From: Fodinisporobacter ferrooxydans
Lineage (GTDB): Bacteria; Bacillota; Bacilli; Tumebacillales; MYW30-H2
Assembly (NCBI RefSeq): GCF_022818495.1
Contig: NZ_CP089291.1
Location: forward strand, 2,187,501-2,251,500
Direction of reading: 5' to 3'
Length of the DNA: 64,000 bases
Within the stretch, counting starts at the first letter, position 1. Each line of letters opens with the position of its first letter. Of this stretch, positions 1-64,000 are shown one piece after another. The notes beneath the pieces are model-generated. The model saw only the letters and a list, made by a program, of their open reading frames with translations, was not told the origin of the DNA and searched no databases. The position numbers and the translations under genes are program-made.

Positions 1-48
1 TTAAAAGCGAAAAAACGATTGTAAAAAAATAATCACTGGACATATATA

Positions 49-1101
49 TCAAACTACCTCCGCCAGCAGCATTTCGGAACTAAAACCAGGCCCGAGCGCT
101 GAAATGAGGGCGATGTCTCCTTTATTCGCCGCTTCATTATACAAGAAAGAGTCTAATACAAAAAGCACCGTTGAAGATGACATATTTCCATTTTCGCGTA
201 GTGTACGTTCCGATATGCTGAGCTTTTCAGATGGTATCGACAAAGATTCTGCATACGCTTCCAATACTTTTTTTCCGCCCGGATGAATAATGAAATGGTC
301 AATCGTTTGTAAATGATACGATTGTAATAGTTCGAAAACAGCTCCCGGAAGTTCTCGTTTGACAATCGTGGGAATATCTCGCGAGAAAATCACATGAAAT
401 CCGTGATCGGAAAAATCCCAACCCATGACATCATAGCTATCTTTTAATAAAGTGCTCATGGTGCCTTTGAGCTTTAACTTTCCCCGAAAGCCGGTTTGCT
501 CGCCTGCTACCAGTACGGCTGCTGCACCATCTGCAAATAGTGAAGTCGCTACCAGATTGCTCTTTGTCATATCATTTCTTTGAAATGTCAAACCGCAAAG
601 TTCAACAGCAACTACAACCGCCAATTCATCCGGATGTGCCTGAACATAATCGATTGCCCTCGAAAGTCCTGCGGCACCTCCTGCGCACCCCAATCCCCAA
701 ATCGGTGTTCGTTTCATATGGGGATGTGCATGCAGTTCGTTTAGTATTCGAGCATCGATGCTAGGTGTAGCAAGTCCGGTTGTAGAGACAAAGAAAAGAT
801 GATGGATGTCTTCCAGACGTAATTGAACATGATTGAGGCAATTTTGTAAAGCTTCGATTCCTAAACGAACAGCGTTTTGAATGTAAAGTTGATTTTTTTT
901 TCGAAAATCAATTGAGGTAGAAAAATGTTCGAGCGGAATACAAAAACGTCGAGTGTCAATATGCGTATTTTCAAAAACGTGAAGCAACCTTTCAATATCC
1001 GGGAAAACTTCAGAAAACATATTCTTGACAACGGGACGAATATCTTTTTGATGATATTCAAATGGTGCTTTTGCGATTCCGGTTGAAACAATATATGCCA
1101 C
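49..1101 (-). CDS. Type III polyketide synthase (chalcone/stilbene synthase family, BpsA-like)
   Basis: A soluble homodimeric ketosynthase that extends an acyl-CoA starter with malonyl-CoA, typically giving alkylpyrones or alkylresorcinols in Bacillales. The catalytic triad is visible: Cys about 139 in GLGCAGGAAGL, His about 273 in IHPGGKKV and Asn about 306 in ENGNMSS. The GTG at 1101 is chosen because AAAGGA lies 9 nt upstream and MAYIVSTG then matches the family N-terminus; an upstream in-frame TTG at 1128 would add 9 residues. About 350 aa, close to the usual 360. In B. subtilis the neighbour is a methyltransferase (BpsB); here no such gene follows in the window, and the next gene is a membrane protein. 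Substrate and product cannot be read from sequence. Confidence 0.9.
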   Translation of the reverse strand: MAYIVSTGIAKAPFEYHQKDIRPVVKNMFSEVFPDIERLLHVFENTHIDTRRFCIPLEHFSTSIDFRKKNQLYIQNAVRLGIEALQNCLNHVQLRLEDIHHLFFVSTTGLATPSIDARILNELHAHPHMKRTPIWGLGCAGGAAGLSRAIDYVQAHPDELAVVVAVELCGLTFQRNDMTKSNLVATSLFADGAAAVLVAGEQTGFRGKLKLKGTMSTLLKDSYDVMGWDFSDHGFHVIFSRDIPTIVKRELPGAVFELLQSYHLQTIDHFIIHPGGKKVLEAYAESLSIPSEKLSISERTLRENGNMSSSTVLFVLDSFLYNEAANKGDIALISALGPGFSSEMLLAEVV

Positions 1102-1275
1102 ATCAAAACATCCTTTCGCCTCAAACAATCAATATATAATATTTGTTAATATGCACACTAAAAAACAAATTATACATTTATTGGTTACTGTTGTTTGCGC
1201 GAAGATGACAGCCAACGACAACTGCAAGTAAAACAATGAAGGGTTTGGAAACCGTCAAAAATGTCAAAAGAGGAT

Positions 1276-1301
1276 GAATAGCGCCGTAGTAGACGCTATT
1301 C
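1276..1301 (-). terminator. Weak stem-loop after the TVP38-type gene
   Basis: GAATAGCG and CGCTATTC form an 8-bp stem with a 10-nt loop just past the stop codon at 1312 on the minus strand. No real T-run follows, so termination is uncertain. Confidence 0.35.
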
Positions 1302-1311
1302 TGCAAATTCC

Positions 1312-1935
1312 TTAGGATTGGGGATTCATTTTTTTCCATTTGTAAACAGCAGCGGCTACCCCAATGATGAGGGCGTAGATTACATAGATCAAAATGGATA
1401 ACCACTTGTTCGATTGCAGCTGGCTCCCGGCAAAATTGTACACGAGGTTGACCGGCAGCTTGCCGAGTAAAGATGCGAAAAAGAAAGTGATCCAGGAAAT
1501 TTTACTGAGCCCTGACAAAATGTTGACAACAGGTGTTGGAATGATAGGAATCAGTCGAGCTACAAAAACGCTTAAAAAGCCGTATCGTTCAAAATAGGCT
1601 TCATATTCTTTTGCTTTGGGGTAGTGTTCGATTGTCGCAAGAGCCCATGAAGAAAAGCCGAAGCGAGCAAGCCAGAACATGATAAGCGTTCCGATCATCG
1701 CACCCGATACGGAAATCGCGGTTCCTTCCCATGTGCCAAAAGTAGCTCCGATGATTCCAGCTACCACTACGAATGGAACTACCGGAAAAAATACAAGGAT
1801 GGAAACAAAAAGCATGCTCATAAAAATGGAGAAACTTCCACCAGCCTTTATGACATCTAAAAACCATGCCTTATGTGCAAAACCCAAATAGACAATACCA
1901 ATACATATGAGAATTGTTACAAATTTTTTTACCAT
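1312..1935 (-). CDS. TVP38/TMEM64 (DedA-like, SNARE-associated VTT domain) membrane protein
   Basis: A 207-aa polytopic inner-membrane protein with an N-terminal helix, a hydrophobic stretch around residues 30-70 and the VTT-domain core (ARFGFSSWALATIE, then FVARLIPIIPTPVVNILSG about 125-145) followed by two C-terminal helices. The family is linked to lipid scrambling and membrane homeostasis; a specific substrate cannot be inferred. The start has a good ribosome site (GAGGAGG, 7 nt). It is co-oriented with and about 210 bp upstream of the type III PKS gene, so joint transcription is possible but not shown. Confidence 0.85.
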   Translation of the reverse strand: MVKKFVTILICIGIVYLGFAHKAWFLDVIKAGGSFSIFMSMLFVSILVFFPVVPFVVVAGIIGATFGTWEGTAISVSGAMIGTLIMFWLARFGFSSWALATIEHYPKAKEYEAYFERYGFLSVFVARLIPIIPTPVVNILSGLSKISWITFFFASLLGKLPVNLVYNFAGSQLQSNKWLSILIYVIYALIIGVAAAVYKWKKMNPQS

Positions 1936-2125
1936 CGCGTTTCCTCCTCTAGGTTACATTCTACACGAATTCCGGTTGAAAAAAAGCCTCAGTCAGATTT
2001 CTTAACAACTTGGAAGAACATTTCTGAAAAGAATATAACTGGTTGTTTCTTTCCTAGATTTGCGCATGGCTTCCATATTTTTTAGAATGCTATCTTACTT
2101 TTCCTATGTTACGATTTTATTGTAA

Positions 2126-2236
2126 AAATAAAGCCGAAGCCCAAATCAGGCGCGGGGGAACCATTTTTGGGGTGAAACCACTCAATTGGTCGGGGCTACC
2201 TTTTAACCGAATCCGTCAGCTAACCTCGTAGGCTCG
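2126..2236 (+). promoter_or_regulatory. c-di-AMP riboswitch (ydaO/yuaA type)
   Basis: The leader carries the conserved blocks of the class: GGGGGAACCA near 2154, TGGGGTGAAACCA near 2168 and the near-invariant ACCGAATCCGTCAGCTAACC at about 2205-2224. It ends about 20 nt before the ATG of an NlpC/P60 cell-wall hydrolase, the classic target. In this class c-di-AMP normally turns expression off. The boundaries are approximate; no terminator between aptamer and gene was resolved, so control could be at translation or through a structure I did not fold. Confidence 0.9.
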
Positions 2237-2253
2237 AAAAAGGAGAAAATAGA

Positions 2254-3153
2254 ATGAAGTTAAAAAAGAAAATTTTACTAGGTATTCCTCTGTTTTTGCT
2301 TGGGTCTGCAGCGCCAGTTTTTGCAAATACAGCCCAATACGTGGAGACAAACCATGGATGGGTCAGTTATCATAGCGGGCCAAGTCTGTCGAGCTCTGTG
2401 GTCGGACGTTTGAACCTCGGGGATAAAGCGCCGCTAGTCAAGAAAGCAAACAATTGGTGGTATGAGATCAATGTAAATGGGAAAAATGTTTACATAACGA
2501 CAAATTTCAAATATGTACATACTGTAACAGCGAATCAAACTGCTTCCAATCAAGCTGCTTCTAACCAAATTTCTTCCAAACAAGTGCAGCAAAACACAAA
2601 ACAAGTATTGCAGACAACACAATCGAAACAAGATTCACATTCGATACAACCTGCGCAATCGACGGGACAAGCCACATCCACAACCGGAAAAACACAGCAA
2701 AGTTTAACTGCTGAGCAGCAAAAACTGATGAACGTTGCGAAAACTCAAATCGGTGTTCCGTATCTTTGGGGTCATCAGATTCCAGGTGTCGGTTTTGATT
2801 GTTCGAATTTTACCAGTTGGGTTTATAAAACGGCGCTCGGAATCGATTTCTCCAGTTCGAGCCGCCAACAGCGCTACAATAGCTCAATCGGCAGACCTGT
2901 AGCAATCAATCCAAACAACAAGCTGGCGAATCTGCAAGTCGGGGATCTGTTATTCTTTAGGGATTCAGCAGACCCTGGCGACGGAAGCGTAGGTTTATCT
3001 ACCAGCGGCGGCGGCGGACATGTAGGCATATATGCAGGAAACGGCATGATCATCCAAGAGGGCGGCGGCCGCGGCAAGGTAACGTATGAACCAATGGCGG
3101 GCACCTGGTTCCTTAGAGATCTGGTGTATGCAAAACGTATCTTGGGAAACTAG
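2254..3153 (+). CDS. Secreted SH3b-NlpC/P60 peptidoglycan endopeptidase
   Basis: A 299-aa exported wall hydrolase expected to cut gamma-D-Glu/diamino-acid bonds in peptide stems. Signal peptide about 1-25 (LLGSAAPVFANTA), a bacterial SH3 domain about 28-90, a Gln/Ser/Thr-rich linker about 93-150 with near repeats of NQTAS/NQAAS/NQISS, and an NlpC/P60 domain from about 155. The catalytic Cys lies in GFDCSNFTSWVY and the His in GGHVGIYAGNGM. ATG 2254 follows AAAGGAG. Monocistronic: c-di-AMP riboswitch in front and a strong terminator 10 nt behind. Confidence 0.93.
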   Translation: MKLKKKILLGIPLFLLGSAAPVFANTAQYVETNHGWVSYHSGPSLSSSVVGRLNLGDKAPLVKKANNWWYEINVNGKNVYITTNFKYVHTVTANQTASNQAASNQISSKQVQQNTKQVLQTTQSKQDSHSIQPAQSTGQATSTTGKTQQSLTAEQQKLMNVAKTQIGVPYLWGHQIPGVGFDCSNFTSWVYKTALGIDFSSSSRQQRYNSSIGRPVAINPNNKLANLQVGDLLFFRDSADPGDGSVGLSTSGGGGHVGIYAGNGMIIQEGGGRGKVTYEPMAGTWFLRDLVYAKRILGN

Positions 3154-3161
3154 ACCATTCG

Positions 3162-3198
3162 AAAACCCACATCACAAAAGCAGATGTGGGTTTTTTCA
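3162..3198 (+). terminator. Rho-independent terminator of the NlpC/P60 gene
   Basis: AAACCCACATC and GATGTGGGTTT form an 11-bp stem with a 9-nt loop, ending in a run of six T. Confidence 0.9.
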
Positions 3199-3218
3199 GT
3201 CAAGATGTGGGGAGCCAG

Positions 3219-4397
3219 CTAAAAAGTTTCGAGCTTCAAGCAGGAAGCGGCCTTGGTTGCTTGCTGTCTTGCCATTTCGGTTGTTTCTGCTCCACTGAGT
3301 GTTACTGCCATTCGTCGTCCAATCGTGGCATCCGGTTTTCCAAATATGCGGACTTGCGTATTGGGAATGGAGAGTGCTGTCTCGATTCCGCTTATTTGGT
3401 AAGTTGGGCTTGCAGCAGCAGCCTTTACACTATGGCTGGCACCTGGTGTCAACAATTTGATTTCAGGAATGGGAAACCCGAGAATGGCCCGAACATGCAA
3501 AGCGAATTCAGAAAGGTTTTGGCTAATGAGTGTAACCAATCCTGTATCATGCGGACGGGGGGATACTTCGCTGAAGTATACTTTGTCTTGTGCGACGAAA
3601 AGCTCAACGCCGAAAACACCGTATCCTCCTAATGCATCTGTTACCTTGCGGCAAATATCGTGTGCTTCATGCAATTGATCTTCGTTTATGAAGTGAGGCT
3701 GCCACGATTCAATATAATCCCCATCTTTCTGCAGATGGCCGATTGGCGGGCAGAATAAGGTGCCCGAGACAGAGCGAACCGTTAATACGGTTATTTCCGA
3801 TTCAAATCGGATAAGTTCCTCGACGATCACACGGGCGTTTTTGACGCGCGCTGCCGTCATGGCATATTCCCATGCTTTGTCCGCATCGTCCAGAGACTTG
3901 CAAATGCTTTGTCCTTTCCCGGATGAACTCATCAGGGGCTTTACGACACAAGGCAATCCGATGGTTTGCACCGCTTGACGAAATTCAGCCAAAGTATTGG
4001 CAAAGGCGTATTTGGCTGTTGGGATGCCGAGATTTTCCGCAGCAAGCCTCCGTATTCCTTCACGATCCATCGTCAATCTTGCCGCATTTGCGGTGGGGAC
4101 TACATGAAATCCTTGCTGTTCCAATTCCACCAGAGCAGAAGTTGCAATCGCCTCAATTTCTGGTACGATACTGTCAGGTTTTTCAGAAAGGATCAGTGTT
4201 TTCAGCGCTTCAGGATCGACCATGTCAATCACATGGGAACGATGGGCGACCTGCATGGCAGGGGCGTCAGGATAGCGATCGACAGCTATCGTTTCCACTC
4301 CCAAACGTTGGGCTTCGATGACAATTTCCTTTCCCAGTTCTCCTGAGCCAAGCAACATAATTTTTTTCGCATGTGCGGAAAGCGGTGGTCCGTACAA
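3219..4397 (-). CDS. purT: Formate-dependent phosphoribosylglycinamide formyltransferase 2
   Basis: Converts GAR to FGAR with formate and ATP, the folate-independent third step of purine synthesis. An ATP-grasp enzyme: the N-terminal preATP-grasp domain opens with [11 protein letters not shown], followed by [19 protein letters not shown], the ATP-binding MSSSGKGQS loop and the metal-site [10 protein letters not shown]. The TTG at 4397 is preferred: GGGAGG lies 9 nt upstream and the length (392 aa) equals E. coli PurT, whereas the longer ATG at 4430 falls inside the riboswitch terminator region. Single gene under a ZTP riboswitch, which makes physiological sense because ZTP signals shortage of 10-formyl-THF. 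Confidence 0.95.
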
Positions 4398-4433
4398 ACT
4401 GCTTTTCCTCCCTTTATGCCGCCCGTGCATGGA

Positions 4434-4552
4434 AAATAAAAAAACCGCCCGGGCATTCGTACATTAGTAGCAATGTGCCCAGGCGGTCGGCTTTTAAAAA
4501 GTCGCACTTCCTTGTGGTGCTCCACAAATCCGCCAGTCATGCGACCAGAATT
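4434..4552 (-). promoter_or_regulatory. ZTP (pfl) riboswitch with terminator platform upstream of purT
   Basis: Reading the minus strand, TGACTGGCGGA (about 4530-4540) and the nearly invariant GCCGACCGCCTGGGCA (4476-4491) are the two conserved halves of the pfl/ZTP aptamer. The 3' conserved block is also the 5' arm of a terminator: CCGCCTGGGCA pairs with TGCCCGGGCGG, followed by seven T. Ligand binding should free the gene by preventing that hairpin. The location before purT agrees with known targets in one-carbon and purine metabolism. Confidence 0.92.
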
Positions 4553-4570
4553 TTGCGTGAATTTGAGTAT

Positions 4571-4599
4571 AAAATATCACGTATGGCCGGGAACGTCAA
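4571..4599 (-). promoter_or_regulatory. Sigma-A type promoter for purT
   Basis: TTGACG at 4599-4594 (minus strand), 17-nt spacer, TATTTT at 4576-4571. Transcription would start near 4564, just ahead of the ZTP aptamer. Confidence 0.6.
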
Positions 4600-4618
4600 G
4601 TTGACGCAAAACGTAATG

Positions 4619-5842
4619 TTAACGCAAAAGAGTTCCAATACCGCCCAATGAGTTGATTGCGGCGTAAGTGGTGACCAATAGTGCAAGAATTCCGAACACG
4701 TACAGCCACATCGGGTGTCGATATGTTTCTCCCATAATCCGTTTGCTGCGCGCCGCGATGAGCATTGTGAGCAATGTCAGGGGGAGAATCAAACCGTTTA
4801 ATGAACCGACCAGGACAAGGATTTTGACCGGTTGTCCATAGAATTCGAAAACAAGCGTCGAAAAAACAATAAAGCCGATAATGGTTGCACGTTGATGTTC
4901 TTTAAACCAGGAACCGAAACTTTGCAAGAACGTTGCGCTTGTGTATGCGGCTCCAATGACTGACGTAATGGCGGCGCTCCAAAGAACGATGCCGAAAAAC
5001 TTGTAACCCAGATTGCCAAGGGCGAACTGAAAAGCGGAAGCTGGCGGGTTGGACGCTGCCAACTTGTGGCCTGCTGCCACGACTCCCAGAATCGCAAGGA
5101 ACAGGGTGATTCGCATGATGCCTGTAATTAAAACACCGCTGAATGAGGACTTGGAGATTTGACCAAGGTGAGTTTCTCCGGTAATGCCGGCATCGACCAG
5201 CCGATGGCCGCCGGCAAACGTAATATATCCGCCCACAGTGCCGCCGACCAGTGTGATCATCGGGAACATCAAGGCGCTGTAACTGGAAGGAAAAACACTG
5301 GCAACGACTGCTTTGCCAACAGGAGGATGACTTGTAAACATGACCCAAATGACCAACAGAATCATGAGTACGCCTAGCACTTGCGCGACACGATCCATCG
5401 CTCCGCCGGCATTTTTGGAAAGAAAGATAAGAATTGCAATAATAGCAGATATCAACGCCATCACTTTTACGTTGATTCCAAAAAGTACATTTAATCCTAA
5501 TCCGGCGCCGGCGATATTGCCAATATTAAAAGCCAGTCCGCCGATCACAATCAGAACTGCAATGACAGTTCCGAGGCCAGGCAAGACTTTGTTGCCGATG
5601 TCCTGTCCGCGCAAACCTGTGAAACCAATGACACGCCAAGTATTCATTTGCGCACCGATATCCAAAATAATGGAAGCCAAAATCGCAAATGCGAAGTCCA
5701 CGCCATATTTTTGCGTAAATACGGCAGTCTGAGTCAGGAAGCCTGGACCGATGGCTGATGTTGCCATAAGAAAAGCCGCGCCAATGAGTGTAGAGATTCC
5801 GGCTTTTTTGGCAATTGAAGTTGCAATAGGATCTGAACTCAA
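4619..5842 (-). CDS. NRAMP-related membrane transporter (YcsG-like)
   Basis: A 407-aa protein with about 11 predicted membrane helices, homologous in length and pattern to the NRAMP/MntH superfamily. The helix-1 metal motif DPGN of true Mn/Fe transporters is not present; the equivalent stretch reads AIGPGFLTQTA, so metal transport is doubtful. It lies divergent from ycsI-pxpBCA, as YcsG travels with these genes in B. subtilis, suggesting import of a substrate of the 5-oxoproline route (inference). TTG 5842 follows AGAGGGG at 6 nt. Confidence 0.82.
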   Translation of the reverse strand: MSSDPIATSIAKKAGISTLIGAAFLMATSAIGPGFLTQTAVFTQKYGVDFAFAILASIILDIGAQMNTWRVIGFTGLRGQDIGNKVLPGLGTVIAVLIVIGGLAFNIGNIAGAGLGLNVLFGINVKVMALISAIIAILIFLSKNAGGAMDRVAQVLGVLMILLVIWVMFTSHPPVGKAVVASVFPSSYSALMFPMITLVGGTVGGYITFAGGHRLVDAGITGETHLGQISKSSFSGVLITGIMRITLFLAILGVVAAGHKLAASNPPASAFQFALGNLGYKFFGIVLWSAAITSVIGAAYTSATFLQSFGSWFKEHQRATIIGFIVFSTLVFEFYGQPVKILVLVGSLNGLILPLTLLTMLIAARSKRIMGETYRHPMWLYVFGILALLVTTYAAINSLGGIGTLLR

Positions 5843-6143
5843 ATGTTTCCCCTCTTTTCTTTGTCAATTGTTTTTGAATAGAAGAGCAAATGAAAAAACT
5901 TATATGAACTTCTATCCATGTTCATTATAAATAAGGTGTTATTGTTTGGTAAAGTTTAAATATTTCAAAGTTTTTATGCGATTATAATTACGAAATAGTG
6001 GTTTTATCCTATAATATTACTATCGGCTTCTGATTCAATTTTAAGTCATCCATTTTAAATACAATCGTTTACAAGATCGAGCCTGGATAATCCGGATTCG
6101 GTGGCGATCAAACCAAGGAACCTATTTTTAGGAGGGAATTCAT
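5843..6143. other. Divergent regulatory region between ycsG-like and ycsI genes
   Basis: About 300 bp without a gene. It holds a possible TATAAT (about 6011) and a cre-like 15-mer at 6060-6074 (one mismatch to the CcpA consensus read on the minus strand, TTGTAAACGATTGTA). No riboswitch was recognised. Confidence 0.4.
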
Positions 6144-6932
6144 ATGGATGTTGCGAATATGTCACCTGCTGAAATACGTCAACTGATTCGGCAAAATCAG
6201 TTGATTCGACCAACTTCCGGTGTTGCGAATGGGTTTACCCAAGCGAACCTGGCAATCTTAAAAAAGGAATTGGCTTTTGAGTTTTTATTGTTTTGCCAGC
6301 GCAATCCAAAGCCGTGTCCGATCTTGGATGTAACAGAGCCGGGGTCAGCTGTGCCGACATTGGTTGCGCCAAATGCAGATTTGCGAACAGATCTGCCAAA
6401 GTATCGGATCTATCGGGAGGGCAACCTTGTCGATGAAGTCACCGACATTTTAAAATATTGGGAAGATGATATGGTTGCATTTTTACTTGGATGCAGCTTT
6501 ACATTTGAACAAGCTCTTTTAAAAAATAAAATTCCCGTTCGGCATATTGAAGAAAATTGCAATGTGCCTATGTACAAAACCAATATTCCATGCGTCAAGG
6601 CTGGACGGTTTGAGGGGCCCATGGTAGTAAGCATGCGCCCGATTCCCCAAAAAGATGTCGTTCGCGCAGTACAGGTTACTTCCCGTTTTCCAGCGGTGCA
6701 CGGCGCACCTGTTCACATCGGCACACCGGCTGTGATTGGAATTGATGATATTTCCAAGCCTGATTTCGGAGATCCGGTTCCTGTCCGTGCAGGGGAAGTA
6801 CCGGTTTTTTGGGCGTGTGGAGTAACGCCGCAAGCAATTGCCATGCATGTCAAACCTGAACTTATGATTACTCATGCGCCAGGCCACATGTTTATCACAG
6901 ATAAACGGGATGAGGAGTTTGCCGTATTATAG
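6144..6932 (+). CDS. ycsI: Putative hydro-lyase YcsI (UPF0317/DUF1445 family)
   Basis: A 262-aa cytoplasmic protein of the DUF1445 family, related to D-glutamate cyclase, an enzyme that forms 5-oxo-D-proline; whether this one shares that activity is not known. Recognisable blocks are GVANGFTQANLAIL near the N-terminus, the central LLGCSFTFEQAL and IEENCNVPMYKTNI, and the C-terminal FWACGVTPQA and THAPGHMFITD. ATG 6144 has an excellent AGGAGGG. First gene of a run with pxpB, pxpC and pxpA, so a link to 5-oxoproline handling is likely. Confidence 0.9.
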   Translation: MDVANMSPAEIRQLIRQNQLIRPTSGVANGFTQANLAILKKELAFEFLLFCQRNPKPCPILDVTEPGSAVPTLVAPNADLRTDLPKYRIYREGNLVDEVTDILKYWEDDMVAFLLGCSFTFEQALLKNKIPVRHIEENCNVPMYKTNIPCVKAGRFEGPMVVSMRPIPQKDVVRAVQVTSRFPAVHGAPVHIGTPAVIGIDDISKPDFGDPVPVRAGEVPVFWACGVTPQAIAMHVKPELMITHAPGHMFITDKRDEEFAVL

Positions 6933-6952
6933 AAGAGCTTGCCGTATTATAG
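6915..6952 (+). repeat. Short tandem duplication at the ycsI stop codon
   Basis: The 15-mer TTGCCGTATTATAGA/G-like unit containing the stop occurs twice in tandem (about 6918-6932 and 6938-6952), so the stop codon context is duplicated. Probably a local slippage event. Confidence 0.6.
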
Positions 6953-7005
6953 TTGAGGATTTCTGTAGTTGGGGATTACTATAGAATAGATCTTGAATGT
7001 TGTAG

Positions 7006-7761
7006 GTGATCGGTATTAAATCTTTAGATTTGTATGCTCTCGGTGATTCTGCGATTGTCGTTCAATTGGGAGATCGCATTGATCTTGAAACACATCGGAA
7101 AGTGCAGATGGTTTCAAAGTATTTGGAGGAACATTCGTTTCCGGGAATGGTTGAATATATTCCTGCTTTTACGACTGTGACCATTTTTTACGATCCATTG
7201 GCATTTCTGTCAAACATCCGATATGATTCTGCGGAACATGAGGAGATGGGCAGATCTGTTTTTCAGCAGGTTTCGTCCGCGGTATTGAGGCGTTTAGAAA
7301 CGATACCGGATACGGATGTTCCGAAGCCAACCGTGATTGAGATTCCGGTTTGTTACGGAGGCGACCTCGGACCCGACTTAGAGGATGTTGCCGGGCACAA
7401 TCAGTTATCAGTAGAAGAAGTGATTCAGATTCATTCAAGCGCTGAGTATCTCACCTATATGGTAGGGTTTGCACCTGGGTTTCCGTATTTAGGCGGACTG
7501 TCGGAACGAATCGCAACCCCAAGGCGCAAAACGCCAAGAGTTTCCATTCCTGCAGGTTCTGTTGGCATTGCAGGGATGCAGACGGGCGTGTATCCGATTG
7601 AAACTCCCGGGGGCTGGCAGTTGATAGGAAGAACTCCGATACGTTTGTTTCGGCCGGAACAATCGCCTCCCACACGTATTCAAGCAGGAAATATGATCCG
7701 TTTTCGGCCCATTTCCCGGGCCGAATATGAGCAGTTGAAGGAGCGAGAGGAATGGCGTTGA
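7006..7761 (+). CDS. pxpB: 5-oxoprolinase (ATP-hydrolysing) subunit B
   Basis: One of the three subunits that open 5-oxoproline to glutamate with ATP; known in B. subtilis as KipI for its effect on sporulation kinase A. The family blocks are YMVGFAPGFPYLGGL, TPRRKTPRVSIPAGSVG and the GWQLIGRTP near the C-terminus. 251 aa, a normal length. The start is weakly supported: GTG 7006 has no clear Shine-Dalgarno, and 5' changes cannot be excluded. It overlaps pxpC by 10 nt, pointing to translational coupling in one operon. Confidence 0.93.
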   Translation: MIGIKSLDLYALGDSAIVVQLGDRIDLETHRKVQMVSKYLEEHSFPGMVEYIPAFTTVTIFYDPLAFLSNIRYDSAEHEEMGRSVFQQVSSAVLRRLETIPDTDVPKPTVIEIPVCYGGDLGPDLEDVAGHNQLSVEEVIQIHSSAEYLTYMVGFAPGFPYLGGLSERIATPRRKTPRVSIPAGSVGIAGMQTGVYPIETPGGWQLIGRTPIRLFRPEQSPPTRIQAGNMIRFRPISRAEYEQLKEREEWR

Positions 7762-8753
7762 GAGTTTTAAAACCGGGTCTTCTTTCAACTGTACAGGATT
7801 TGGGGAGGAGCGGCTATCAAAAGTTTGGAGTGATTTCCAGTGGTGCGATGGATCCTTTTGCACTGCGTGTTTCCAATATTCTAATCGGTAATGACGAATA
7901 TGAGGCGGCATTGGAATTGACCATCGTCGGGCCGGTATTGTATTTTGAGTCGGACATGTTGATTTCCATATGCGGCGGAGATTTATCGGCGTCGATTGAT
8001 GGGGAGCCTGTGCCCATGTGGCGGGCTGTTTTCGTTCGGAAAGGCAGCACGTTGACGTTCGGGGCGCCAAGACAAGGCTGCAGGGCTTACTTGGCGGTTG
8101 CCGGCGGATTTGATATACCGCTGGAAATGGGAAGCAGATCCACCTATTTGCGTGCAGCGATTGGCGGTTGGAAGGGACGGGCTTTGCAGGCGGGAGACCG
8201 TATTGGGATCAGGCCGATGAGCGCCGTAGCAAACAAAATACTGCAAAAAATATCCGGCATGGATGATGGGAACGCGTTTTGTGCCGCAACTCACTTTGTT
8301 GCAAGGGATCTGTTGCCGTCATATGCCCAACATCCGATCATACGTGTCATCCGCGGCAGGGAGTTTGAACAATTTGAAGAGGCCGGCAAAGAAGTTTTTT
8401 TCCAAGCTGGATTTACTCTCTTGCCCCAATCGGATCGGATGGGGTATCGACTGAAAGGCCCTCTCCTGCAGCTTGCCGAACCTCTTGAAATGATATCGGA
8501 AGCGGTCATCTTTGGAACGGTGCAAGTACCGCCGGATGGGAATCCGATTGTTTTAATGGCTGATCGGCAAACAACCGGCGGTTATCCGAAAATCGCCCAA
8601 GTCATTTCTGTTGATTTGCCGATTTTGGGACAAGTGAATTTAGGTGCAACCATTCGTTTTTCGGAAGTGACACTTGAGGAAGCGCAGGAATTGTATCTGA
8701 TTCGCGAAATGGAGATTGATATGTTAAAGCAGGGAATTCGCGTATATGTTTGA
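7752..8753 (+). CDS. pxpC: 5-oxoprolinase subunit C (biotin-dependent carboxyltransferase-like)
   Basis: The partner of PxpB (KipA in B. subtilis, 333 aa here). The diagnostic pattern is [21 protein letters not shown]-type N-terminus (positions 10-30), then [23 protein letters not shown] and the late [20 protein letters not shown]-type block (about 257-276). Overlaps pxpB at its start and ends 20 nt before the pxpA start. No sign of decay. Confidence 0.94.
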
Positions 8754-8773
8754 AGTACAGGAGGGGAAAGACG

Positions 8774-9550
8774 ATGCTGCAGCATGCCGTTGATTTGAAT
8801 TGCGACATGGGGGAAAGTTTTGGCGCGTATCGATTAGGAAGAGATGAGGAGATCCTCAAATATGTAACTTCTGCCAATATCGCTTGCGGATTTCATGCGG
8901 GAGATCCGGGCACTATGCGAAAAACGGTAGCATTGGCTCTGAAACATGGCACAGAAATCGGCGCACATCCCGGATTGCCGGATTTGGCCGGATTTGGCCG
9001 ACGAGAAATGCAAATAACACCACAAGAAGCGTACGATATCTGTGTGTATCAAATTGGCGCTCTTTGGAGCTTTGTCAGGTCCGAAGGCGGCAAGATGCAG
9101 CATGTAAAGCCGCATGGGGCATTGTATAACATGGCGGCAAAAAGCCGGGAGCTTTCCGGGGCGATTGCAGAGGCAGTCTATAAAGTGGATCCCGAACTCA
9201 TCCTTTTTGGATTGGCAGGCAGCGAGTTGATTCAGGCGGGAAAACGCATCGGTCTGCGTACGGCAAGTGAAGTATTTGCAGATCGTACCTATCAACAAGA
9301 TGGGTCGCTGACATCCAGACGGTTGCCGGATTCGCTGATCACCGATGACGAGCAGGCCGTTCGACAGGTTATCCGCATGGTGAAAGAAAGTAAAGTCCTT
9401 TCGCAACAAGAGATCGATATTCCGATCGAGGCACAAACGGTTTGCATTCATGGGGATGGATCACATGCACTGGAGTTTGCCAGGGATATCCGGGAGTCTT
9501 TAGAGAAAACAGGAATTTCAGTGATTGCTGCAAAGGCGGTTGCCCGCTAG
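8774..9550 (+). CDS. pxpA: 5-oxoprolinase subunit A (LamB/YcsF family)
   Basis: The TIM-barrel-like subunit of the PxpABC enzyme, 258 aa. Family signatures are [40 protein letters not shown] and [11 protein letters not shown]. The ATG at 8774 is preferred over an in-frame TTG at 8750 because AGGAGGGG sits 7 nt upstream. Last gene of the ycsI-pxpBCA unit; a terminator follows within 100 bp. Confidence 0.95.
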
Positions 9551-9630
9551 CTCGTTGACAAAGATGGCGGAAGGATTGCAAGAATACACGGGCGAGTTTA
9601 AAATATGAGATTTTCCTGAAAAGTAAGTAA

Positions 9631-9663
9631 AAAACCGGGCGCTGGTTACGTCCGGTTTTTTTA
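9631..9663 (+). terminator. Rho-independent terminator of the pxp operon
   Basis: A stem of ACCGGGCG with CGTCCGGT, extended by A/T pairs, followed by seven T. Confidence 0.85.
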
Positions 9664-9754
9664 CTTGCCCAATGTTTCAAACAACTTCCGCAAATTCCCC
9701 TCGAAAACGCCAACCTATCTTGGCGGTCCTATCAGGAACAGACCCGGATTGGCT

Positions 9755-10909
9755 TCAGTTTGCTGAGGGCCTGGACAGAAATCGGCAAATCCTGTGAATG
9801 CCTTCGTGGATATCTTCCTCGCTGCTGGCAAGGGAAACCCTGATCAGTCCTGCACCCTCTTTCCCAAAAGCTTCTCCGGGCGCTACTGCAACTTTTGCCT
9901 CGTGCAAAAGTTGTTTTGCCACCGAGAAGGAATCACGGCTCACTTTTGAAACATCAATCATCAGATAGAACGCCCCTTGTGGGGTGTAGCGGCAAAGCTC
10001 GTATTCTTTCAAAATACTGAGAGCCAAGTCCCGACGCCGCTGGTAGGATTGACGCATCATTTCCACGCAATCCTGCGGTCCGGCGAGAGCGGCGACTCCA
10101 GCCTTTTGGGTTAAACTATTGGTACTCGAGATTAAGGGTTCCTGCAATTTGATTATTACATCGGCTAATTCCGGCGGCGAAACCGTGTAGCCCAAACGCC
10201 ACCCTGTCATGGCATACGCTTTCGAAAATCCGGAAATGGTGATTGTGCGTTCTGGTGCAGAACGGCCCGGACTGACATGATTTTTGTCAAAAACAATATG
10301 TTCGTAAATTTCGTCGGAAATAAGCCACAAATCGCGCCGTCGGCAAAATTCGGCCAGATCCCGGACAAGGGATTCGTCAAACACGGCCCCGGTGGGATTG
10401 CCGGGTGAATTGACCAGCAGAGCTTTCGTTCGGGAAGTTGCCAAACGTTCCAGTTCTTCCAAATCCGGCAGGAAGCCCCGTTCGGGGGCAAGTGTGTAAT
10501 GGACGGGCACACCGTGCATCAGACGGACGCTCATTTCACCGTTGGGCCAGGAAAGACCCGGCACGAGAATTTCATCTCCCGGCTCCACCAGTGCCATCAT
10601 CGTGCTGGCAATGCCCGCGACGGCTCCGGGATGGACACAGACTTGTTCGTTCAGTACATCCATCCGATTGTAGCGGGACATTTTATTGACGATTGCTTTA
10701 CGCAGTTCCGGAATGCCTGCGTTCGGCGTGTACTTGTGAAAACCGTTCCTGCCGGCGGCAATTGCGGCTTCAACGATATGATCCGGCGTGTTGAAGTTTG
10801 GTTCACCTACTTCCATGTGAATACAATCCGGAATCTTCCAGGCGAGATCCATAATCACTCGGACGCCTTGCGGGGGAAGTGAGAAGGGTACCGCTGCAAT
10901 GGGTTTCAT
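9755..10909 (-). CDS. PLP-dependent class I/II aminotransferase
   Basis: A fold-type I aminotransferase of 384 aa in the AspC/PatA group. Seen are the substrate loop VGEPNFNTPDHI, NSPGNPTGAV, SDEIYEHI and the PLP Schiff-base lysine about 229 in SGFSKAYAMTGWRLGY; a phosphate-binding Arg lies in LIRVSLASS. ATG 10909 follows AAGGAAG at 9 nt. It stands alone between the pxp terminator and the nitrite reductase promoter. The amino-acid partner is not determinable; it could serve glutamate produced by 5-oxoprolinase, but this is only a guess from adjacency. Confidence 0.88.
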   Translation of the reverse strand: MKPIAAVPFSLPPQGVRVIMDLAWKIPDCIHMEVGEPNFNTPDHIVEAAIAAGRNGFHKYTPNAGIPELRKAIVNKMSRYNRMDVLNEQVCVHPGAVAGIASTMMALVEPGDEILVPGLSWPNGEMSVRLMHGVPVHYTLAPERGFLPDLEELERLATSRTKALLVNSPGNPTGAVFDESLVRDLAEFCRRRDLWLISDEIYEHIVFDKNHVSPGRSAPERTITISGFSKAYAMTGWRLGYTVSPPELADVIIKLQEPLISSTNSLTQKAGVAALAGPQDCVEMMRQSYQRRRDLALSILKEYELCRYTPQGAFYLMIDVSKVSRDSFSVAKQLLHEAKVAVAPGEAFGKEGAGLIRVSLASSEEDIHEGIHRICRFLSRPSAN

Positions 10910-11250
10910 GTGAAATCGCTTCCTTCATATGTAATTTCACCTCTTTGAATGACCGCGGTATTGAGTTCTATGTTGTATCTTTATAGTATCTTCTGAATGA
11001 ATTTTTAAAAAATCCGGTATGTAATCATTTTCTTTAGAAACAGCGCTCTTAAGTCTTGAAATCTTCTTTTTTCGTCAAATTTCAAGCGGTATCTCTATTT
11101 TGGAGAGAAAACTTTATACATTTCTTTCTTATCAGCATTATTTTTGTGCCCCGTATTCAGGGTATTTTAATGTTAGATAATATAACACTAAAAAATAATT
11201 ACACATTAATTTTTATGATTATTAATAGTATTTTCCAAAAAAATGAGCAA

Positions 11251-11271
11251 TATGTAAATAAACATTACATA
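11251..11271 (+). promoter_or_regulatory. Perfect inverted repeat, candidate operator upstream of nirB
   Basis: TATGTAA, 7 nt, TTACATA. Centred about 52 bp before the predicted start of transcription, a position that suits an activator. The motif does not match CRP/FNR or NsrR consensus well enough to name the factor. Confidence 0.5.
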
Positions 11272-11278
11272 TTTGGGG

Positions 11279-11306
11279 TTGAATTTCCTTATTTTCATGG
11301 TATACT
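11279..11306 (+). promoter_or_regulatory. Predicted sigma-A promoter of the nitrite reductase operon
   Basis: TTGAAT at 11279-11284, 16-nt spacer, TATACT at 11301-11306. Confidence 0.6.
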
Positions 11307-11350
11307 TTCAATAAAGTAAGAAAACCTAACACGAATTGGGGGAGTGGTGC

Positions 11351-13774
11351 ATGAAAAAGAGAAAACTGTGTTTGGTTGGCAACGGCATGGCGGGTGTGCG
11401 CTGCATGGAAGAAATTCTAAAACTTGCGCCTGATTTGTTCGACATCACTATTTTTGGTCGTGAACCTCACCCGAATTACAATCGGATTTTGTTGTCTTCC
11501 GTTTTAGCCGGGGACGCAGATATACGAGATATCGTTTTAAACGATTGGAATTGGTACGAACAAAATGGCATCACTTTATACACAGGAGAAACCGTCACAT
11601 CGATCGATGCAGAACAACGCAACATCTACACTGACTGCGGGCGTGTTGAATCTTACGATGATCTCATTTTGGCAACGGGCTCACTTCCATTCATGCTCCC
11701 TCTGCCTGGTATTGACAAGGAAGGTGTGATTGCCTTTCGAGATATTAACGATTGCAAAACGATGATGGAAGCATCCAAAACATATAAGAAGGCAGTTGTG
11801 ATTGGCGGTGGTTTGCTCGGACTTGAAGCAGCACGCGGTCTGCTCAATCTTTCCATGGATGTGAGCGTTGTTCATATCTTTGACAACATTATGGAACGTC
11901 AGTTGGATCCAGTGGCTTCAAAATTGTTGCAAAGTGAATTGGAGAAACAAGGGATACGTTTCTTGCTGGAAAAACAATCGGCTGAAATCCTTGGTGACAC
12001 ACGCGTTACAGGTCTGCGCTTTGCGGACGGAACGGCAGAAGAGGCGGATTTGATCGTCATGGCTGTTGGCATTCGCCCGAATGCAGCACTCGCGCAAGAA
12101 AGCGGGATTGAAGTCAAGCGGGGTATCGTTGTCAATGACTACATGGAAACGAATATCGATCACGTGTATGCGGTTGGTGAATGTGCGGAACATCGCGGTA
12201 CGGTTTATGGATTGGTGGCGCCTTTGTTCGAGCAGGGAAAGGTCTTGGCAAAGCGCATTTGCCAAATGGATGCGGCGCCATATGAAGGCTCGACGCTGCA
12301 TACCAAGCTGAAAATTTCAGGTGTGAATGTCTTCTCGGCAGGTGAATTCATGGATACATCCGATACACGCGCCATCCGGGTTCACGATGAATGGGAAGGC
12401 GTCTATAAAAAAGTATTGGTGCGAGACGATCAAGTTGTGGGTGCTGTGTTATTCGGAGATACCAAAGATAGCACACGCATATTGGAAATGATCCGTACAA
12501 ACGCGACGATTTCAGAGCTGCAGCGCGTTGCCATCTTGCAAAATCTTTCCTCGTCTAGCGGTGCATCCGAATTGGATTATGTAGCGGCTATGAGCAGTGA
12601 CGAAATTATATGCGGATGTAATGGCGTTTCAAAAGGAACGATTGTAGAGGCAATTTATGAACACGGCCTAAATTCGGTCGAAGGAGTGAAAAAATGTACG
12701 GGCGCTTCTCGTTCCTGTGGCGGATGTAAGCCGTTAGTTGCAAACCTGTTGCAATGCGTTCTCGGGGATCAGGCACAAACTTCGAATCAAAAAGAGCCGA
12801 TTTGTACTTGTACAACGTTAAGCCGTGATGAATTGGTAAGAGAGATTCAAGAAAAATGCCTGACAAGTGTACGCGAGGTCATGCACGTTCTGGATTGGAC
12901 GGAACCTGAAGGATGCTCCAAATGCCGCCCGGCCATTAATTACTATTTGAATATGGTATTCCCGGAGCTTCATGAAGATGAGCGGGAATCCCGGTTTGTC
13001 AATGAGCGGATGCACGCAAACATTCAAAAAGACGGAACCTATTCTGTTGTTCCCAGGATGTATGGGGGAGTTACTTCACCTGCCGAGTTGAAGAAAATTG
13101 CCGAAGTAGCCGAGAAATATCAGGTTCCGCTGGTGAAAGTCACCGGCGGTCAACGGTTGGATTTGCTGGGCGTGAAAAAAGAAGATTTGCCGAATGTATG
13201 GCGGGATTTGGATATGCCCTCCGGATATGCGTACGGCAAAGCCATTCGAACGGTGAAAACATGTGTAGGAAGTGATTTTTGCCGGTTTGGCACACAAAAT
13301 TCCATTCAAATGGGAATTGATATCGAAAAAGCATTTGAGCGGTTAGATACGCCAGCCAAAATCAAAATGGCCGTTTCCGGATGCCCGCGAAATTGTGCAG
13401 AATCTTTGATTAAAGACATTGGCGTTGTCGGAATTGACGGCGGATGGGAGATTTATATCGGCGGAAACGGCGGTGTGCATGCAAAAGTGGCACAGCTCCT
13501 TTGCAAAGTCAAAACCAACGAGGAAGTAATGGAGTGGGTCGGTGCGTTCCTGCAATACTACCGTGAAAACGCAAATTATGGAGAACGAACATCCGCCTGG
13601 ATGGAGCGAATTGGATTGTCTTCCATTCAACGCGCACTTGAAAACACAGAAACCCGCAGGGAATTGAATTACCGGATTGCGGCAGCGCTAGGTGTCTTGA
13701 GTGATCCGTGGCAGGACATTATCCAAAAGGAAAATATCAGACAGTTGTTTGAAAACGTAGCAGTCAACGTATGA
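11351..13774 (+). CDS. nirB: Assimilatory nitrite reductase [NAD(P)H], large subunit
   Basis: Reduces nitrite to ammonium in the cytoplasm. Domain order over 807 aa: FAD/NAD(P)-binding disulfide-reductase-like module (GNGMAGVRC at the N-terminus, GGGLLGLEAARGL about 155), two BFD-type [2Fe-2S] modules (CGCNG about 421, CTCTT about 484) and the sulfite/nitrite reductase half with siroheme-[4Fe-4S] cysteines in CVGSDFCRFG (about 637) and GCPRNC (about 677). ATG 11351 follows GGGGGAG; an upstream in-frame start would add 5 residues without a better ribosome site. First gene of the nir unit, 13 nt before nirD. Called NasD in B. subtilis. Confidence 0.96.
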   Translation: MKKRKLCLVGNGMAGVRCMEEILKLAPDLFDITIFGREPHPNYNRILLSSVLAGDADIRDIVLNDWNWYEQNGITLYTGETVTSIDAEQRNIYTDCGRVESYDDLILATGSLPFMLPLPGIDKEGVIAFRDINDCKTMMEASKTYKKAVVIGGGLLGLEAARGLLNLSMDVSVVHIFDNIMERQLDPVASKLLQSELEKQGIRFLLEKQSAEILGDTRVTGLRFADGTAEEADLIVMAVGIRPNAALAQESGIEVKRGIVVNDYMETNIDHVYAVGECAEHRGTVYGLVAPLFEQGKVLAKRICQMDAAPYEGSTLHTKLKISGVNVFSAGEFMDTSDTRAIRVHDEWEGVYKKVLVRDDQVVGAVLFGDTKDSTRILEMIRTNATISELQRVAILQNLSSSSGASELDYVAAMSSDEIICGCNGVSKGTIVEAIYEHGLNSVEGVKKCTGASRSCGGCKPLVANLLQCVLGDQAQTSNQKEPICTCTTLSRDELVREIQEKCLTSVREVMHVLDWTEPEGCSKCRPAINYYLNMVFPELHEDERESRFVNERMHANIQKDGTYSVVPRMYGGVTSPAELKKIAEVAEKYQVPLVKVTGGQRLDLLGVKKEDLPNVWRDLDMPSGYAYGKAIRTVKTCVGSDFCRFGTQNSIQMGIDIEKAFERLDTPAKIKMAVSGCPRNCAESLIKDIGVVGIDGGWEIYIGGNGGVHAKVAQLLCKVKTNEEVMEWVGAFLQYYRENANYGERTSAWMERIGLSSIQRALENTETRRELNYRIAAALGVLSDPWQDIIQKENIRQLFENVAVNV

Positions 13775-13787
13775 GGAGGTAACTTAC

Positions 13788-14156
13788 ATGAAATTGGAAA
13801 TTATGCAATTAGAACAACTTCCTGTTCACACAGGACGCGTGATTCAAGTATTCGGACATGAAATTGCATTGTTTCGCCTTGGCAATGGGAAAATTCGGGC
13901 CGTGGAGAATCGGTGCCCGCATAAAGGCGGGCCTCTGGCAGAAGGAATCGTATCAGGTGATTACGTCTTTTGTCCGCTGCATGATTGGAAAATTTGCCTT
14001 GCAGATGGGAATGTACAATCACCTGATACAGGTTGTGTCAAGACATTTCAAACGGAAATCGAAGAAAATCGTATTTATATCATGATTGAGCCGCAAGAGC
14101 AAGGGGAACGGAGAGAGTCTTTAGTACCGGAGCAGGGATTGGTGAATCAAAAGTAA
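13788..14156 (+). CDS. nirD: Nitrite reductase small subunit (Rieske-type)
   Basis: A 122-aa Rieske [2Fe-2S] protein that accompanies NirB (NasE in B. subtilis). The cluster ligands are Cys and His of CPHKGG about 44-46 and CPLHDW about 63-66. ATG 13788 follows GAGGAGG, and the 13-nt gap to nirB indicates one transcript. Confidence 0.95.
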   Translation: MKLEIMQLEQLPVHTGRVIQVFGHEIALFRLGNGKIRAVENRCPHKGGPLAEGIVSGDYVFCPLHDWKICLADGNVQSPDTGCVKTFQTEIEENRIYIMIEPQEQGERRESLVPEQGLVNQK

Positions 14157-14244
14157 TCACGGTCTCAGAGCTTGCATGAATCCAGCATTGTTCGATCCCT
14201 GATCTTTGGTGGAAAGAAAATTCTTTCAGAGAGTTGGTGATGAC

Positions 14245-14433
14245 ATGCAACCATTGGGTTTGTATGAACCAACAATGGCAATTGAAACGATCGATTCGAT
14301 TTGTTGTTACTGCAGTGTTCAGTGAGGTATTTCGATTGAAGGTGAAAGTCTGAAAGGAAATCAGCATTCTCCTGTATCCTTTGGGAGACTTTGTCAAATT
14401 GACGTAAAAACGATGAATTTTCTATTAAATTAA
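14245..14433 (+). pseudogene. Remnant of an assimilatory nitrate reductase catalytic subunit (N-terminal fragment)
   Basis: A 63-codon frame between nirD and the nitrate transporter reads ...TIDSICCYCSVQ, a TGA stop at 14323-14325, then GISIEGESLKG...VSFGRLCQI. This is the N-terminal [4Fe-4S] signature of bis-MGD molybdoenzymes such as NasC/NarB (C-x2-C-x3-C...GRLC), with the third cysteine-bearing position replaced by a stop (the family usually has CSVQCG). Homology ends right after the fourth cysteine; the other 600-700 residues are gone. NasC normally sits with the nir/narK genes, so this is a deletion relic. Identified by motif only; a protein search should confirm. Confidence 0.75.
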
Positions 14434-14448
14434 AGCGGGGTGCAGGAT

Positions 14449-15660
14449 ATGCATGTAAAAGGGTTTCGCAAAGCAGGAAATATTCCGACACTGTTTGCTT
14501 CTTTCTTATACTTTGACATTAGTTTTATGGTCTGGGTATTATTCGGCGTACTAGGAATATTTATCGCGAAAGACTTTGGTTTGACTGCCACACAAAAAGC
14601 TTTATTGGCATCGATTCCAACTTTGGGAGGGTCGCTGTTTCGGATACCGTTGGGGTATTGCGCAGATCGTTTTGGAGCAAAGCGTACCGGAATCATTTCT
14701 ATGATTCTTACCATCATTCCTCTTCTTTTATCATGGCTTTTGGCGAATCGTGTCACGGAATTGTACGTTTTCGGATTTTTATTAGGCATTTCCGGCGCAA
14801 GTTTTGCAGTGGCGCTTCCCTTGGTAAGCCGATGGTATCCTCCTGAGTATCAGGGTCTCGCGATGGGCATTGCGGGCGCCGGCAATACAGGAACATTGAT
14901 CGCTACATTTTTTGCGGCGAGGATTGCGAAAGTGATTGGTTGGCACGGTGTATTTGGCCTCGCCATTCTGCCGATGATTCTTACATTATTCGTTTTTATT
15001 CTCATGGCAAAGGATAGCCCCACACCTGCAAAACAAAAGACATGGAACGAATATGGACGTTTGTTAAAAAAATCCGACTTGTGGTTCCTATGTATTTTGT
15101 ACAGTATTACTTTTGGCGGATTTGTAGGCTTCAGCAGTTATCTGGGAATTTTTCTCCATGATCAATACCGGCTCAAACCGATAGAAATTGCAAATATCAC
15201 AACGATTCTGGTTAGTCTGGGAAGCTTTTTGCGACCTGTAGGCGGATATCTCTCCGACAAGATTGGCGGCGGAAAAATGCTGATTCTCTTGTTGGGAGTG
15301 ATCGGAATCGCTTATATTGGATTAAGCTCGTTGCCTCCTTTGATGCTTGCTATCATTCTCTTTGGCATCATAATGATGGCGCTTGGAATGGGAAATGGCG
15401 CTGTTTTTCAAGTGGTGCCCCAATTGTTCCCGGATGAAATCGGAATCGTTACCGGAGTTGTAGGAGAAGCCGGAGGATTGGGCGGATTTTTTTTACCTAT
15501 GATTCTTGGAAAAGGAAAAGATTTGACAGGGTCTTTCGGAGCAGGGTTTATGGTTTGCGGAATTTTCATATTGCTTGTCCTCGTAATGTTGGTAGCCGTA
15601 CAAAAACGATGGGCGATCACAGCAAGGCAGACTCTACACTCGATTCAAATCGATGCGTAA
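14449..15660 (+). CDS. narK: Nitrate/nitrite MFS transporter (NarK/NasA family)
   Basis: A 12-helix MFS protein of the nitrate-nitrite porter family, about 403 aa. Family marks are RIPLGYCADRFGAKRTG after helix 2, GNTGTLIATFFAARIAK in the nitrate-signature position and the mirrored GEAGGLGGFFLPMILG in the second half. Starts at ATG 14449 or GTG 14440; neither has a textbook ribosome site, with GGGG 8 nt before the ATG. Lies behind nirBD and the decayed nitrate reductase fragment; with no reductase in the window it may now serve nitrite import or export. Confidence 0.9.
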   Translation: MHVKGFRKAGNIPTLFASFLYFDISFMVWVLFGVLGIFIAKDFGLTATQKALLASIPTLGGSLFRIPLGYCADRFGAKRTGIISMILTIIPLLLSWLLANRVTELYVFGFLLGISGASFAVALPLVSRWYPPEYQGLAMGIAGAGNTGTLIATFFAARIAKVIGWHGVFGLAILPMILTLFVFILMAKDSPTPAKQKTWNEYGRLLKKSDLWFLCILYSITFGGFVGFSSYLGIFLHDQYRLKPIEIANITTILVSLGSFLRPVGGYLSDKIGGGKMLILLLGVIGIAYIGLSSLPPLMLAIILFGIIMMALGMGNGAVFQVVPQLFPDEIGIVTGVVGEAGGLGGFFLPMILGKGKDLTGSFGAGFMVCGIFILLVLVMLVAVQKRWAITARQTLHSIQIDA

Positions 15661-15885
15661 AAATGTCCGCGACTTTTACGCAATACTGCAACTTTATCGA
15701 AATACTGCAAATGATGACATGTATCGTTCGTCTCTTCCAACAGTTTGGGAGAGATTTTTTAGTCTGTTCTACTGATTGAATCGCAGCAGATGACAGCGGG
15801 AGGCGAAGAAACATATTTCTATTGGTATCAGCAACTTATGTTTGACAAGTAATTATGGTATTATAAATATAAGGGGATGATTTCA

Positions 15886-16197
15886 ATGGAAAATACACAC
15901 TTATGCCCAAAGTTTGAGTCTGCCTTTGAATTGTTAGGAAAACGATGGACGGGTCTGATTATTCGTTCCTTACTTGATGGACCAAGACGATTTAAAGACA
16001 TCTCCGGCATGATTCCAAGTCTGAGTGACCGGATGTTGACAGAGCGTTTCAGGGAATTGGAAGAAGCGGGGATTATTGTTCGTACTGTATATCCGGAAAC
16101 TCCTGTTCGTATCGAGTATCAATTAACGGATAAAGGCAAATCCTTAAAACCTGCTATGGATAAAATACAGGAATGGGCAGAAGTATGGATGAAATAG
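15886..16197 (+). CDS. HxlR-family winged-helix transcriptional regulator
   Basis: A 103-aa MarR/HxlR-type repressor or activator with the family opening CPKFESAFELLGKRW, then RRFKDISGMIPSLSDRMLTERFRELEEAG-type recognition region (about 42-70) and the wing PVRIEYQLTDKGKSL. The single conserved Cys near the N-terminus is at residue 7 and could be redox- or electrophile-sensitive, as in other HxlR proteins (inference). The ATG at 15886 is chosen with AGGGG 9 nt upstream; an in-frame ATG at 15877 lies inside that ribosome site. TTGACA at 15842 may be its -35. The target is not evident. Confidence 0.85.
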   Translation: MENTHLCPKFESAFELLGKRWTGLIIRSLLDGPRRFKDISGMIPSLSDRMLTERFRELEEAGIIVRTVYPETPVRIEYQLTDKGKSLKPAMDKIQEWAEVWMK

Positions 16198-16201
16198 AAA
16201 T

Positions 16202-16232
16202 TGACCAGTGAGCCAACTCATTGGTCTTTTTT
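16202..16232 (+). terminator. Rho-independent terminator of the HxlR gene
   Basis: GACCAGTGAG and CTCATTGGTC (one G-U pair), 4-nt loop, then six T. Confidence 0.85.
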
Positions 16233-16244
16233 ATAGAGAAAATC

Positions 16245-16277
16245 AAAAAGCCCCTTATAAATAAAGGAGCTTTTTGC
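16245..16277 (-). terminator. Bidirectional terminator facing the MFS gene
   Basis: AAAAAGCCCCTT and AAGGAGCTTTTT flank a 7-nt loop; T-runs occur on both strands, so it can stop the convergent minus-strand MFS transcript. Confidence 0.75.
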
Positions 16278-16361
16278 AATCGCTTTCGAAATTCGCGTAC
16301 AAATACAAATGCTATTATTGCAATATAACGTTTCAAATGTTCTTACTCCGCCTTGATCTTC

Positions 16362-17651
16362 TTAGTACTTCAAGGGATTTTTATTGGCAGTCGAACTCGC
16401 CAACGGTTCTGATTTGTCATAACGCACCCGTAATATGAGGATACCTGACAGAATCAGCGCAGCGACAAGGAAAATCATGCCGGCCATAAAGCTGTGTGTC
16501 TGGGAGATCAAATAGCCGACGATAAATGGTCCAAAGAATCCGCCCAAGTTGCCGATCGCATTAATTAACCCCATGGCAGCCCCTAATACTTCATCCGATA
16601 GGAATTGTGCCGGGATTGCCCAGAAAACGCCGTTATAGGAATCCATAAAGCCCATGCATAAAATCAATGCGGCAATGGATAGCGCCGGATTGGATTTACC
16701 GATGAGTGCTGAAATCAATAGGAAAATTCCGCCGACAATAACCGCTATAGCCACATGGCCTTTGCGCTCCCCGGTTTTATCCGAGTGTTTGGAGTTGATA
16801 ATAAGGCCGAAAATTGCGGCGAGCCAAGGCAAAGCGGAAATGATGCCAACCGTCATATTGTTGCCGTGGGATATAGATTTTACAACAGTCGGAAGCCATA
16901 AACCATATCCATAGAAACCGATTTGAATAAGAAAATAGACGAGTACAAGAAGCAATACATTACGATTTTTCAAAGCGTCTTTAAAGCTGGTTGCCTGCTT
17001 GTTCATGGTTTGTTTTTCTGCCGCCAGCGTTTTTTCCAAATATTCACGTTCTTCTTTGGAAATCCATTTTGCTTTGCTTGGATCTTCTGCAATAAAGAAC
17101 CACCAGATTGCTGCCCAAAGGAAAGGAGGAAGTCCTTCTATCATGAACATGGTACGCCAGTCGGAATGTGTCAGGATCCAACCGGAAATCGGCGACATGA
17201 CCAAAGATGCTACCGGGATACAAAGCATCCAATACGAATTGGCGCGCGCCCGTTCATTAAGGGGAAACCATTTGCTCAACATGACCAGCGTAGCAGGCCA
17301 TACGCCGCCTTCTGCAACTCCGAGCAAAAAGCGTACAACCAATAACTCTGTCAGGTTTTGGACAAATCCGGTCATAATGGCAAATATGCCCCAGACCAAG
17401 AGGGCAATGGTTACGAATTTTTTCGCACTCCATTTTTCAGCCAAAAGTCCACCGGGAATTTGTAAGAACAAATAACCGAAAAAGAAGATACCGCCGGCAA
17501 GCCCGGCATATGTCGCACCGATTCCCAAATCTTTTTCCATGCCTGCAAAGCCAAAACCGACATTATTCCGATCCATAAAAGCGATCGTGTACATGAGAAA
17601 AGCAACTGGAATAATTCTCCACCAACGTGCTGCAGGAATATTTCCGTTCAT
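16362..17651 (-). CDS. MFS transporter of the anion:cation symporter family (sugar-acid permease)
   Basis: A 429-aa 12-helix MFS protein. MDRNNVGFGFAGMEKDLGI after helix 1, GIFFFGYLFLQIPGG in helix 2 and GVAEGGVWPATLVMLSKWF are the marks of the ACS group, which carries galactonate, glucarate, galactarate, phthalate and similar organic anions. Divergent from an IlvD/Edd sugar-acid dehydratase operon, so the likely cargo is the aldonate that enzyme uses (inference). A perfect-consensus cre site lies about 125 bp upstream of its start, suggesting CcpA control. Confidence 0.88.
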   Translation of the reverse strand: MNGNIPAARWWRIIPVAFLMYTIAFMDRNNVGFGFAGMEKDLGIGATYAGLAGGIFFFGYLFLQIPGGLLAEKWSAKKFVTIALLVWGIFAIMTGFVQNLTELLVVRFLLGVAEGGVWPATLVMLSKWFPLNERARANSYWMLCIPVASLVMSPISGWILTHSDWRTMFMIEGLPPFLWAAIWWFFIAEDPSKAKWISKEEREYLEKTLAAEKQTMNKQATSFKDALKNRNVLLLVLVYFLIQIGFYGYGLWLPTVVKSISHGNNMTVGIISALPWLAAIFGLIINSKHSDKTGERKGHVAIAVIVGGIFLLISALIGKSNPALSIAALILCMGFMDSYNGVFWAIPAQFLSDEVLGAAMGLINAIGNLGGFFGPFIVGYLISQTHSFMAGMIFLVAALILSGILILRVRYDKSEPLASSTANKNPLKY

Positions 17652-17775
17652 AGATAGCTATACCCCCTAGTGAATGAGTTGACAGGAACCTATAATTCAA
17701 GACAATTCAACGCAATACCGGCATATAAAACAATATTCGGAGTTGCAAATTGCATGAGTAAAGCAAAAACAGAAT

Positions 17776-17790
17776 GGAATCGCTTACATT
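17776..17790 (-). promoter_or_regulatory. CcpA cre site
   Basis: On the minus strand it reads ATGTAAGCGATTCCA, which fits the consensus WTGNAANCGNWNNCW at every fixed position. It lies between the MFS gene and the dehydratase operon and could serve either. Confidence 0.65.
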
Positions 17791-17996
17791 ATTGTGCTAA
17801 AAAAAGAAATGTTTCGTTTTGAGACATTTTTGATGCCATGTTGATCATGTGCGTTTAAAAAAACACCTACTTTCCCGCTTTTTTTTCATCATACAGTAGA
17901 TTTGCATAAATTTCAACAATCTTCAAACAAAAAGTATATTTGGGGATCGGAAGTTTTTAAATTGTTTAACGGAAATATTTGTATTATCGAATTGCT

Positions 17997-18018
17997 TATA
18001 TGATACTATAATCATATA
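17997..18018 (+). promoter_or_regulatory. Palindromic operator over the -10 box of the dehydratase operon
   Basis: TATATGAT, ACTATA, ATCATATA: 8-bp perfect arms with a 6-nt spacer; the TATAAT at 18007-18012 lies inside. A repressor bound here would block the promoter. It does not match the LacI operator found further downstream, so a different factor (GntR-type perhaps) is implied. Confidence 0.5.
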
Positions 18019-18143
18019 TTTGTTCACCATACGTTCAACAGATGGAGGTAGCGTCTCTATCCATTTGATGTATTTTGCAACGTGGTGCAGCGTGTTGTTT
18101 TCAACACGTATACGGGATTCATATTGAAGGGAGGAAGAAAAGC

Positions 18144-19859
18144 ATGCAAGACAATACGATTGGCCGTGGAAAAACATCCTATGGCGACCCAGGTTTTAGT
18201 TCGTTTATTCGCCGTGCGTTTTCCAGGCATATGGGATTTGATGAAAAAGATTTTGCCAAGCCTGTCATCGGCATTTGCAATACATACAGCGAAGTAAACC
18301 GCTGCCATACGCATTTTGGACCGATTGTGGAAGCGGTGAAACGGGGTGTCTTGATGGCAGGGGGGATTCCCCTGGAATTTCCGACCATTTCACTGGGTGA
18401 AGTGTATACAAGTCCCACCGCAATGCTGTATCGCAATCTCGCAGCAATGGATACGGAAGAGATGATACGCGCACAACCGCTTGATGGTGTAGTGCTTTTG
18501 GCTGGCTGTGACAAGACTACACCCGCCCAGTTGATGGGTGCGGCGAGTGCGGATATCCCGGCGATTATGGTAACAGGCGGCCCGATGCTCAATGGTGAGT
18601 ATGAAGGAAAAACGCTTGGGGCATGTACCGATTGCCGCTTTTATTGGCAGGAATATCGAGCGGAACGCATATCCGACCGGGAACTGGAAGAAATCAACCA
18701 AGCGTTGGCCCCGAGTGCCGGTCACTGCATGGTGATGGGCAGCGCCAGTACAATGGCAGCCTGCGCAGAAGCTCTTGGCATGATGCTTCCAGGAGCGGCA
18801 GCCATTCCCGCACCAGACAATCGAAGATTGCGCATCGCCGAAGAGTCCGGGCGACAGATCGTTCAATTAGTCAAAGATTCGATTAAACCTTCCGATATTC
18901 TGACATATGAAGCGTTTGAAAATGCGATTCGCGTGTTGCAGGCGGTTGGCGGTTCCACAAATGCAGTCATCCATTTGAATGCGATTGCCGGGCGATTGGG
19001 CATTGACCTGCCATTGGAATTGTTTGACGTGTTAGGGCGAGAGACTCCATTCCTTGCCAATCTGCGTCCGGCAGGAAACTATCAGATGGAGGATTTCTTT
19101 CATGCCGGCGGAGTGCCTGCTGTGATGAGCGAGTTATCAGACATGTTGCATCTCTCCTGTATGACCGTTGCAGGAAAAACTCTTGGGGAACATTTGAAAA
19201 CGTTTACTCGTCCGCGCCATAAAACATATCGGGATATCATCGCTACTCTGGAGAATCCTTTGCATGCTTCAGGGGGGATCGCAGTATTGACAGGCAATTT
19301 GGCTCCAAACGGAGCAGTCATCAAGCCAAAAGCAGCATCTCCGCATCTTTTAAAGCACATTGGGCGAGCGGTTGTATTCGACTCGGTGGATGATATGGAA
19401 GCGAGGATTGATGATCCTGATCTGGATGTTCGGCCGGATGACGTTCTGGTGTTGCGCAATGCAGGCCCGGTGGGTGCTCCTGGCATGCCGGAAGCAGGCA
19501 TGATACCGATTCCGAAAAAATTACTGGCACAAGGCATACGGGATATGGTGCGGATTTCCGATTGCCGCATGAGCGGGACGGCATTCGGCACAGTCGTGCT
19601 GCATGCAGCGCCGGAAGCGGCTGTCGGCGGACCTTTGGCGCTCGTGGAAAATGGGGATCGGATCGAGTTGGATGTACAAGCGCGAATATTGCAATTGCTT
19701 GTGCCAGAAGAAGAATTGCAGAAGCGGCGCGGGAATTGGCAGCCGAAGATGGAAAAAGAGACCCGTGGATATATTCGGCTGTATCAGGAACATGTGCTGC
19801 AGGCGGATAAAGGTTGCGATTTCGACTTTTTGCGTCCTGACGTTCATACAAATAAATAA
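18144..19859 (+). CDS. IlvD/Edd-family sugar-acid dehydratase
   Basis: An iron-sulfur dehydratase of 571 aa that removes water from an aldonate to give a 2-keto-3-deoxy acid. Cluster and active-site blocks are GICNTYSEVNRCHTHF (Cys about 44), AGCDKTTPAQ (about 122), TLGACTDCRF (about 160) and the C-terminal SDCRMSGTAFG. The ACTDCRF pattern and length fit the arabinonate/xylonate/fuconate-type dehydratases rather than IlvD itself; IlvD's role in branched-chain synthesis is unlikely in this context. ATG 18144 follows GGGAGG. First of three co-directional genes. Confidence 0.88.
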   Translation: MQDNTIGRGKTSYGDPGFSSFIRRAFSRHMGFDEKDFAKPVIGICNTYSEVNRCHTHFGPIVEAVKRGVLMAGGIPLEFPTISLGEVYTSPTAMLYRNLAAMDTEEMIRAQPLDGVVLLAGCDKTTPAQLMGAASADIPAIMVTGGPMLNGEYEGKTLGACTDCRFYWQEYRAERISDRELEEINQALAPSAGHCMVMGSASTMAACAEALGMMLPGAAAIPAPDNRRLRIAEESGRQIVQLVKDSIKPSDILTYEAFENAIRVLQAVGGSTNAVIHLNAIAGRLGIDLPLELFDVLGRETPFLANLRPAGNYQMEDFFHAGGVPAVMSELSDMLHLSCMTVAGKTLGEHLKTFTRPRHKTYRDIIATLENPLHASGGIAVLTGNLAPNGAVIKPKAASPHLLKHIGRAVVFDSVDDMEARIDDPDLDVRPDDVLVLRNAGPVGAPGMPEAGMIPIPKKLLAQGIRDMVRISDCRMSGTAFGTVVLHAAPEAAVGGPLALVENGDRIELDVQARILQLLVPEEELQKRRGNWQPKMEKETRGYIRLYQEHVLQADKGCDFDFLRPDVHTNK

Positions 19860-19929
19860 ATTAATAAGGGAAGCGGAACGTTTCTATCTAATAAATCCAA
19901 ATAAGAAAACGATTCTAGGAGGGATTTGC

Positions 19930-21201
19930 GTGGATGTGATTGCATCTCTGCTGCAAAACGTTCCCATACCCAAATTTATCCCGGTTCGCCAGCATTTTAC
20001 CCGTCAACAAGTATCCGATGTAGAAACAGCAGTCTACCAGGCAATCGCCGATTCCCATGTGGCCGAACGGATTCAAGCGGGTCAAGAAATTGGGATTGCA
20101 GTCGGCTCTCGCGGTATCGACAGCCTCCCAACACTTGTGCGCGCACTCGTACAAGTGGTCAAAAATCGGGGGGGCCGGCCCTTTATTTTCCCTGCGATGG
20201 GCAGTCACGGCGGAGCCACAGCGGAAGGGCAGACTGCCATGTTGGAACATCTGGGCGTTACGGAATCTTCCGTTGGAGCCCCCATACGCTCTTCCATGGA
20301 AACAGTCGATCTCGGCGCTTCTTCCTTGGGACTGCCTGTCTATGCGGATCGCTATGCTGCACAGGCAGACGGCATCATTGTGTTGAATCGGATCAAACCG
20401 CACACATCGTTTCATGGCAAAGTTGAGTCAGGGCTTTTGAAAATGCTGACGATCGGCGTCGGCAAACAAAAAGGGGCAGACAAGGCACATCAATTGGGAT
20501 TCGCACATATGCCAGATCATATTTGGGATATTTCCAAGACGATCATTGAAAAATTGCCCATTCTGTTTGGGCTTGCCGTTCTCGAAAATGGCTATGACAA
20601 AACGGCAAAAGTAATCGCTGTTCCTGCCGAACGTTTGCATGAAGAGGAGCCGCGCCTGCTTGATGAGGCCCGTGCGCTCATGCCCAAAATTTTATTCGAT
20701 CCCCTCGATGTTTTGATTGTCGATCAAATCGGCAAAGACATTAGCGGCGTCGGGCTTGATCCGAATGTGACCGGGCGGTTCCCGAACAGTCTGGTGTCAG
20801 GCGATTTGCGAGTCAGCAAAATCGCAGTGCTGCGCTTGACGGAGCGTACAGACGGAAATGCGGCGGGCGTCGGTTTGGCGGATGTCACGACAGCTGCGGT
20901 GGAACGAAACATTGATCGGGTCAAAGGATATATGAATTCATTAACGTCAACCACCATGACGACGATTAAGCTGCCAATGGTGTTGGACAGCGATAAAATG
21001 GCCATTCAGGCGGCAGTGAAAACATGCAACTGTGCAAATTTCCAAGAGGCGCGGATCGTACGCATCAAAAATACGCTTCACTTGGAGGCGGTCTGGATTT
21101 CCGAAAGCCTTTTTGCGGAAGCGCAAGAGCAAGACAACATTGAAATACTCGGGACTGCACAAGACCTTCCATTTGACGAAGCGGGGCATTTATCCATATA
21201 G
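19930..21201 (+). CDS. Lactate racemase (LarA)-domain protein
   Basis: A 423-aa protein, the size of LarA, with the N-terminal LarA/DUF2088 fold. GSRGI about 57, PAMGSHGGATAEGQ about 86 and NRIKPHTSFHGKVESGLLKM about 154 look equivalent to the nucleotide- and histidine-bearing loops of LarA. Characterised LarA homologues racemise or epimerise 2-hydroxy acids (lactate, malate, gluconate) with a nickel-pincer cofactor. Placed between a sugar-acid dehydratase and an alcohol dehydrogenase, a 2-epimerase of an aldonate is a fair hypothesis. The LarBCE cofactor genes are not in the window. GTG 19930 with AGGAGGG is clearly the start. Confidence 0.75.
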   Translation: MDVIASLLQNVPIPKFIPVRQHFTRQQVSDVETAVYQAIADSHVAERIQAGQEIGIAVGSRGIDSLPTLVRALVQVVKNRGGRPFIFPAMGSHGGATAEGQTAMLEHLGVTESSVGAPIRSSMETVDLGASSLGLPVYADRYAAQADGIIVLNRIKPHTSFHGKVESGLLKMLTIGVGKQKGADKAHQLGFAHMPDHIWDISKTIIEKLPILFGLAVLENGYDKTAKVIAVPAERLHEEEPRLLDEARALMPKILFDPLDVLIVDQIGKDISGVGLDPNVTGRFPNSLVSGDLRVSKIAVLRLTERTDGNAAGVGLADVTTAAVERNIDRVKGYMNSLTSTTMTTIKLPMVLDSDKMAIQAAVKTCNCANFQEARIVRIKNTLHLEAVWISESLFAEAQEQDNIEILGTAQDLPFDEAGHLSI

Positions 21202-21240
21202 AGAGAGTATAAGAATTGAAAGTGATCAGGGAGAGTGGAC

Positions 21241-22266
21241 GTGTTGAAGTGTATCGTATGTGAACAACCCAATCAGTTTCAAATGATCGATGTAGATAAA
21301 CCAAAGCTACAGCGGGGACAAGCGATCATCCGGATTCGGCGGATTGGCATTTGCGGGACTGATTTTCATGCATACAAAGGGAATCAGCCATACTTTACTT
21401 ACCCTCGCGTGCTTGGCCATGAATTGTCAGGGACGATTGAAGAAATGAGTGAAATTGGCGAAAATCCGTATGGTCTGCGGCAAGGAGATCAAGTGGCAAT
21501 TATTCCATATATGGAATGCGGACAATGCATTGCCTGCAGGAATGGAAAAACCAATTGCTGCACAGAATTGAAAGTATTAGGTGTTCACATGGACGGCGGG
21601 ATGTGTGAATGGCTTTCCGTGCCGATCGATCATCTGCTCAAAACGGAAGGAATCTCCCTCGATCAAACGGCGCTTTTGGAACCGTTAAGCATCGGGGCGC
21701 ATGCGGTCAGACGTTCCGATTTGAAAAAAGATGAAGTTGCGTTGGTGATCGGCGCAGGTCCGATTGGCCTTGGGGTCATGGCTTTTGCCAAACAGCGCGG
21801 CGCAAAAGTGATCGCGATGGATATCAATGAAGAACGATTGCAAGTTTGCAGAAACTGGGCGAATGTCGATCATACCGTTTATGGATTGCATCAGCCGGAT
21901 GAAGCAATCGCGGCAATTACGAACGGTGAATATCCGACAGTTGTATTTGACGCTACCGGAAATGCCAAATCGATGATGCACGCATTCCGATATGTGGCGC
22001 ATGGCGGAAAACTTGTTTTTGTCGGGCTTGTAAAAACAGACATAACATTTTCCGATCCAGAATTTCACAAGAGAGAAATGACTGTAATGGGAAGCCGCAA
22101 TGCTGCACGGGAAGATTTTGAACTTGTGATGAAGACCATACAATCAGGGGAACTTGATTTGGATTTGTATATAACCCACCGTGTTGATTTTTCACAAACG
22201 GTTCATGTGTTTGATCAGTTGCTACAGCCAGAGTCAAACGTGATTAAAGCAATTATTGCATTGTAA
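21241..22266 (+). CDS. Zinc-dependent alcohol/polyol dehydrogenase (MDR family)
   Basis: A 341-aa medium-chain dehydrogenase. The catalytic zinc set is CGTDFHAYKG and GHELSG; the structural-zinc cysteines are in CGQCIACRNGKTNCC; the NAD(H) fold has GAGPIGLGVM. Closest in style to sorbitol/threonine dehydrogenases and the L-galactonate oxidoreductase group. Start GTG 21241 (AGGGAG, 7 nt) is preferred to GTG 21235, which overlaps the ribosome site. Third gene of the dehydratase operon, so it probably oxidises the sugar acid or its 2-keto-3-deoxy product. Confidence 0.87.
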   Translation: MLKCIVCEQPNQFQMIDVDKPKLQRGQAIIRIRRIGICGTDFHAYKGNQPYFTYPRVLGHELSGTIEEMSEIGENPYGLRQGDQVAIIPYMECGQCIACRNGKTNCCTELKVLGVHMDGGMCEWLSVPIDHLLKTEGISLDQTALLEPLSIGAHAVRRSDLKKDEVALVIGAGPIGLGVMAFAKQRGAKVIAMDINEERLQVCRNWANVDHTVYGLHQPDEAIAAITNGEYPTVVFDATGNAKSMMHAFRYVAHGGKLVFVGLVKTDITFSDPEFHKREMTVMGSRNAAREDFELVMKTIQSGELDLDLYITHRVDFSQTVHVFDQLLQPESNVIKAIIAL

Positions 22267-22446
22267 ATCTTGATTGTCGCATTGCAATCGTGTTTGCAAT
22301 TATATGCAATCCTATTTGTATAGAAGAAAAATGGCAAAAGAAAAATAAGATGACATTCATCCGTTTTTATGGTTCAATTTTGAATCGTATGGAAAAACTG
22401 GTGAAATCGATGATCGAATGATCTCTTGATAGACAAGGAGCACTGT

Positions 22447-23388
22447 ATGGCAAAATCCATGTCCCGCAAAACGCCGGGTCGCACGAAACCTTCCCAAACA
22501 ACGGAACCGAAAGAATCACGATTCATCGTCAAAGAGCCTGGCGAGCTAATGCAGTGGCTGCTTGCAACACTTGCAGGAAAAGGGCGCAACAAAGTCAAAG
22601 GGATACTCGCGCGGGGGCAAGTGTCTGTAGAAGGGAACGTTGTAACACAATATGATTATCCATTGGCAGCGGGAAATCGTGTAGTCATTGATTGGTCGGA
22701 AAAAATACCGGAAGCACCCATCGAGGGCCTTGAAATTCTCTACGAGGATGCGGATCTGATTGTAATTGACAAAGAAGCCGGATTGCTTTCGATCGCAACA
22801 GAGGGAGAGAAACAGCAAACCGCCTATCGAATGTTGATGGAGCATGTGCGTAAGAAAAATCCGCAAAATCGAGTGTTTGTCGTCCATCGCTTGGATCGGG
22901 AAACGTCGGGCGTGATGATGTATGCCAAACGTGAGCAGATTCAAGAACATCTGCAAAGCACATGGCGCAATACAGTAGTTGAGCGCACCTATGTAGCGGT
23001 TGTCGAAGGCTGTGTTGCCAAGTCGGAGGGCACGATCCGATCATGGCTGAAAGAGAGCAAAACACTCCAGATGTATTCGTCCCGGACAGATAATGGCGGA
23101 CTCGAAGCGATCACTCACTACAAAGTGCTGCAAGCCGACAGGGAATATTCCCTCTTGGAAGTGAAACTGGAAACGGGGAGAAAAAATCAAATCCGTGTGC
23201 ATATGCAAGAGATTGGCCACAGCATCGTCGGTGATAAAAGGTATGGCGCCAAGAAAAATCCGATCGGCCGATTGGGCCTGCATGCGCGTGTCCTGACGTT
23301 TCGCCATCCTGCTACGGGTCAATTGCTATCCTTCGAAACGGAGATTCCAAAAAAGTTTTTACGGTTATTTCAAACAAAGAATAAGTAA
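22447..23388 (+). CDS. RluA-family pseudouridine synthase
   Basis: A 313-aa RNA pseudouridine synthase with an N-terminal S4-like domain (about 35-80: LLATLAGKGRNKVKGILARG) and the RluA catalytic motif VHRLDRETSGVMMYAK, in which Asp is the nucleophile; GRKNQIRVHMQEIGH follows. Which RNA site it modifies is unknown. ATG 22447 follows AAGGAG. It looks like a housekeeping gene between two catabolic blocks and ends in its own terminator. Confidence 0.92.
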   Translation: MAKSMSRKTPGRTKPSQTTEPKESRFIVKEPGELMQWLLATLAGKGRNKVKGILARGQVSVEGNVVTQYDYPLAAGNRVVIDWSEKIPEAPIEGLEILYEDADLIVIDKEAGLLSIATEGEKQQTAYRMLMEHVRKKNPQNRVFVVHRLDRETSGVMMYAKREQIQEHLQSTWRNTVVERTYVAVVEGCVAKSEGTIRSWLKESKTLQMYSSRTDNGGLEAITHYKVLQADREYSLLEVKLETGRKNQIRVHMQEIGHSIVGDKRYGAKKNPIGRLGLHARVLTFRHPATGQLLSFETEIPKKFLRLFQTKNK

Positions 23389-23400
23389 ACATTTACTCAC

Positions 23401-23431
23401 ACCACCTACTTTTTGTAGTAGGTGGTTTTTC
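23401..23431 (+). terminator. Rho-independent terminator of the pseudouridine synthase gene
   Basis: ACCACCTACT and AGTAGGTGGT, 6-nt loop, then a T-run. Confidence 0.9.
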
Positions 23432-23507
23432 GGTTATTCTCATCATTACTCAAACGTATTCGATCAGATACATCTGGTTGCTAATAAAAAAATGACCAAA
23501 ATAACAA

Positions 23508-23548
23508 TTGACAGAAAACTTCATTTTTAATATGATAACGTTAACATA
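23508..23548 (+). promoter_or_regulatory. Promoter with LacI-type operator for the sugar ABC operon
   Basis: TTGACA at 23508, 17-nt spacer, TATGAT at 23531. The 18-mer TATGATAACGTTAACATA (23531-23548) overlaps the -10 and is an almost perfect palindrome around TAACGTTA. The identical 18-mer stands at 30814. Repression by the LacI protein encoded at 29746-30765 is the natural reading. Confidence 0.8.
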
Positions 23549-23660
23549 TATAAAACAACTGATTGGGTAGTTATGGAAAGCGGTTTCTAAAAGCAGGTTG
23601 TCAAGTTCAATCGGAAAACCACTAGGAGTGCAATCGAAAAATGCAAACGAGGTGAAAATC

Positions 23661-25160
23661 ATGGAACCTCTAATAAAAATGCAAGATATTGTCGTTCAAT
23701 TTCGAGGGATCCCGATTTTGCAAGAGGCTCGCCTGGAAATACAAAAAGGCGAAGTTCATGCACTGCTGGGAGAGAATGGTGCGGGCAAATCTTCGTTAAT
23801 GAAAGTGTTGGCAGGCCTTTATCAAAAACAATCCGGGAACATTGAAATCAATGGCAGGGAGGCAGAGTTTCATTCTCCGCAAGATGCCATGCAGCAAGGA
23901 ATCAGCATGATTCATCAGGAATTGCAGCTAGCTTCACACTTAACCGTAGCCGAAAATATTTTTCTGGGCCGTGAACGGTGCACCAAGTTTGGAATCGTCA
24001 AAAAGCGGGAGATGGAACTGGAGACAACAAGAATCTTATGTCAGCTGGCACCAGAAATCAGACCGAATGATTTGGTTGGCAATTTGGGGATCGCCAAACA
24101 GCAAATGGTGGCTATCGCGAAAGCGCTGTCAACAGGTGCGCAAGTCATTATTATGGACGAAGCCACGACCGCTTTGACGGACAACGAAGTGACTCGTTTT
24201 TTTGATATTGTGCGATCGCTAAAATCCCAAGGTGTTGCGATCATCTTGATTACACATCGTCTGGATGAAGTGTTCGATTTGGCAGACCGGGCAACCGTAA
24301 TGAGAGATAGCCGAACAATTGAAACGGTTGTTATAAAAGCTGTTCAGCCTTCCGATCTGATTCGGCTTATGGTGGGAAGGGAGTTAAATGAGATTTATCC
24401 GAAATCGCCAACGACTCGCGGGCGGGAAGGGCTGCGAGTCGAAGGATTGAGCAGCAAGAAACTATTAAAAGATATTCATTTTACCGCGTATCGCGGAGAA
24501 GTTTTGGGTATCGTCGGATTGATGGGCTCTGGCCGTACGGAGATTATGCGGGCCATATTTGGAGTTGATCCGATTGCTCATGTAAACATGTTCATTGATG
24601 GTGCGCCGGTACGAATCAAGTCTTGCAGAGATGCCATTCAAAATCGTATTGCGTATCTTACGGAAGACCGAAAGGGAAATGGCTTGGCGTTGAATCTGGA
24701 TGTCGGCAAAAATATTGTAATGCCTGTATTGGAGCGTGTTTCTCCATTTGGAATCATGCAGCCACAGCAGGAAAAACAGATCAGTGCCAAATACATTCGA
24801 GAGCTTTCGATCAAAATTAAGGACACTGCAGCACCGATCGGAATCTTGAGCGGCGGGAACCAGCAAAAGGTCATGTTAAGCAAATGGCTCGCAACGGACG
24901 CTGAAATCTTTTTGCTCGACGAACCTACACGAGGGATCGATGTCCAGACGAAAGTGGAAGTATACAATCTGATCAACCGCCTGACAGATGCAGGAAAAAC
25001 AGTCATCATGACATCCTCCTATTTGCCGGAAATTATGGCGATGAGCGACCGCTTTATCGTTCTCTGCGAAGGGCGGATGACAGCAGAATTGACTCGTGCC
25101 GAAGCCACACCTGAGAATCTGATCTATTATGCATCCTTACATAAAGACTATGCTGTTTAG
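23661..25160 (+). CDS. Sugar ABC transporter ATPase (RbsA/MglA type)
   Basis: A 499-aa double nucleotide-binding protein of the CUT2 group. The first half has Walker A GENGAGKSS and Walker B VIIMDEATTAL; the second half has the usual degenerate Walker A GLMGSGRTE, signature LSGGNQQKV and Walker B FLLDEPTRGID. ATG 23661 follows GAGGTG. With the permease (14 nt downstream) and lipoprotein receptor it forms a complete importer for a monosaccharide, by context an L-fucose-like deoxysugar. Confidence 0.94.
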   Translation: MEPLIKMQDIVVQFRGIPILQEARLEIQKGEVHALLGENGAGKSSLMKVLAGLYQKQSGNIEINGREAEFHSPQDAMQQGISMIHQELQLASHLTVAENIFLGRERCTKFGIVKKREMELETTRILCQLAPEIRPNDLVGNLGIAKQQMVAIAKALSTGAQVIIMDEATTALTDNEVTRFFDIVRSLKSQGVAIILITHRLDEVFDLADRATVMRDSRTIETVVIKAVQPSDLIRLMVGRELNEIYPKSPTTRGREGLRVEGLSSKKLLKDIHFTAYRGEVLGIVGLMGSGRTEIMRAIFGVDPIAHVNMFIDGAPVRIKSCRDAIQNRIAYLTEDRKGNGLALNLDVGKNIVMPVLERVSPFGIMQPQQEKQISAKYIRELSIKIKDTAAPIGILSGGNQQKVMLSKWLATDAEIFLLDEPTRGIDVQTKVEVYNLINRLTDAGKTVIMTSSYLPEIMAMSDRFIVLCEGRMTAELTRAEATPENLIYYASLHKDYAV

Positions 25161-25173
25161 GAAGGTGGTTGCA

Positions 25174-26160
25174 ATGGAAAAACAACTCGTAACAAGTATA
25201 CCCGGTGATTCGACGCCGACACACACATTGCGGAGATTTTTTGAAAAACTGGCTCCCTTTCTCTTTTTGATCTTTATTATGATCATTCTTTCTGTCATTT
25301 CTCCCAACTTTCTTACGATTCGAAATCTATTAACCATTCTATTGCAAATTAGTATTGTCGGAATTATTACCGTTGGCGAAACAATGGTCTTGATCACGGC
25401 GGGTGTTGACCTTTCTGTCGGATCGATCGTGGGATTGTCAGGCGTACTGAGTACGCTTTTAATGGCGGATGTTCACTTTCCAATCTGGTTGGCAGTCATC
25501 GGTGGCATTATTGTCGGGGGGCTGGTGGGAATGGTCAATGGTGTGCTCGTCACCAAAGTCAAGCTTCCCTCCTTTATTTCCACACTCGGCATGATGGGAG
25601 TCGCCCGCGGATTTGCATTGATTCTCACTGGTGGTGTAACCGTTTTCAATCTGCCCGATCAATTTGGATGGATTGGCGGCGGGCGATTTGCTGGAATCCC
25701 AGTACCTGTATACTTTCTGGTTGCGGTAGGGATTATAGGAACTTTTGTTTTAAACCGCACTCGCTTAGGCAGATACACATATGCAATCGGAAGCAATTCG
25801 GAAACCGCTCGATTGTCAGGGATCAATATTTCAAAATATTTGGTTATTATTTACGCCATCGCTGGAACTCTCTCCGGATTGGCAGGCGTCATTTTGGCAT
25901 CCCGGATTATAACAGGTGAACCGACTGCCGGTCTGGGTTATGAGTTAGATGTAATCGCTGCTTGTGTCATTGGTGGAACAAGTCTATTTGGAGGGGAGGG
26001 GACAGTTCTCGGATCGATGATTGGAGCTGCACTGATGGGGGTTATTCGCAATGGCAGCGACTTGCTCAACATCTCCGCATTTTGGCAGCAAGTGATTATC
26101 GGTATCATCATCTGGGGCGCAGTTGCTTGGGACAGTTATCGAAGACGCAAAGTAGGATAA
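25174..26160 (+). CDS. Sugar ABC transporter permease (RbsC type)
   Basis: A 328-aa membrane protein with about 9-10 helices and the CUT2 permease marks VGETMVLITAGVDLSVGS, GVLVTKVKLPSFISTLG and GLGYELDVIAACVIGGTSLFGG-type C-terminal loop (about 247-268). ATG 25174 follows GGAAGGTGG. Middle gene of the importer. Confidence 0.94.
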   Translation: MEKQLVTSIPGDSTPTHTLRRFFEKLAPFLFLIFIMIILSVISPNFLTIRNLLTILLQISIVGIITVGETMVLITAGVDLSVGSIVGLSGVLSTLLMADVHFPIWLAVIGGIIVGGLVGMVNGVLVTKVKLPSFISTLGMMGVARGFALILTGGVTVFNLPDQFGWIGGGRFAGIPVPVYFLVAVGIIGTFVLNRTRLGRYTYAIGSNSETARLSGINISKYLVIIYAIAGTLSGLAGVILASRIITGEPTAGLGYELDVIAACVIGGTSLFGGEGTVLGSMIGAALMGVIRNGSDLLNISAFWQQVIIGIIIWGAVAWDSYRRRKVG

Positions 26161-26215
26161 CAGATTTTCGCATGGAATTTCATTTCTTCTACGTATAAGA
26201 TGAGGGGGAAAACAC

Positions 26216-27235
26216 ATGAAAAAAATGGTAGTTGCGGTTGCAAGCTCTGTCTTAATGCTTTCACTTGTCGGCTGTGGCGCAAACGGTACGGCCACAAATC
26301 AAGGATCACAATCTTCCAATGGGAATACCGCGGTCAAAACAAGTGCCGGCAAAACCTATAAAATTGCCGTTGTCCCTAAAGCGGTCGGATTTGATTATTG
26401 GGAAACGGTTCATGCCGGGGCGGTTGCGGCAGCCAAGGATCTGGGAAACGTAAATGTGATCTGGAAAGGCATGTCGGCGGAAACGGATGTCAGTGGCCAA
26501 GTATCATTGTTGGAAAACTTTATCAATGAACATGTAGATGCGATCGTACTTGCAGCATCTGATACAAAAGCGTTGATCCCTGTCATCAAAAAAGCGGAAA
26601 AGGATGGAATCAAAGTCATTACGATTGATTCCGGCACAAGTCCGCAAGTATCTGATTCCTTTGTAGCCACAAACAATGTCAATGCAGCCAAAGAAGCAGC
26701 CGATGCGATGGATAAGCTGTTATCCGGGAAAGGAGATGTAGCATTGCTCCCATTTATCGCAGGTGCATCCACTTCCAATGAGCGGGAGCAAGGATTTAAA
26801 GAAGAGTTGGCAAAATATCCGGGACTCAAATTGGTTGCTACGGAATATTCGCAAAGCGATTATAACAAGGCACTATCTGTAACGGAAGATATTTTGACGG
26901 CTCATCCACACTTGGCAGGCATCTTTGCGGCAAATGAACCTGGCGCCCTTGGTGCGGCTCAAGCAATCAAGCAGCAGGGGTTGCAAGGGAAAGTCAAGAT
27001 CGTAGGTTTTGATGCATCGCCAAAAGAAATTCAAGCATTGCAGGATGGAACCATACAGGCTTTGATTGTTCAAAATCCATATAAAATTGGGTATGACGGC
27101 GTGAAAGATGCGGTGCTTGACCTCGAAGGCAAGCATATCGACAAACAAGTGGATACAGGTGCAACCGTTGTAACAAAAGATAATATGAACAAACCGGAGA
27201 TTCAAAAATTGCTTTATCCACGGGGCAAGAAATAA
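26216..27235 (+). CDS. Sugar-binding lipoprotein (RbsB-like periplasmic-binding family)
   Basis: A 339-aa receptor for the ABC importer. The N-terminus is a lipoprotein signal with lipobox LVGC (Cys about 20), followed by a Ser/Asn/Gln linker and a type I binding fold (YKIAVVPKAVGFDYWETV, AASDTKALIPVI, ITIDSGTS, PFIAGASTSNEREQGF, AANEPGALGAAQA). ATG 26216 follows GAGGGGG. It is anchored on the outer face of the membrane. Confidence 0.93.
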   Translation: MKKMVVAVASSVLMLSLVGCGANGTATNQGSQSSNGNTAVKTSAGKTYKIAVVPKAVGFDYWETVHAGAVAAAKDLGNVNVIWKGMSAETDVSGQVSLLENFINEHVDAIVLAASDTKALIPVIKKAEKDGIKVITIDSGTSPQVSDSFVATNNVNAAKEAADAMDKLLSGKGDVALLPFIAGASTSNEREQGFKEELAKYPGLKLVATEYSQSDYNKALSVTEDILTAHPHLAGIFAANEPGALGAAQAIKQQGLQGKVKIVGFDASPKEIQALQDGTIQALIVQNPYKIGYDGVKDAVLDLEGKHIDKQVDTGATVVTKDNMNKPEIQKLLYPRGKK

Positions 27236-27316
27236 AAGGATAGGGAATTCAAAAAGGTTCATTTGAGGATTGGTGGATTGGGAAGCAAGTAGTTTGCAGC
27301 AATTTGCTTCCCTTTC

Positions 27317-27332
27317 ATGTTAACGATAACGT
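27317..27332 (+). promoter_or_regulatory. Third, diverged LacI-type operator, upstream of the SDR gene
   Basis: ATGTTAACGATAACGT matches 13 of 16 positions of the regulon operator read in reverse. It would let the same repressor act on the SDR-fucU-lactonase genes separately from the transporter. Confidence 0.55.
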
Positions 27333-27398
27333 AAAAATAACTTGATAAATGGCGACTGGATGGATGTACATTAGGAAGGACTACGAGGAGTGACAGAC

Positions 27399-28196
27399 AT
27401 GAAGAAAAGACTGGATGGCCGCATAGCATTAGTTACAGGTGGATGCAGAGGGATTGGCGAAGCGATTGCGATTCGATTGGCGGAGGAAGGCGCACATGTA
27501 GCGATCAATTATTTTACGGATGATTTAAGACATTTGGCAGAACATGTGCAACAAAACATACAAGAGTTGGGATGTAAATCCATCATTGTTCAAGCGGATG
27601 TCGGCAACCGTTCACAAGTCATTGCCATGTATGAAAAAATCGAACAAGAACTTGGGGCTGTGGATATTCTCGTCAATAATGCAGGCATAGCGCCATTTGA
27701 ACCGTTTATGAAAGTAACGGATGAAACATGGGATCGGACGTTTCATACGAATGTGAAGGGAATTTTTATATGTTCCCAACTGGCTGCAAAGGGGATGATC
27801 GAACGAACATACGGGAAAATCATCAACGTTTTATCCACTGCCAGCCTAATGGTCACAAGTCCAGTCATCCCACATTACTTGGCTTCAAAAGCTGCAGGAC
27901 ATATGTTGACAAAAGGGATGGCAATTGAATTGGGCCGTTATGGCATCAATGTCAACGCGGTCGGCCCGAGTACTACGGATACGGAGTTTTGCAAAGAGTA
28001 TTTGGCGGATCCGAATATTCGCGCCCGTGAAATTGAAGCGAATCCGATGAAACGTTTGGGCACAGCGAGGCAAATTGGAGATGCGGTCGTATTCTTGGCT
28101 TCCGCAGAAGCCGCACAGGTCAATGGACATCTATTGATGGTGGATGGCGGCCTTACCGTCAAAGCAGCACAACCGGATGACCATATGGAACGATAA
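27399..28196 (+). CDS. Short-chain dehydrogenase/reductase (candidate L-fucose 1-dehydrogenase)
   Basis: A classical SDR of 265 aa: TGGCRGIGEA cofactor loop, NNAGIAPFEP, and the catalytic Tyr-x3-Lys in HYLASKAAGH. In a set with FucU and a fuconolactonase-like amidohydrolase, the expected job is oxidation of L-fucose (or a related sugar) to its lactone. Sequence alone does not fix the substrate; FabG-like or gluconate-type activities remain possible. ATG 27399 follows GAGGAG at 8 nt. Confidence 0.85.
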   Translation: MKKRLDGRIALVTGGCRGIGEAIAIRLAEEGAHVAINYFTDDLRHLAEHVQQNIQELGCKSIIVQADVGNRSQVIAMYEKIEQELGAVDILVNNAGIAPFEPFMKVTDETWDRTFHTNVKGIFICSQLAAKGMIERTYGKIINVLSTASLMVTSPVIPHYLASKAAGHMLTKGMAIELGRYGINVNAVGPSTTDTEFCKEYLADPNIRAREIEANPMKRLGTARQIGDAVVFLASAEAAQVNGHLLMVDGGLTVKAAQPDDHMER

Positions 28197-28292
28197 TGGA
28201 AATGAATCATGAATATTCAATGAAAAACGGTGTTTTCATTTGATTGAAATTTTCACGAAAATTCTTTGGAACAGTATGAAAGAAGGGTTTCT

Positions 28293-28724
28293 ATGTTAAA
28301 AGGGATTCCTGCTATTATTTCCCCGGAATTAATAAAAACATTGATGGAGATGGGCCATGGGGATGAAATTGTACTGGCGGATGCCAATTTTCCAGCGGCC
28401 AGCCATGCCGGAAAGTTGATCCGTTGTGATGGTCATGGGATTCCGGCGCTTCTTGCAGCCATCATGCGCTTCTTTCCATTGGATACGTATGCGGATTATG
28501 CAGTCAGTCTCATGCAAGTCGTCCCTGGTGATCCGGTGAAACCGGCGATTTGGGACATGTATCTGGAAATTATCCGACAAGAGGCAGAGCAAAAAGCAGA
28601 ATTTTGCTGGGTGGATCGATTTTCTTTTTATGAACAGGCAAAACAGGCGTATGCAATCGTGGCAACAGGGGAACGTGCTTTATATGGCAATATCATTTTG
28701 AAAAAAGGCGTTATACAGTCGTAG
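28293..28724 (+). CDS. fucU: L-fucose mutarotase
   Basis: Interconverts alpha and beta anomers of L-fucose (RbsD/FucU family). The 143-aa protein follows the family closely: ISPELIKTLMEMGHGDEIVL with the catalytic His, ADANFPA, then NRFSFYEQAKQAYAIVATGE-like C-terminus (RFSFYEQAKQAYAIV about 113) and ALYGNIILKKGV. ATG 28293 follows AGAAGGG. The strongest single indicator that the regulon handles L-fucose, though FucU also acts on other 6-deoxy sugars. Confidence 0.93.
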   Translation: MLKGIPAIISPELIKTLMEMGHGDEIVLADANFPAASHAGKLIRCDGHGIPALLAAIMRFFPLDTYADYAVSLMQVVPGDPVKPAIWDMYLEIIRQEAEQKAEFCWVDRFSFYEQAKQAYAIVATGERALYGNIILKKGVIQS

Positions 28725-28769
28725 TTTCATAGTTTCTCCGAAAGACAAAATCAATGCCGGGAGCAGGAA

Positions 28770-29630
28770 ATGTCCATGAAAATTGATGCGCACCAACATT
28801 ATTGGAAGCTGGATAGAAACGATTATGGCTGGATCACTCCGGATCTCCAAGTTTTATATAGAGATTTTCTGCCGCAAGATTTACTTCCCCAATTGGATAA
28901 ACACGGCATCGGCAAAACGATACTTGTGCAGGCTGCTCCGACGGAGGCGGAAACGGAATTTTTACTAGGTTTATGCGAGAGTTCGGACAGGATCGCCGGT
29001 GTCGTCGGATGGCTGGATCTTGCACATCCGGATTTTCGCCAGCGTTACAAAGTCTTCCGGGAGAATCCTTATTTTATCGGGGTTCGTGTCATGATCCAGG
29101 AAATGGAGGATGCAAATGAAATCCTGCAGCCCCACATGATTCGGGCGTTCCGGTTTTTTGCGGAACAGGATTTCCCTGTGGATATCCTGATTTATTCCCG
29201 CCAGTTTCCGTCTGTTTTAAAACTTTTGGAGCAAGTTCCAAATTTGCGGGGTGTCATTGACCATATCGGCAAGCCGGATATACGATCACATACATTCGAA
29301 CCTTGGAATGAACAGATAAAAGAGGCTGCAAACTATCCCAAACTGTACTGCAAACTTTCAGGAATGGTTACGGAAGCGGATCATGCCGAGTGGAAGATCG
29401 AAGATTTTATTCCGTACGTTGAGCATGTCATTGATGTTTTTGGCACAAAGCGTATCCTGTTCGGGAGCGATTGGCCGGTTTGTTTGTTGGCTGCCAGCTA
29501 CGATGAAGTGATTGACGTGCTCTCGAAAACCATTTCGATCAAAGAGCCGGAACAGGCATACAGAGATTTGTTTGGATACAATGCGATTCGATTTTACAAA
29601 CTCGATCCGCTTTTGCCACTCAAAATGTAG
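28770..29630 (+). CDS. Amidohydrolase-family lactonase (L-fuconolactonase-like)
   Basis: A 286-aa metal-dependent TIM-barrel hydrolase (COG3618 type). KIDAHQHYWKLDR supplies the first metal histidines, DHIGKPD and LFGSDWPVC the later His and Asp. It would open fucono-lactone to L-fuconate. The start is either 28770 or the ATG two codons later at 28776; both have a plausible purine-rich site. Close behind fucU in the same direction. Confidence 0.88.
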   Translation: MSMKIDAHQHYWKLDRNDYGWITPDLQVLYRDFLPQDLLPQLDKHGIGKTILVQAAPTEAETEFLLGLCESSDRIAGVVGWLDLAHPDFRQRYKVFRENPYFIGVRVMIQEMEDANEILQPHMIRAFRFFAEQDFPVDILIYSRQFPSVLKLLEQVPNLRGVIDHIGKPDIRSHTFEPWNEQIKEAANYPKLYCKLSGMVTEADHAEWKIEDFIPYVEHVIDVFGTKRILFGSDWPVCLLAASYDEVIDVLSKTISIKEPEQAYRDLFGYNAIRFYKLDPLLPLKM

Positions 29631-29745
29631 CGATTCAACATAAACACACAACATTCATAGAAAAATACAAGAAGATCATATGGATAAGATCTTTAAGAGC
29701 GAATCCATTTGACCTTCTTATTATGTTTTCTTTTCGTGTCAAATG

Positions 29746-30765
29746 CTATTCAAGTGCTGCATTGATATTTCGGCTGGAACGACGAATAATAATTTCCGGT
29801 GGCAAGACAATCGTTCTGAAATTTGAGGTTGCTGTTCCCAGAATGCGCTCGACCAGCATTTGCACTCCGAAGACGCCGAAATCGTAGGAAGGCTGTTTTG
29901 CAACCGTCAGAAAAGGATCAAGATCTTGCAGCAAGTCGAGATCATCAAAACATACGACTGAAATATCCTCAGGCACTTTCCATCCATGTTTCCGCAATTC
30001 TTTGATCGCGCCAAGAGCGACAAAATTGTTGGCGGCAAATATTGCGGTAGGCAATGTCTGTAATTCCAACAATTTTTGCATCACTTCTTGGTGGCTGCCC
30101 AATGTATATTCGGTTTCAATGATCATGGACGGATCGATTTCAAGATCATGCAGTTTGAGTGTTGCAAGATACCCTTGCAAGCGGTCGCGGGCGGTCGAGA
30201 TGTGTTTGGGACCCGTGATGCAGGCAATTCGCCGGTGACCGTTTTCGATCAAATGTTCCATTAATTTATGTGCGCCTAACATGCTGTCACCCAAAACTTT
30301 GTCACATTCCAGGTTGGGAACTTCCCGGTCAATCAAAACAAACGGAATTCCCTGTTTCCGCAAGAGACGCAAATTTTTCAGGGAATCGTCTCCACTTGGC
30401 GCAAAAAGTACACCGTCTACTTGTGTCGAGAGCAACATCTCGATATATTCTTTTTCCTTCGCAGGGTCTTCGTCGCTATTGCAAAAAATCAAGCGGTAGC
30501 CGAGACGTTTGGCGGCATCTTCAGCGCCGCGGGCTAATGTCGTGTAAAATGGATTTGTGATGTCTGTGATCAGCAGCGAGAGCAGACGCGTTTCTTTTTT
30601 TACCAAACTTCTTGCATTGCTGTTTGGATAGTAATCCAGTTCCTTCATCGCCTGTTCGACACGCCGGCGAGTTTCTTCATTCACCGGCCCTGACCCGTTG
30701 ATCACTCGGGAAACGGTCATTGCCGAAACGTTTGCTTTTCGCGCTACATCAAGTATGGTTGGCAT
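29746..30765 (-). CDS. LacI-family transcriptional repressor
   Basis: A 339-aa regulator with an N-terminal helix-turn-helix (TILDVARKANVSAMTVSRVING, residues 3-23) and hinge (PNSNARSL), then a periplasmic-binding-protein-like ligand domain. Encoded convergent to the transporter and lactonase genes and divergent from the aldo-keto reductase; three matching operators lie in front of the neighbouring sugar genes and within the divergent promoter region, so it is the local, and probably autogenous, regulator. The inducer is likely the transported sugar or a metabolite. Confidence 0.93.
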   Translation of the reverse strand: MPTILDVARKANVSAMTVSRVINGSGPVNEETRRRVEQAMKELDYYPNSNARSLVKKETRLLSLLITDITNPFYTTLARGAEDAAKRLGYRLIFCNSDEDPAKEKEYIEMLLSTQVDGVLFAPSGDDSLKNLRLLRKQGIPFVLIDREVPNLECDKVLGDSMLGAHKLMEHLIENGHRRIACITGPKHISTARDRLQGYLATLKLHDLEIDPSMIIETEYTLGSHQEVMQKLLELQTLPTAIFAANNFVALGAIKELRKHGWKVPEDISVVCFDDLDLLQDLDPFLTVAKQPSYDFGVFGVQMLVERILGTATSNFRTIVLPPEIIIRRSSRNINAALE

Positions 30766-30789
30766 TTATACGTACCCTCACTTAAAATC

Positions 30790-30831
30790 TTGACAGGATG
30801 GAAACGAAAAATATATGATAACGTTAACATA
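30790..30831 (+). promoter_or_regulatory. Promoter and LacI operator of the aldo-keto reductase gene
   Basis: TTGACA at 30790, 18-nt spacer, TATGAT at 30814; the operator 18-mer 30814-30831 is identical to the one at 23531. It lies 50-65 bp from the lacI-type gene start and could also repress that gene. Confidence 0.8.
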
Positions 30832-30999
30832 GAAATATAAAACATTTCAAGAGGAACTATGCATCTGAATTGAAAAATGAGTGAACATGCTGGACGATTG
30901 GAAGCTGGTTGCAGGAATGATAAAAGATCATTCCCGGACAACCTGAAAGATTGGCAATATCCATTCATAGTAGAAGTGCAACGAAGAGGAGATGGTGAA

Positions 31000-31974
31000 A
31001 TGAAATACCGGCATCTTGGAAACAGCGGATTAAAAGTGAGTGAAATCGGACTTGGCAGCTGGCTTACATATGGTAATGCCACCGAAAAGCAAATCGCGGT
31101 GGATTGCATCGACCGGGCATATGAGCTGGGTATTAATTTTTTCGATACGGCAAACGCATACAACCAGGGGGAAGCGGAAAAAGTCGTCGGTGAAGCCCTG
31201 CGCAAGTATCCGCGGGACAGTTACGTTCTGGCGACGAAAGTCTATTTTCCAATGGGCGATGGACCCAATGACCGCGGTTTATCGCGCAAGCATATCGTGG
31301 AGCAGTGTAATGCAAGCCTGAAACGTCTGGGTGTGGAATACATCGATTTGTACCAGTGCCATCGCTATGATGTCAACACTCCCCTTGAAGAAACTTTGCG
31401 CGCACTGGATGATTTGATTGCACAAGGAAAAGTGCTCTATGCAGGTGTAAGCGAATGGACGGCAGCACAAATCACTCATGCAAAAGGGATTGCAGAAAAA
31501 AGAAATCTCCGTCCACTTATTTCCAATCAACCGATTTACAATATGCTTGTTCGCTATATTGAAAAAGAGGTGATTCCCGCTTGTGAACAGTTTGGCTTGG
31601 GGCAAGTTGTATTTTCACCGTTGGCCCAAGGGATTTTGACTGGGAAATATAAGCCGGGAAATCAGATTCCGGGGGAAAGCCGAGCTGCCAATGCAGATAC
31701 GAACCATTGGATTAAAAGTTATTTGCGGGATGATGTCTTAGGTTGCGTTCAGAAGCTTGCAACAATAGCAAAATCTGTCGATGCGACTCTTTCCCAATTG
31801 GCGATTGCCTGGGTGCTGCGCCAAGGGAATGTAAGTTCAGCAATTATCGGTGCAAGTAAAGTCAGCCAAATTGAAGAAAATATAAAAGCGATCGATGTTT
31901 TGCTGACAGAAGAAATTTCCCGAGAAATAGAAAGTGTCCTAAAAGAAATCGATGGATTCGTGCCGATCTGGTAA
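31000..31974 (+). CDS. Aldo/keto reductase
   Basis: A 324-aa AKR related to the YghZ/Kv-beta group. The catalytic tetrad is visible: Asp and Tyr in FDTANAYNQGEAE, Lys in ATKVYF, His in YQCHRYD. In the regulon it could reduce or oxidise the sugar or an aldehyde such as lactaldehyde. An upstream extension to 30877 is open, but AGAGGAG before the ATG at 31000 makes that the start. Terminated by a hairpin about 55 bp downstream. Confidence 0.9.
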   Translation: MKYRHLGNSGLKVSEIGLGSWLTYGNATEKQIAVDCIDRAYELGINFFDTANAYNQGEAEKVVGEALRKYPRDSYVLATKVYFPMGDGPNDRGLSRKHIVEQCNASLKRLGVEYIDLYQCHRYDVNTPLEETLRALDDLIAQGKVLYAGVSEWTAAQITHAKGIAEKRNLRPLISNQPIYNMLVRYIEKEVIPACEQFGLGQVVFSPLAQGILTGKYKPGNQIPGESRAANADTNHWIKSYLRDDVLGCVQKLATIAKSVDATLSQLAIAWVLRQGNVSSAIIGASKVSQIEENIKAIDVLLTEEISREIESVLKEIDGFVPIW

Positions 31975-32026
31975 AAAAGGGATCCATTGAATGATGATTC
32001 TGTTGAATTCGAATGAGAAAATGCAG

Positions 32027-32060
32027 GCCCATGCCATTCCTATTTGGTATGGGCGTTTTT
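32027..32060 (+). terminator. Rho-independent terminator of the aldo-keto reductase gene
   Basis: GCCCATGCCA pairs with TGGTATGGGC (one G-U), followed by GTTTTT. Confidence 0.85.
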
Positions 32061-32087
32061 ATGCTGGACAGGATTCTTTTTCGGCTG

Positions 32088-32131
32088 TTGTGATATTTGT
32101 CACAAATCGAGTCGATAAAATCAGCTACAAT
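32088..32131 (+). promoter_or_regulatory. CRP/FNR-type activator site and -10 box of hmp
   Basis: TTGTGA, 6 nt, TCACAA at 32088-32105 is a perfect palindrome of the CRP/FNR consensus. TACAAT at 32126-32131 is the best -10, with no good -35. The implied start near 32138 puts the site at -41.5, the class II activation position. Confidence 0.7.
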
Positions 32132-32206
32132 GGCATACATCGCTTTTAAATAGATTTACAGATTAAAAATAGAAAGATAAAAGAGAAAAAGATAGGAATC
32201 AAATGA

Positions 32207-33493
32207 GTGGAGATGAAAAAAGAAATGTTAAGCCAAAAAACTATTGAAATCATAAAATCAACCGTGCCTGTGTTGGAAAAACACGGTACAGCGATTACGT
32301 CGCGCTTTTACCAATTGATGTTTTCCAATCATCCGGAATTATTGAACATCTTTAATCATGCCAATCAAAAACAAGGCAGACAGCAAACGGCTCTTGCCAA
32401 CGCCGTATATGCGGCTGCGGCAAATATCGATCAGTTGGAAACTATTTTGCCTGTTGTTGCACAAATCGCGCATAAACACCGGAGCCTTGGAATCAAGCCG
32501 GAGCATTATCCGATCGTCGGCAAACATTTGTTGTTGGCCATTGAAGATGTTCTCGGCGATGCCGCTACACCGGAAATTCTGGATGCCTGGAAGCAAGCGT
32601 ATGGTGTGCTTGCTGACGTATTTATTAAAGTGGAAGCGGAAATGTACCAGCAAGCTGCAGAACAAACGGGCGGCTGGAAAGATTTCCGGAACTTTGTCGT
32701 GGCGAAGAAAGTAAAGGAAAGTGAAGTCATCACATCCTTTTATTTGAAACCGGCAGACGGCGGTCCGATTGCGGAGTATGCGCCGGGACAGTATATCAGT
32801 GTCAAAATCAATGGCGCGGGTGACGAATTTACACATATCCGCCAGTATAGCCTGTCTGACGCGCCGGGGAAAGACTATTATCGCATCAGTGTCAAACGGG
32901 AAGATGCCATCGGTGACAAACCTGCCGGGAAAGTATCTGCGTATTTGCACCAGCAGGTACAGGAAGGCGACATTTTACCGATCAGCGTACCTGCTGGAGA
33001 TTTCGTCTTGAATATGGAAAAAACCGTACCCGTTGTGCTGATTAGTGGCGGTGTGGGCTTGACTCCGATGGTCAGCATGCTGAATACCCTGGTCGAGAAA
33101 CAGCCCAATCGTCCTGTTACATTCATTCATGCAGCGATTAACAGCAAATTCCATGCAATGAAAGAGCATGTCAGCAGACTGGAAACCAAATACCTGCAAG
33201 TACAGTCCTATGTCTGTTATGAAAAGCCAACGGCCGAAGATGTCCGAAACGAATCCTTTGATAAGGAAGGATACATCGACCTGCCTTGGTTGAAATCCAT
33301 CCTCACGTCTAAAGAAGCTGACTTTTATTTCTGCGGTCCTACGCCGTTTATGAAAGCTGTGTATCGCGCATTGCAAGAGTGGGGCGTGCCTGAGAATTCC
33401 ATTCATTTTGAATTCTTCGGACCAAAAGGCGATTTGGTCGACGCACCGGCGACTGGCGACAAAAGCGCAACAAATGTTGTTGTGGAGGCTTAA
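32207..33493 (+). CDS. hmp: Flavohemoglobin, nitric oxide dioxygenase
   Basis: Detoxifies NO to nitrate using O2 and NAD(P)H. A globin domain (about 7-150, proximal His in IAHKHRSLGIKPEHYPIVG) is fused to an FAD domain (RQYSLSDAPGKDYYRISVK) and an NAD domain (ISGGVGLTPMVSML, FYFCGPTPFM). Very close to B. subtilis Hmp in text and length (428 aa). Start: GTG 32207 has AGGA 9 nt upstream, but ATG 32213 or ATG 32225 (the B. subtilis-like N-terminus) are possible. Control by an FNR-like factor fits its link to nitrite metabolism further upstream. Confidence 0.96.
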   Translation: MEMKKEMLSQKTIEIIKSTVPVLEKHGTAITSRFYQLMFSNHPELLNIFNHANQKQGRQQTALANAVYAAAANIDQLETILPVVAQIAHKHRSLGIKPEHYPIVGKHLLLAIEDVLGDAATPEILDAWKQAYGVLADVFIKVEAEMYQQAAEQTGGWKDFRNFVVAKKVKESEVITSFYLKPADGGPIAEYAPGQYISVKINGAGDEFTHIRQYSLSDAPGKDYYRISVKREDAIGDKPAGKVSAYLHQQVQEGDILPISVPAGDFVLNMEKTVPVVLISGGVGLTPMVSMLNTLVEKQPNRPVTFIHAAINSKFHAMKEHVSRLETKYLQVQSYVCYEKPTAEDVRNESFDKEGYIDLPWLKSILTSKEADFYFCGPTPFMKAVYRALQEWGVPENSIHFEFFGPKGDLVDAPATGDKSATNVVVEA

Positions 33494-33511
33494 AGGAAGG
33501 TAAATGAAACT

Positions 33512-33556
33512 CTAATGCTTCGCCAACAAAAGCACTGGCGAAGCATTAGTTTCTTT
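33512..33556 (+). terminator. Rho-independent terminator of hmp
   Basis: A perfect 14-bp stem (CTAATGCTTCGCCA with TGGCGAAGCATTAG) and a 10-nt loop, then TTTCTTT. Confidence 0.85.
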
Positions 33557-33570
33557 AGGAGGTTTTTTGT

Positions 33571-33840
33571 ATGAATCCCCTGAATCCTCATGTCATGTAT
33601 ACAGGGGTTCAACAAAGCCTGCTTAAAATCACCAAGAGTGACTTGGGGGTGGTATGAGTACACATGAGTGCTAAGTTTGCCGATCGTCTTGCGACATTAC
33701 AATTTAAATTAGAGCAAAGTGATCGGCACTGTTTGAGCGAATGCATGTGTACTCGTGCCGCCCCCTTGCAATTGGTGGCTATTCTCACGGATTTAGAAAA
33801 TCCATTTGTTTGCCATGATTTCTACACGGTATCCAGATGA
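33571..33840 (+). pseudogene. Small reading frame interrupted by one TGA
   Basis: An ATG at 33571 with an ideal AGGAGG 8 nt upstream opens 28 codons (MNPLNPHVMYTGVQQSLLK...), ends in TGA at 33655-33657, and the same frame continues from ATG 33664 for 58 codons (MSAKFADRLATLQFKLEQ...) to TGA 33840, overlapping the convergent phosphatase gene by 19 nt. Either a pseudogene with one nonsense mutation, or a genuine 28-aa peptide followed by chance. I recognise no family. Confidence 0.35.
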
Positions 33841-34295
33841 TGATCCTTCTGAATTTTCTCCAAAAGCGCATCACAGCCAAGGGAAATCCATTCGTACACG
33901 CGATCAAACTGGCCGTCATAATAGGGGTCCGGAACGTTGTTTTCCGGAATGGAAGGAACCAACTCAAGCAGACGGAACATTTGCTGCCGGACATTTCCCA
34001 AATTTCTGATCATGGCCATGTTTTGCTCATCCATGACGACAATATAATTGAACTTTTGCAAATCTTCCGGCTGTATCTGCCTTGCGATCAGGTCTTCGTG
34101 CGGAATGGAGTGTTGCTTCAACATTTCAATCGTTCCGGGATGTGGCGGGTTTCCAATGTGCCAATTGCCTGTACCTGCTGAATCTACCGATATTTCATTT
34201 GCCAATCCGACATCTTGCACTTTTTTTCTGAAGATCGCTTCAGCCATTGGAGAGCGACAGATGTTTCCCTTACATACAAATATTACATGAATCAA
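33822..34295 (-). CDS. Low-molecular-weight protein-tyrosine phosphatase
   Basis: A 157-aa cysteine phosphatase with the P-loop VCKGNICRSPMAE (C-x5-R-S) at residues 7-19 and the general acid in DPYYDGQFDRVYEW. Family members dephosphorylate tyrosine (Wzb, YwlE-like arginine) phosphoproteins, often in exopolysaccharide control. TTG 34295 follows AAGGAGG, which itself lies within the last codons of the upstream ATP-grasp gene, so the two are translationally coupled. Confidence 0.93.
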   Translation of the reverse strand: MIHVIFVCKGNICRSPMAEAIFRKKVQDVGLANEISVDSAGTGNWHIGNPPHPGTIEMLKQHSIPHEDLIARQIQPEDLQKFNYIVVMDEQNMAMIRNLGNVRQQMFRLLELVPSIPENNVPDPYYDGQFDRVYEWISLGCDALLEKIQKDHHLDTV

Positions 34296-34301
34296 TATTT
34301 C

Positions 34302-35390
34302 TTACCTCCTTGAAGAAAACAGCCGAAACGGGATGCCGTCCGAAGAATGAAATAACTCCTCCCAGTACCGTATCATTTTTGTGCCCCATTGTACAGAAAG
34401 TTCCCATTCTTCAATGGGGAGATGTGTTGCCAGCTTGACAGCCAAAAATGGCAAATTCACGCCTGCCGCCGTACAATGTACAATGGTTCCTTGAATTCTC
34501 GGATTAATTTCGATGATTTTTGGCAAACCACTTGCATCTCTGCGAACTTGAATGCCGATGTTGCCGTGCAGTTTCAGTTCCTGTACGATCTTTGTACAAT
34601 ACTCGACAACATCCTGCTCGTTTACGATTTCTCCCTCTACGGTAATTCCGCCAATCATCTTCTTGCGCAATCTAGGGATGGCTATGATGACTTCTCCTTC
34701 CTTTGCCAAAATATCGACACTATATTCTTCATTCGGCAGGTATTCCATCACGATCAGTTCGGGAATGGCCGAAGCGGTGCTCAGAATTTGTTTTACCTCC
34801 TGTAAGCTGATATAGGCTGAGCTTGGTTTTTCATGAAACAACAGTTGGAAGCGATCTTTTTTATCATCCAAAATATGAAATCCTCTGCTTCCATCTCCGA
34901 TCGTCGGCTTGAAACAAACGGCTTTTTGCGGATATCCAAGTGTGGCAATCGCTTTTTCCAGCTCGTCTGCTGTCTGTACGACATCATATTGAGGAATGGG
35001 AATACCGGCAGTTCCAAGAGTCTGCAGCATGATTCCCTTATGGAGTGCAAGTGTCAGCCGATCTGCATCCGATACGGACACTTCTGTGCCAAGTCTTTTA
35101 AAATCCGGCTTCTCTTTTGCCAGCGATTCAAGTTCCGCACTCACCAAAGGCAGCACGACATCGATCGCTTCTTTTTGGCATAAAAGTTTTACGAAAGGGA
35201 GGAACAAAGGGTCGTTCGCACGTGGGCCCGGATAAAACTTGTCGACCATGGAAGCACCTGCGGCATCTGGATTGATATCGATCCCGGTCACTTGAATGTC
35301 AAAGGATGGAACCCTTTTTAACGATTGAATCACACCGGGGGAAGCCGGAGATCCCGCGCCTGTCAGTAGAACATGGATTCGCTGTTGCAC
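34302..35390 (-). CDS. ATP-grasp enzyme (carbamoyl-phosphate synthase-like fold)
   Basis: A 362-aa ATP-dependent carboxylate-amine ligase of unknown substrate. TGAGSPASPGVIQSL is a Rossmann-like N-terminal part; KPTIGDGSRGFHIL and VMEYLPNEEYSVDI are the ATP-grasp lid region; IEINPRIQG carries the metal-binding Glu/Asn. Such stand-alone enzymes join amino acids, make peptides, or act in cell-surface and antibiotic synthesis. GTG 35390 follows AGGAG at 10 nt. Coupled to the phosphatase downstream and divergent from a PIG-L deacetylase. Confidence 0.87.
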   Translation of the reverse strand: MQQRIHVLLTGAGSPASPGVIQSLKRVPSFDIQVTGIDINPDAAGASMVDKFYPGPRANDPLFLPFVKLLCQKEAIDVVLPLVSAELESLAKEKPDFKRLGTEVSVSDADRLTLALHKGIMLQTLGTAGIPIPQYDVVQTADELEKAIATLGYPQKAVCFKPTIGDGSRGFHILDDKKDRFQLLFHEKPSSAYISLQEVKQILSTASAIPELIVMEYLPNEEYSVDILAKEGEVIIAIPRLRKKMIGGITVEGEIVNEQDVVEYCTKIVQELKLHGNIGIQVRRDASGLPKIIEINPRIQGTIVHCTAAGVNLPFLAVKLATHLPIEEWELSVQWGTKMIRYWEELFHSSDGIPFRLFSSRR

Positions 35391-35572
35391 TGTCTATCAA
35401 CTCCTAAACCTGTTACTTTCAACATATTAGAAAACATGAAATCAGAACATGGATACTCATCTAATATTGCAAAATTAGTTATATCCACAGCCAAACTGAT
35501 TGTTTTTATCTAGCTCAAGAAAAAAGATTTTTCATATGCTAGGAAAGAGGATGAAAGGAGGGGTATGAGACA

Positions 35573-36271
35573 TTGAATAGTTTGAACTTCAATCAACAAC
35601 GTGTGTTAATTCTTGCCCCACATGCGGATGATGAAACGATTGGTTGTGGTGGAATCATTCAAAAGTTTTTAAAAAATAATAGTTCCATCCGGGTTGTAAT
35701 CGCATCATTTGTACTGGGGCAGTATACAAAATACAAAAAGAAACTAGCGAAATATGAATTGTATTCAGGATCGGAACGTCTAAAAGAACTGCAAGCTGCC
35801 ATGCAAATATTAGGCGTTGCCGATTATCATTTTCTATATACGGATACAGCAATGCCGATGTATCATAGTCGTCTCGATACGATTCCAAAAGTGGATTTGG
35901 TTGCCAAAATTGAATCACACATCCAGGAGTTTCAACCTACGATTGTGATTCTTCCCTCCAAAACAAAGCATCAGGATCATCTCGTCCTCCACGAAGCAGG
36001 AATCACTTCTTGCAGGCCCTACTTTTGGAATGGATCCATATTTGTGTATGAGACAGATGGAGAAATAACATTCGAACCGAATCTGTTTTTACCATTGGCA
36101 GAGGAAGAATTACAGGTAAAAATGCAAGCATTGGCTGCGTATCAAACACAGATTGGCGAAGAATGTCATCCGGTACATCCCAAATCCATCAGGATTAAAG
36201 CCCAATTTCGGGGCCAAGCCATCTACAGCGAGTATGCGGAGGCGTTTCAAATGATCCGCTTGCATGGATGA
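35573..36271 (+). CDS. PIG-L family (LmbE-like) N-deacetylase
   Basis: A 232-aa zinc-dependent deacetylase. The zinc motif is APHADDETIGCGG (usual form PHPDDE; here Pro is Ala), with a second His in KTKHQDHLVLHEA. Family members deacetylate GlcNAc conjugates in bacillithiol or mycothiol synthesis, teicoplanin-type antibiotics and surface glycans. The gene for a partner glycosyltransferase is not adjacent. TTG 35573 follows AAGGAGGGG at 9 nt. Confidence 0.88.
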   Translation: MNSLNFNQQRVLILAPHADDETIGCGGIIQKFLKNNSSIRVVIASFVLGQYTKYKKKLAKYELYSGSERLKELQAAMQILGVADYHFLYTDTAMPMYHSRLDTIPKVDLVAKIESHIQEFQPTIVILPSKTKHQDHLVLHEAGITSCRPYFWNGSIFVYETDGEITFEPNLFLPLAEEELQVKMQALAAYQTQIGEECHPVHPKSIRIKAQFRGQAIYSEYAEAFQMIRLHG

Positions 36272-36355
36272 GTATTGCCGAATCACATAAAGATACGATC
36301 GAATATGATTTTTTCTGTGAGAGAAGGGAATTTTACAGAAGAAGGGTATTTTTAA

Positions 36356-36391
36356 ACACAATCACTCCACAAACCATGGGAAGTGGAATGA
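36356..36391 (-). terminator. Stem-loop downstream of the symporter operon
   Basis: ACACAATCACTCCAC and GTGGAATGATTGTGT pair over 15 positions (one G-U on one strand); on the minus strand TTTAAAAAT follows, a weak T-run. It lies between converging transcripts and may serve either. Confidence 0.5.
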
Positions 36392-36469
36392 TTGTGTATA
36401 TGACAGAATTATGGTTGCTCATATGTATACAGGATTCAAGTGAGAAAACAGCGACATCCGAGTCGGTTC

Positions 36470-36688
36470 TCAATCATCCATTCTCTGTTCCCGCCGGGAC
36501 AATAACAGAAAAACTGAACCAAAGACGAAAAGAAGAACTCCCCACCACAAGTTTATATTCCAATTTACGATTGCTTTCGGATGTACAATGAGTCCGAAAA
36601 TCGCCAAAATGAAACCGTATATGACAAACAAAAGACCAATTAAGAAACGCAAATCGAACCAGCGGCGTTTGTTTTCATTTTCGCTCAA
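36470..36688 (-). CDS. Small two-helix membrane protein, partner of the SSS symporter
   Basis: A 72-aa protein with two predicted membrane helices (LIGLLFVIYGFILAIFGLIV and LWWGVLLFVFGSVFLLL) and a charged tail. TTG 36688 is the likely start: AGGAGG, which overlaps the stop region of the symporter gene, lies 8 nt upstream. Probably an accessory subunit of the transporter; no known family was recognised beyond that. Confidence 0.75.
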   Translation of the reverse strand: MSENENKRRWFDLRFLIGLLFVIYGFILAIFGLIVHPKAIVNWNINLWWGVLLFVFGSVFLLLSRREQRMDD

Positions 36689-36700
36689 TTGCAGCACCTC

Positions 36701-38317
36701 CTACCAAAACCAGATGTTTAAAACGATAAGTATAATGACGGACAGCGAAGCCAAATAACCGGGACGTTTGTACCATGCCAGATTTCCATAATGAGGTGCT
36801 CTTGTTAAACCATATACCAAACCCTTTAATTCTCCTTCCTGTTTTGGCTTGGTCATGAAACTGATCACAACCGTGATTGCCGTCGTAATCACCCATGCCC
36901 ACCAAGCGCGCCAGAAGTTCCCCGCCGCAGCGCTTGCGAAGTAGTTGGCCGGCAAGAAAATGTACAGTAAAAACGCTCCGACGATGCCGCATAACAGGCC
37001 AAAGAAACCGCCCCAGGCGGTTGTTCTTTTCCAGAACATGCCAAGCAAAAATGTTGCAAACAATGGCGCATTGAAGAACGAAAACAGTGTTTGCATGTAG
37101 TCCATGACACTGGGAAACCCTTGCGCGATATAGGCAGTGCCGATACTGATGACGACGCCGACCACAACCGCCCAACGTCCGATTTTGATATAGTGTTCAT
37201 CACTGGCGTTCTGATTGATATATGCCTGATAAATATCGTATGTCCAGACTGTGGTAAATGCCGTCACGTTGCCGGCCATGCCGCTCATAAAACTTGCCAG
37301 CATGGCAGTGAGTCCAAGCCCGATCATCCCAGGCGGATAATAATGTTGAATCAGCAATGGCAGAGCCAGGTTGTAGCTTGGCCCATTCAGTTTTCCTATA
37401 TTGGGAAATAAAACGGCAGCGATCAATCCGGGTATAATAACCAAAAGCGGAACGATCATCTTAAAAAATGACGCATAAATGGGCGTATTTTGTGCCGCCC
37501 GCAAATTTCTTGCGGCGAGTGTCCGCTGAACAACGAGAAAGTCGGTTGTCCAATAACCGAATGAGAGGACAAAGCCCAATCCGAGCACGACACCAAGCCA
37601 ATCGATTTGCATGGCATTGTGTGCAGGACTATCGAGGTTTTGCCAGAGATGACCGAAACTTGCCGGAAGTCGTGCCATCATTCCGTTCCATCCGCCCAAA
37701 TCGTGGATCCCGAGTAAAGGAATCAGCAACAATCCAGCCCAGATCAGGAAGAATTGAATGACTTCATTATAGATGGAGGATGTCAATCCGCCTAATCCCA
37801 CATAAATCAATACAACAACAGCAGAAATAAAAATGCTTGCCGTCAGTGACCAGCCGATCAAGACCTGAAAGATCAACGCCATTGAGTACAGGCTGATGCC
37901 TGACGTAAGCACTGTCATAATCCCGAAGGAAAACGCATTGACCGCCCTTGTCGCTTCATTAAATCGCATCTTTAGATACTCAGGGACAGAACGAACACGC
38001 GTCGCATAGTAAAATGGCATCATATACAATCCCAGGAACAACATTGCCGGAATCGCACCGATCCAATAATAATGTGCCGTCAACAATCCATATTCGGCAC
38101 CGCTTGCGGCCATGCCCATAACTTCCAGTGCTCCAAGATTCGCCGATAAAAATGCAAGGCCTGTAATCCAACCGGGAATGGACCGTCCGGACAAGAAAAA
38201 GTCTTCACCTGTCTTCATGTGATTTTTCAAGAGAAATCCAATGCCGATCACAAATACGAAATAAATGGCGATCAATAAATAATCGATAAACGTTGCATGA
38301 AATAATGCATGTTGCAT
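36701..38317 (-). CDS. Sodium:solute symporter family (SSS) transporter
   Basis: A 538-aa membrane protein with about 13 helices. GEDFFLSGRSIPGWITGLAF, ANLGALEVMGMAASGAEYG, LGLTAMLASFMSGMAGNVTA and the VRSVPEYLKMRFNEATR loop are standard for the SSS family (SglT/MctP/PutP). The substrate is not evident; sugars, monocarboxylates or vitamins are all possible. It starts at ATG 38317 with AAGGAGG and is followed within 12 nt by a small membrane protein gene. Confidence 0.9.
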   Translation of the reverse strand: MQHALFHATFIDYLLIAIYFVFVIGIGFLLKNHMKTGEDFFLSGRSIPGWITGLAFLSANLGALEVMGMAASGAEYGLLTAHYYWIGAIPAMLFLGLYMMPFYYATRVRSVPEYLKMRFNEATRAVNAFSFGIMTVLTSGISLYSMALIFQVLIGWSLTASIFISAVVVLIYVGLGGLTSSIYNEVIQFFLIWAGLLLIPLLGIHDLGGWNGMMARLPASFGHLWQNLDSPAHNAMQIDWLGVVLGLGFVLSFGYWTTDFLVVQRTLAARNLRAAQNTPIYASFFKMIVPLLVIIPGLIAAVLFPNIGKLNGPSYNLALPLLIQHYYPPGMIGLGLTAMLASFMSGMAGNVTAFTTVWTYDIYQAYINQNASDEHYIKIGRWAVVVGVVISIGTAYIAQGFPSVMDYMQTLFSFFNAPLFATFLLGMFWKRTTAWGGFFGLLCGIVGAFLLYIFLPANYFASAAAGNFWRAWWAWVITTAITVVISFMTKPKQEGELKGLVYGLTRAPHYGNLAWYKRPGYLASLSVIILIVLNIWFW

Positions 38318-38438
38318 CGTAAGCCTCCTTGCAAGTTTGAGTTCTCCTTACATCCATGCAGTAGGGACAAAGCAATGGCTAACATGTAGTATTTCAAATT
38401 TAATCATTTATATGATGTGTATTGTATGTGTAAAATCA

Positions 38439-39188
38439 TTACTTTGCAGTAGCGTTCAGTTCAAAATTTTCCGTTTGTTTACCCCAATCCACTGTTGTAG
38501 TCAGAGTATCGTTTTTTCCAGGAAATAATACTGCGCCTGCGCCATTGGAAGTAATAACCTTATGGAGATCTACATTGTTATTTTCATATGAGAAACTTCC
38601 ACCTGTAGATTTTACAGTATATTTAAGATGTGGAACAGTTTGTGGGTTAGCCCCAATGTAAGTAAGTTTAAATTGATGTTCTTCCCATATTCCATACAGC
38701 GAAAAATTTTTGTTCCATACTTTTGCCCCACTTAAATCATAAACACCTTTCCAATTTTCGCTATGCCCAATAAATTGTATATTTGATGGTAAAACAGATA
38801 AGTCATTGTTTTGCCAAACTATATTACCAGCATCATCTTTTGCAACGAGTCCCCATACTTTGGTTCCGTCTTCCAGAATCGAAAAAGAGAGGTCTGATGC
38901 AGATTTTTTTACGCCTTGTTTAAGGAATTTACCAGTAATAGAGATAAGATAATAGTATGTTTGATTATCTGTTGATTTCTGTTTTACTTGAATGTTATTT
39001 GATGTTTGGTCTGGTTTACCATTGTACATGGATTCTAAAGCATAGGTGACGTTTTGAACCGATTTTGACACACTACTCCAAGGTATATTTACCTTAGTTT
39101 GAACATTAGTATTAGGTACTTTAGAATTAGAGCATCCTGCAAGCACAAGGAATGGTAATAGGAGACTGACTTTAAAAAGCTTATTCAA
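38439..39188 (-). CDS. Hypothetical lipoprotein
   Basis: A 249-aa protein with a lipoprotein signal (lipobox LAGC, Cys19) and a beta-rich body (WKGVYDLSGAKVWNKNFSLYG). No family recognised. GC content is visibly lower than in the catabolic genes, matching the next two genes of the island, which suggests shared acquisition. It is expected to be anchored outside the membrane. Confidence 0.75.
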   Translation of the reverse strand: MNKLFKVSLLLPFLVLAGCSNSKVPNTNVQTKVNIPWSSVSKSVQNVTYALESMYNGKPDQTSNNIQVKQKSTDNQTYYYLISITGKFLKQGVKKSASDLSFSILEDGTKVWGLVAKDDAGNIVWQNNDLSVLPSNIQFIGHSENWKGVYDLSGAKVWNKNFSLYGIWEEHQFKLTYIGANPQTVPHLKYTVKSTGGSFSYENNNVDLHKVITSNGAGAVLFPGKNDTLTTTVDWGKQTENFELNATAK

Positions 39189-39657
39189 GATAACACCACC
39201 TTGATTGAGTTATTTATATATCTGTTTTTACGACTTGATTTGTGCGGCTCTTCTAGAATTCATATAGTACCTGCACTGTTGTCTCACTTTCGTGCAGGTA
39301 CTTACCTTAAGAAGTTCATTATACATTCGTTCATACACTTTGCTTTAGCACTTGTCAGCATCGACTAGTTCTCAACTGGCCAATGTGAGATAGAAGGATA
39401 CTCTGATACTTAAACGCTAACCTTGCCGTTAGAACGGTATTGATGTTATTGAATTCATGAGCAACGTATCATGCCATGGCGTTTTACCCGCTAGTTCTAA
39501 ACTAGTCCTTGAGGTTCGGGTAATACTATTCTTCAAACAATTCAGTTTTTTACATTACGACTATTCTTCCCAAGGACTTTTAAGGAATTGATATCGCAAC
39601 AAACTCTCTGGTACGAAGAGTGCAAAGTCTTCTATTTTTGCTTTCTTCAAACGTAAT
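39189..39657. other. Gene-free region dense in inverted repeats, candidate structured RNA
   Basis: About 470 bp with no convincing reading frame. Stems seen: AGTACCTGCAC/GTGCAGGTACT (39266-39302); CCGTT/AACGG (39426-39437); and a nested element where TACCCG (39485) pairs with CGGGTA (39517) around an inner CTAGTT-CTA-AACTAG hairpin (39491-39505). This much pairing suggests a structured non-coding RNA or the remains of a mobile element. No known RNA family was recognised. Confidence 0.35.
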
Positions 39658-40263
39658 TTATTTTCTTCTAAATAGTACTTTTAAGTCGGAGCCGAGATAA
39701 TCAATTTCTCTAATTGAATTTAAGCCAATTTGTGAATCCATGTAAGAATGCGTTGTACTGCCGACTACTTTGATAGCTGCAGTATTATTGGGGTAGATAA
39801 TTTGTACTTGCTGAATTTTCTTATCATTGATCAGCCCAGCCGTCACGATATAGTTTCTTTTTGGCTCGGAGGAAAGCGAACCTGACATCTGATGTAGGGT
39901 GTATGGTGAAGATTGATCTACTTGTGCAGTATCAATATTCTCTAATGTCGACATCGATCCTGATTGATTTACATAGGCAATGCCCTCGAAGGGTTTGTTT
40001 GATAACCTATATGTGAAGAATAAAAAAATATTTTTACTATGTATTTGGGTGTTGATGAGGTGGAAATCCTGAATAGTTGAAGGGAGAGACATTGAGAGTA
40101 ACTTTGTCCAGTTGCTCCCATTGATATGAGGGTGCGAAATATGTTCCTGTGTTGCGTCCTTAACAGGAATACTATTTTCTGTTACTTTCTGATTATGCGA
40201 AGGAGTACATCCTACTAGTAAAATTAAAAATAGCCCAAGCCCCAGTAATCTTTTCATAGACAT
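39658..40263 (-). CDS. Hypothetical lipoprotein
   Basis: A 201-aa protein with lipobox LVGC (Cys19) and no recognised domain. Its ATG shares bases with the stop codon of the upstream subtilase gene (TAATG), with GAGGG 6 nt ahead, so the pair is translationally coupled. A functional link, for example a protease chaperone or inhibitor, is plausible but unproven. Confidence 0.78.
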   Translation of the reverse strand: MSMKRLLGLGLFLILLVGCTPSHNQKVTENSIPVKDATQEHISHPHINGSNWTKLLSMSLPSTIQDFHLINTQIHSKNIFLFFTYRLSNKPFEGIAYVNQSGSMSTLENIDTAQVDQSSPYTLHQMSGSLSSEPKRNYIVTAGLINDKKIQQVQIIYPNNTAAIKVVGSTTHSYMDSQIGLNSIREIDYLGSDLKVLFRRK

Positions 40264-41222
40264 TAGTTTCCCTCATTTCTGTAGTTTAGTGTTTTCCGGA
40301 AATCAATGAGTTTTATTTGTTCATTTTGTCCCCACCACTCTGATTCGTAAGATAACGCAGTTTGTTGAATAACGAATGCAATCTCTTGCGGCGAGAGTTT
40401 TGGGTTTTTTGCTTTAAGAAGTGCTGCTAGTACCGTAACGTATGGTGTTGAAACGGATGTTCCTGAGAAAATTTCTTGTTGATATTTATGGGATGTATTA
40501 TTGTAATTGATCGAATGGATTGCTTGGCCTGGAGCATAAACATCTACACGACGATTTACAGTGGTAGATGATAGAATGTTTAGATTTTTGTCTAAGGCAC
40601 CAACAGAAATCAGTCCAGGCAAAGGATAAGAAGCTGGATAGTTGTAAATATTATTATACGTATTGCCTGATGATGCAATAATAACAATTCCATGTTTAAT
40701 TGCTCTTACAATACTTTTATAGAGTTCAGGAGTCGAAACAGAAGTACTTAAACTAACGTTTATGATATCAACATGTTGGTTCGTCAATTGATTAATTCCG
40801 TGAGCTAATTCAAGAGAATTAAAATGGTTAGATGGAATATTAAATGCAACAATATGCACCCCTGGTAGAACACCTTGAAATCCCATAGAATAATTGTTCT
40901 TTTTTGCACCTATCAAAGAGGCAACAATGATTCCATGATGGCTCAAAGCAGGTGTGAAATCTGAATTTGCCCAAGTGATATTTAAAAATGGTATTGTAGG
41001 AATAAATCCTGTATCAATAATCCCGATCTTAATTTTATTAAAACTAGATTCAGGTATATGCAAGTCTATTGTATTTGCGTGCATGGTAAGCAAAGCAGAA
41101 TGATTATTACTATAGTTTATCTTGTTAAAAGATACTTGTTTGGTTTGATATCCGGTAGTGACTATAGTCAAAGTGATTACAAAATAAATTAAAATATATA
41201 TTTTCCTTTTGATCTTTGCCAC
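40263..41222 (-). CDS. Subtilisin-like serine protease (S8 family), membrane-anchored or secreted
   Basis: A 319-aa subtilase. The triad is Asp70 in GIIDTGF, His96 in SHHGIIVASLIGA and Ser256 in FSGTSVSTPY, with the oxyanion Asn187 in ASSGN. An N-terminal hydrophobic segment (about 8-23) acts as signal or anchor; the stretch before the catalytic domain is too short for a normal propeptide. GTG 41222 has its GAGG almost touching, so the start is uncertain. Coupled to the downstream lipoprotein gene. AT-rich relative to the rest of the window. Confidence 0.9.
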   Translation of the reverse strand: MAKIKRKIYILIYFVITLTIVTTGYQTKQVSFNKINYSNNHSALLTMHANTIDLHIPESSFNKIKIGIIDTGFIPTIPFLNITWANSDFTPALSHHGIIVASLIGAKKNNYSMGFQGVLPGVHIVAFNIPSNHFNSLELAHGINQLTNQHVDIINVSLSTSVSTPELYKSIVRAIKHGIVIIASSGNTYNNIYNYPASYPLPGLISVGALDKNLNILSSTTVNRRVDVYAPGQAIHSINYNNTSHKYQQEIFSGTSVSTPYVTVLAALLKAKNPKLSPQEIAFVIQQTALSYESEWWGQNEQIKLIDFRKTLNYRNEGN

Positions 41223-41363
41223 CCTCTAATTAAACGAAGTCTTCCAACCCCTGTTATGAATATTGGTTGTTCTTCTGTCTCTTGTTGCTCTGTAATTTGT
41301 ACACTGCAGTTCTGGTCATCAACGTCCACAACTTACTCAAGTGATAATAACCACATTTTATTT

Positions 41364-41402
41364 CGAAAAATCTAAAAGGGAGTGATATCCCCCTTTTAGA
41401 TT
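41364..41402 (-). terminator. Terminator separated from its gene by the IS insertion
   Basis: AATCTAAAAGGG and CCCTTTTAGATT form a 12-bp stem; on the minus strand a run of five T follows. It would have ended the truncated secreted-protein gene now lying at 45004, on the other side of the element. Confidence 0.75.
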
Positions 41403-41421
41403 CTCTCTTGTATGCATTAAT

Positions 41422-41428
41422 ATAGTAT
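41422..41428 (+). repeat. Left copy of the target-site duplication
   Basis: ATAGTAT, repeated exactly at 44998-45004 on the far side of the element. Confidence 0.8.
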
Positions 41429-41435
41429 TGTGAAT

Positions 41436-41467
41436 GAGCACTTTGTTTCCGCAGGAAACAAGTGCTC
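41436..41467. repeat. Hairpin at the left end of the element
   Basis: GAGCACTTTGTTTCC and GGAAACAAGTGCTC pair with one bulged T around GCA. It could insulate the element from outside transcription or help end recognition. Confidence 0.6.
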
Positions 41468-41552
41468 ATTTGCACATTGGAACAGATTACCGCTATTTTA
41501 ATGCCGCCTCAATTTGCTAAACTTTTTGCAAATTATAAGGGCGGTGTTTCGA

Positions 41553-42119
41553 GTGATTATTACCCATCATTTTCCAGTTGATCTTCCCTGTTATTTTCAG
41601 CTCGGCAGGGCCAATAATTTCCCTGTGATTGAATCTTGCCCGATTTGTAAGTCCCAACAGAAGTTAAAACGCCATGGTTTTTATAACCGCTACGCGATCG
41701 AGACCGATGCAGAATATCGGATTCCCATTTGCCGTTACAAATGTCCGAATCCCAAATGTAACAAAACATTCGCTATTCTTCCGGATTTTCTGCTTCCCTA
41801 CTTTCAGAACACGCTCTCTTCCATCTTGCAGACCTTACAACTATTCTGGGCTTATTGTGTACTGCTATTTAGCCGCCAGTTAGTTTGTTTTTACCGGAAA
41901 CGGTTGATGGCCAAAAGCAAAATCATCGAGATGTTCTTTCGTCTTGAGGGGAACAAACAGATCTTCCCAGAAGATCCCATAGAAAAAGCCATAATGCTTC
42001 TGAATATGATTGAAACTCTCCCCAGAGTCACCTTCATTCGAAAGTGGCACAATCATTACATTAGCAGCTTTATGGCACATTCATTTTATCACGGATCACC
42101 CGTGGCCAAAACAGAATAA
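41553..42119 (+). CDS. Element-encoded zinc-ribbon protein (DUF6431 type)
   Basis: About 188 aa. Two pairs of metal-binding cysteines (CPICKS and CRYKCPNPKC) form a zinc ribbon of the kind that precedes transposase genes in several IS groups; the rest is helical. GTG 41553 is the likely start, with AAGGGCGG upstream; a longer frame runs back to 41514. Presumed DNA-binding accessory protein. Function in transposition is unknown. Confidence 0.7.
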   Translation: MIITHHFPVDLPCYFQLGRANNFPVIESCPICKSQQKLKRHGFYNRYAIETDAEYRIPICRYKCPNPKCNKTFAILPDFLLPYFQNTLSSILQTLQLFWAYCVLLFSRQLVCFYRKRLMAKSKIIEMFFRLEGNKQIFPEDPIEKAIMLLNMIETLPRVTFIRKWHNHYISSFMAHSFYHGSPVAKTE

Positions 42120-42264
42120 TGTTTCCACATACCTTTTTCCTCGTCAGGGACCGTGTACGGGTTTTATAATGCATCGTAATGGTTAGCCGGCTAGCCTTCG
42201 AAAAGGAAGAACGAGAAAGCGCGCCAGTTCTTTCCAATTTAGACAATGGGAGGCTACTTAACCA

Positions 42265-43530
42265 ATGGATGAACAAAACCGGGAACGCGTGGCCCTTTTT
42301 CGCTATGGGATCATCGCTCCCTTGCTCAATGAACAGGTGGATCGCGCCACATATTTGGCTGAGGTGTCTGCCAAAACCCACGAAGTCCCTTACTATGGTT
42401 CCAAAGAATTTACACCCAAGACAATCTTAGCTTGGCTAAGGCAATATCGCCGTAATGGTTTTGACGCGTTAAAGCCCCAGGCACGTTCGGATCGAGGACA
42501 ATCCCGATCGTTATCCGGTGAATTACAGCTGCACTTGGTATCCCTGCGTAAAGAAAATCAAGGAATGCCAGTGACGGTGTTTTATGACCAATTGGTGCAA
42601 CAAGGAGAGATTTTACCGCAGGATGTATCTTATACCTCTATCTATCGCTTACTGAAAAAGGAGGGATTGCTGGGGAAGGGGATAGTGCGTTCGCCCGAAC
42701 GAAAACGGTTTTCTCATGATACGGTCAATATGCTCTGGCAAACCGACCTGTCAGATGGGCCATATCTTCGTACAGGCGACAAAAAAATCAAGACGTATTT
42801 AATTGCGGTGATCGATGATTGCTCTCGCCTATGCACATTTGCGCAATTTGTCCCATCCGAGAAATTTGACGGGCTACGCACAGTCTTGAAAGAAGCTTTG
42901 CTTCGCAGAGGCATTCCCAAGATGCTGTATACCGACAACGGCAAGATCTTTCGTTCCGATACGCTGCATTTGGCTTGTGCAGAATTAGGCATACACCTCC
43001 TGCACACGCAGCCCTATGATGCCGCTAGCAAAGGGAAAATAGAACGCCTGTTCGGAACGATTAAGACGCGTTTCTATTCGCTGTTAAAAGCAAAACCGGC
43101 TTCTTCATTGGAAGAACTGAATGAACGGTTTTGGAAGTGGTTGGAGGAAGACTACCATCGCAAGCCACATTCTTCTCTCAATGGAAAAATGCCGCTCGAA
43201 GTGTACTTGTCCCAGATTGATCAAGTACGGATGGTCGACGACCCTGCCAAATTAGATCCTATCTTTCTTAAACGGGAGAATCGAACTGTCAAACATGACG
43301 GAACGTTTTCGCTCAATAACCAGCTGTATGAAGTTCCCGAGCGATTTATAGGTCAAAAGATCGAGATTCGTTACGATGAACAAGGCGTGCATATCTATGA
43401 GGACGGGAAACCAGTCGCTCGCGCTTCTGAAGTGAATTTTCATGATAATGCTCATGTAAAACGAAAACGACCCGCCATCTCCTTCGCTGATATGCAAGGG
43501 ATGGACAGGAAAGGAGAAGATAGGGAATGA
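42265..43530 (+). CDS. DDE transposase/integrase (Mu/TniA-like)
   Basis: A 421-aa transposase: helix-turn-helix region (about 35-85), an RNase H-fold catalytic core with D161 (QTDLSDG), D224 (LYTDNGK) and E260 (KGKIERLFG), which gives the D(35)E spacing of the retroviral-integrase superfamily, and a C-terminal Mu-type beta-barrel (KHDGTFSLNNQLYEVPERF). Its stop overlaps the start of the ATPase gene, so the two are made together. Confidence 0.92.
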   Translation: MDEQNRERVALFRYGIIAPLLNEQVDRATYLAEVSAKTHEVPYYGSKEFTPKTILAWLRQYRRNGFDALKPQARSDRGQSRSLSGELQLHLVSLRKENQGMPVTVFYDQLVQQGEILPQDVSYTSIYRLLKKEGLLGKGIVRSPERKRFSHDTVNMLWQTDLSDGPYLRTGDKKIKTYLIAVIDDCSRLCTFAQFVPSEKFDGLRTVLKEALLRRGIPKMLYTDNGKIFRSDTLHLACAELGIHLLHTQPYDAASKGKIERLFGTIKTRFYSLLKAKPASSLEELNERFWKWLEEDYHRKPHSSLNGKMPLEVYLSQIDQVRMVDDPAKLDPIFLKRENRTVKHDGTFSLNNQLYEVPERFIGQKIEIRYDEQGVHIYEDGKPVARASEVNFHDNAHVKRKRPAISFADMQGMDRKGEDRE

Positions 43531-44336
43531 TCATGGCATTCTATTCCCTTTCCAAAATCCCTTTTGCCAAGGAAACCAAAGGTATGTCGCCCTATACTTC
43601 CCGTTCCTTTCAAGAAGCAATGGGATGTTTAACCTACATGAAGCAGGTTCGCGGCATGGCACTTGTTGTCGGCGACCCGGGAGCCGGTAAAACCTACGCC
43701 TTGGGTGCATTTGCCGAAGGCTTGGGCCAATCGCTCTACAAGGTCATCTATTTCCCGTTGTCTACAGGAACAGTAACTGACTTTTACCGTGGATTGGCCT
43801 TCGGCCTAGGAGAACAGCCACAAAGTCGGAAAGTGGATCTGTTTCGCCAAATCCAACAGGCGATTAGCCGTTTGTTCTACGAACAAAAGATTACGCCGGT
43901 TTTCATCCTTGACGAGATGCAAATGGCCAAAGATGTCTTTTTACAAGATTTGAGCCTGCTCTTTAATTTTCACATGGATACCCAGAATCCTTTTGTCCTT
44001 CTTATATGCGGCTGGCCTTACTTACGGGACCGTCTGTCGTTAAACCCACATAGATCCTTATCCCAGCGGCTTTTGGTTCGACATCAGGTCGAGCCGCTGG
44101 ATAAGGAAGAGGTCAAGGGATATATGGAGCATCACCTTGCCTATGCCGGGGCGAAATATCCGATTTTCACGGAAGACGCAATAGAAGCTGTTAGTGCCTG
44201 TTCCAATGGATATCCACGCCTGATTAATTTATTGGCTATGCACGCCCTATTATATGGCAGCCAAAACAAAAAAGAACAGATCGATGCCGAAGTCATCCGG
44301 ATCATCGCCCCGGAGTGCGGTCTGGCATTGAGATAG
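43527..44336 (+). CDS. AAA ATPase of the transposition system (ExeA/TniB/IstB-like)
   Basis: A 269-aa AAA+ ATPase with Walker A GDPGAGKT (about 49-56) and Walker B VFILDEMQ (about 125). Such proteins choose target DNA and activate the transposase, as MuB, TniB and TnsC do. ATG 43527 overlaps the transposase stop by 4 nt. Confidence 0.9.
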   Translation: MIMAFYSLSKIPFAKETKGMSPYTSRSFQEAMGCLTYMKQVRGMALVVGDPGAGKTYALGAFAEGLGQSLYKVIYFPLSTGTVTDFYRGLAFGLGEQPQSRKVDLFRQIQQAISRLFYEQKITPVFILDEMQMAKDVFLQDLSLLFNFHMDTQNPFVLLICGWPYLRDRLSLNPHRSLSQRLLVRHQVEPLDKEEVKGYMEHHLAYAGAKYPIFTEDAIEAVSACSNGYPRLINLLAMHALLYGSQNKKEQIDAEVIRIIAPECGLALR

Positions 44337-44406
44337 CTTGGATGGCTTAGAACGAGTCAAAGGGGACAACCCTGATCCCCAAATATTCTCAGGAAAGGAA
44401 AGAATC

Positions 44407-44643
44407 ATGATGACCCGAACCCAAAAACCAGGAATCCTCGTCTATTGTCCTGCCAAGGAACGCTGGCAAATCCAAAAGATAGACCATTCTTACGACCTTC
44501 ACTGCGGCGATTGTTTCGAGATTAAGGTAGGCTATGAGTATATCCCTTGTAGAATAGAACTTGGCTGTGAATGGCTGTTATACCTTCGGGAAACTCGATT
44601 TTATTTACATCCAAAACAGAAATACGAAGTGAAAGTCGATTAA
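44407..44643 (+). CDS. Small element-encoded protein (DUF5348 type)
   Basis: A 78-aa protein beginning MMTRTQKPGILVYCP, with a small beta fold (HCGDCFEIKVGYEYIPCRIE). ATG 44407 follows AAAGGAAAG; the frame extends upstream to 44338 but without a better site. It appears as the fourth gene of this IS type. Role unknown. Confidence 0.7.
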   Translation: MMTRTQKPGILVYCPAKERWQIQKIDHSYDLHCGDCFEIKVGYEYIPCRIELGCEWLLYLRETRFYLHPKQKYEVKVD

Positions 44644-44672
44644 CAAAGAGTGACAAGTGATTACTTCTTAGA

Positions 44673-44717
44673 CCCAGTAGAAAGGCAATAGCTAAATGCT
44701 ATTGCCTTTCTACTGGG
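44673..44717. repeat. Perfect 20-bp hairpin downstream of the element genes
   Basis: Two perfect 20-nt arms (44673-44692 and 44698-44717, starting CCCAGTAGAAAGG) around TAAAT. No T-run follows on the plus strand. Likely ends the element's transcript or is a structural signal. Confidence 0.7.
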
Positions 44718-44997
44718 TGCAACAAGCGATAGCGCGTTAGGAAAAAAGCAAACTTGATCACGTATTAGACGAGTATATAGGGAATGAACGATTTGAACAA
44801 GAGCGGAATTGGGATAAAGTGTAGTTGAAGTAGGATGGATTGGATAATAGTGGAATGAAATACTCGCCAGAAGACCGCGAAAGCGTGCAAATTTTTTAAT
44901 CATTGGCTAATTTATTCTGAAAAAGGGGCCTAAAATCTTTCGATATGGGACCTAAATAATTTGCAAATCCTAAGCCGATTTATTGTGCAAATTCACA
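44718..44997. other. Right non-coding arm of the element
   Basis: About 280 bp to the right end with repeated TTTGCAC/TTTGCAA-like and CCTAAA motifs. No gene supported. Confidence 0.5.
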
Positions 44998-45004
44998 ATA
45001 GTAT
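44998..45004 (+). repeat. Right copy of the target-site duplication
   Basis: ATAGTAT. Its last base is also the last base of the minus-strand stop codon of the neighbouring truncated gene. Confidence 0.8.
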
Positions 45005-45510
45005 TAAGTATACTGTGCTTGTGAGTAATCAACACTACCATCATAAGCTGCTTCTGTCACCGCAAATTGATGCCATTGCCCACCGCTGCTAACAGAAATG
45101 GATAGGCCGGCATAACTCGCCGAGAAACTACTGCTCACCTGGAAGAAAACGTCTGTGTATCCCTGAACCCAAGTGCTACTTCCGTTTGTTGAAGTGGTGT
45201 ACGGCATATTCGAATTCGAAAAAGTATTCACTTGAACAACACCGTAACTAGCCTCACTACCCTGATCCAAAGTTCCTACTGCCTCTTGGTTAGAATAACC
45301 TTTATTAGATTCCGTCCAATTAAGTTGATCTTCAACTTTCGAATAACTCACACCATCCTGATATTCCCATTGTGTAGTGCTTACCCAATTTCCATCGCCA
45401 TCGCCATCAACTCCTAATAGAGCACTTTGAGTCCAAGGGCCTGGATCAGCAGTATCTGTCTGAAGTTTGCCACTATAATTTGGGACAGTTTTAAAAGTGG
45501 CTTTTATCGA
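45004..45510 (-). pseudogene. 3' fragment of a secreted/surface protein gene
   Basis: About 168 codons of a Ser/Thr/Tyr/Gly-rich, beta-type protein (LGVDGDGDGNWVS, SASYAGLSISVSSGGQWHQF) without a signal peptide, start codon or ribosome site. Its 5' end runs into the reversed sequence of a response regulator gene near 45500. The composition suggests an extracellular domain. No family recognised. Its original terminator is now beyond the IS-like element. Confidence 0.55.
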
Positions 45511-45716
45511 GCTACTTGGCGCTAAATATGGGGAATCCTGTATCAACAGAACTATTAATTTTAAATGTTTGGGGCCCAGATACATTGATTGGACCGAATG
45601 AGTTATATGTCCATATCAAACGTTTACGGGATCGACTAGAGGACGATAGCCGTAATCCTAAATGCCTTTTAACTATTCGTGGTGTAGGATATATACTATA
45701 TCCTAGAAAAAAGTAA
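45500..45716 (+). pseudogene. 3' fragment of an OmpR/PhoB-type response regulator gene
   Basis: The last 70 or so codons of a winged-helix response regulator: LALNMGNPVSTELLIL, VWGPD, HIKRLRDRLEDD and the standard ending LLTIRGVGYILYP. The receiver domain and start are missing; upstream sequence belongs to the oppositely oriented secreted-protein fragment. No histidine kinase gene follows. Confidence 0.85.
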
Positions 45717-45870
45717 AATGGTTATCAAATTAGCTTCCTCTGAAGGTAGCGTTTGAAACCAAAAACATAAGAGCGGACATTTCCACCCAAATTAGGATGA
45801 TTAAAAGCGGTCGTAGCCAGTTATGGTTGCTGTCCACTAAAAAAACTGGATCGGATATCCAAATTTAAAA

Positions 45871-45905
45871 ACCCACTCGAAAAACATTTCGAGTGGGTCT
45901 TATTG
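45871..45905 (+). terminator. Terminator-like hairpin after the response-regulator fragment
   Basis: ACCCACTCGAAA and TTTCGAGTGGGT, 12 perfect pairs with a 4-nt loop; CTTATT follows. Confidence 0.65.
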
Positions 45906-46080
45906 TGTATTCCCGTCTGACAAAAAATCTTTCCATTCATCAAATGTGCCTTGCGAAGAAGCCGGTTCTTTGTTTCGAAGGAAATGGTATAAAAGCGCGT
46001 CTGATAAAATAAAAATTTAAGCATGGATGAACAGATGTTTTCACATATGCCTGAAAAATACGAAATATTCTAAAAGTGCG

Positions 46081-46225
46081 TGTTCAAAAAGTGGTCAAGT
46101 AAGACACAAGGAGTGCGAAGTCGAAGCACGAAAAGCCGACGGAGTGTACGTGTTTGGTACATGAGTAAGGCTTTTTGGGATTCGGCAAAGCAATCCGCCG
46201 TGGAGTTTTGACTACTTTTTGAACA
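46081..46225. mobile_element. MITE-like palindromic repeat, 145 bp
   Basis: Ends are TGTTCAAAAAGTGGTCAA and, inverted, TGTTCAAAAAGTAGTCAA (17 of 18). The interior also folds (GCCGACGGAGTGTAC...TGGTACATGAG; AAGGCTTTTTGGGATTCGG). No coding capacity. Such elements are normally present in many copies per genome. It sits exactly where the 5' part of the adjoining phosphatase gene is missing. Confidence 0.65.
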
Positions 46226-46239
46226 TCTTCTAAAAAAGA

Positions 46240-46710
46240 TTGCTGATTGTTTTTGACAGGAAGGGAATTTACTTCACATGGCGAAGAACATCAATTGGCG
46301 ATATTATGGGACACGGATTGGCATCTGCTTTGCTGGTGTCTTCTTTGTTGTCCAACATTCGTTCAGAGTCGTTTTCCGAATGTTCGCCAAAAGAAATTTT
46401 GCAAAGAGTGAACCGGTATTTGATTCGGGATGTTCGCACTCCCATGTTTGTCACCGCTGGTCTTGTGCTTGCCGATCAAAGCCAACAGACGATTACATAC
46501 GCAGGCGCTGGCCATCCTTTTCCTTATTTGATCAACAAATCGGGCGTTCAGGAAATCGAATTGCCATCGATTCCTTTAGGTGTGGATGCACAGGCGGTTT
46601 TTGAACAGATGACAGTTTCCATGCAGCCGCATGATATTTTAGTCTTATACACAGATGGATTGGTTGAAGGGGAAATAGCACGCTGTTTATGGTCCGCTTT
46701 CGACACATAG
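46240..46710 (+). pseudogene. Fragment of a PP2C/SpoIIE-type serine phosphatase gene
   Basis: Conserved text starts at GDIMGHGLASALLVSSLL and runs through FVTAGLVLADQ, ITYAGAGHPFPYLI and LVLYTDGLVEG, all typical of RsbU/SpoIIE phosphatases, but the N-terminal third with the first metal Asp and the last 20-30 residues are absent or garbled (ends ARCLWSAFDT). No ribosome site fits the start. It belongs with the kinase and STAS genes downstream as the third part of a partner-switching module. Confidence 0.75.
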
Positions 46711-46821
46711 AAAGAAAACTTGAGTCAGGATAAAAACAGTTTCGAATAGCTATGAACAGCCATGTTCAAGGAAGAATTCCCACTGTGGGAATGTGGGAAG
46801 CAGGCAAAGGAGAGGAAAGAT

Positions 46822-47292
46822 ATGCAGCATGCACACACACATGTATATGGCACATTTCCCAGCCGGTTGGGCACTGAAAAATTGGCGCTTGTAATGGCGG
46901 AACGCTTTCTGGCTCCATTTCATATAGACGAAGAAATCGTATCGGACATTAAAACAATCTTGGCCGAATGTTGCTTGAATGCCATGGAACATGGAAATGC
47001 GTTTGACCCCTTGTGCGATTACGCCGTTGAACTCGAGTTGGAAATGAAGGAATTGTTGATTCGCGTTTTCAATAGTGGTACATCAAACATAGACAAGGAT
47101 GAGGTCATAAACGCTTTTCCCACAATCGAGAGTGCGTTCAGCGAAAACAGCCGCACACGCGGCTGGGGGCTGCAGTTAATTGATCAGTTAGCGAACAATT
47201 GGGAATTCTGCACGAGACAAGGAAGAACATTTCTGGAAGTCCAAGTTAAGATTCCAAATCGGAATGGAGGTGAAAGACTTGCCGGACAATAG
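46822..47292 (+). CDS. Anti-sigma factor-type serine kinase (RsbW/SpoIIAB-like HATPase)
   Basis: A 156-aa GHKL ATPase: N-box ILAECCLNAMEHGNAF and G-box RTRGWGLQLIDQLANNW. In this class it phosphorylates a STAS antagonist and binds a sigma factor or other target. ATG 46822 follows AAAGGAGAGGAAAG. The STAS gene overlaps its end. No sigma factor gene is nearby, so the target is unknown. Confidence 0.87.
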   Translation: MQHAHTHVYGTFPSRLGTEKLALVMAERFLAPFHIDEEIVSDIKTILAECCLNAMEHGNAFDPLCDYAVELELEMKELLIRVFNSGTSNIDKDEVINAFPTIESAFSENSRTRGWGLQLIDQLANNWEFCTRQGRTFLEVQVKIPNRNGGERLAGQ

Positions 47293-47656
47293 CAAAATTT
47301 CAACGTATACAAAAGAAAACACCTGGTGTGTCTGTTTTCAGGATGAATTGACGCGAAATGAGGAAACCGTGTTTTTTCAGACCTATCCTTGGCTTGCTTC
47401 CTTCCATGAAAGCAAGGATATACTGTTTGATTTCACGAATACCCGCTATATCAACAGTGCAGGGATTGCTTTGTTGATTCGCTATGTACGCGAAGCACGA
47501 CAGAAAGAATATTTCTGTTATGCAGTTGGTGTATCCAGTCATTACCAGAAAATCTTCCGTATTGTAGGACTTTCCTCATACATAGAAAATTTTCCCGATG
47601 CGTTCAGCTTTTTTGAAAGAATGCGCCTGCGCCGAAGCTATTCAAATGAAAGATAA
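47279..47656 (+). CDS. STAS-domain anti-sigma factor antagonist
   Basis: A 125-aa STAS protein. The phosphorylation loop reads RYINSAGIALLIRY where SpoIIAA/RsbV have D-S-S/T-G; one of the two usual hydroxyl residues is Ala and the Asp is Asn, but a Ser remains. TTG 47279 follows GGAGG at 8 nt inside the kinase gene; a longer frame from 47264 overlaps the ribosome site. Expected to compete for the kinase. Confidence 0.85.
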   Translation: MPDNSKISTYTKENTWCVCFQDELTRNEETVFFQTYPWLASFHESKDILFDFTNTRYINSAGIALLIRYVREARQKEYFCYAVGVSSHYQKIFRIVGLSSYIENFPDAFSFFERMRLRRSYSNER

Positions 47657-47668
47657 CAAAGAATAATA

Positions 47669-47700
47669 AATCCCCCATGCAAAGATGGGGGATTGTGACA
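47669..47700 (+). terminator. Terminator-like hairpin after the STAS gene
   Basis: AATCCCCCAT and ATGGGGGATT around 6 nt; weak T content after it. Confidence 0.6.
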
Positions 47701-47828
47701 TTCGCGTTCATCAGGCTCCACAACCCGAAAGCATGAACGCGGCGCAATATGTCGGCTCGAATGAAGTATATCATATGGATGTACAAAAGGCAAAGTTGAT
47801 TGTTGGAAAATCAAAAGTACACAAGCAG

Positions 47829-48650
47829 TTACCGAAGCTGTTCGTTAAAAAAGCCTAATGTCCTGGCAAATGCGTCTCGTGCCGCTGTTGGATTGTAGGA
47901 TGCCCTTGTGTCATTAAAAAATGCATGATGTGCTTTTGGATACACATGATACTCGTAAGATTTGCCTGCTTCTTTCATCGCGGCCGCAAAAGCGGGAACT
48001 GCGTCTGTGATCCGTTTATCCAATTCCCCGTAAAAACCCAGAACCGGACACTGAATGTGGGAGATCGCCTCCGGTTTTGGGGCGTTTCCATAAAAGATAA
48101 CAGCGGCATGTATGTTTGGATCTTTGCTGGCTAATAATGCGGATAAAGCGCCGCCCATGCAAAAGCCGACAGATCCGATGGGCTGATTTTTGGTCACTTC
48201 ATGCTGATTCTTCAAAAACATGGATGTTTCTTGCAGTTGCCCCGCATAGTGATCGATTTTTGCCAATACGTCGCCAAATAATGTTCGGAAAGTTTCCCGC
48301 AATTCTGTTTGTTTCGGATCCGGCAATTTGGCTAATGCTGCTTCTCTTTGCTCCTCACTGCCCCACGCGGTGGGCGGCAAACTTTCCAGAAATGCTTTGA
48401 TCCCTTCGATGCGATCTGGCTGCAAAGCGTCCGGCCGCTCGCCGCCTTCCGCGAAAAGATCAGGAGCAATGGCCAGGTAACCGGCTTGTGCAAAACGTTT
48501 TGTCACATCTTGAATGTGATGATCCACACCCCATATCTCCTGAATGACAATGATGGCTGGAAGTGTATGACTGTTGTTCGCAGGCTTTGCTAAAAATGCG
48601 CGAAATTGATTGTTTGTGCCGTAATCGATCCACTCTGCATGTAAAGTCAC
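47829..48650 (-). CDS. Dienelactone hydrolase family protein
   Basis: A 273-aa alpha/beta hydrolase. The nucleophile Cys is in GSVGFCMGGALS, the acid Asp in GELDKRI and the His in KAHHAFFNDTR, all in family order; IQEIWGVDHHIQDVTKRFA is the lid-adjacent conserved block. GTG 48650 (GGGAGG, 7 nt) is preferred to the longer ATG at 48701. Possible activity on dienelactone or other lactones/esters; no ring-cleavage genes nearby. Confidence 0.9.
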   Translation of the reverse strand: MTLHAEWIDYGTNNQFRAFLAKPANNSHTLPAIIVIQEIWGVDHHIQDVTKRFAQAGYLAIAPDLFAEGGERPDALQPDRIEGIKAFLESLPPTAWGSEEQREAALAKLPDPKQTELRETFRTLFGDVLAKIDHYAGQLQETSMFLKNQHEVTKNQPIGSVGFCMGGALSALLASKDPNIHAAVIFYGNAPKPEAISHIQCPVLGFYGELDKRITDAVPAFAAAMKEAGKSYEYHVYPKAHHAFFNDTRASYNPTAARDAFARTLGFFNEQLR

Positions 48651-49086
48651 AAAGATCCCTCCCGGAAAAGTGAAAAGCTCCGCTACTCCTTTTTGACCCA
48701 TTCAAACGATCTGCAAATCAACTATGTTTGTAACACAATTTAGTCTAGGTAATTACATTTTAAAAGTCAAATCATCACGATAGGAGTAAAGAATAACCGA
48801 CTTCAGGCGTTTACAAGCGGAGTATTCATTAGGTTCATCATCTATCCCTATTTTCATGGTACAACTTCAGAGCAACATACTGTAGGATAGGATTGTAGGA
48901 TCTGGACTGCAGGACTCTGGGTTGCAGGATCTGGCTGTGGAATTTTGCATGACGCGCGCAGAAAACAGGAATCTCGATATATACTACTGGTATAAAGATA
49001 GTTTCGGAAAGGGAGGGACGAGCGTTTTACGCTCTTTCCGGCGGTGTCGTATGGGTAGCGAGGATTGTAGTAAGGAGGAGTCGGCG
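48651..49086. other. Divergent intergenic region
   Basis: About 435 bp between the hydrolase and the response regulator. Holds a short tandem repeat and no supported gene; a reading frame entering the regulator from 48922 has no ribosome site and no recognisable kinase motif. Confidence 0.5.
48894..48937 (+). repeat. Imperfect tandem repeat, three 15-bp units
   Basis: TGTAGGATCTGGAC, TGCAGGACTCTGGGT and TGCAGGATCTGGCTG in a row; a fourth partial unit TGTAGGATAGGAT precedes them. Confidence 0.65.
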
Positions 49087-49788
49087 ATGGATCGAACCAT
49101 TCGAGTCCTATTAATCGAGGATGATCCGATGGTACAAGAAGTGAATCGGCAATTTGTGGAGAATGTAGTGGGTTTTACAGTTGTCGGAATCGCAAACAAT
49201 GGCGTTGAAGGCATTCAGAAAATAAACGATTTGAAACCGGATCTCGTTTTGCTTGACGTTTTTATGCCATTGAAAGATGGATTGGATACACTTGCGCAAA
49301 TTCGCGAACAAGTGGAAGTCGATGTCATTATCATTACAGCAGCAAACGATATGCGTACCATTCGGTGGTTTTTGCAAAAAGGGGCTGTGGATTACATAAT
49401 AAAACCGTTTAAGTTTGAACGAATCAAGAAATCATTAGAAAATTATTCTGCAAGGAAAAGGAGCTTGGATGAGGGACGTTCCGTAACACAGGCGGAATTG
49501 GATCAATTGCTGCATGGGAAGCATCTCATGGAACACATGAATGCACCGAAAAAGCAGATGATTCTTCCAAAAGGATTAAATGAAATTACACTCAATCGCA
49601 TTTTGGAGTTTTTAACGAAGCAAAGCGTATCTCTATCCGCCGAAGAAGTGGCAGAGGGTGTGGGGATCGCAAGAGTCACTGCGAGAAGATACTTGGAATA
49701 TTTAGAGGAAAACGGGAGTGTAAAAATCGATATACAGTACGGCGGGGTTGGCCGCCCTGTGAATCGTTACCTGATACGCAATGAATGA
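49087..49788 (+). CDS. Response regulator of the CitT/DcuR type
   Basis: A 233-aa two-domain regulator: receiver with acidic pair in LLIEDDPM, phospho-Asp57 in VLLDVFMPLKDG, Lys in IIKPFKFER, and a C-terminal helix-turn-helix (VSLSAEEVAEGVGIARVTARRY). This class pairs with DcuS/CitA-type kinases that sense C4-dicarboxylates, citrate and the like. No kinase gene is adjacent. ATG 49087 follows AGGAGGAG. A terminator and then the flavin electron-transfer genes follow. Confidence 0.9.
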   Translation: MDRTIRVLLIEDDPMVQEVNRQFVENVVGFTVVGIANNGVEGIQKINDLKPDLVLLDVFMPLKDGLDTLAQIREQVEVDVIIITAANDMRTIRWFLQKGAVDYIIKPFKFERIKKSLENYSARKRSLDEGRSVTQAELDQLLHGKHLMEHMNAPKKQMILPKGLNEITLNRILEFLTKQSVSLSAEEVAEGVGIARVTARRYLEYLEENGSVKIDIQYGGVGRPVNRYLIRNE

Positions 49789-49822
49789 CTCAGGGAGTAG
49801 AACAATACAATGTGTGAATGGC

Positions 49823-49862
49823 GACCGATAGACAATGAGCACTCGTTTATCGGTCTTTTTTC
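49823..49862 (+). terminator. Rho-independent terminator of the response regulator gene
   Basis: GACCGATA and TATCGGTC enclose 17 nt; six T follow. Confidence 0.75.
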
Positions 49863-49995
49863 TTGGATTCTAATGGTATTCAAAAATTTATCAGGCATAC
49901 TGTAAGTGAAGGTTTCATACGTCCTGGAAACAGTCGATACAACCATTCTGAACTCTATACAGTTTCAAACAACCGGAATGTTTGGAGGTAACAAT

Positions 49996-50529
49996 ATGGC
50001 AAAGATGAGCAATACGATGGTTGCACTCTGTGCAACTGCAATCGGAATTATTTATAGTGCGGGATATGTGGTGACAGAAAATCCCGGTACTGCCATTGCG
50101 AAAAATATACCAGCCATGTCCGCTTCCGCACAACCGGAGCAAAAGACAGTTGCGGAGGCAGATTCTGCACAACAAGCGCAGAACGACTCCGAAGCAAATG
50201 CAGCAGATGTTACGGCGAACCAGGGAAATGCCAGTACATCAAAGGCTGCTGCCAGCCAAGGCAAATACCGTGATGGCACGTATTACGGCCAGGGAACCAA
50301 TCGCTTTGGAACCGTAGGAGTAGCAGTGACGATCAAACAAGGCAAAATCATATCCTGTAAAATTACGGAAAGCAGTACACATTATCCGCAATCCTATATT
50401 GATCCTGTGTTGCCGGAGCAAGTGGTGGCACGGCAAAACGGAAATGTCGACGTAGTTTCGGGAGCTACAAGAAGTACGGAAGATTTTCAAATGGCAGTTC
50501 AGCAGGCGCTCCAACAGGCGCAAGCGTAA
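49996..50529 (+). CDS. FMN-binding (flavinylated) membrane-anchored protein
   Basis: A 177-aa protein with one N-terminal membrane segment (about 9-28), an Ala/Gln-rich linker and an FMN-binding domain (YRDGTYYGQGTNRFGTV, then ITESSTHYPQSYIDPVLPEQ). SGATRST at about 155-161 is the signature at which ApbE couples FMN to a Ser/Thr through a phosphoester. It should display a bound flavin outside the membrane and pass electrons. ATG 49996 follows TGGAGG. Next genes: ApbE and an RnfD-like protein. Confidence 0.9.
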   Translation: MAKMSNTMVALCATAIGIIYSAGYVVTENPGTAIAKNIPAMSASAQPEQKTVAEADSAQQAQNDSEANAADVTANQGNASTSKAAASQGKYRDGTYYGQGTNRFGTVGVAVTIKQGKIISCKITESSTHYPQSYIDPVLPEQVVARQNGNVDVVSGATRSTEDFQMAVQQALQQAQA

Positions 50530-50585
50530 ATAGGCATTCCTTGCGTAAATTCCTTATTGCCGGAGAAAAAGGAGGAATAGCGCGG

Positions 50586-51542
50586 ATGATGACTCATACA
50601 GCAAAACGAACATTTGTACAATCGACACTCTGCATGGGTACGGTGGTTTCCGTAAAAGTAGTGACTGCTCATGCCGAGATGGAAGCTAAGGAATGCATGA
50701 CGCGAGCATTTGATGCGTTTCATTTCGTGGAACGTGTGTGCAGTCGTTTTCATGAACAAAGTGAACTCAGGCGTCTTTCCATGCATGTGGCGACACCTGT
50801 ACGAGCAAGCGATATTCTTTTTGAAGCCATTCGCTTTGCATGGGCAGTGGCGAATCTTACAGGTGGAGTGTTTGACCCGACAATTGGCCATACGTTGGAG
50901 ACGTACGGATTCAATCGCCACTATTTAACAGGTGATCGAATCGAATCGAATCCTTGGACCACATGGATGGACAATGCTGAGAATTCCGTCAGTTATTTGG
51001 ATGTTGAGCTAAATGAAGAAAATCGGACGGTTCTCTTGCGAAAACCGCTGCTACTGGATCTGGGAGCAGTAGCGAAAGGATTGGCTGTGGACATAGCGGC
51101 GAAGGAATTGAATGATTTTGAAGGTTTTGTAATCGATGCCGGCGGAGATCTTTATGTCGGCGGAATGAATGAACAGGAGGAGCCTTGGCTTATTGGGATT
51201 CAGCATCCTTATCGTAAAGAGGAATCCATTTGCTCGGTGCGGGTGACGGATATGGCCGTTTGTACTTCCGGCAGTTATGAGCGAAAAAGTCCGGTAAAGG
51301 AACGGACGCATCACCTGATTGATCCGCGCTCAGGCACTTCACAGCCTGACATTGTAAGCTGTACCGTAATTGCACCTTTTGCGATGATGGCCGATGCATT
51401 TTCAACAGCAGCTTTTATTTTGGGTCATGAGCAGGGGGTTCGGCAGTTGGAGCAAGTGGATCTCGATGGTTTGCTCATCACGCCGAATTTGGATATCTAT
51501 ACGACAAATCAAATGAAGAGGTATTTGTATGAACACAAATAG
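50586..51542 (+). CDS. apbE: FAD:protein FMN transferase
   Basis: A 318-aa ApbE that transfers FMN from FAD to the flavinylation motif of partner proteins. LGAVAKGLAVDIAA, VIDAGGDLYVGG and HHLIDPRSG (metal/FAD site) are diagnostic; AMMADAFSTAAFILG closes the fold. No signal peptide is evident, so it may act in the cytosol or at the membrane. ATG 50586 (or 50589) follows AAAGGAGG. It ends inside the start of the RnfD-like gene. Confidence 0.94.
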   Translation: MMTHTAKRTFVQSTLCMGTVVSVKVVTAHAEMEAKECMTRAFDAFHFVERVCSRFHEQSELRRLSMHVATPVRASDILFEAIRFAWAVANLTGGVFDPTIGHTLETYGFNRHYLTGDRIESNPWTTWMDNAENSVSYLDVELNEENRTVLLRKPLLLDLGAVAKGLAVDIAAKELNDFEGFVIDAGGDLYVGGMNEQEEPWLIGIQHPYRKEESICSVRVTDMAVCTSGSYERKSPVKERTHHLIDPRSGTSQPDIVSCTVIAPFAMMADAFSTAAFILGHEQGVRQLEQVDLDGLLITPNLDIYTTNQMKRYLYEHK

Positions 51543-52401
51543 AGGAATGGAGCAGACGCTAAGCCGCCAACAAACCTATAGCCGCAAGCAAACACAAGTC
51601 AGACCACAGGGAAATACGCAAAAGCAGCAACGGAAATTTCTCATGACGCCGAAACTCTATGTAATGATTGTGCTCATCGTCATGACGGCGATTGCGGGAA
51701 TGCACGCAGCAGATCGTCAGGGGATTCTCAATGCCTGCGCTGCTATCGTAACAGCCTTGTTATTGGACTTGCTGATTGGGGTTTTGCAAAAACGCAATCG
51801 CCTGTTTTCTGACGGCGGCGTCATCACCGGACTCATTGTAGCGCTTGTTTTAAGTTCCATGACACCTTGGTATATCTGTGCGTTGACGACCGGGATTGCA
51901 ATTGTTTCCAAACACGTGTTGAAGATAAAAAGAAAACCGATTTTGAATCCTGCCGCTTTCGGGCTGCTTGCGGCAATTCTTTTGTTTTCAAGCGGTCAAA
52001 GCTGGTGGGGAGCCATGTCGGAATTGCCGATTTGGTCGATCGCCTTTTTGCTTGTCGGCGGCTTTCTCGTCACAAGTCGGGTGAATAAATTTCCACAGGC
52101 ATTTTCCTTTTTGGCTGTGTATTTCATCTTGTTGCTATTGATGGGGTTTCTCAACTTTGGTCAGGCAGGAGACGCTCTGCGCACACCTTTCATCAACTCC
52201 GCTCTTTTTATGGCGTTTTTCATGCTGACAGATCCCCCGACATCTCCCGGCAAATACAAAGATCAGGTCGTGTTCGGCTGTATAACAGCAATCGTCGGTG
52301 TGGCTATTTTTATGATGTTCGGAGGACTTACTTATCTATTCATAGGGTTGCTCGCAGCAAATGTCTGGAACGCGTATCGCATCTATAAAAGCAACATATA
52401 G
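51529..52401 (+). CDS. RnfD/NqrB-like membrane protein
   Basis: A 290-aa polytopic membrane protein with about 8-10 helices after a Gln/Arg-rich cytosolic head. SDGGVITGLIVALVLSSMTP, NPAAFGLLAAILLFSS and FFMLTDPPTSPGKYKDQVVFG are marks of the RnfD/NqrB group, which hold flavin and carry electrons across the membrane. It overlaps apbE by 14 nt. With the FMN-binding protein it makes a minimal transmembrane flavin electron path. No RnfA/B/C/E/G genes are present. Confidence 0.88.
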   Translation: MNTNRGMEQTLSRQQTYSRKQTQVRPQGNTQKQQRKFLMTPKLYVMIVLIVMTAIAGMHAADRQGILNACAAIVTALLLDLLIGVLQKRNRLFSDGGVITGLIVALVLSSMTPWYICALTTGIAIVSKHVLKIKRKPILNPAAFGLLAAILLFSSGQSWWGAMSELPIWSIAFLLVGGFLVTSRVNKFPQAFSFLAVYFILLLLMGFLNFGQAGDALRTPFINSALFMAFFMLTDPPTSPGKYKDQVVFGCITAIVGVAIFMMFGGLTYLFIGLLAANVWNAYRIYKSNI

Positions 52402-52718
52402 CTGTCATATAAAAACACCAGAGTCGGATACTCTGGTGTTTTACGTGGTACTAACTCAACTGTATTTAATATAAATAAAATCGCTTACAAAAATTAATCG
52501 CAAAATATACGTATGAGCTCGAGGCGCTTTTTGTTTGTTTTTTCTACTCTTTTATTGAATAAAGCGTTTTCATTTATTACAATAAGAACTATACGGCATC
52601 AGTTGATCGCTTCTACTGGGATGACGTGTTGCGTAATGAAACGTTTTATGTTCGGATTTTGTTCGGATGCATCTCAAAATCAAACATTTTTAAAAAACAG
52701 GAAAAAGGAAGCTGCGAA
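52402..52718. other. Upstream region of the galactonate operon
   Basis: About 310 bp. Contains the flavin terminator and, at 52476-52490, a cre-like sequence (minus strand TTGTAAGCGATTTTA, one mismatch to the consensus), consistent with catabolite control of kdgK-eda-dgoD. Confidence 0.45.
52411..52445 (+). terminator. Rho-independent terminator of the flavin genes
   Basis: AACACCAGAGT and ACTCTGGTGTT, 5-nt loop, then TTTTA. Confidence 0.85.
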
Positions 52719-53675
52719 ATGGATGTCGTCACAATAGGTGAAACAATGTTGTTATTTACTCCAGATTCCATCGGTTTGATGCGGCATGCCAACACCTTTT
52801 CAGCAAAAGTTGCGGGGGCGGAGTCGAATGTCGCCATCGGTTTATCGCGGCTTGGCCACAAAGCCGGCTGGATCAGCCGGGTCGGGGATGATGAATTTGG
52901 AGAAAAGATCCGCTCGTTTATACGGGGAGAAGGTGTGGATATCAGTCTTGTCAAAAAGGACAGCACGGCACCGACAGGAATCTTTTTTAAGGAATTCAGG
53001 AATCCTTCCGATGTTCGAGTCTATTATTACCGCAAACATTCGGCAGCAAGCCTTATGTGCAAAGAAGATATAAATGAGGAATACATTTCAAAGGCGAAAT
53101 ATTTGCATATTACAGGGATTACGCCTGCACTCAGTGATTCCTGTCATGAAATGGTGCTCAAGGCGGTTCATTTGGCAAAAAAGCATGGGGTAACGGTCGT
53201 TTTTGATCCGAATTTGCGCAGAAAACTGTGGGAAGAAGAACGCGCCCGCCGGGTTTTGTTAGAGTTCGTCCGGCATGCGGATATTGTTTTGCCGGGAATC
53301 AGTGAAGCAGAATTTCTGTTTGGATCAAGAGATCCTGTGGAATGTTCGGAGTTGTTTTTGAAACAGGGAGCGTCCCTCGTTGTGATGAAGTTGGGAAACA
53401 AAGGTGCGTACTACGTTTCGGAAAAAGTGAACGGGCGTGTCGATGGGTTCAAGGTTCCGCAAGTTGTGGACCCGGTTGGCGCAGGAGACGGATTTGCTGC
53501 CGGATTTCTTTCCGGCATGTTGGACGGTTTGCACGTTTCCCAAGCGGTGGAGCGGGGATGTGCTGTCGGCGCGATGGTAGTCATGGTGCCGGGAGATGTG
53601 GAAGGGCTGCCGGATCAAGCAGCTTTGCAATCCTTTATAACTGCTGCAAAAGATGGCGATGATGTACAACGTTGA
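52719..53675 (+). CDS. kdgK: 2-keto-3-deoxy-(glu/galacto)nate kinase (PfkB family)
   Basis: A 318-aa ribokinase-family sugar kinase. N-terminal AGAESNVAIGLSRLG, the second glycine motif VDPVGAGDGFAAGFLSG with the catalytic Asp, and FDPNLRRKLW are typical of KDG kinase. It phosphorylates the 2-keto-3-deoxy acid made by DgoD. ATG 52719 follows AAAGGAAG. First gene of four in one direction. Confidence 0.92.
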   Translation: MDVVTIGETMLLFTPDSIGLMRHANTFSAKVAGAESNVAIGLSRLGHKAGWISRVGDDEFGEKIRSFIRGEGVDISLVKKDSTAPTGIFFKEFRNPSDVRVYYYRKHSAASLMCKEDINEEYISKAKYLHITGITPALSDSCHEMVLKAVHLAKKHGVTVVFDPNLRRKLWEEERARRVLLEFVRHADIVLPGISEAEFLFGSRDPVECSELFLKQGASLVVMKLGNKGAYYVSEKVNGRVDGFKVPQVVDPVGAGDGFAAGFLSGMLDGLHVSQAVERGCAVGAMVVMVPGDVEGLPDQAALQSFITAAKDGDDVQR

Positions 53676-53719
53676 TCGACTGATTAACAGGACAAAAACA
53701 TTTGGGAGATGTGTTGAGG

Positions 53720-54376
53720 ATGAAACGATTACAACAGTTGTACGATTTCGGTATTGTGGCAATCGTTCGCGGCGCCAGGGCGAAGGATGTATTGCCGATT
53801 GCCAAAGCGCTGCAAAAGGGCGGCATTCAAGCGATTGAGATCACTTTGAATTCGCCAAATGCCCTGGCCGTCATCGAACAGGTAAAAGCGGAACTTGGCG
53901 ACGACATGCTCGTAGGTGCCGGAACCGTGCTGGATTCCGAGTCGGCACGGGCAGCGATTGCGGCAGGCGCAACGTTTATTATTTCTCCCACCCTTGATGT
54001 CGGGACGATTGAGATAACGAAACGCTACGGCGCCATCAGTATTCCGGGAGCCTTTACGCCAACCGAAATTTTAACGGGGTTTCAGCGTGGTGCAGACATC
54101 ATGAAAGTATTTCCTGCAACATCGCTGGGACCTTCGTATATCAAAGATATTCATGGACCATTGCCGCAAATTCCTTTGATGCCGACGGGGGGAATCGGCC
54201 TTGGAAATATTGCCTCTTATATACAGGCGGGTGCTGTTGCCGTCGGTGTAGGCAGTTCCCTGGTCAATGCCAAAGAAACGGTCAATGAAAGCTATTTGCG
54301 GCAATTGACAGAGAAAGCGCAGCAAATGGCGGCAGAAGTGCGGAGAGCAAGAAATGCGGAAGGAAGGAAAGAATGA
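53720..54376 (+). CDS. eda: 2-keto-3-deoxy-6-phospho(glu/galacto)nate aldolase
   Basis: A 218-aa class I aldolase that splits KDPG or KDPGal to pyruvate and glyceraldehyde 3-phosphate. AIEITLNSPNA, VGAGTVLDSESA, the Schiff-base Lys in DIMKVFPATSLG and PTGGIGLGNI are conserved. The start is ATG 53720, though GGGAG is 11 nt away and a TTG at 53714 is an alternative. Lies 44 nt after kdgK. Confidence 0.93.
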   Translation: MKRLQQLYDFGIVAIVRGARAKDVLPIAKALQKGGIQAIEITLNSPNALAVIEQVKAELGDDMLVGAGTVLDSESARAAIAAGATFIISPTLDVGTIEITKRYGAISIPGAFTPTEILTGFQRGADIMKVFPATSLGPSYIKDIHGPLPQIPLMPTGGIGLGNIASYIQAGAVAVGVGSSLVNAKETVNESYLRQLTEKAQQMAAEVRRARNAEGRKE

Positions 54377-54413
54377 AAGCTGCAAAAGAAACGATACATG
54401 AGGAGCGAACGTT

Positions 54414-55562
54414 ATGAAAATAACAAGCTATCAATTATTTCAAGTCCCTCCCCGCTGGTTGTTTTTGAAAATTGAAACAGATGCGGGCATTGTCGGCTGG
54501 GGGGAACCGGTAATCGAAGGAAAGGCTGCAACTGTTGCGGCGGCTGTGAAAGAACTTATGGAGCATCTGATCGGCAAAGATCCGCTGCGGATCGAGGATC
54601 ATTGGCAAACGATGTACCGGGGCGGTTTTTATCGCGGCGGTCCGATACTTATGAGCGCCATTGCCGGAATTGATCAAGCCCTTTGGGATATCAAAGGCAA
54701 GTATTATCAGGCTCCCATCTATCAATTGCTGGGTGGAGCATGTCGCGATTCGATCCGGGTATATTCTTGGATCGGCGGGGATCGACCGAGCGATGTCGGC
54801 CAGGCGGCAAAGCAGGTGGCAGATGCGGGATTCACGGCTGTCAAGATGAATGGGACAGAAGAGTTGCAATATATCGATTCTTATCAAAAAATTGATGAAG
54901 CGGTTGCCAGAATCGCAGCGGTGCGGGAAGCGGTTGGCGGCAATATCGGAATTGGCATCGATTTTCATGGACGCGTCCACAAACCGATGGCAAAAATTCT
55001 GGCGAAGGAATTAGAACCGTTCCGTCCCATGTTTATCGAAGAGCCGGTATTGTCGGAGAATCATGAGGCATTGCGGGAAATTGCCAATCATACGGCAATC
55101 CCGATCGCTACCGGTGAACGGATGTTTTCCCGCTGGGACTTTAAGAAACTCTTGTCAGACGGTTATGCAGATATCATTCAGCCGGATTTGTCTCACGCCG
55201 GCGGAATTACGGAATGCAAAAAAATTGCATCCATGGCGGAAGCGTATGATGTGGCATTGGCGCCACATTGTCCCCTGGGCCCGATTGCATTGGCTGCTTG
55301 TCTGCAAGTCGATGCAACGGCTCACAATGCGTTTATCCAAGAACAGAGTCTTGGCATTCACTACAATCAGGGCAGCGATTTGCTCGATTACGTCGTGGAT
55401 CGCACTGTTTTCGATTATAGCAACGGATATGTAAAAATTCCGCAGGGCCCTGGTCTTGGCATTGAAATCAATGAAGAACACGTAAGAAAAATGGCGGAGA
55501 TCAGCCATAACTGGAAAAATCCCGTTTGGCGCCACAAAGATGGCAGTGTGGCGGAATGGTAA
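54414..55562 (+). CDS. dgoD: D-galactonate dehydratase (enolase superfamily)
   Basis: A 382-aa protein, identical in length to E. coli DgoD. It dehydrates D-galactonate to 2-keto-3-deoxygalactonate. N-terminal capping domain followed by the barrel with [55 protein letters not shown] and the catalytic His in [13 protein letters not shown] 54414 follows GAGGAG. With kdgK and eda it completes the DeLey-Doudoroff route. Confidence 0.94.
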
Positions 55563-55583
55563 GAAAATAGGAGTTCGATTCAT

Positions 55584-56564
55584 ATGTCTTGGAAAGCAGC
55601 AGGTCTGCAAATCAATCATTATTTGGAACGTTGGATATTTATCTGGGTGCTTTCTGCAATGGCAATTGGCTACGTATTGCATGGAGTCCTTGCGCATCTG
55701 GAAGGAAGCATTGTCGCTTTGTTTGCATGTATGACGTTTGTGACCGCATTGGGAACAAGAATCAAACAAATCGGCTATGTCATGCGGCATCCCTATACCA
55801 TCGTTCTGGCATTTTTCATGATTCATGTTTTCATGCCATTGTTCGCCTTCAGTATTGCCAAGCTTACTTTGGCACATCAGTCATCCTACATCACCGGCAT
55901 CGTACTGGGGGCTTCCATACCGGTTGGAGTGACATCAGTGATGTGGACCGGTTTGGCAGAAGGCGACCTGCCTCTTGCACTGGCGATCGTTTCGATTGAT
56001 ACGCTGCTGAGTCCTCTGGTCATACCTTTAACGGTTCATGCAGTCGTTGGCAAATCTGTACAGATTCCGTTTGCAACGCTGTTTTGGGGATTGGTATGGA
56101 TGGTTGTGATCCCGACCATCCTGGGGATTCTGATCAATGAATGGTCCAAGGGGAAAGCAAAGCAGGTGGTTCAGCCGATTGCGGGCCCCGCTTCAAAGAT
56201 CGCCATGTTGTTGGTTGTGGCGATTAATGTGGCGGTTGTCGAACCGACGATTCAACATGGCAGCAACTTTAAGATGTTGTTGATCACATTGATCCTGGTT
56301 GCAGGGTTTGGCTACTTGATCGGACATTTCTCCGGCGTTGCTGCGAGATTGAAACCTGTAACTCGAATCGCCATGACATATAATGTCGGCATGCGGAATA
56401 TCAGTGCAGGAATCACAATTGCGACACAGTATTTTGGCCATGACGTTTCCATTCCCGTCGTCTTGGCCATGCTTTTTCAACAGCCGTTCGCAACGTTCGT
56501 CTACTGGCTGTATATGCGAAAGACGCATGATGGAACGGGGAAACAACCGTTGCATGTGGCATAG
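55584..56564 (+). CDS. Bile acid:sodium symporter (BASS) family transporter, candidate galactonate carrier
   Basis: A 326-aa membrane protein with about 9-10 helices. The BASS pattern is visible in GASIPVGVTSVMWTGLAEGD and TYNVGMRNISAGITIA. Some members carry small organic anions such as pantoate, 2-keto acids and glycolate. Lying 21 nt after dgoD in the same operon, uptake of galactonate or a related sugar acid is likely (inference); no MFS galactonate permease is in this operon. ATG 55584 follows AGGAG. Confidence 0.82.
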   Translation: MSWKAAGLQINHYLERWIFIWVLSAMAIGYVLHGVLAHLEGSIVALFACMTFVTALGTRIKQIGYVMRHPYTIVLAFFMIHVFMPLFAFSIAKLTLAHQSSYITGIVLGASIPVGVTSVMWTGLAEGDLPLALAIVSIDTLLSPLVIPLTVHAVVGKSVQIPFATLFWGLVWMVVIPTILGILINEWSKGKAKQVVQPIAGPASKIAMLLVVAINVAVVEPTIQHGSNFKMLLITLILVAGFGYLIGHFSGVAARLKPVTRIAMTYNVGMRNISAGITIATQYFGHDVSIPVVLAMLFQQPFATFVYWLYMRKTHDGTGKQPLHVA

Positions 56565-56574
56565 GTATCGGTTT

Positions 56575-56618
56575 CCTGATTCGCGTTTCAGGGTACCACC
56601 AACAAAACGCGAATCAGG
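56575..56618. terminator. 14-bp hairpin between convergent dgo and mazEF operons
   Basis: CCTGATTCGCGTTT and AAACGCGAATCAGG form a perfect stem with a 16-nt loop. ATATTTTTC follows on the plus side after 7 nt. Confidence 0.6.
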
Positions 56619-56642
56619 GAATGGATATTTTTCATTGAGCCA

Positions 56643-56993
56643 TTAAACTGCAGAAGATGAAATCAACAATTCGAGTTTTGAAATGACTTCAGACAATATT
56701 TCTTCAGATGCTTTGCAAATGAAGGATGCTTGTCGGGATTGCCAATCCAGGCTTTTTACTTGATCAGAAAGGATGGCACCCTCAATTGGCAAATCCTGCG
56801 GAACAATAACCTCAAACGGATACCCCTTGATCTTTGATGTGACGGGGCAAAGTAAAGCCAAACCGGCTTTGCTATTGTAGGACTGGGGTGAAATAACAAA
56901 TGCCGGTCTTCTTCCAGCCTGTTCGTGACCAGATTGCGGAGTAAACTGCAGCCAAATAAAATCTCCACGTTCCGGGATGTATGTACTTACCAT
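56643..56993 (-). CDS. mazF: MazF-family mRNA interferase toxin
   Basis: A 116-aa ribonuclease toxin. PERGDFIWLQFTPQSGHEQAGRRP-type N-terminus (about 7-30) with the conserved Arg pair, LLCPVTSKIKGYPFEV and SDQVKSLDW are the family marks. It cuts specific sites in mRNA unless bound by MazE. It overlaps the antitoxin gene by 7 nt (start ATG 56993 in the mazE end). Confidence 0.94.
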   Translation of the reverse strand: MVSTYIPERGDFIWLQFTPQSGHEQAGRRPAFVISPQSYNSKAGLALLCPVTSKIKGYPFEVIVPQDLPIEGAILSDQVKSLDWQSRQASFICKASEEILSEVISKLELLISSSAV

Positions 56994-57217
56994 ACTTCAC
57001 GACCTTTTGCAGGGCCTGTAGCAATCTCTTTGTGAATATTGTCAGGTGTTATTTGCGATACTAATTCTTCCAACTTTTGTTGCTTTCGTTTAATAATAAT
57101 TTTGTCATTTTCAACGTCAAAATCAATCTCTGAACCTTCTTCAAGACCTGCTTTCACAGCTATTGCTTTCGGAATTCGTATGCCTAAACTGTTCCCCCAT
57201 TTTTGAACTTGGAACAA
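56987..57217 (-). CDS. mazE: MazE-family antitoxin (AbrB-type DNA-binding domain)
   Basis: A 76-aa antitoxin with swapped-hairpin AbrB domain (VQKWGNSLGIRIPKAIAVKAGL) and a C-terminal toxin-binding tail (VSQITPDNIHKE). TTG 57217 is chosen: AGGAGG lies 8 nt upstream, whereas the longer GTG at 57226 overlaps it. It should repress its own operon at the adjacent palindrome. Confidence 0.93.
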   Translation of the reverse strand: MFQVQKWGNSLGIRIPKAIAVKAGLEEGSEIDFDVENDKIIIKRKQQKLEELVSQITPDNIHKEIATGPAKGREVW

Positions 57218-57233
57218 ATCATACACCTCCTAC

Positions 57234-57260
57234 TTAAGTATATACAAAGTATATACTTAA
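57234..57260 (-). promoter_or_regulatory. mazEF operator
   Basis: TTAAGTATATAC, AAA, GTATATACTTAA: a perfect 12-bp inverted repeat directly upstream of the mazE ribosome site. Confidence 0.8.
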
Positions 57261-57526
57261 TAACAATGGAAATCAAGGATACAGATTCATCGATCGGTTG
57301 TCTTTAGTTAAGATGTGTACAAAACAATAGTAGTATATGCGACCTGAGAATGGTCGCTTTTTTTAATGCGGATAAACTGCTAAGCTTTAAAGTGTCGTAC
57401 AAGTTTTGGATTTCTTCGGATCATGATTACACAAATGAATAATTTACTTGTATCCTTAATAGAGTTGTGTTTGGCATAATAATAGAATCAAATTGATTTT
57501 TCGTTAGCGACTGAGGAGAGGCATGT
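57261..57526. other. Region between mazE and the GGDEF-EAL gene
   Basis: Contains the orphan terminator at 57339-57365 and no recognised gene. Confidence 0.4.
57339..57365 (+). terminator. Orphan terminator
   Basis: GCGACC, 7-nt loop, GGTCGC, seven T on the plus strand. No plus-strand gene precedes it, so it may end a short RNA or a leader transcript. Confidence 0.7.
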
Positions 57527-59773
57527 ATGTTTGATATGTACGACACAGGTTTCGTGGTAATCGGGGGAATGGTTTCTTTGATGCGTTTTGTGCCTGATGG
57601 GATAAGAATCACAGTTGGTTCAGAAATGATATGGTTCACCGCTTTTCTGCTCGTCATTGTATTGTTGGGGTGTATTATTGCAAAACTCAAGCAGAATATT
57701 GCAAACTTGAAAAGGACGGAAATCAAGTTGCAAGAACAACAAGATCAATTGCAGACATTGATTCATGCATTGCCGGATGCAATCAACTTCAAGGATGCGG
57801 AAGCAAGATGGATCGAGGCGAATCCCCCCATGCTCCGATTGTTCGGACTTGAGGGTATTGATGTTTACGGAAAAACCGATAAAGAATTGGCGCAGTACAC
57901 GTCGTTTTATCGGGATGCGTTGAATTATTGCGAAGTATCGGATGAGTATGCCTGGAAAGCGGGGAAAATCACCCGTGTGGAGGAGACGGTGTCTCAGCCG
58001 GACGGCAGCGTGAAAATCTATGATACGCATAAAGTGCCGATGTTTGATAAGAATGGCCGCCGCAAGGGATTGGTTGTCATAGGGCGGGACATCACCGAGC
58101 AAAAACAAATGCTTGAGGCGTTAAAAGAAAGTGAAAAGAAATATCGTACGTTGGTGGAATCTTCTCCGATCGGTGTCATGATTTATCAGAATGGCGTCAT
58201 TCACTATATCAATCCTAGCGGCGCCGACATTTTGGGTGCTCCAAGCGCAGAATCTTTACAAGGCTTCTCCGTATTAAACTTCATTCACCCAGATGTTCAA
58301 CCGGCTGTTTTGGAACAGATAAAAACGATGGCCGTCAGTCCACAAGAACCGATTGAAATCAAAGTTGTTTGTATGGATAAAAAAGAAGTGTATATTCAAA
58401 TATTCACACTTCCTATTCGTTTTAATGGAAAATCTGCTGTTCAAGTCGTATTTAATGATATTACGGAACGTAAAACAACGGATGAAAAGATCCGATATTT
58501 GGCTTTTCATGACGCGCTCACTGGACTTCCCAATCGCAAGATGATGCACTCGCACTTGCGGGATGCATTGAAAAGTCGACAAACACATGAGTCTGTAGCA
58601 GTCATGTTTATTGATCTGGATTCGTTTAAGCATATAAATGATACATTAAATCACACAGTGGGTGATGAGGTTTTAAAAGATGTCGCACAGCGATTGCAGG
58701 CGTGTGTCTTTGATTCCGGCATTGCCTGCCGGATGGGCGGTGATGAGTTTGCAATCATTCTGCCGAATGTCACGAATATGAATATCGTTCAAGGGATAGC
58801 GGATGGCATTCTCAAACAACTGCGAAAGCCCTTGTTTATCGAGGACAGAATTCTTCGTGTCACTGCAAGTATTGGCATTTCCTTTGCTCCAGATCATGGA
58901 GAACAGGTGGAACCATTGATTCGCAGTGCGGATATTGCCATGTATGCGGCAAAAGAACGCGGCAAAAACAAGTTTTATGTCTATACGCAAGAACTGCACA
59001 ACGAGTATTCCAGACGGCTGGAAATCGAAAATGCGCTGCGGGAAGCTGTTGAAAATGAACAGTTTGAAATCTTTTATCAACCGATTATCGACGTAAAAAC
59101 AGGTCATGTAGCAAGTCTTGAAGCGCTGATTCGGTGGAATCGGCCGGAATATGGCTTTGTTTCTCCGACAGAATTTATCCCGATTGCAGAAGAAACAGGC
59201 CAAATCATATCGATCGGAAGATGGGTGGCACGCAGTGTGTGCCGGCAAATTAAAAACTGGCAACAGCTTGGATATTCATTGGTTCCCATATCGATCAATG
59301 TTTCCGGAATGGATTTTCAACTTCCGGACTTTATGGAGAGATTCAAAGAGATTGTCAATGAAGGCGAGATTGATCCAAAATGGATCGAAATTGAAATTAC
59401 AGAGAGCGCGCTTATGAATGATATTCAGCATGCGATGCAAACGTTGAAAGATTTGAAGGAAATGGGCGTTCGATGTGCCATGGACGATTTTGGAACTGGT
59501 TACTCTTCGCTGAGCTACTTGAGAAAATTTCCGGTCGACAAACTCAAAATTGACCGATCGTTTGTCAAAGATATCTCGAATCAGGAAAATCAGGCAATTT
59601 TAAGAAATATTATTCAATTGGCGCGAAACCTCCGCCTTCTGGTAGTAGCGGAAGGAGTCGAGACACAAGAGGAATTGCGTTTTCTTCAATCTGAGATGTG
59701 TGACTATGTTCAGGGATACTTATACAGCCAACCGATCTCCGCAGCCGGGATTGAGGACCGCTTTTTGAAATAG
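57527..59773 (+). CDS. PAS-PAS-GGDEF-EAL cyclic-di-GMP enzyme
   Basis: A 748-aa membrane-attached signalling protein: one helix about 35-52, PAS domains about 75-195 and 200-315, GGDEF about 325-485 with an intact GGDEF motif at 404-408, and EAL about 500-745 with EAL at 532-534, DDFGTGYSS about 653, KIDRSFV and EGVET. Both catalytic motifs are present, so synthesis and breakdown of c-di-GMP are possible; no RxxD inhibitory site is visible. ATG 57527 follows GAGGAGAGG. A c-di-GMP riboswitch lies directly downstream. Confidence 0.95.
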   Translation: MFDMYDTGFVVIGGMVSLMRFVPDGIRITVGSEMIWFTAFLLVIVLLGCIIAKLKQNIANLKRTEIKLQEQQDQLQTLIHALPDAINFKDAEARWIEANPPMLRLFGLEGIDVYGKTDKELAQYTSFYRDALNYCEVSDEYAWKAGKITRVEETVSQPDGSVKIYDTHKVPMFDKNGRRKGLVVIGRDITEQKQMLEALKESEKKYRTLVESSPIGVMIYQNGVIHYINPSGADILGAPSAESLQGFSVLNFIHPDVQPAVLEQIKTMAVSPQEPIEIKVVCMDKKEVYIQIFTLPIRFNGKSAVQVVFNDITERKTTDEKIRYLAFHDALTGLPNRKMMHSHLRDALKSRQTHESVAVMFIDLDSFKHINDTLNHTVGDEVLKDVAQRLQACVFDSGIACRMGGDEFAIILPNVTNMNIVQGIADGILKQLRKPLFIEDRILRVTASIGISFAPDHGEQVEPLIRSADIAMYAAKERGKNKFYVYTQELHNEYSRRLEIENALREAVENEQFEIFYQPIIDVKTGHVASLEALIRWNRPEYGFVSPTEFIPIAEETGQIISIGRWVARSVCRQIKNWQQLGYSLVPISINVSGMDFQLPDFMERFKEIVNEGEIDPKWIEIEITESALMNDIQHAMQTLKDLKEMGVRCAMDDFGTGYSSLSYLRKFPVDKLKIDRSFVKDISNQENQAILRNIIQLARNLRLLVVAEGVETQEELRFLQSEMCDYVQGYLYSQPISAAGIEDRFLK

Positions 59774-59865
59774 TCTATCATTTTACTATACAGAAATTCT
59801 GGAAAATTGTTTATACTACAATTGTAGAATACTTGGATGGAATAGAAATGTGGCTGATAACACAA

Positions 59866-59972
59866 ATTCATCTATTCAGCGATAATGGCAAAACTGCGGA
59901 AACGCAGTGACGCAAAGCTAAAGGGACTAACTCATGAGATTTCTTATGAAATGTCAGCCAGATACCGAATTG
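59866..59972 (+). promoter_or_regulatory. c-di-GMP-I (GEMM) riboswitch
   Basis: Core text: AATGGCAAAACTG, GGAAACGCAGTGACGCAAAG, AGGGACTAA and the closing TGTCAGCCAG, which correspond to the GEMM P2 tetraloop, GACGCAAAGC core and P3. It lies about 30-130 nt before a SANT-domain gene and hemD. No terminator was seen between it and the gene, so translational or processing control cannot be told apart. Confidence 0.88.
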
Positions 59973-60001
59973 ACTAGTTTAAAAAAGAAGGTGTGTTATT
60001 C

Positions 60002-60412
60002 ATGTTGGCCTATACTCCGCAAGAAGATCAAATTATCATCAATTTTTACGGAAGAATCCCAATGAATGAGCTTGCAAAAATGTTGCCGGATCGCACGGAA
60101 CATGCGATACGCAGCCGCATCAGACGATTGCGTGGAACCTCGGGCAGACGTAAAAAAGGAACAGCCGGATCAACAAAAATCGATCCTATCCCGAACGTCA
60201 GAAATGACCCCATTGATTCATACACAAACGAGTTATACGTCAAGTTTATCAAATATGTGGAACAAGCGCGCCATTTAACATCCGAACAAAAAGCAAAACC
60301 TGATATTAATCATATGATGCGGGTGTTTCGTGACATACATGGAAGATTTTCAACAGAAGAAAATCAAAGTGAAACTTTATTAGATCCCGTAACGGAGGAA
60401 TCATCATGCTAA
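60002..60412 (+). CDS. SANT/Myb-like DNA-binding protein
   Basis: A 136-aa protein. Residues about 4-44 (YTPQEDQIIINFYGRIPMNE... PDRTEHAIRSRIRRL) form a SANT/Myb-type tri-helix; a basic linker follows and then an uncharacterised helical tail. The ATG at 60002 has AAGGTG 8 nt upstream. Its last 7 nt overlap hemD. Probably a transcription factor under c-di-GMP control; targets unknown. Confidence 0.75.
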   Translation: MLAYTPQEDQIIINFYGRIPMNELAKMLPDRTEHAIRSRIRRLRGTSGRRKKGTAGSTKIDPIPNVRNDPIDSYTNELYVKFIKYVEQARHLTSEQKAKPDINHMMRVFRDIHGRFSTEENQSETLLDPVTEESSC

Positions 60413-61227
60413 GCCTGGAAGGAAAAAGAGTTGTGCTGACAGGTTCCAGAAAAACGGCTGATTTGAGCGTAATTGTTGAAAAATTTCGCGGAATTCCTGT
60501 TTTAAGGCCAACACAGACAACAGTGGCAGTCAATGATCATGAAGTTGAGAGGGAAGTTGTTGCGTTTATCGAACGTGCAACCGATTGGGTCATTTTAACT
60601 ACCGGAGTCGGTGGGGAAATTTTGTGCCAAGCTGCAGAACGATTAGGTATACAGGAAGATTTTATTTTGAAACTTCGTACATCAAGGATTGCTGCAAGAG
60701 GATATAAGACGGTTCGTTTCTTGAAAACGCTGGAAATTGAACCGACAGTTCGTGATGATGACGGTACGACAGCAGGCCTGTTACGAGCACTTGAACATTT
60801 TGATTTAAAGGGGAAGAAAATATCGCTTCAGTTGTACGGAGATCATGCACCGCGTCTCGTCCAATGGCTGAAGGCCCAAAATGCTGAGATTTATGAGATT
60901 TTGCCATACAAACACATAGCCCCAGAGTTGTCGATCGTCGAAACACTGATTTCGGAGATCCTGCAAGGCGAGGTGGATGCAGTTACATTTACAAGTACGC
61001 CACAAGTACGGTTTCTGATGGAGTATGCCCGGAAAAAAGCTGTTTCGCAGCAAATTGTTGCAGCATTTCAAGGCGACATCGTTGCTGTTGCAGTCGGGAA
61101 GGTAACTGCGGAGGCTTTAAAAGAAGAAGGAATCGATCGCGTTATAACACCGAAAGAAGAACGCATGGGAAGCATGATCGCCGCTTTGGCTCGTTATTAT
61201 GAAGAAAACCGCAAATCGGACAAGTGA
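60406..61227 (+). CDS. hemD: Uroporphyrinogen-III synthase
   Basis: A 273-aa HemD-type enzyme that cyclises hydroxymethylbilane with inversion of ring D, needed for heme, siroheme and B12. Weakly conserved family, recognised by GKRVVLTGSRKT, DWVILTTGVGG, SLQLYGDHAPRLVQWL, VDAVTFTSTPQVRFLM and VAVGKVTAEALKEEG. No other hem genes accompany it, unlike the usual hemAXCDBL operon, so it could be a second copy serving siroheme for nitrite reductase (inference). ATG 60406 overlaps the upstream gene by 7 nt. Confidence 0.85.
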   Translation: MLSLEGKRVVLTGSRKTADLSVIVEKFRGIPVLRPTQTTVAVNDHEVEREVVAFIERATDWVILTTGVGGEILCQAAERLGIQEDFILKLRTSRIAARGYKTVRFLKTLEIEPTVRDDDGTTAGLLRALEHFDLKGKKISLQLYGDHAPRLVQWLKAQNAEIYEILPYKHIAPELSIVETLISEILQGEVDAVTFTSTPQVRFLMEYARKKAVSQQIVAAFQGDIVAVAVGKVTAEALKEEGIDRVITPKEERMGSMIAALARYYEENRKSDK

Positions 61228-61266
61228 TGGATTCTAACTCAAATTGTAAAAGAATCAATGATAACA

Positions 61267-61312
61267 GAATTCCGGCATGTTGCAAAATGATAGGTGCAAC
61301 ATGCCGGAATTC
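61267..61312. repeat. Perfect 18-bp inverted repeat
   Basis: GAATTCCGGCATGTTGCA and its reverse complement at 61295-61312 around a 10-nt loop. No T-run on either side. It lies between converging hemD and bioI transcripts and may work as a bidirectional stop. Confidence 0.75.
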
Positions 61313-61405
61313 TGGATCAATCATGTTCTCTTCCTAAATGTATCCGGAAAAATCCCAAACATAGTCTCATGTGTTGCAATCATTTGCAAGAGAATGGATG
61401 TTTCG

Positions 61406-62632
61406 CTACAGATTCGAAAAGGAAATGGGGAGTGTGTCAAGACCTCGAAAGCCAATCAACCCTCTCCATTGTGGTTCATCGATCAAAAGTTCGAGCTTCG
61501 ATGTTCGCCTAAGAAGTGTTTGAACGGCAATTTGCCCTTCTGTTCGCGCCAAAGCTGCACCCAAACAAAAATGAATGCCCCACCCGAATGCAAGATGCTG
61601 ATTGGAAGTTCGCGCAATATCAAGTCTGTCAGGCTCAAAAAATACTTCAGGATCGCGATTTGCGGCACCTAAAAATAGATGCACTTGCTGGCCTTTTTTT
61701 ATGAATTGATTCCCCAATCGCATGTCTTCCGTTGCAAAGCGAACTGTCATTTGCGTGGGTGTTTCATATCTTAGAAATTCTTCAACCGCTGAAGAAATCA
61801 GAGAAGGATTTTGTTTTAATTGTTCCAATTGATCTACGTTCGATAGCAACAAAAGCATGCCATTGCCAATGAGATTCACAGTATTTTCATGGCCGGCATT
61901 CAATAATAAAATACAGGTTGCCAATAATTCATCTTCATTGAGTGGGTTTTCCTGCTTTGTTTCTGCGAGTAATGCACTAATAAGATCATGTTTCGGATCT
62001 TCACGCCGTTTTTTGATAAGATATTGAAAATATTCAATCAATTCACCGGCAACTTCCGCACCCTTGTAAAGAGTCGTATCTGTTCGAATCAAATCAATGG
62101 ATTGAATCAAGGTATTTGACCACTGTCGAAACCGTTCGCAGTCATCCATCGGCACTCCCAACACTCTGGCGATCACGATTGCAGGCAAAGGGAAAGCGTA
62201 ATCGGAGATAACATCCATCGTTCCCGCGTCCTGCTTTGAATCGATCAGATAATCGGAAATTTCTTGCACATGCTCTTGCAGGTGCTGTGTATGTTGGTTG
62301 AATACTTTGCTCACAAATGTACGGATTCGGGTATGATCCGGCGGATTTTGGAAGAGAAACATATGTTCCTGTAATTTTACGAATGGCCGAAATCTTCGAA
62401 AGACGTTTGAAGCTGCAATCCGCTTTTGGAAACGGGGATTTTTAAGGATATCGAAAACATCTTGATACCGTGTAATCATCCACCCTTCCTGCCCGGGCAA
62501 TGACAGCCAATGTATGGGATCATGGGAACGCAGCCAATGATATGTCGGATAAGGATTTGCAAGGAATTCCTTCGCAGTCGGATCGATTGTTTCTGTTTTG
62601 TACGTATTTTCATGTGAGCAGTTCTTTACCAT
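61406..62632 (-). CDS. bioI: Cytochrome P450 BioI (pimelate-forming)
   Basis: A 408-aa P450 much like B. subtilis BioI, which cleaves acyl-ACP chains to pimeloyl-ACP for biotin. The heme ligand Cys about 356 is in FGWGIHFCLGAALAR, the I-helix is LLNAGHENTVNLI, the ExxR is EEFLRYETPTQMT, and LLGAANRDPE-type text matches BioI. ATG 62632 follows GGAGG at 6 nt and lies inside the last codons of bioF, which makes coupling clear. Other P450 functions cannot be ruled out from sequence alone. Confidence 0.85.
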   Translation of the reverse strand: MVKNCSHENTYKTETIDPTAKEFLANPYPTYHWLRSHDPIHWLSLPGQEGWMITRYQDVFDILKNPRFQKRIAASNVFRRFRPFVKLQEHMFLFQNPPDHTRIRTFVSKVFNQHTQHLQEHVQEISDYLIDSKQDAGTMDVISDYAFPLPAIVIARVLGVPMDDCERFRQWSNTLIQSIDLIRTDTTLYKGAEVAGELIEYFQYLIKKRREDPKHDLISALLAETKQENPLNEDELLATCILLLNAGHENTVNLIGNGMLLLLSNVDQLEQLKQNPSLISSAVEEFLRYETPTQMTVRFATEDMRLGNQFIKKGQQVHLFLGAANRDPEVFFEPDRLDIARTSNQHLAFGWGIHFCLGAALARTEGQIAVQTLLRRTSKLELLIDEPQWRGLIGFRGLDTLPISFSNL

Positions 62633-63822
62633 GTGTGACCTCCAATCATCCCTATTTGTTTACCCACCAAGGATATTTTTTCGATTGCAAAATCCAAATC
62701 TTCCCGTTTATGTGTCGCCATGAGTGAAAAGCGGATTCGTGCCTGGTTCATTGGAACGGTCGGAGGTCGTATGGGAATCCCTGCAATTCCTTCTTCCAGC
62801 AATCTTTGGCTAAATTCCGTTGTTTGATCATTCGGGCCGATGAGAATTGGAATAATCTGTGTTTCGCTGCCGCAAATGTTAAATCCTAACTGTAATAACG
62901 AATTGCGAAAATATTCGCTATGCTCGAATAATGTCCTTCGCCGTTGATGTTCGTTTGGAACAATTCGAATCGCCGCATAAATGGCCCCAAGGATTGCAGG
63001 CGGCAGAGCGGTCGTGTAAATAAAACTCCGCATTTTGTTTGTAAAGTACTCCATTAACCACCGATCTCCGACAGCATATGCTCCAAAGCAACCCAATGCT
63101 TTGCTAAACGTCCCCATCTGAATCTCTACTTTATCCTGGAGTTTCATATGATGAACAAGACCCTCGCCATGTTCGCCGAATATTCCGCTGCTATGCGCTT
63201 CATCGACCATCAGAATGGCATGATAGCGTTCTTTTAACGTAACCAGGTCCTGCAGTTTCGCAAGATCTCCATCCATGCTAAAGACTGTGTCTGTCACAAT
63301 GAGTTTGCGCTTATGAAAAGGCGCTTGTTTCAATAATGTCTCCAAATGATTGAAATCGTTATGACGATAGCGTTTATGCTCAGATCTGCTCAAAATCACT
63401 CCATCGACAATACTGGCGTGGTTTAGTTTATCGCTGAATACGATTCCGTCCCGCCCGATAATCGAGGAAATCATTCCGATATTCGCCGAATAGCCGCTGC
63501 TGAAAATAAGCCCGGCTTCTGCGCCTTTCCATTTTGCCAAAGCGGATTCCGTTTGCTCATAAAGAGGATAGTTGCCGACAATGAGTCTTGAAGCAGCAGC
63601 GCCTGTACCGATTTCGCGAACGGCATGGATCATCGCCTCTTTTAGCCGTATATCGCCAGCCAGCCCCAGATAGTTGTTGGAAGAAAGATTCAGCAAATTG
63701 CGATGATTGATTGTAAGCCAAGGCTGTTCCGCCGCTTCCACTTCGGTTAATTTTCGTTTTTGAGAAAGTTTTTGCAGTTGTTCCAATTCTTCTTTTAATT
63801 CCGCTTTCCAAATCGTATCCAT
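62626..63822 (-). CDS. bioF: 8-amino-7-oxononanoate synthase
   Basis: A 398-aa PLP enzyme joining pimeloyl-ACP/CoA and alanine. LLNLSSNNYLGLAG, GTGAAASRLIVGNYPLYEQ, HNDFNHLE, VDEAHSSGIFGEHGEG and the PLP Lys about 242 in MGTFSKALGCFG are typical of BioF; the related glycine C-acetyltransferase cannot be fully excluded but coupling to a BioI-like P450 favours BioF. ATG 63822 (AAGG, 7 nt) is preferred to the in-frame ATG at 63867. Confidence 0.9.
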   Translation of the reverse strand: MDTIWKAELKEELEQLQKLSQKRKLTEVEAAEQPWLTINHRNLLNLSSNNYLGLAGDIRLKEAMIHAVREIGTGAAASRLIVGNYPLYEQTESALAKWKGAEAGLIFSSGYSANIGMISSIIGRDGIVFSDKLNHASIVDGVILSRSEHKRYRHNDFNHLETLLKQAPFHKRKLIVTDTVFSMDGDLAKLQDLVTLKERYHAILMVDEAHSSGIFGEHGEGLVHHMKLQDKVEIQMGTFSKALGCFGAYAVGDRWLMEYFTNKMRSFIYTTALPPAILGAIYAAIRIVPNEHQRRRTLFEHSEYFRNSLLQLGFNICGSETQIIPILIGPNDQTTEFSQRLLEEGIAGIPIRPPTVPMNQARIRFSLMATHKREDLDFAIEKISLVGKQIGMIGGHTW

Positions 63823-63857
63823 ATCATTTCCTTTTCCATTCTTTTTCTCCTGAACTC

Positions 63858-63875
63858 GTTTCAGCAAGCTGAAAC
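63858..63875. repeat. 8-bp inverted repeat upstream of bioF
   Basis: GTTTCAGC-AA-GCTGAAAC. Possible operator or small hairpin; not the known BirA box. Confidence 0.35.
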
Positions 63876-63942
63876 ATCGGGAAATCAGGTGGGAGTCTTA
63901 ACTCTGAAAGCATTATCATGATGCGTCTTTAGGATCTTTTCT

Positions 63943-64000
63943 TCAACTGCCAAGATGTGCTTCGATTGCAACAATATCCAGAGAATGCTCGATGGCATCA
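63943..64000 (-). CDS. Partial 3' end of an upstream minus-strand gene
   Basis: Nineteen codons running off the window edge, ending ...SLDIVAIEAHLGS and TGA. A bioF-linked gene is expected here, but these residues are too few to name a family. Confidence 0.35.
   Translation of the reverse strand, partial: DAIEHSLDIVAIEAHLGS

Follow-up and report, generated by a model that had tools for sequence, protein, structure and literature searches.

What does a c-di-GMP riboswitch control when its aptamer directly precedes a gene for a small putative DNA-binding protein and, overlapping it, a second gene for uroporphyrinogen-III synthase? The locus that raises this question lies in a stretch of 64,000 nucleotides of Fodinisporobacter ferrooxydans DNA (the window), and its features are collected in Table 1. 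The aptamer can be taken as a confirmed member of the c-di-GMP-I (GEMM-I) class. The Rfam search of the window returned it at full length (model positions 1-87 of 87, E 6.1e-13), and at 75.2 bits against a gathering score of 35 bits a chance match is very unlikely and was rejected. An earlier note on this DNA had claimed a GEMM aptamer here and had named failure in a covariance search beforehand as one outcome that would refute it; the match bears the claim out, and the note's coordinates are right to about 10 bases. Pairing within the aptamer is well kept: of the 21 model pairs in which both positions are occupied, 20 are standard pairs. The selectivity position holds a G (not A), the first G of GGCAAA, which by our own mapping we take to be the equivalent of Vc2 G20. 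The Vc2 G20 position is, in the portion of PMC9262584 that deals with it, a selectivity factor and not a hard filter. Genome-wide, six RF01051 aptamers were found, this one included. The Rfam search also returned two aptamers far from the site: a c-di-AMP aptamer (2122-2249, 91.9 bits) directly 5' of an ORF that looks SH3-like and NlpC/P60-like by eye (2254-3153), and a ZMP/ZTP aptamer (4470-4550, minus strand, 64 bits) preceding a gene that by eye is purK/purT-like (3219-4430).

Table 1. Features of the aptamer-led operon and its surroundings (window coordinates).
Feature	Position	Strand	Basis
PAS-PAS-GGDEF-EAL gene (c-di-GMP turnover)	57527..59773	+	Pfam EAL 273 bits, GGDEF 171 bits, PAS
5' strand AUAACACA of possible long-range helix P0, closing around the aptamer	59857..59864	+	perfect complement; minimum-energy fold
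c-di-GMP-I (GEMM-I) aptamer	59877..59969	+	RF01051, 75.2 bits
Shine-Dalgarno-like AGAAGG of the first gene	59986..59991	+	sequence
3' strand UGUGUUAU of possible helix P0, between Shine-Dalgarno and ATG	59992..59999	+	perfect complement; minimum-energy fold
Gene for small Myb/SANT-like putative DNA-binding protein, 136 aa	60002..60412	+	PF00249, PHROG 323
Shine-Dalgarno GGAGGA of hemD2	60394..60399	+	sequence
hemD2, uroporphyrinogen-III synthase (NF004584 type), 273 aa	60406..61227	+	PF02602, NF004584, PDB sequence matches
20-bp perfect inverted repeat, arms 61265-61284 and 61295-61314	61265..61314	.	read from sequence

The gene upstream of the aptamer, which the earlier note had read as GGDEF-EAL, was confirmed as such by Pfam, and both motifs are intact in its translation; a MazF/PemK-like and AbrB/MazE-like gene pair (56643-57226, minus strand, by eye) adjoins it. 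Downstream, 32 nt separate the end of the aptamer from the first ORF, which runs from an ATG at 60002 to a stop at 60410-60412. The match of its protein to Pfam Myb (PF00249; 20.7 bits, E 4.4e-4) stays below the cut-off of 24.4, but residues 3-49 match PHROG 323 ('transcriptional regulator, D5-like') at E 1.8e-8, so that 'SANT/Myb-like', the reading already proposed for this gene, seems a fair though not a certain label. A single-sequence structure model of the protein has a mean pLDDT of 43, too low to judge a three-helix fold. Relatives of the gene were found in two of 398 genomes of the class, its own included, the other being a match at E 2.3e-4 within a 513-aa ORF; no match appeared among plasmids or phages. 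The ATG of hemD2 (60406) lies inside the end of this gene, and the 7-nt overlap, together with a Shine-Dalgarno sequence for each gene, supports the two-gene operon that had been suggested. The assignment of the second gene to uroporphyrinogen-III synthase is likewise upheld, HemD2 scoring 138.2 bits against PF02602 (HEM4; cut-off 27.5) and about 353 bits (352.9-353.4) against NF004584 (cut-off 233). The inverted repeat beyond it sits between the convergent hemD2 and P450 genes; it has no T run and was not called by the terminator scan, and is possibly a two-way terminator. The P450 gene and a neighbour that is bioF-like look, by eye, as if they belonged to a biotin operon.

This hemD is not the only one of the organism, whose genome (4.86 Mb, one contig) has two PF02602 matches. 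The better match is an ordinary hemD within hemC–[535-aa cobA-hemD fusion]–hemB (gene names read from the sequences), which settles whether the main hem operon holds another hemD, as the earlier note had asked, and rules out the copy in the window as the sole one. Against NF004584 the main HemD reaches only 56.9 bits. The same note had called a hemD outside a hem operon unusual, and this does not hold. A paralogue of the NF004584 type occurs in 83 of the 398 class genomes (E <= 1e-25), and its neighbours vary, with no hem operon seen by eye in the 23 loci whose genes were printed (one species being represented twice). A solitary hemD is therefore ordinary for this type; the position behind a c-di-GMP aptamer is not. 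In one species the paralogue lies with cobalamin genes, elsewhere it adjoins nitrite reductase genes (both by eye), and the Thermus oshimai relative stands inside a nitrite/sulfite reductase–sirohaem operon. Just 3' of the paralogue, three genomes of one family have a cobalamin riboswitch. The closest kin of HemD2 (in genome G368) is 63-64% identical. Within the order, only the genome studied here, one of 14, carries the paralogue, none being found in the other 13 at E <= 1e-20.

The arrangement of aptamer, SANT-like gene and hemD was found in this single genome only. The earlier note had asked whether the order recurs, and it did not do so in either direction of search. No RF01051 aptamer was found near any of the 51 other hemD2 loci (searched as 16, 20 and 15 loci), which encode 48 distinct proteins and comprise 22 from a first set, with flanks of up to 4 kb, and 29 from 82 other class genomes with a match, with flanks of up to 1.5 kb. 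At just one of these loci does an ORF of 70 aa or more run across the start of hemD2; it is 70 aa long and by eye does not resemble a gene. At another, a gene that is TetR-like by eye ends about 94 nt 5' of the paralogue. Conversely, among 73 RF01051 aptamers in the 14 order genomes, a hemD was among the following ORFs only in the window, in a survey that read at most the first three ORFs per aptamer and no annotation, so that tiny or later genes can escape it. The first half of the arrangement did reappear: an aptamer followed by a small HTH-like gene was found in the window and at four further places, all in one genome (G001) and all lacking hemD. Elsewhere in the organism's own genome (C1:3515736-3515822) a c-di-GMP-I aptamer stands 5' of a stand-alone Trans_reg_C (winged-helix) gene, which is followed by a patatin-like gene (by eye).

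G001 belongs to another family of the same order, and four of its c-di-GMP-I aptamers lead copies of the small gene, 'HTH-like' referring to one copy tested against PHROG 323 (E 4.7e-5, with no Pfam match); near a fifth copy no RNA-family match was found. These loci share with the window an aptamer of the same class directly 5' of a gene for a small protein (120-130 aa in G001) whose N-terminal part, in the one copy tested, also matches PHROG 323. They differ in having terminator hairpins, no hemD and no Pfam match, and only the C-terminal ~50 residues of the proteins are weakly similar. When the window protein was compared with G001 proteins, the aligned score was reached by 2 and 32 of 2000 shuffles for the whole sequence, by 0 and 4 for the C-terminal part, and by 1015 and 1657 for the N-terminal part, which MAFFT misaligned. 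Comparison by hhalign gave P values of 0.028 and 0.016 with probabilities below 3%. With a profile of the four G001 proteins the window gene was not recovered at E <= 0.01, nor was it with a C-terminal profile from eight other sequences, whose two matches in genome G000 (E 0.25 and 0.61) lie elsewhere. A profile built from G001 alone found the C-terminal ~50-aa segment in small ORFs of three other genomes of the order (E 8.6e-8 to 6.4e-7); no c-di-GMP aptamer was found near them. Two other aptamers of G001 precede, by eye, folE-like and PTPS/QueD-like genes in one case and a PLP-decarboxylase-like gene in the other. In all four switches before the small gene, a hairpin and then a T run follow the aptamer. 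The minimum-energy folds form closing stem and terminator together in two of the four, while the other two keep the terminator and pair the 5' flank elsewhere. Given this co-formation, and a complementary segment next to the closing stem, the G001 switches look like OFF switches acting by termination.

In the window, the terminator scan found no terminator-like site in 59700-61420, and hence none between the GGDEF-EAL gene and the aptamer, which makes control of translation the simplest platform. The candidate device is helix P0, in which eight perfect base pairs (59857-59864/59992-59999) would close around the aptamer and cover the spacer between Shine-Dalgarno and ATG. Shuffled flank pairs equalled this match in 74 of 5000 cases, and distance-matched places in the window did so in 5 of 640; a chance level of about 0.8-1.5% is suggestive of a real helix but is not proof. 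The helix appears in the minimum-energy fold both with and without the aptamer core enforced, so the fold alone shows no switching. When its 5' strand was blocked, the unpaired fraction of 59992-60004 rose from 0.32 to 0.39 with the core free and from 0.31 to 0.50 with the core enforced; the Shine-Dalgarno sequence of the first gene is half open in the folds (0.51-0.52 unpaired). There is no covariation behind P0, since no homologous leader was found. The promoter scan counts against P0, in that no promoter was found 5' of 59857 and the only plus-strand candidate (59857-59886) would start the RNA inside the aptamer, and P0 would be lost.

Class I c-di-GMP switches of either direction, ON or OFF, are known from the part of PMC6366702 concerned with them. 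On balance we incline, by a little more than an even judgement, to a riboswitch that controls the bicistronic operon as a translational OFF switch via P0, with HemD2 as a working second synthase. Binding of c-di-GMP would stabilise the closing stem of the aptamer, and this in turn would favour P0, which spans the stretch from Shine-Dalgarno to ATG. Less of the small DNA-binding-like protein, a putative transcription regulator, would then be translated, and less HemD2 as well, by coupling to the first gene. At low c-di-GMP, HemD2 could add flux to sirohaem or related tetrapyrroles beside the hemD of the hem operon. The OFF direction is itself a reading of the predicted folds, and an ON switch, though unlikely, deserves a hearing: without ligand, the aptamer's 3' portion would pair with the coding start, and c-di-GMP would free the ribosome site. 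With the 5' strand of P0 blocked, the unconstrained fold indeed pairs GCCAG of the aptamer's 3' side with UUGGC in the first codons, and a class I switch of Bacillus thuringiensis is ON in the account excerpted from PMC6366702. With the 5' flank present, however, the fold prefers P0, and the four G001 switches, which carry terminators, also count against ON, two of the four folds looking OFF and the other two keeping the terminator but pairing the 5' flank elsewhere. That the aptamer is a relic with no regulatory effect is very unlikely; only seven of the 12 class I aptamers of Clostridioides difficile 630 are functional according to the relevant part of PMC6366702, but the high score and the nearly complete set of standard pairs argue against decay here.

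Whether a synthase is what this switch would govern depends on HemD2 itself. The sole PDB matches of HemD2 at E <= 0.001 are the synthase chains 1wcx, 1wcw and 3d8n (E 1.9e-28 to 1e-27), which we take to be Thermus thermophilus chains. To this Thermus-type synthase (NF004584) it is a full-length match with most conserved residues kept. Elsewhere the type stands alone or close to genes for sirohaem or cobalamin; in the window its gene overlaps that of a putative DNA-binding protein, downstream of a c-di-GMP aptamer, and the genome has the hem-operon hemD besides. In 51 relatives, representing 48 distinct proteins, 56 alignment columns are constant to at least 96%; HemD2 keeps 53 of them and departs from near-invariance at D19, R28 and T38. 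At eight of the 56 (G13, Q37, T39, G120, H170, Q200, L204, E252) it has the residue of the Thermus oshimai row, from which both rows of NnaR type differ; at five (L4, G6, D191, T196, P249) it has the residue of both NnaR rows but not that of Thermus, L4 and G6 being gaps in the Thermus row. These columns mildly favour an enzyme. Tyr168, the conserved pocket tyrosine with a catalytic role, is common to HemD2, the main HemD, Thermus, the two NnaR rows and all 51 rows from Bacilli, and so does not tell enzyme from NnaR. In the HemD tree the two NnaR rows group with the main HemD, apart from the 50 remaining rows (support 98/97); the branches of main HemD, Thermus and NnaR are long, and the placement of Thermus is unreliable. 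Ten NIR_SIR domain matches in the genome make a demand for sirohaem, and with it an extra supply, plausible. One of them (13235-13648) falls in the window, in a nirB-like gene (11336-13774) whose distance of about 46 kb from hemD2 excludes a common operon; nirD-like and transporter-like genes accompany it (11336-15660). The existence of the main hemD means that hemD2 need not serve flux, which counts against that part of the reading.

NnaR offers a different role for such a domain. In actinomycetes it is a fusion of HemD with a winged helix, its HemD domain being reported as inactive in Streptomyces coelicolor and suggested as a sensor of HMB or uroporphyrinogen III (PMC11162112). HemD2 could thus be a tetrapyrrole sensor and not an enzyme, working with the coupled Myb/SANT-like protein as a two-gene counterpart of NnaR. 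We consider this improbable, although it is not without points in its favour: HemD2 matches PRK07239 at 160 bits (cut-off 273; model 9-273 of 381), a Tsukamurella relative with HEM4 and Trans_reg_C lies between nitrate/nitrite transporter and sirohydrochlorin chelatase genes, the five NnaR-like columns are shared, and an overlapping DNA-binding-like neighbour is unseen at the 51 other hemD2 loci. The HemD domains are related and the DNA-binding partner is linked here by gene overlap, but the genes are separate, the partner is Myb/SANT-like and not a winged helix, and HemD2 consists of HEM4 only, lacking the C-terminal winged-helix domain that defines the fusion. The SANT-like gene is unfused, and no counterpart of it was found as a neighbour of hemD2 at other loci; the two NnaR rows group with the main HemD away from the rest of the tree (on long branches). 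With eight columns agreeing with Thermus against five for NnaR, HemD2 is more probably a second synthase than one part of a divided NnaR-like regulator. The synthase may nonetheless be incidental. That the DNA-binding protein is the real target of the switch, and hemD2 a passenger that landed downstream, is a serious if doubtful possibility; it accords with the four G001 loci, where the same layout does without hemD2, with the aptamer of the own genome that leads a Trans_reg_C gene, and with the fact that hemD2 was not found in the 13 other genomes of the order. Against it stand the 7-nt overlap and the good Shine-Dalgarno sequence of hemD2, typical of coupled expression, and the profile searches, which do not link the G001 genes to the window gene, so that homology is not established. 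The preferred reading remains an OFF switch over both genes, with HemD2 as enzyme.

The literature searched for c-di-GMP or its riboswitch together with uroporphyrinogen-III synthase, haem biosynthesis or hemD yielded no such operon. One apparent report (PMC5932348) was set aside, the 'hemD' in its consulted text being the start of HemDGC. For a diguanylate-cyclase mutant of Porphyromonas gingivalis, PMC10101095 reports changed expression both of a haem-uptake cluster and of a uroporphyrinogen-III synthase gene, an indirect link between c-di-GMP and tetrapyrroles. The targets of class I switches that PMC6366702 names are genes for motility, chemotaxis and adherence and genes of the tfoX type. 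The switch in the window resembles other RF01051 riboswitches in its full-length aptamer above the curated score, its selectivity G and its ORF with a Shine-Dalgarno sequence 32 nt on, but it leads a Myb/SANT-like gene and hemD instead.

Taken together, a well-supported c-di-GMP-I riboswitch, whose two-gene target is unusual and was seen in a single genome, suggests a possible link between c-di-GMP and tetrapyrroles; it is a finding of moderate weight, because this link depends on a single example in which hemD2 could be a passenger. Should the switch indeed govern a tetrapyrrole enzyme along with a DNA-binding protein, the supply of sirohaem or haem would come under direct influence of c-di-GMP, and this in a genome that encodes several NIR_SIR proteins. 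By analogy with the proposal for NnaR, it is conceivable, though quite improbable, that the SANT-like protein and HemD2 form a two-part regulator that senses a tetrapyrrole intermediate and whose level is set by the riboswitch; one operon would then integrate lifestyle signalling with tetrapyrrole status, and the adjacent GGDEF-EAL protein would close the loop. More broadly, the four aptamer-led small HTH-like genes of G001 suggest that c-di-GMP switches may sometimes act by setting the levels of small dedicated regulators.
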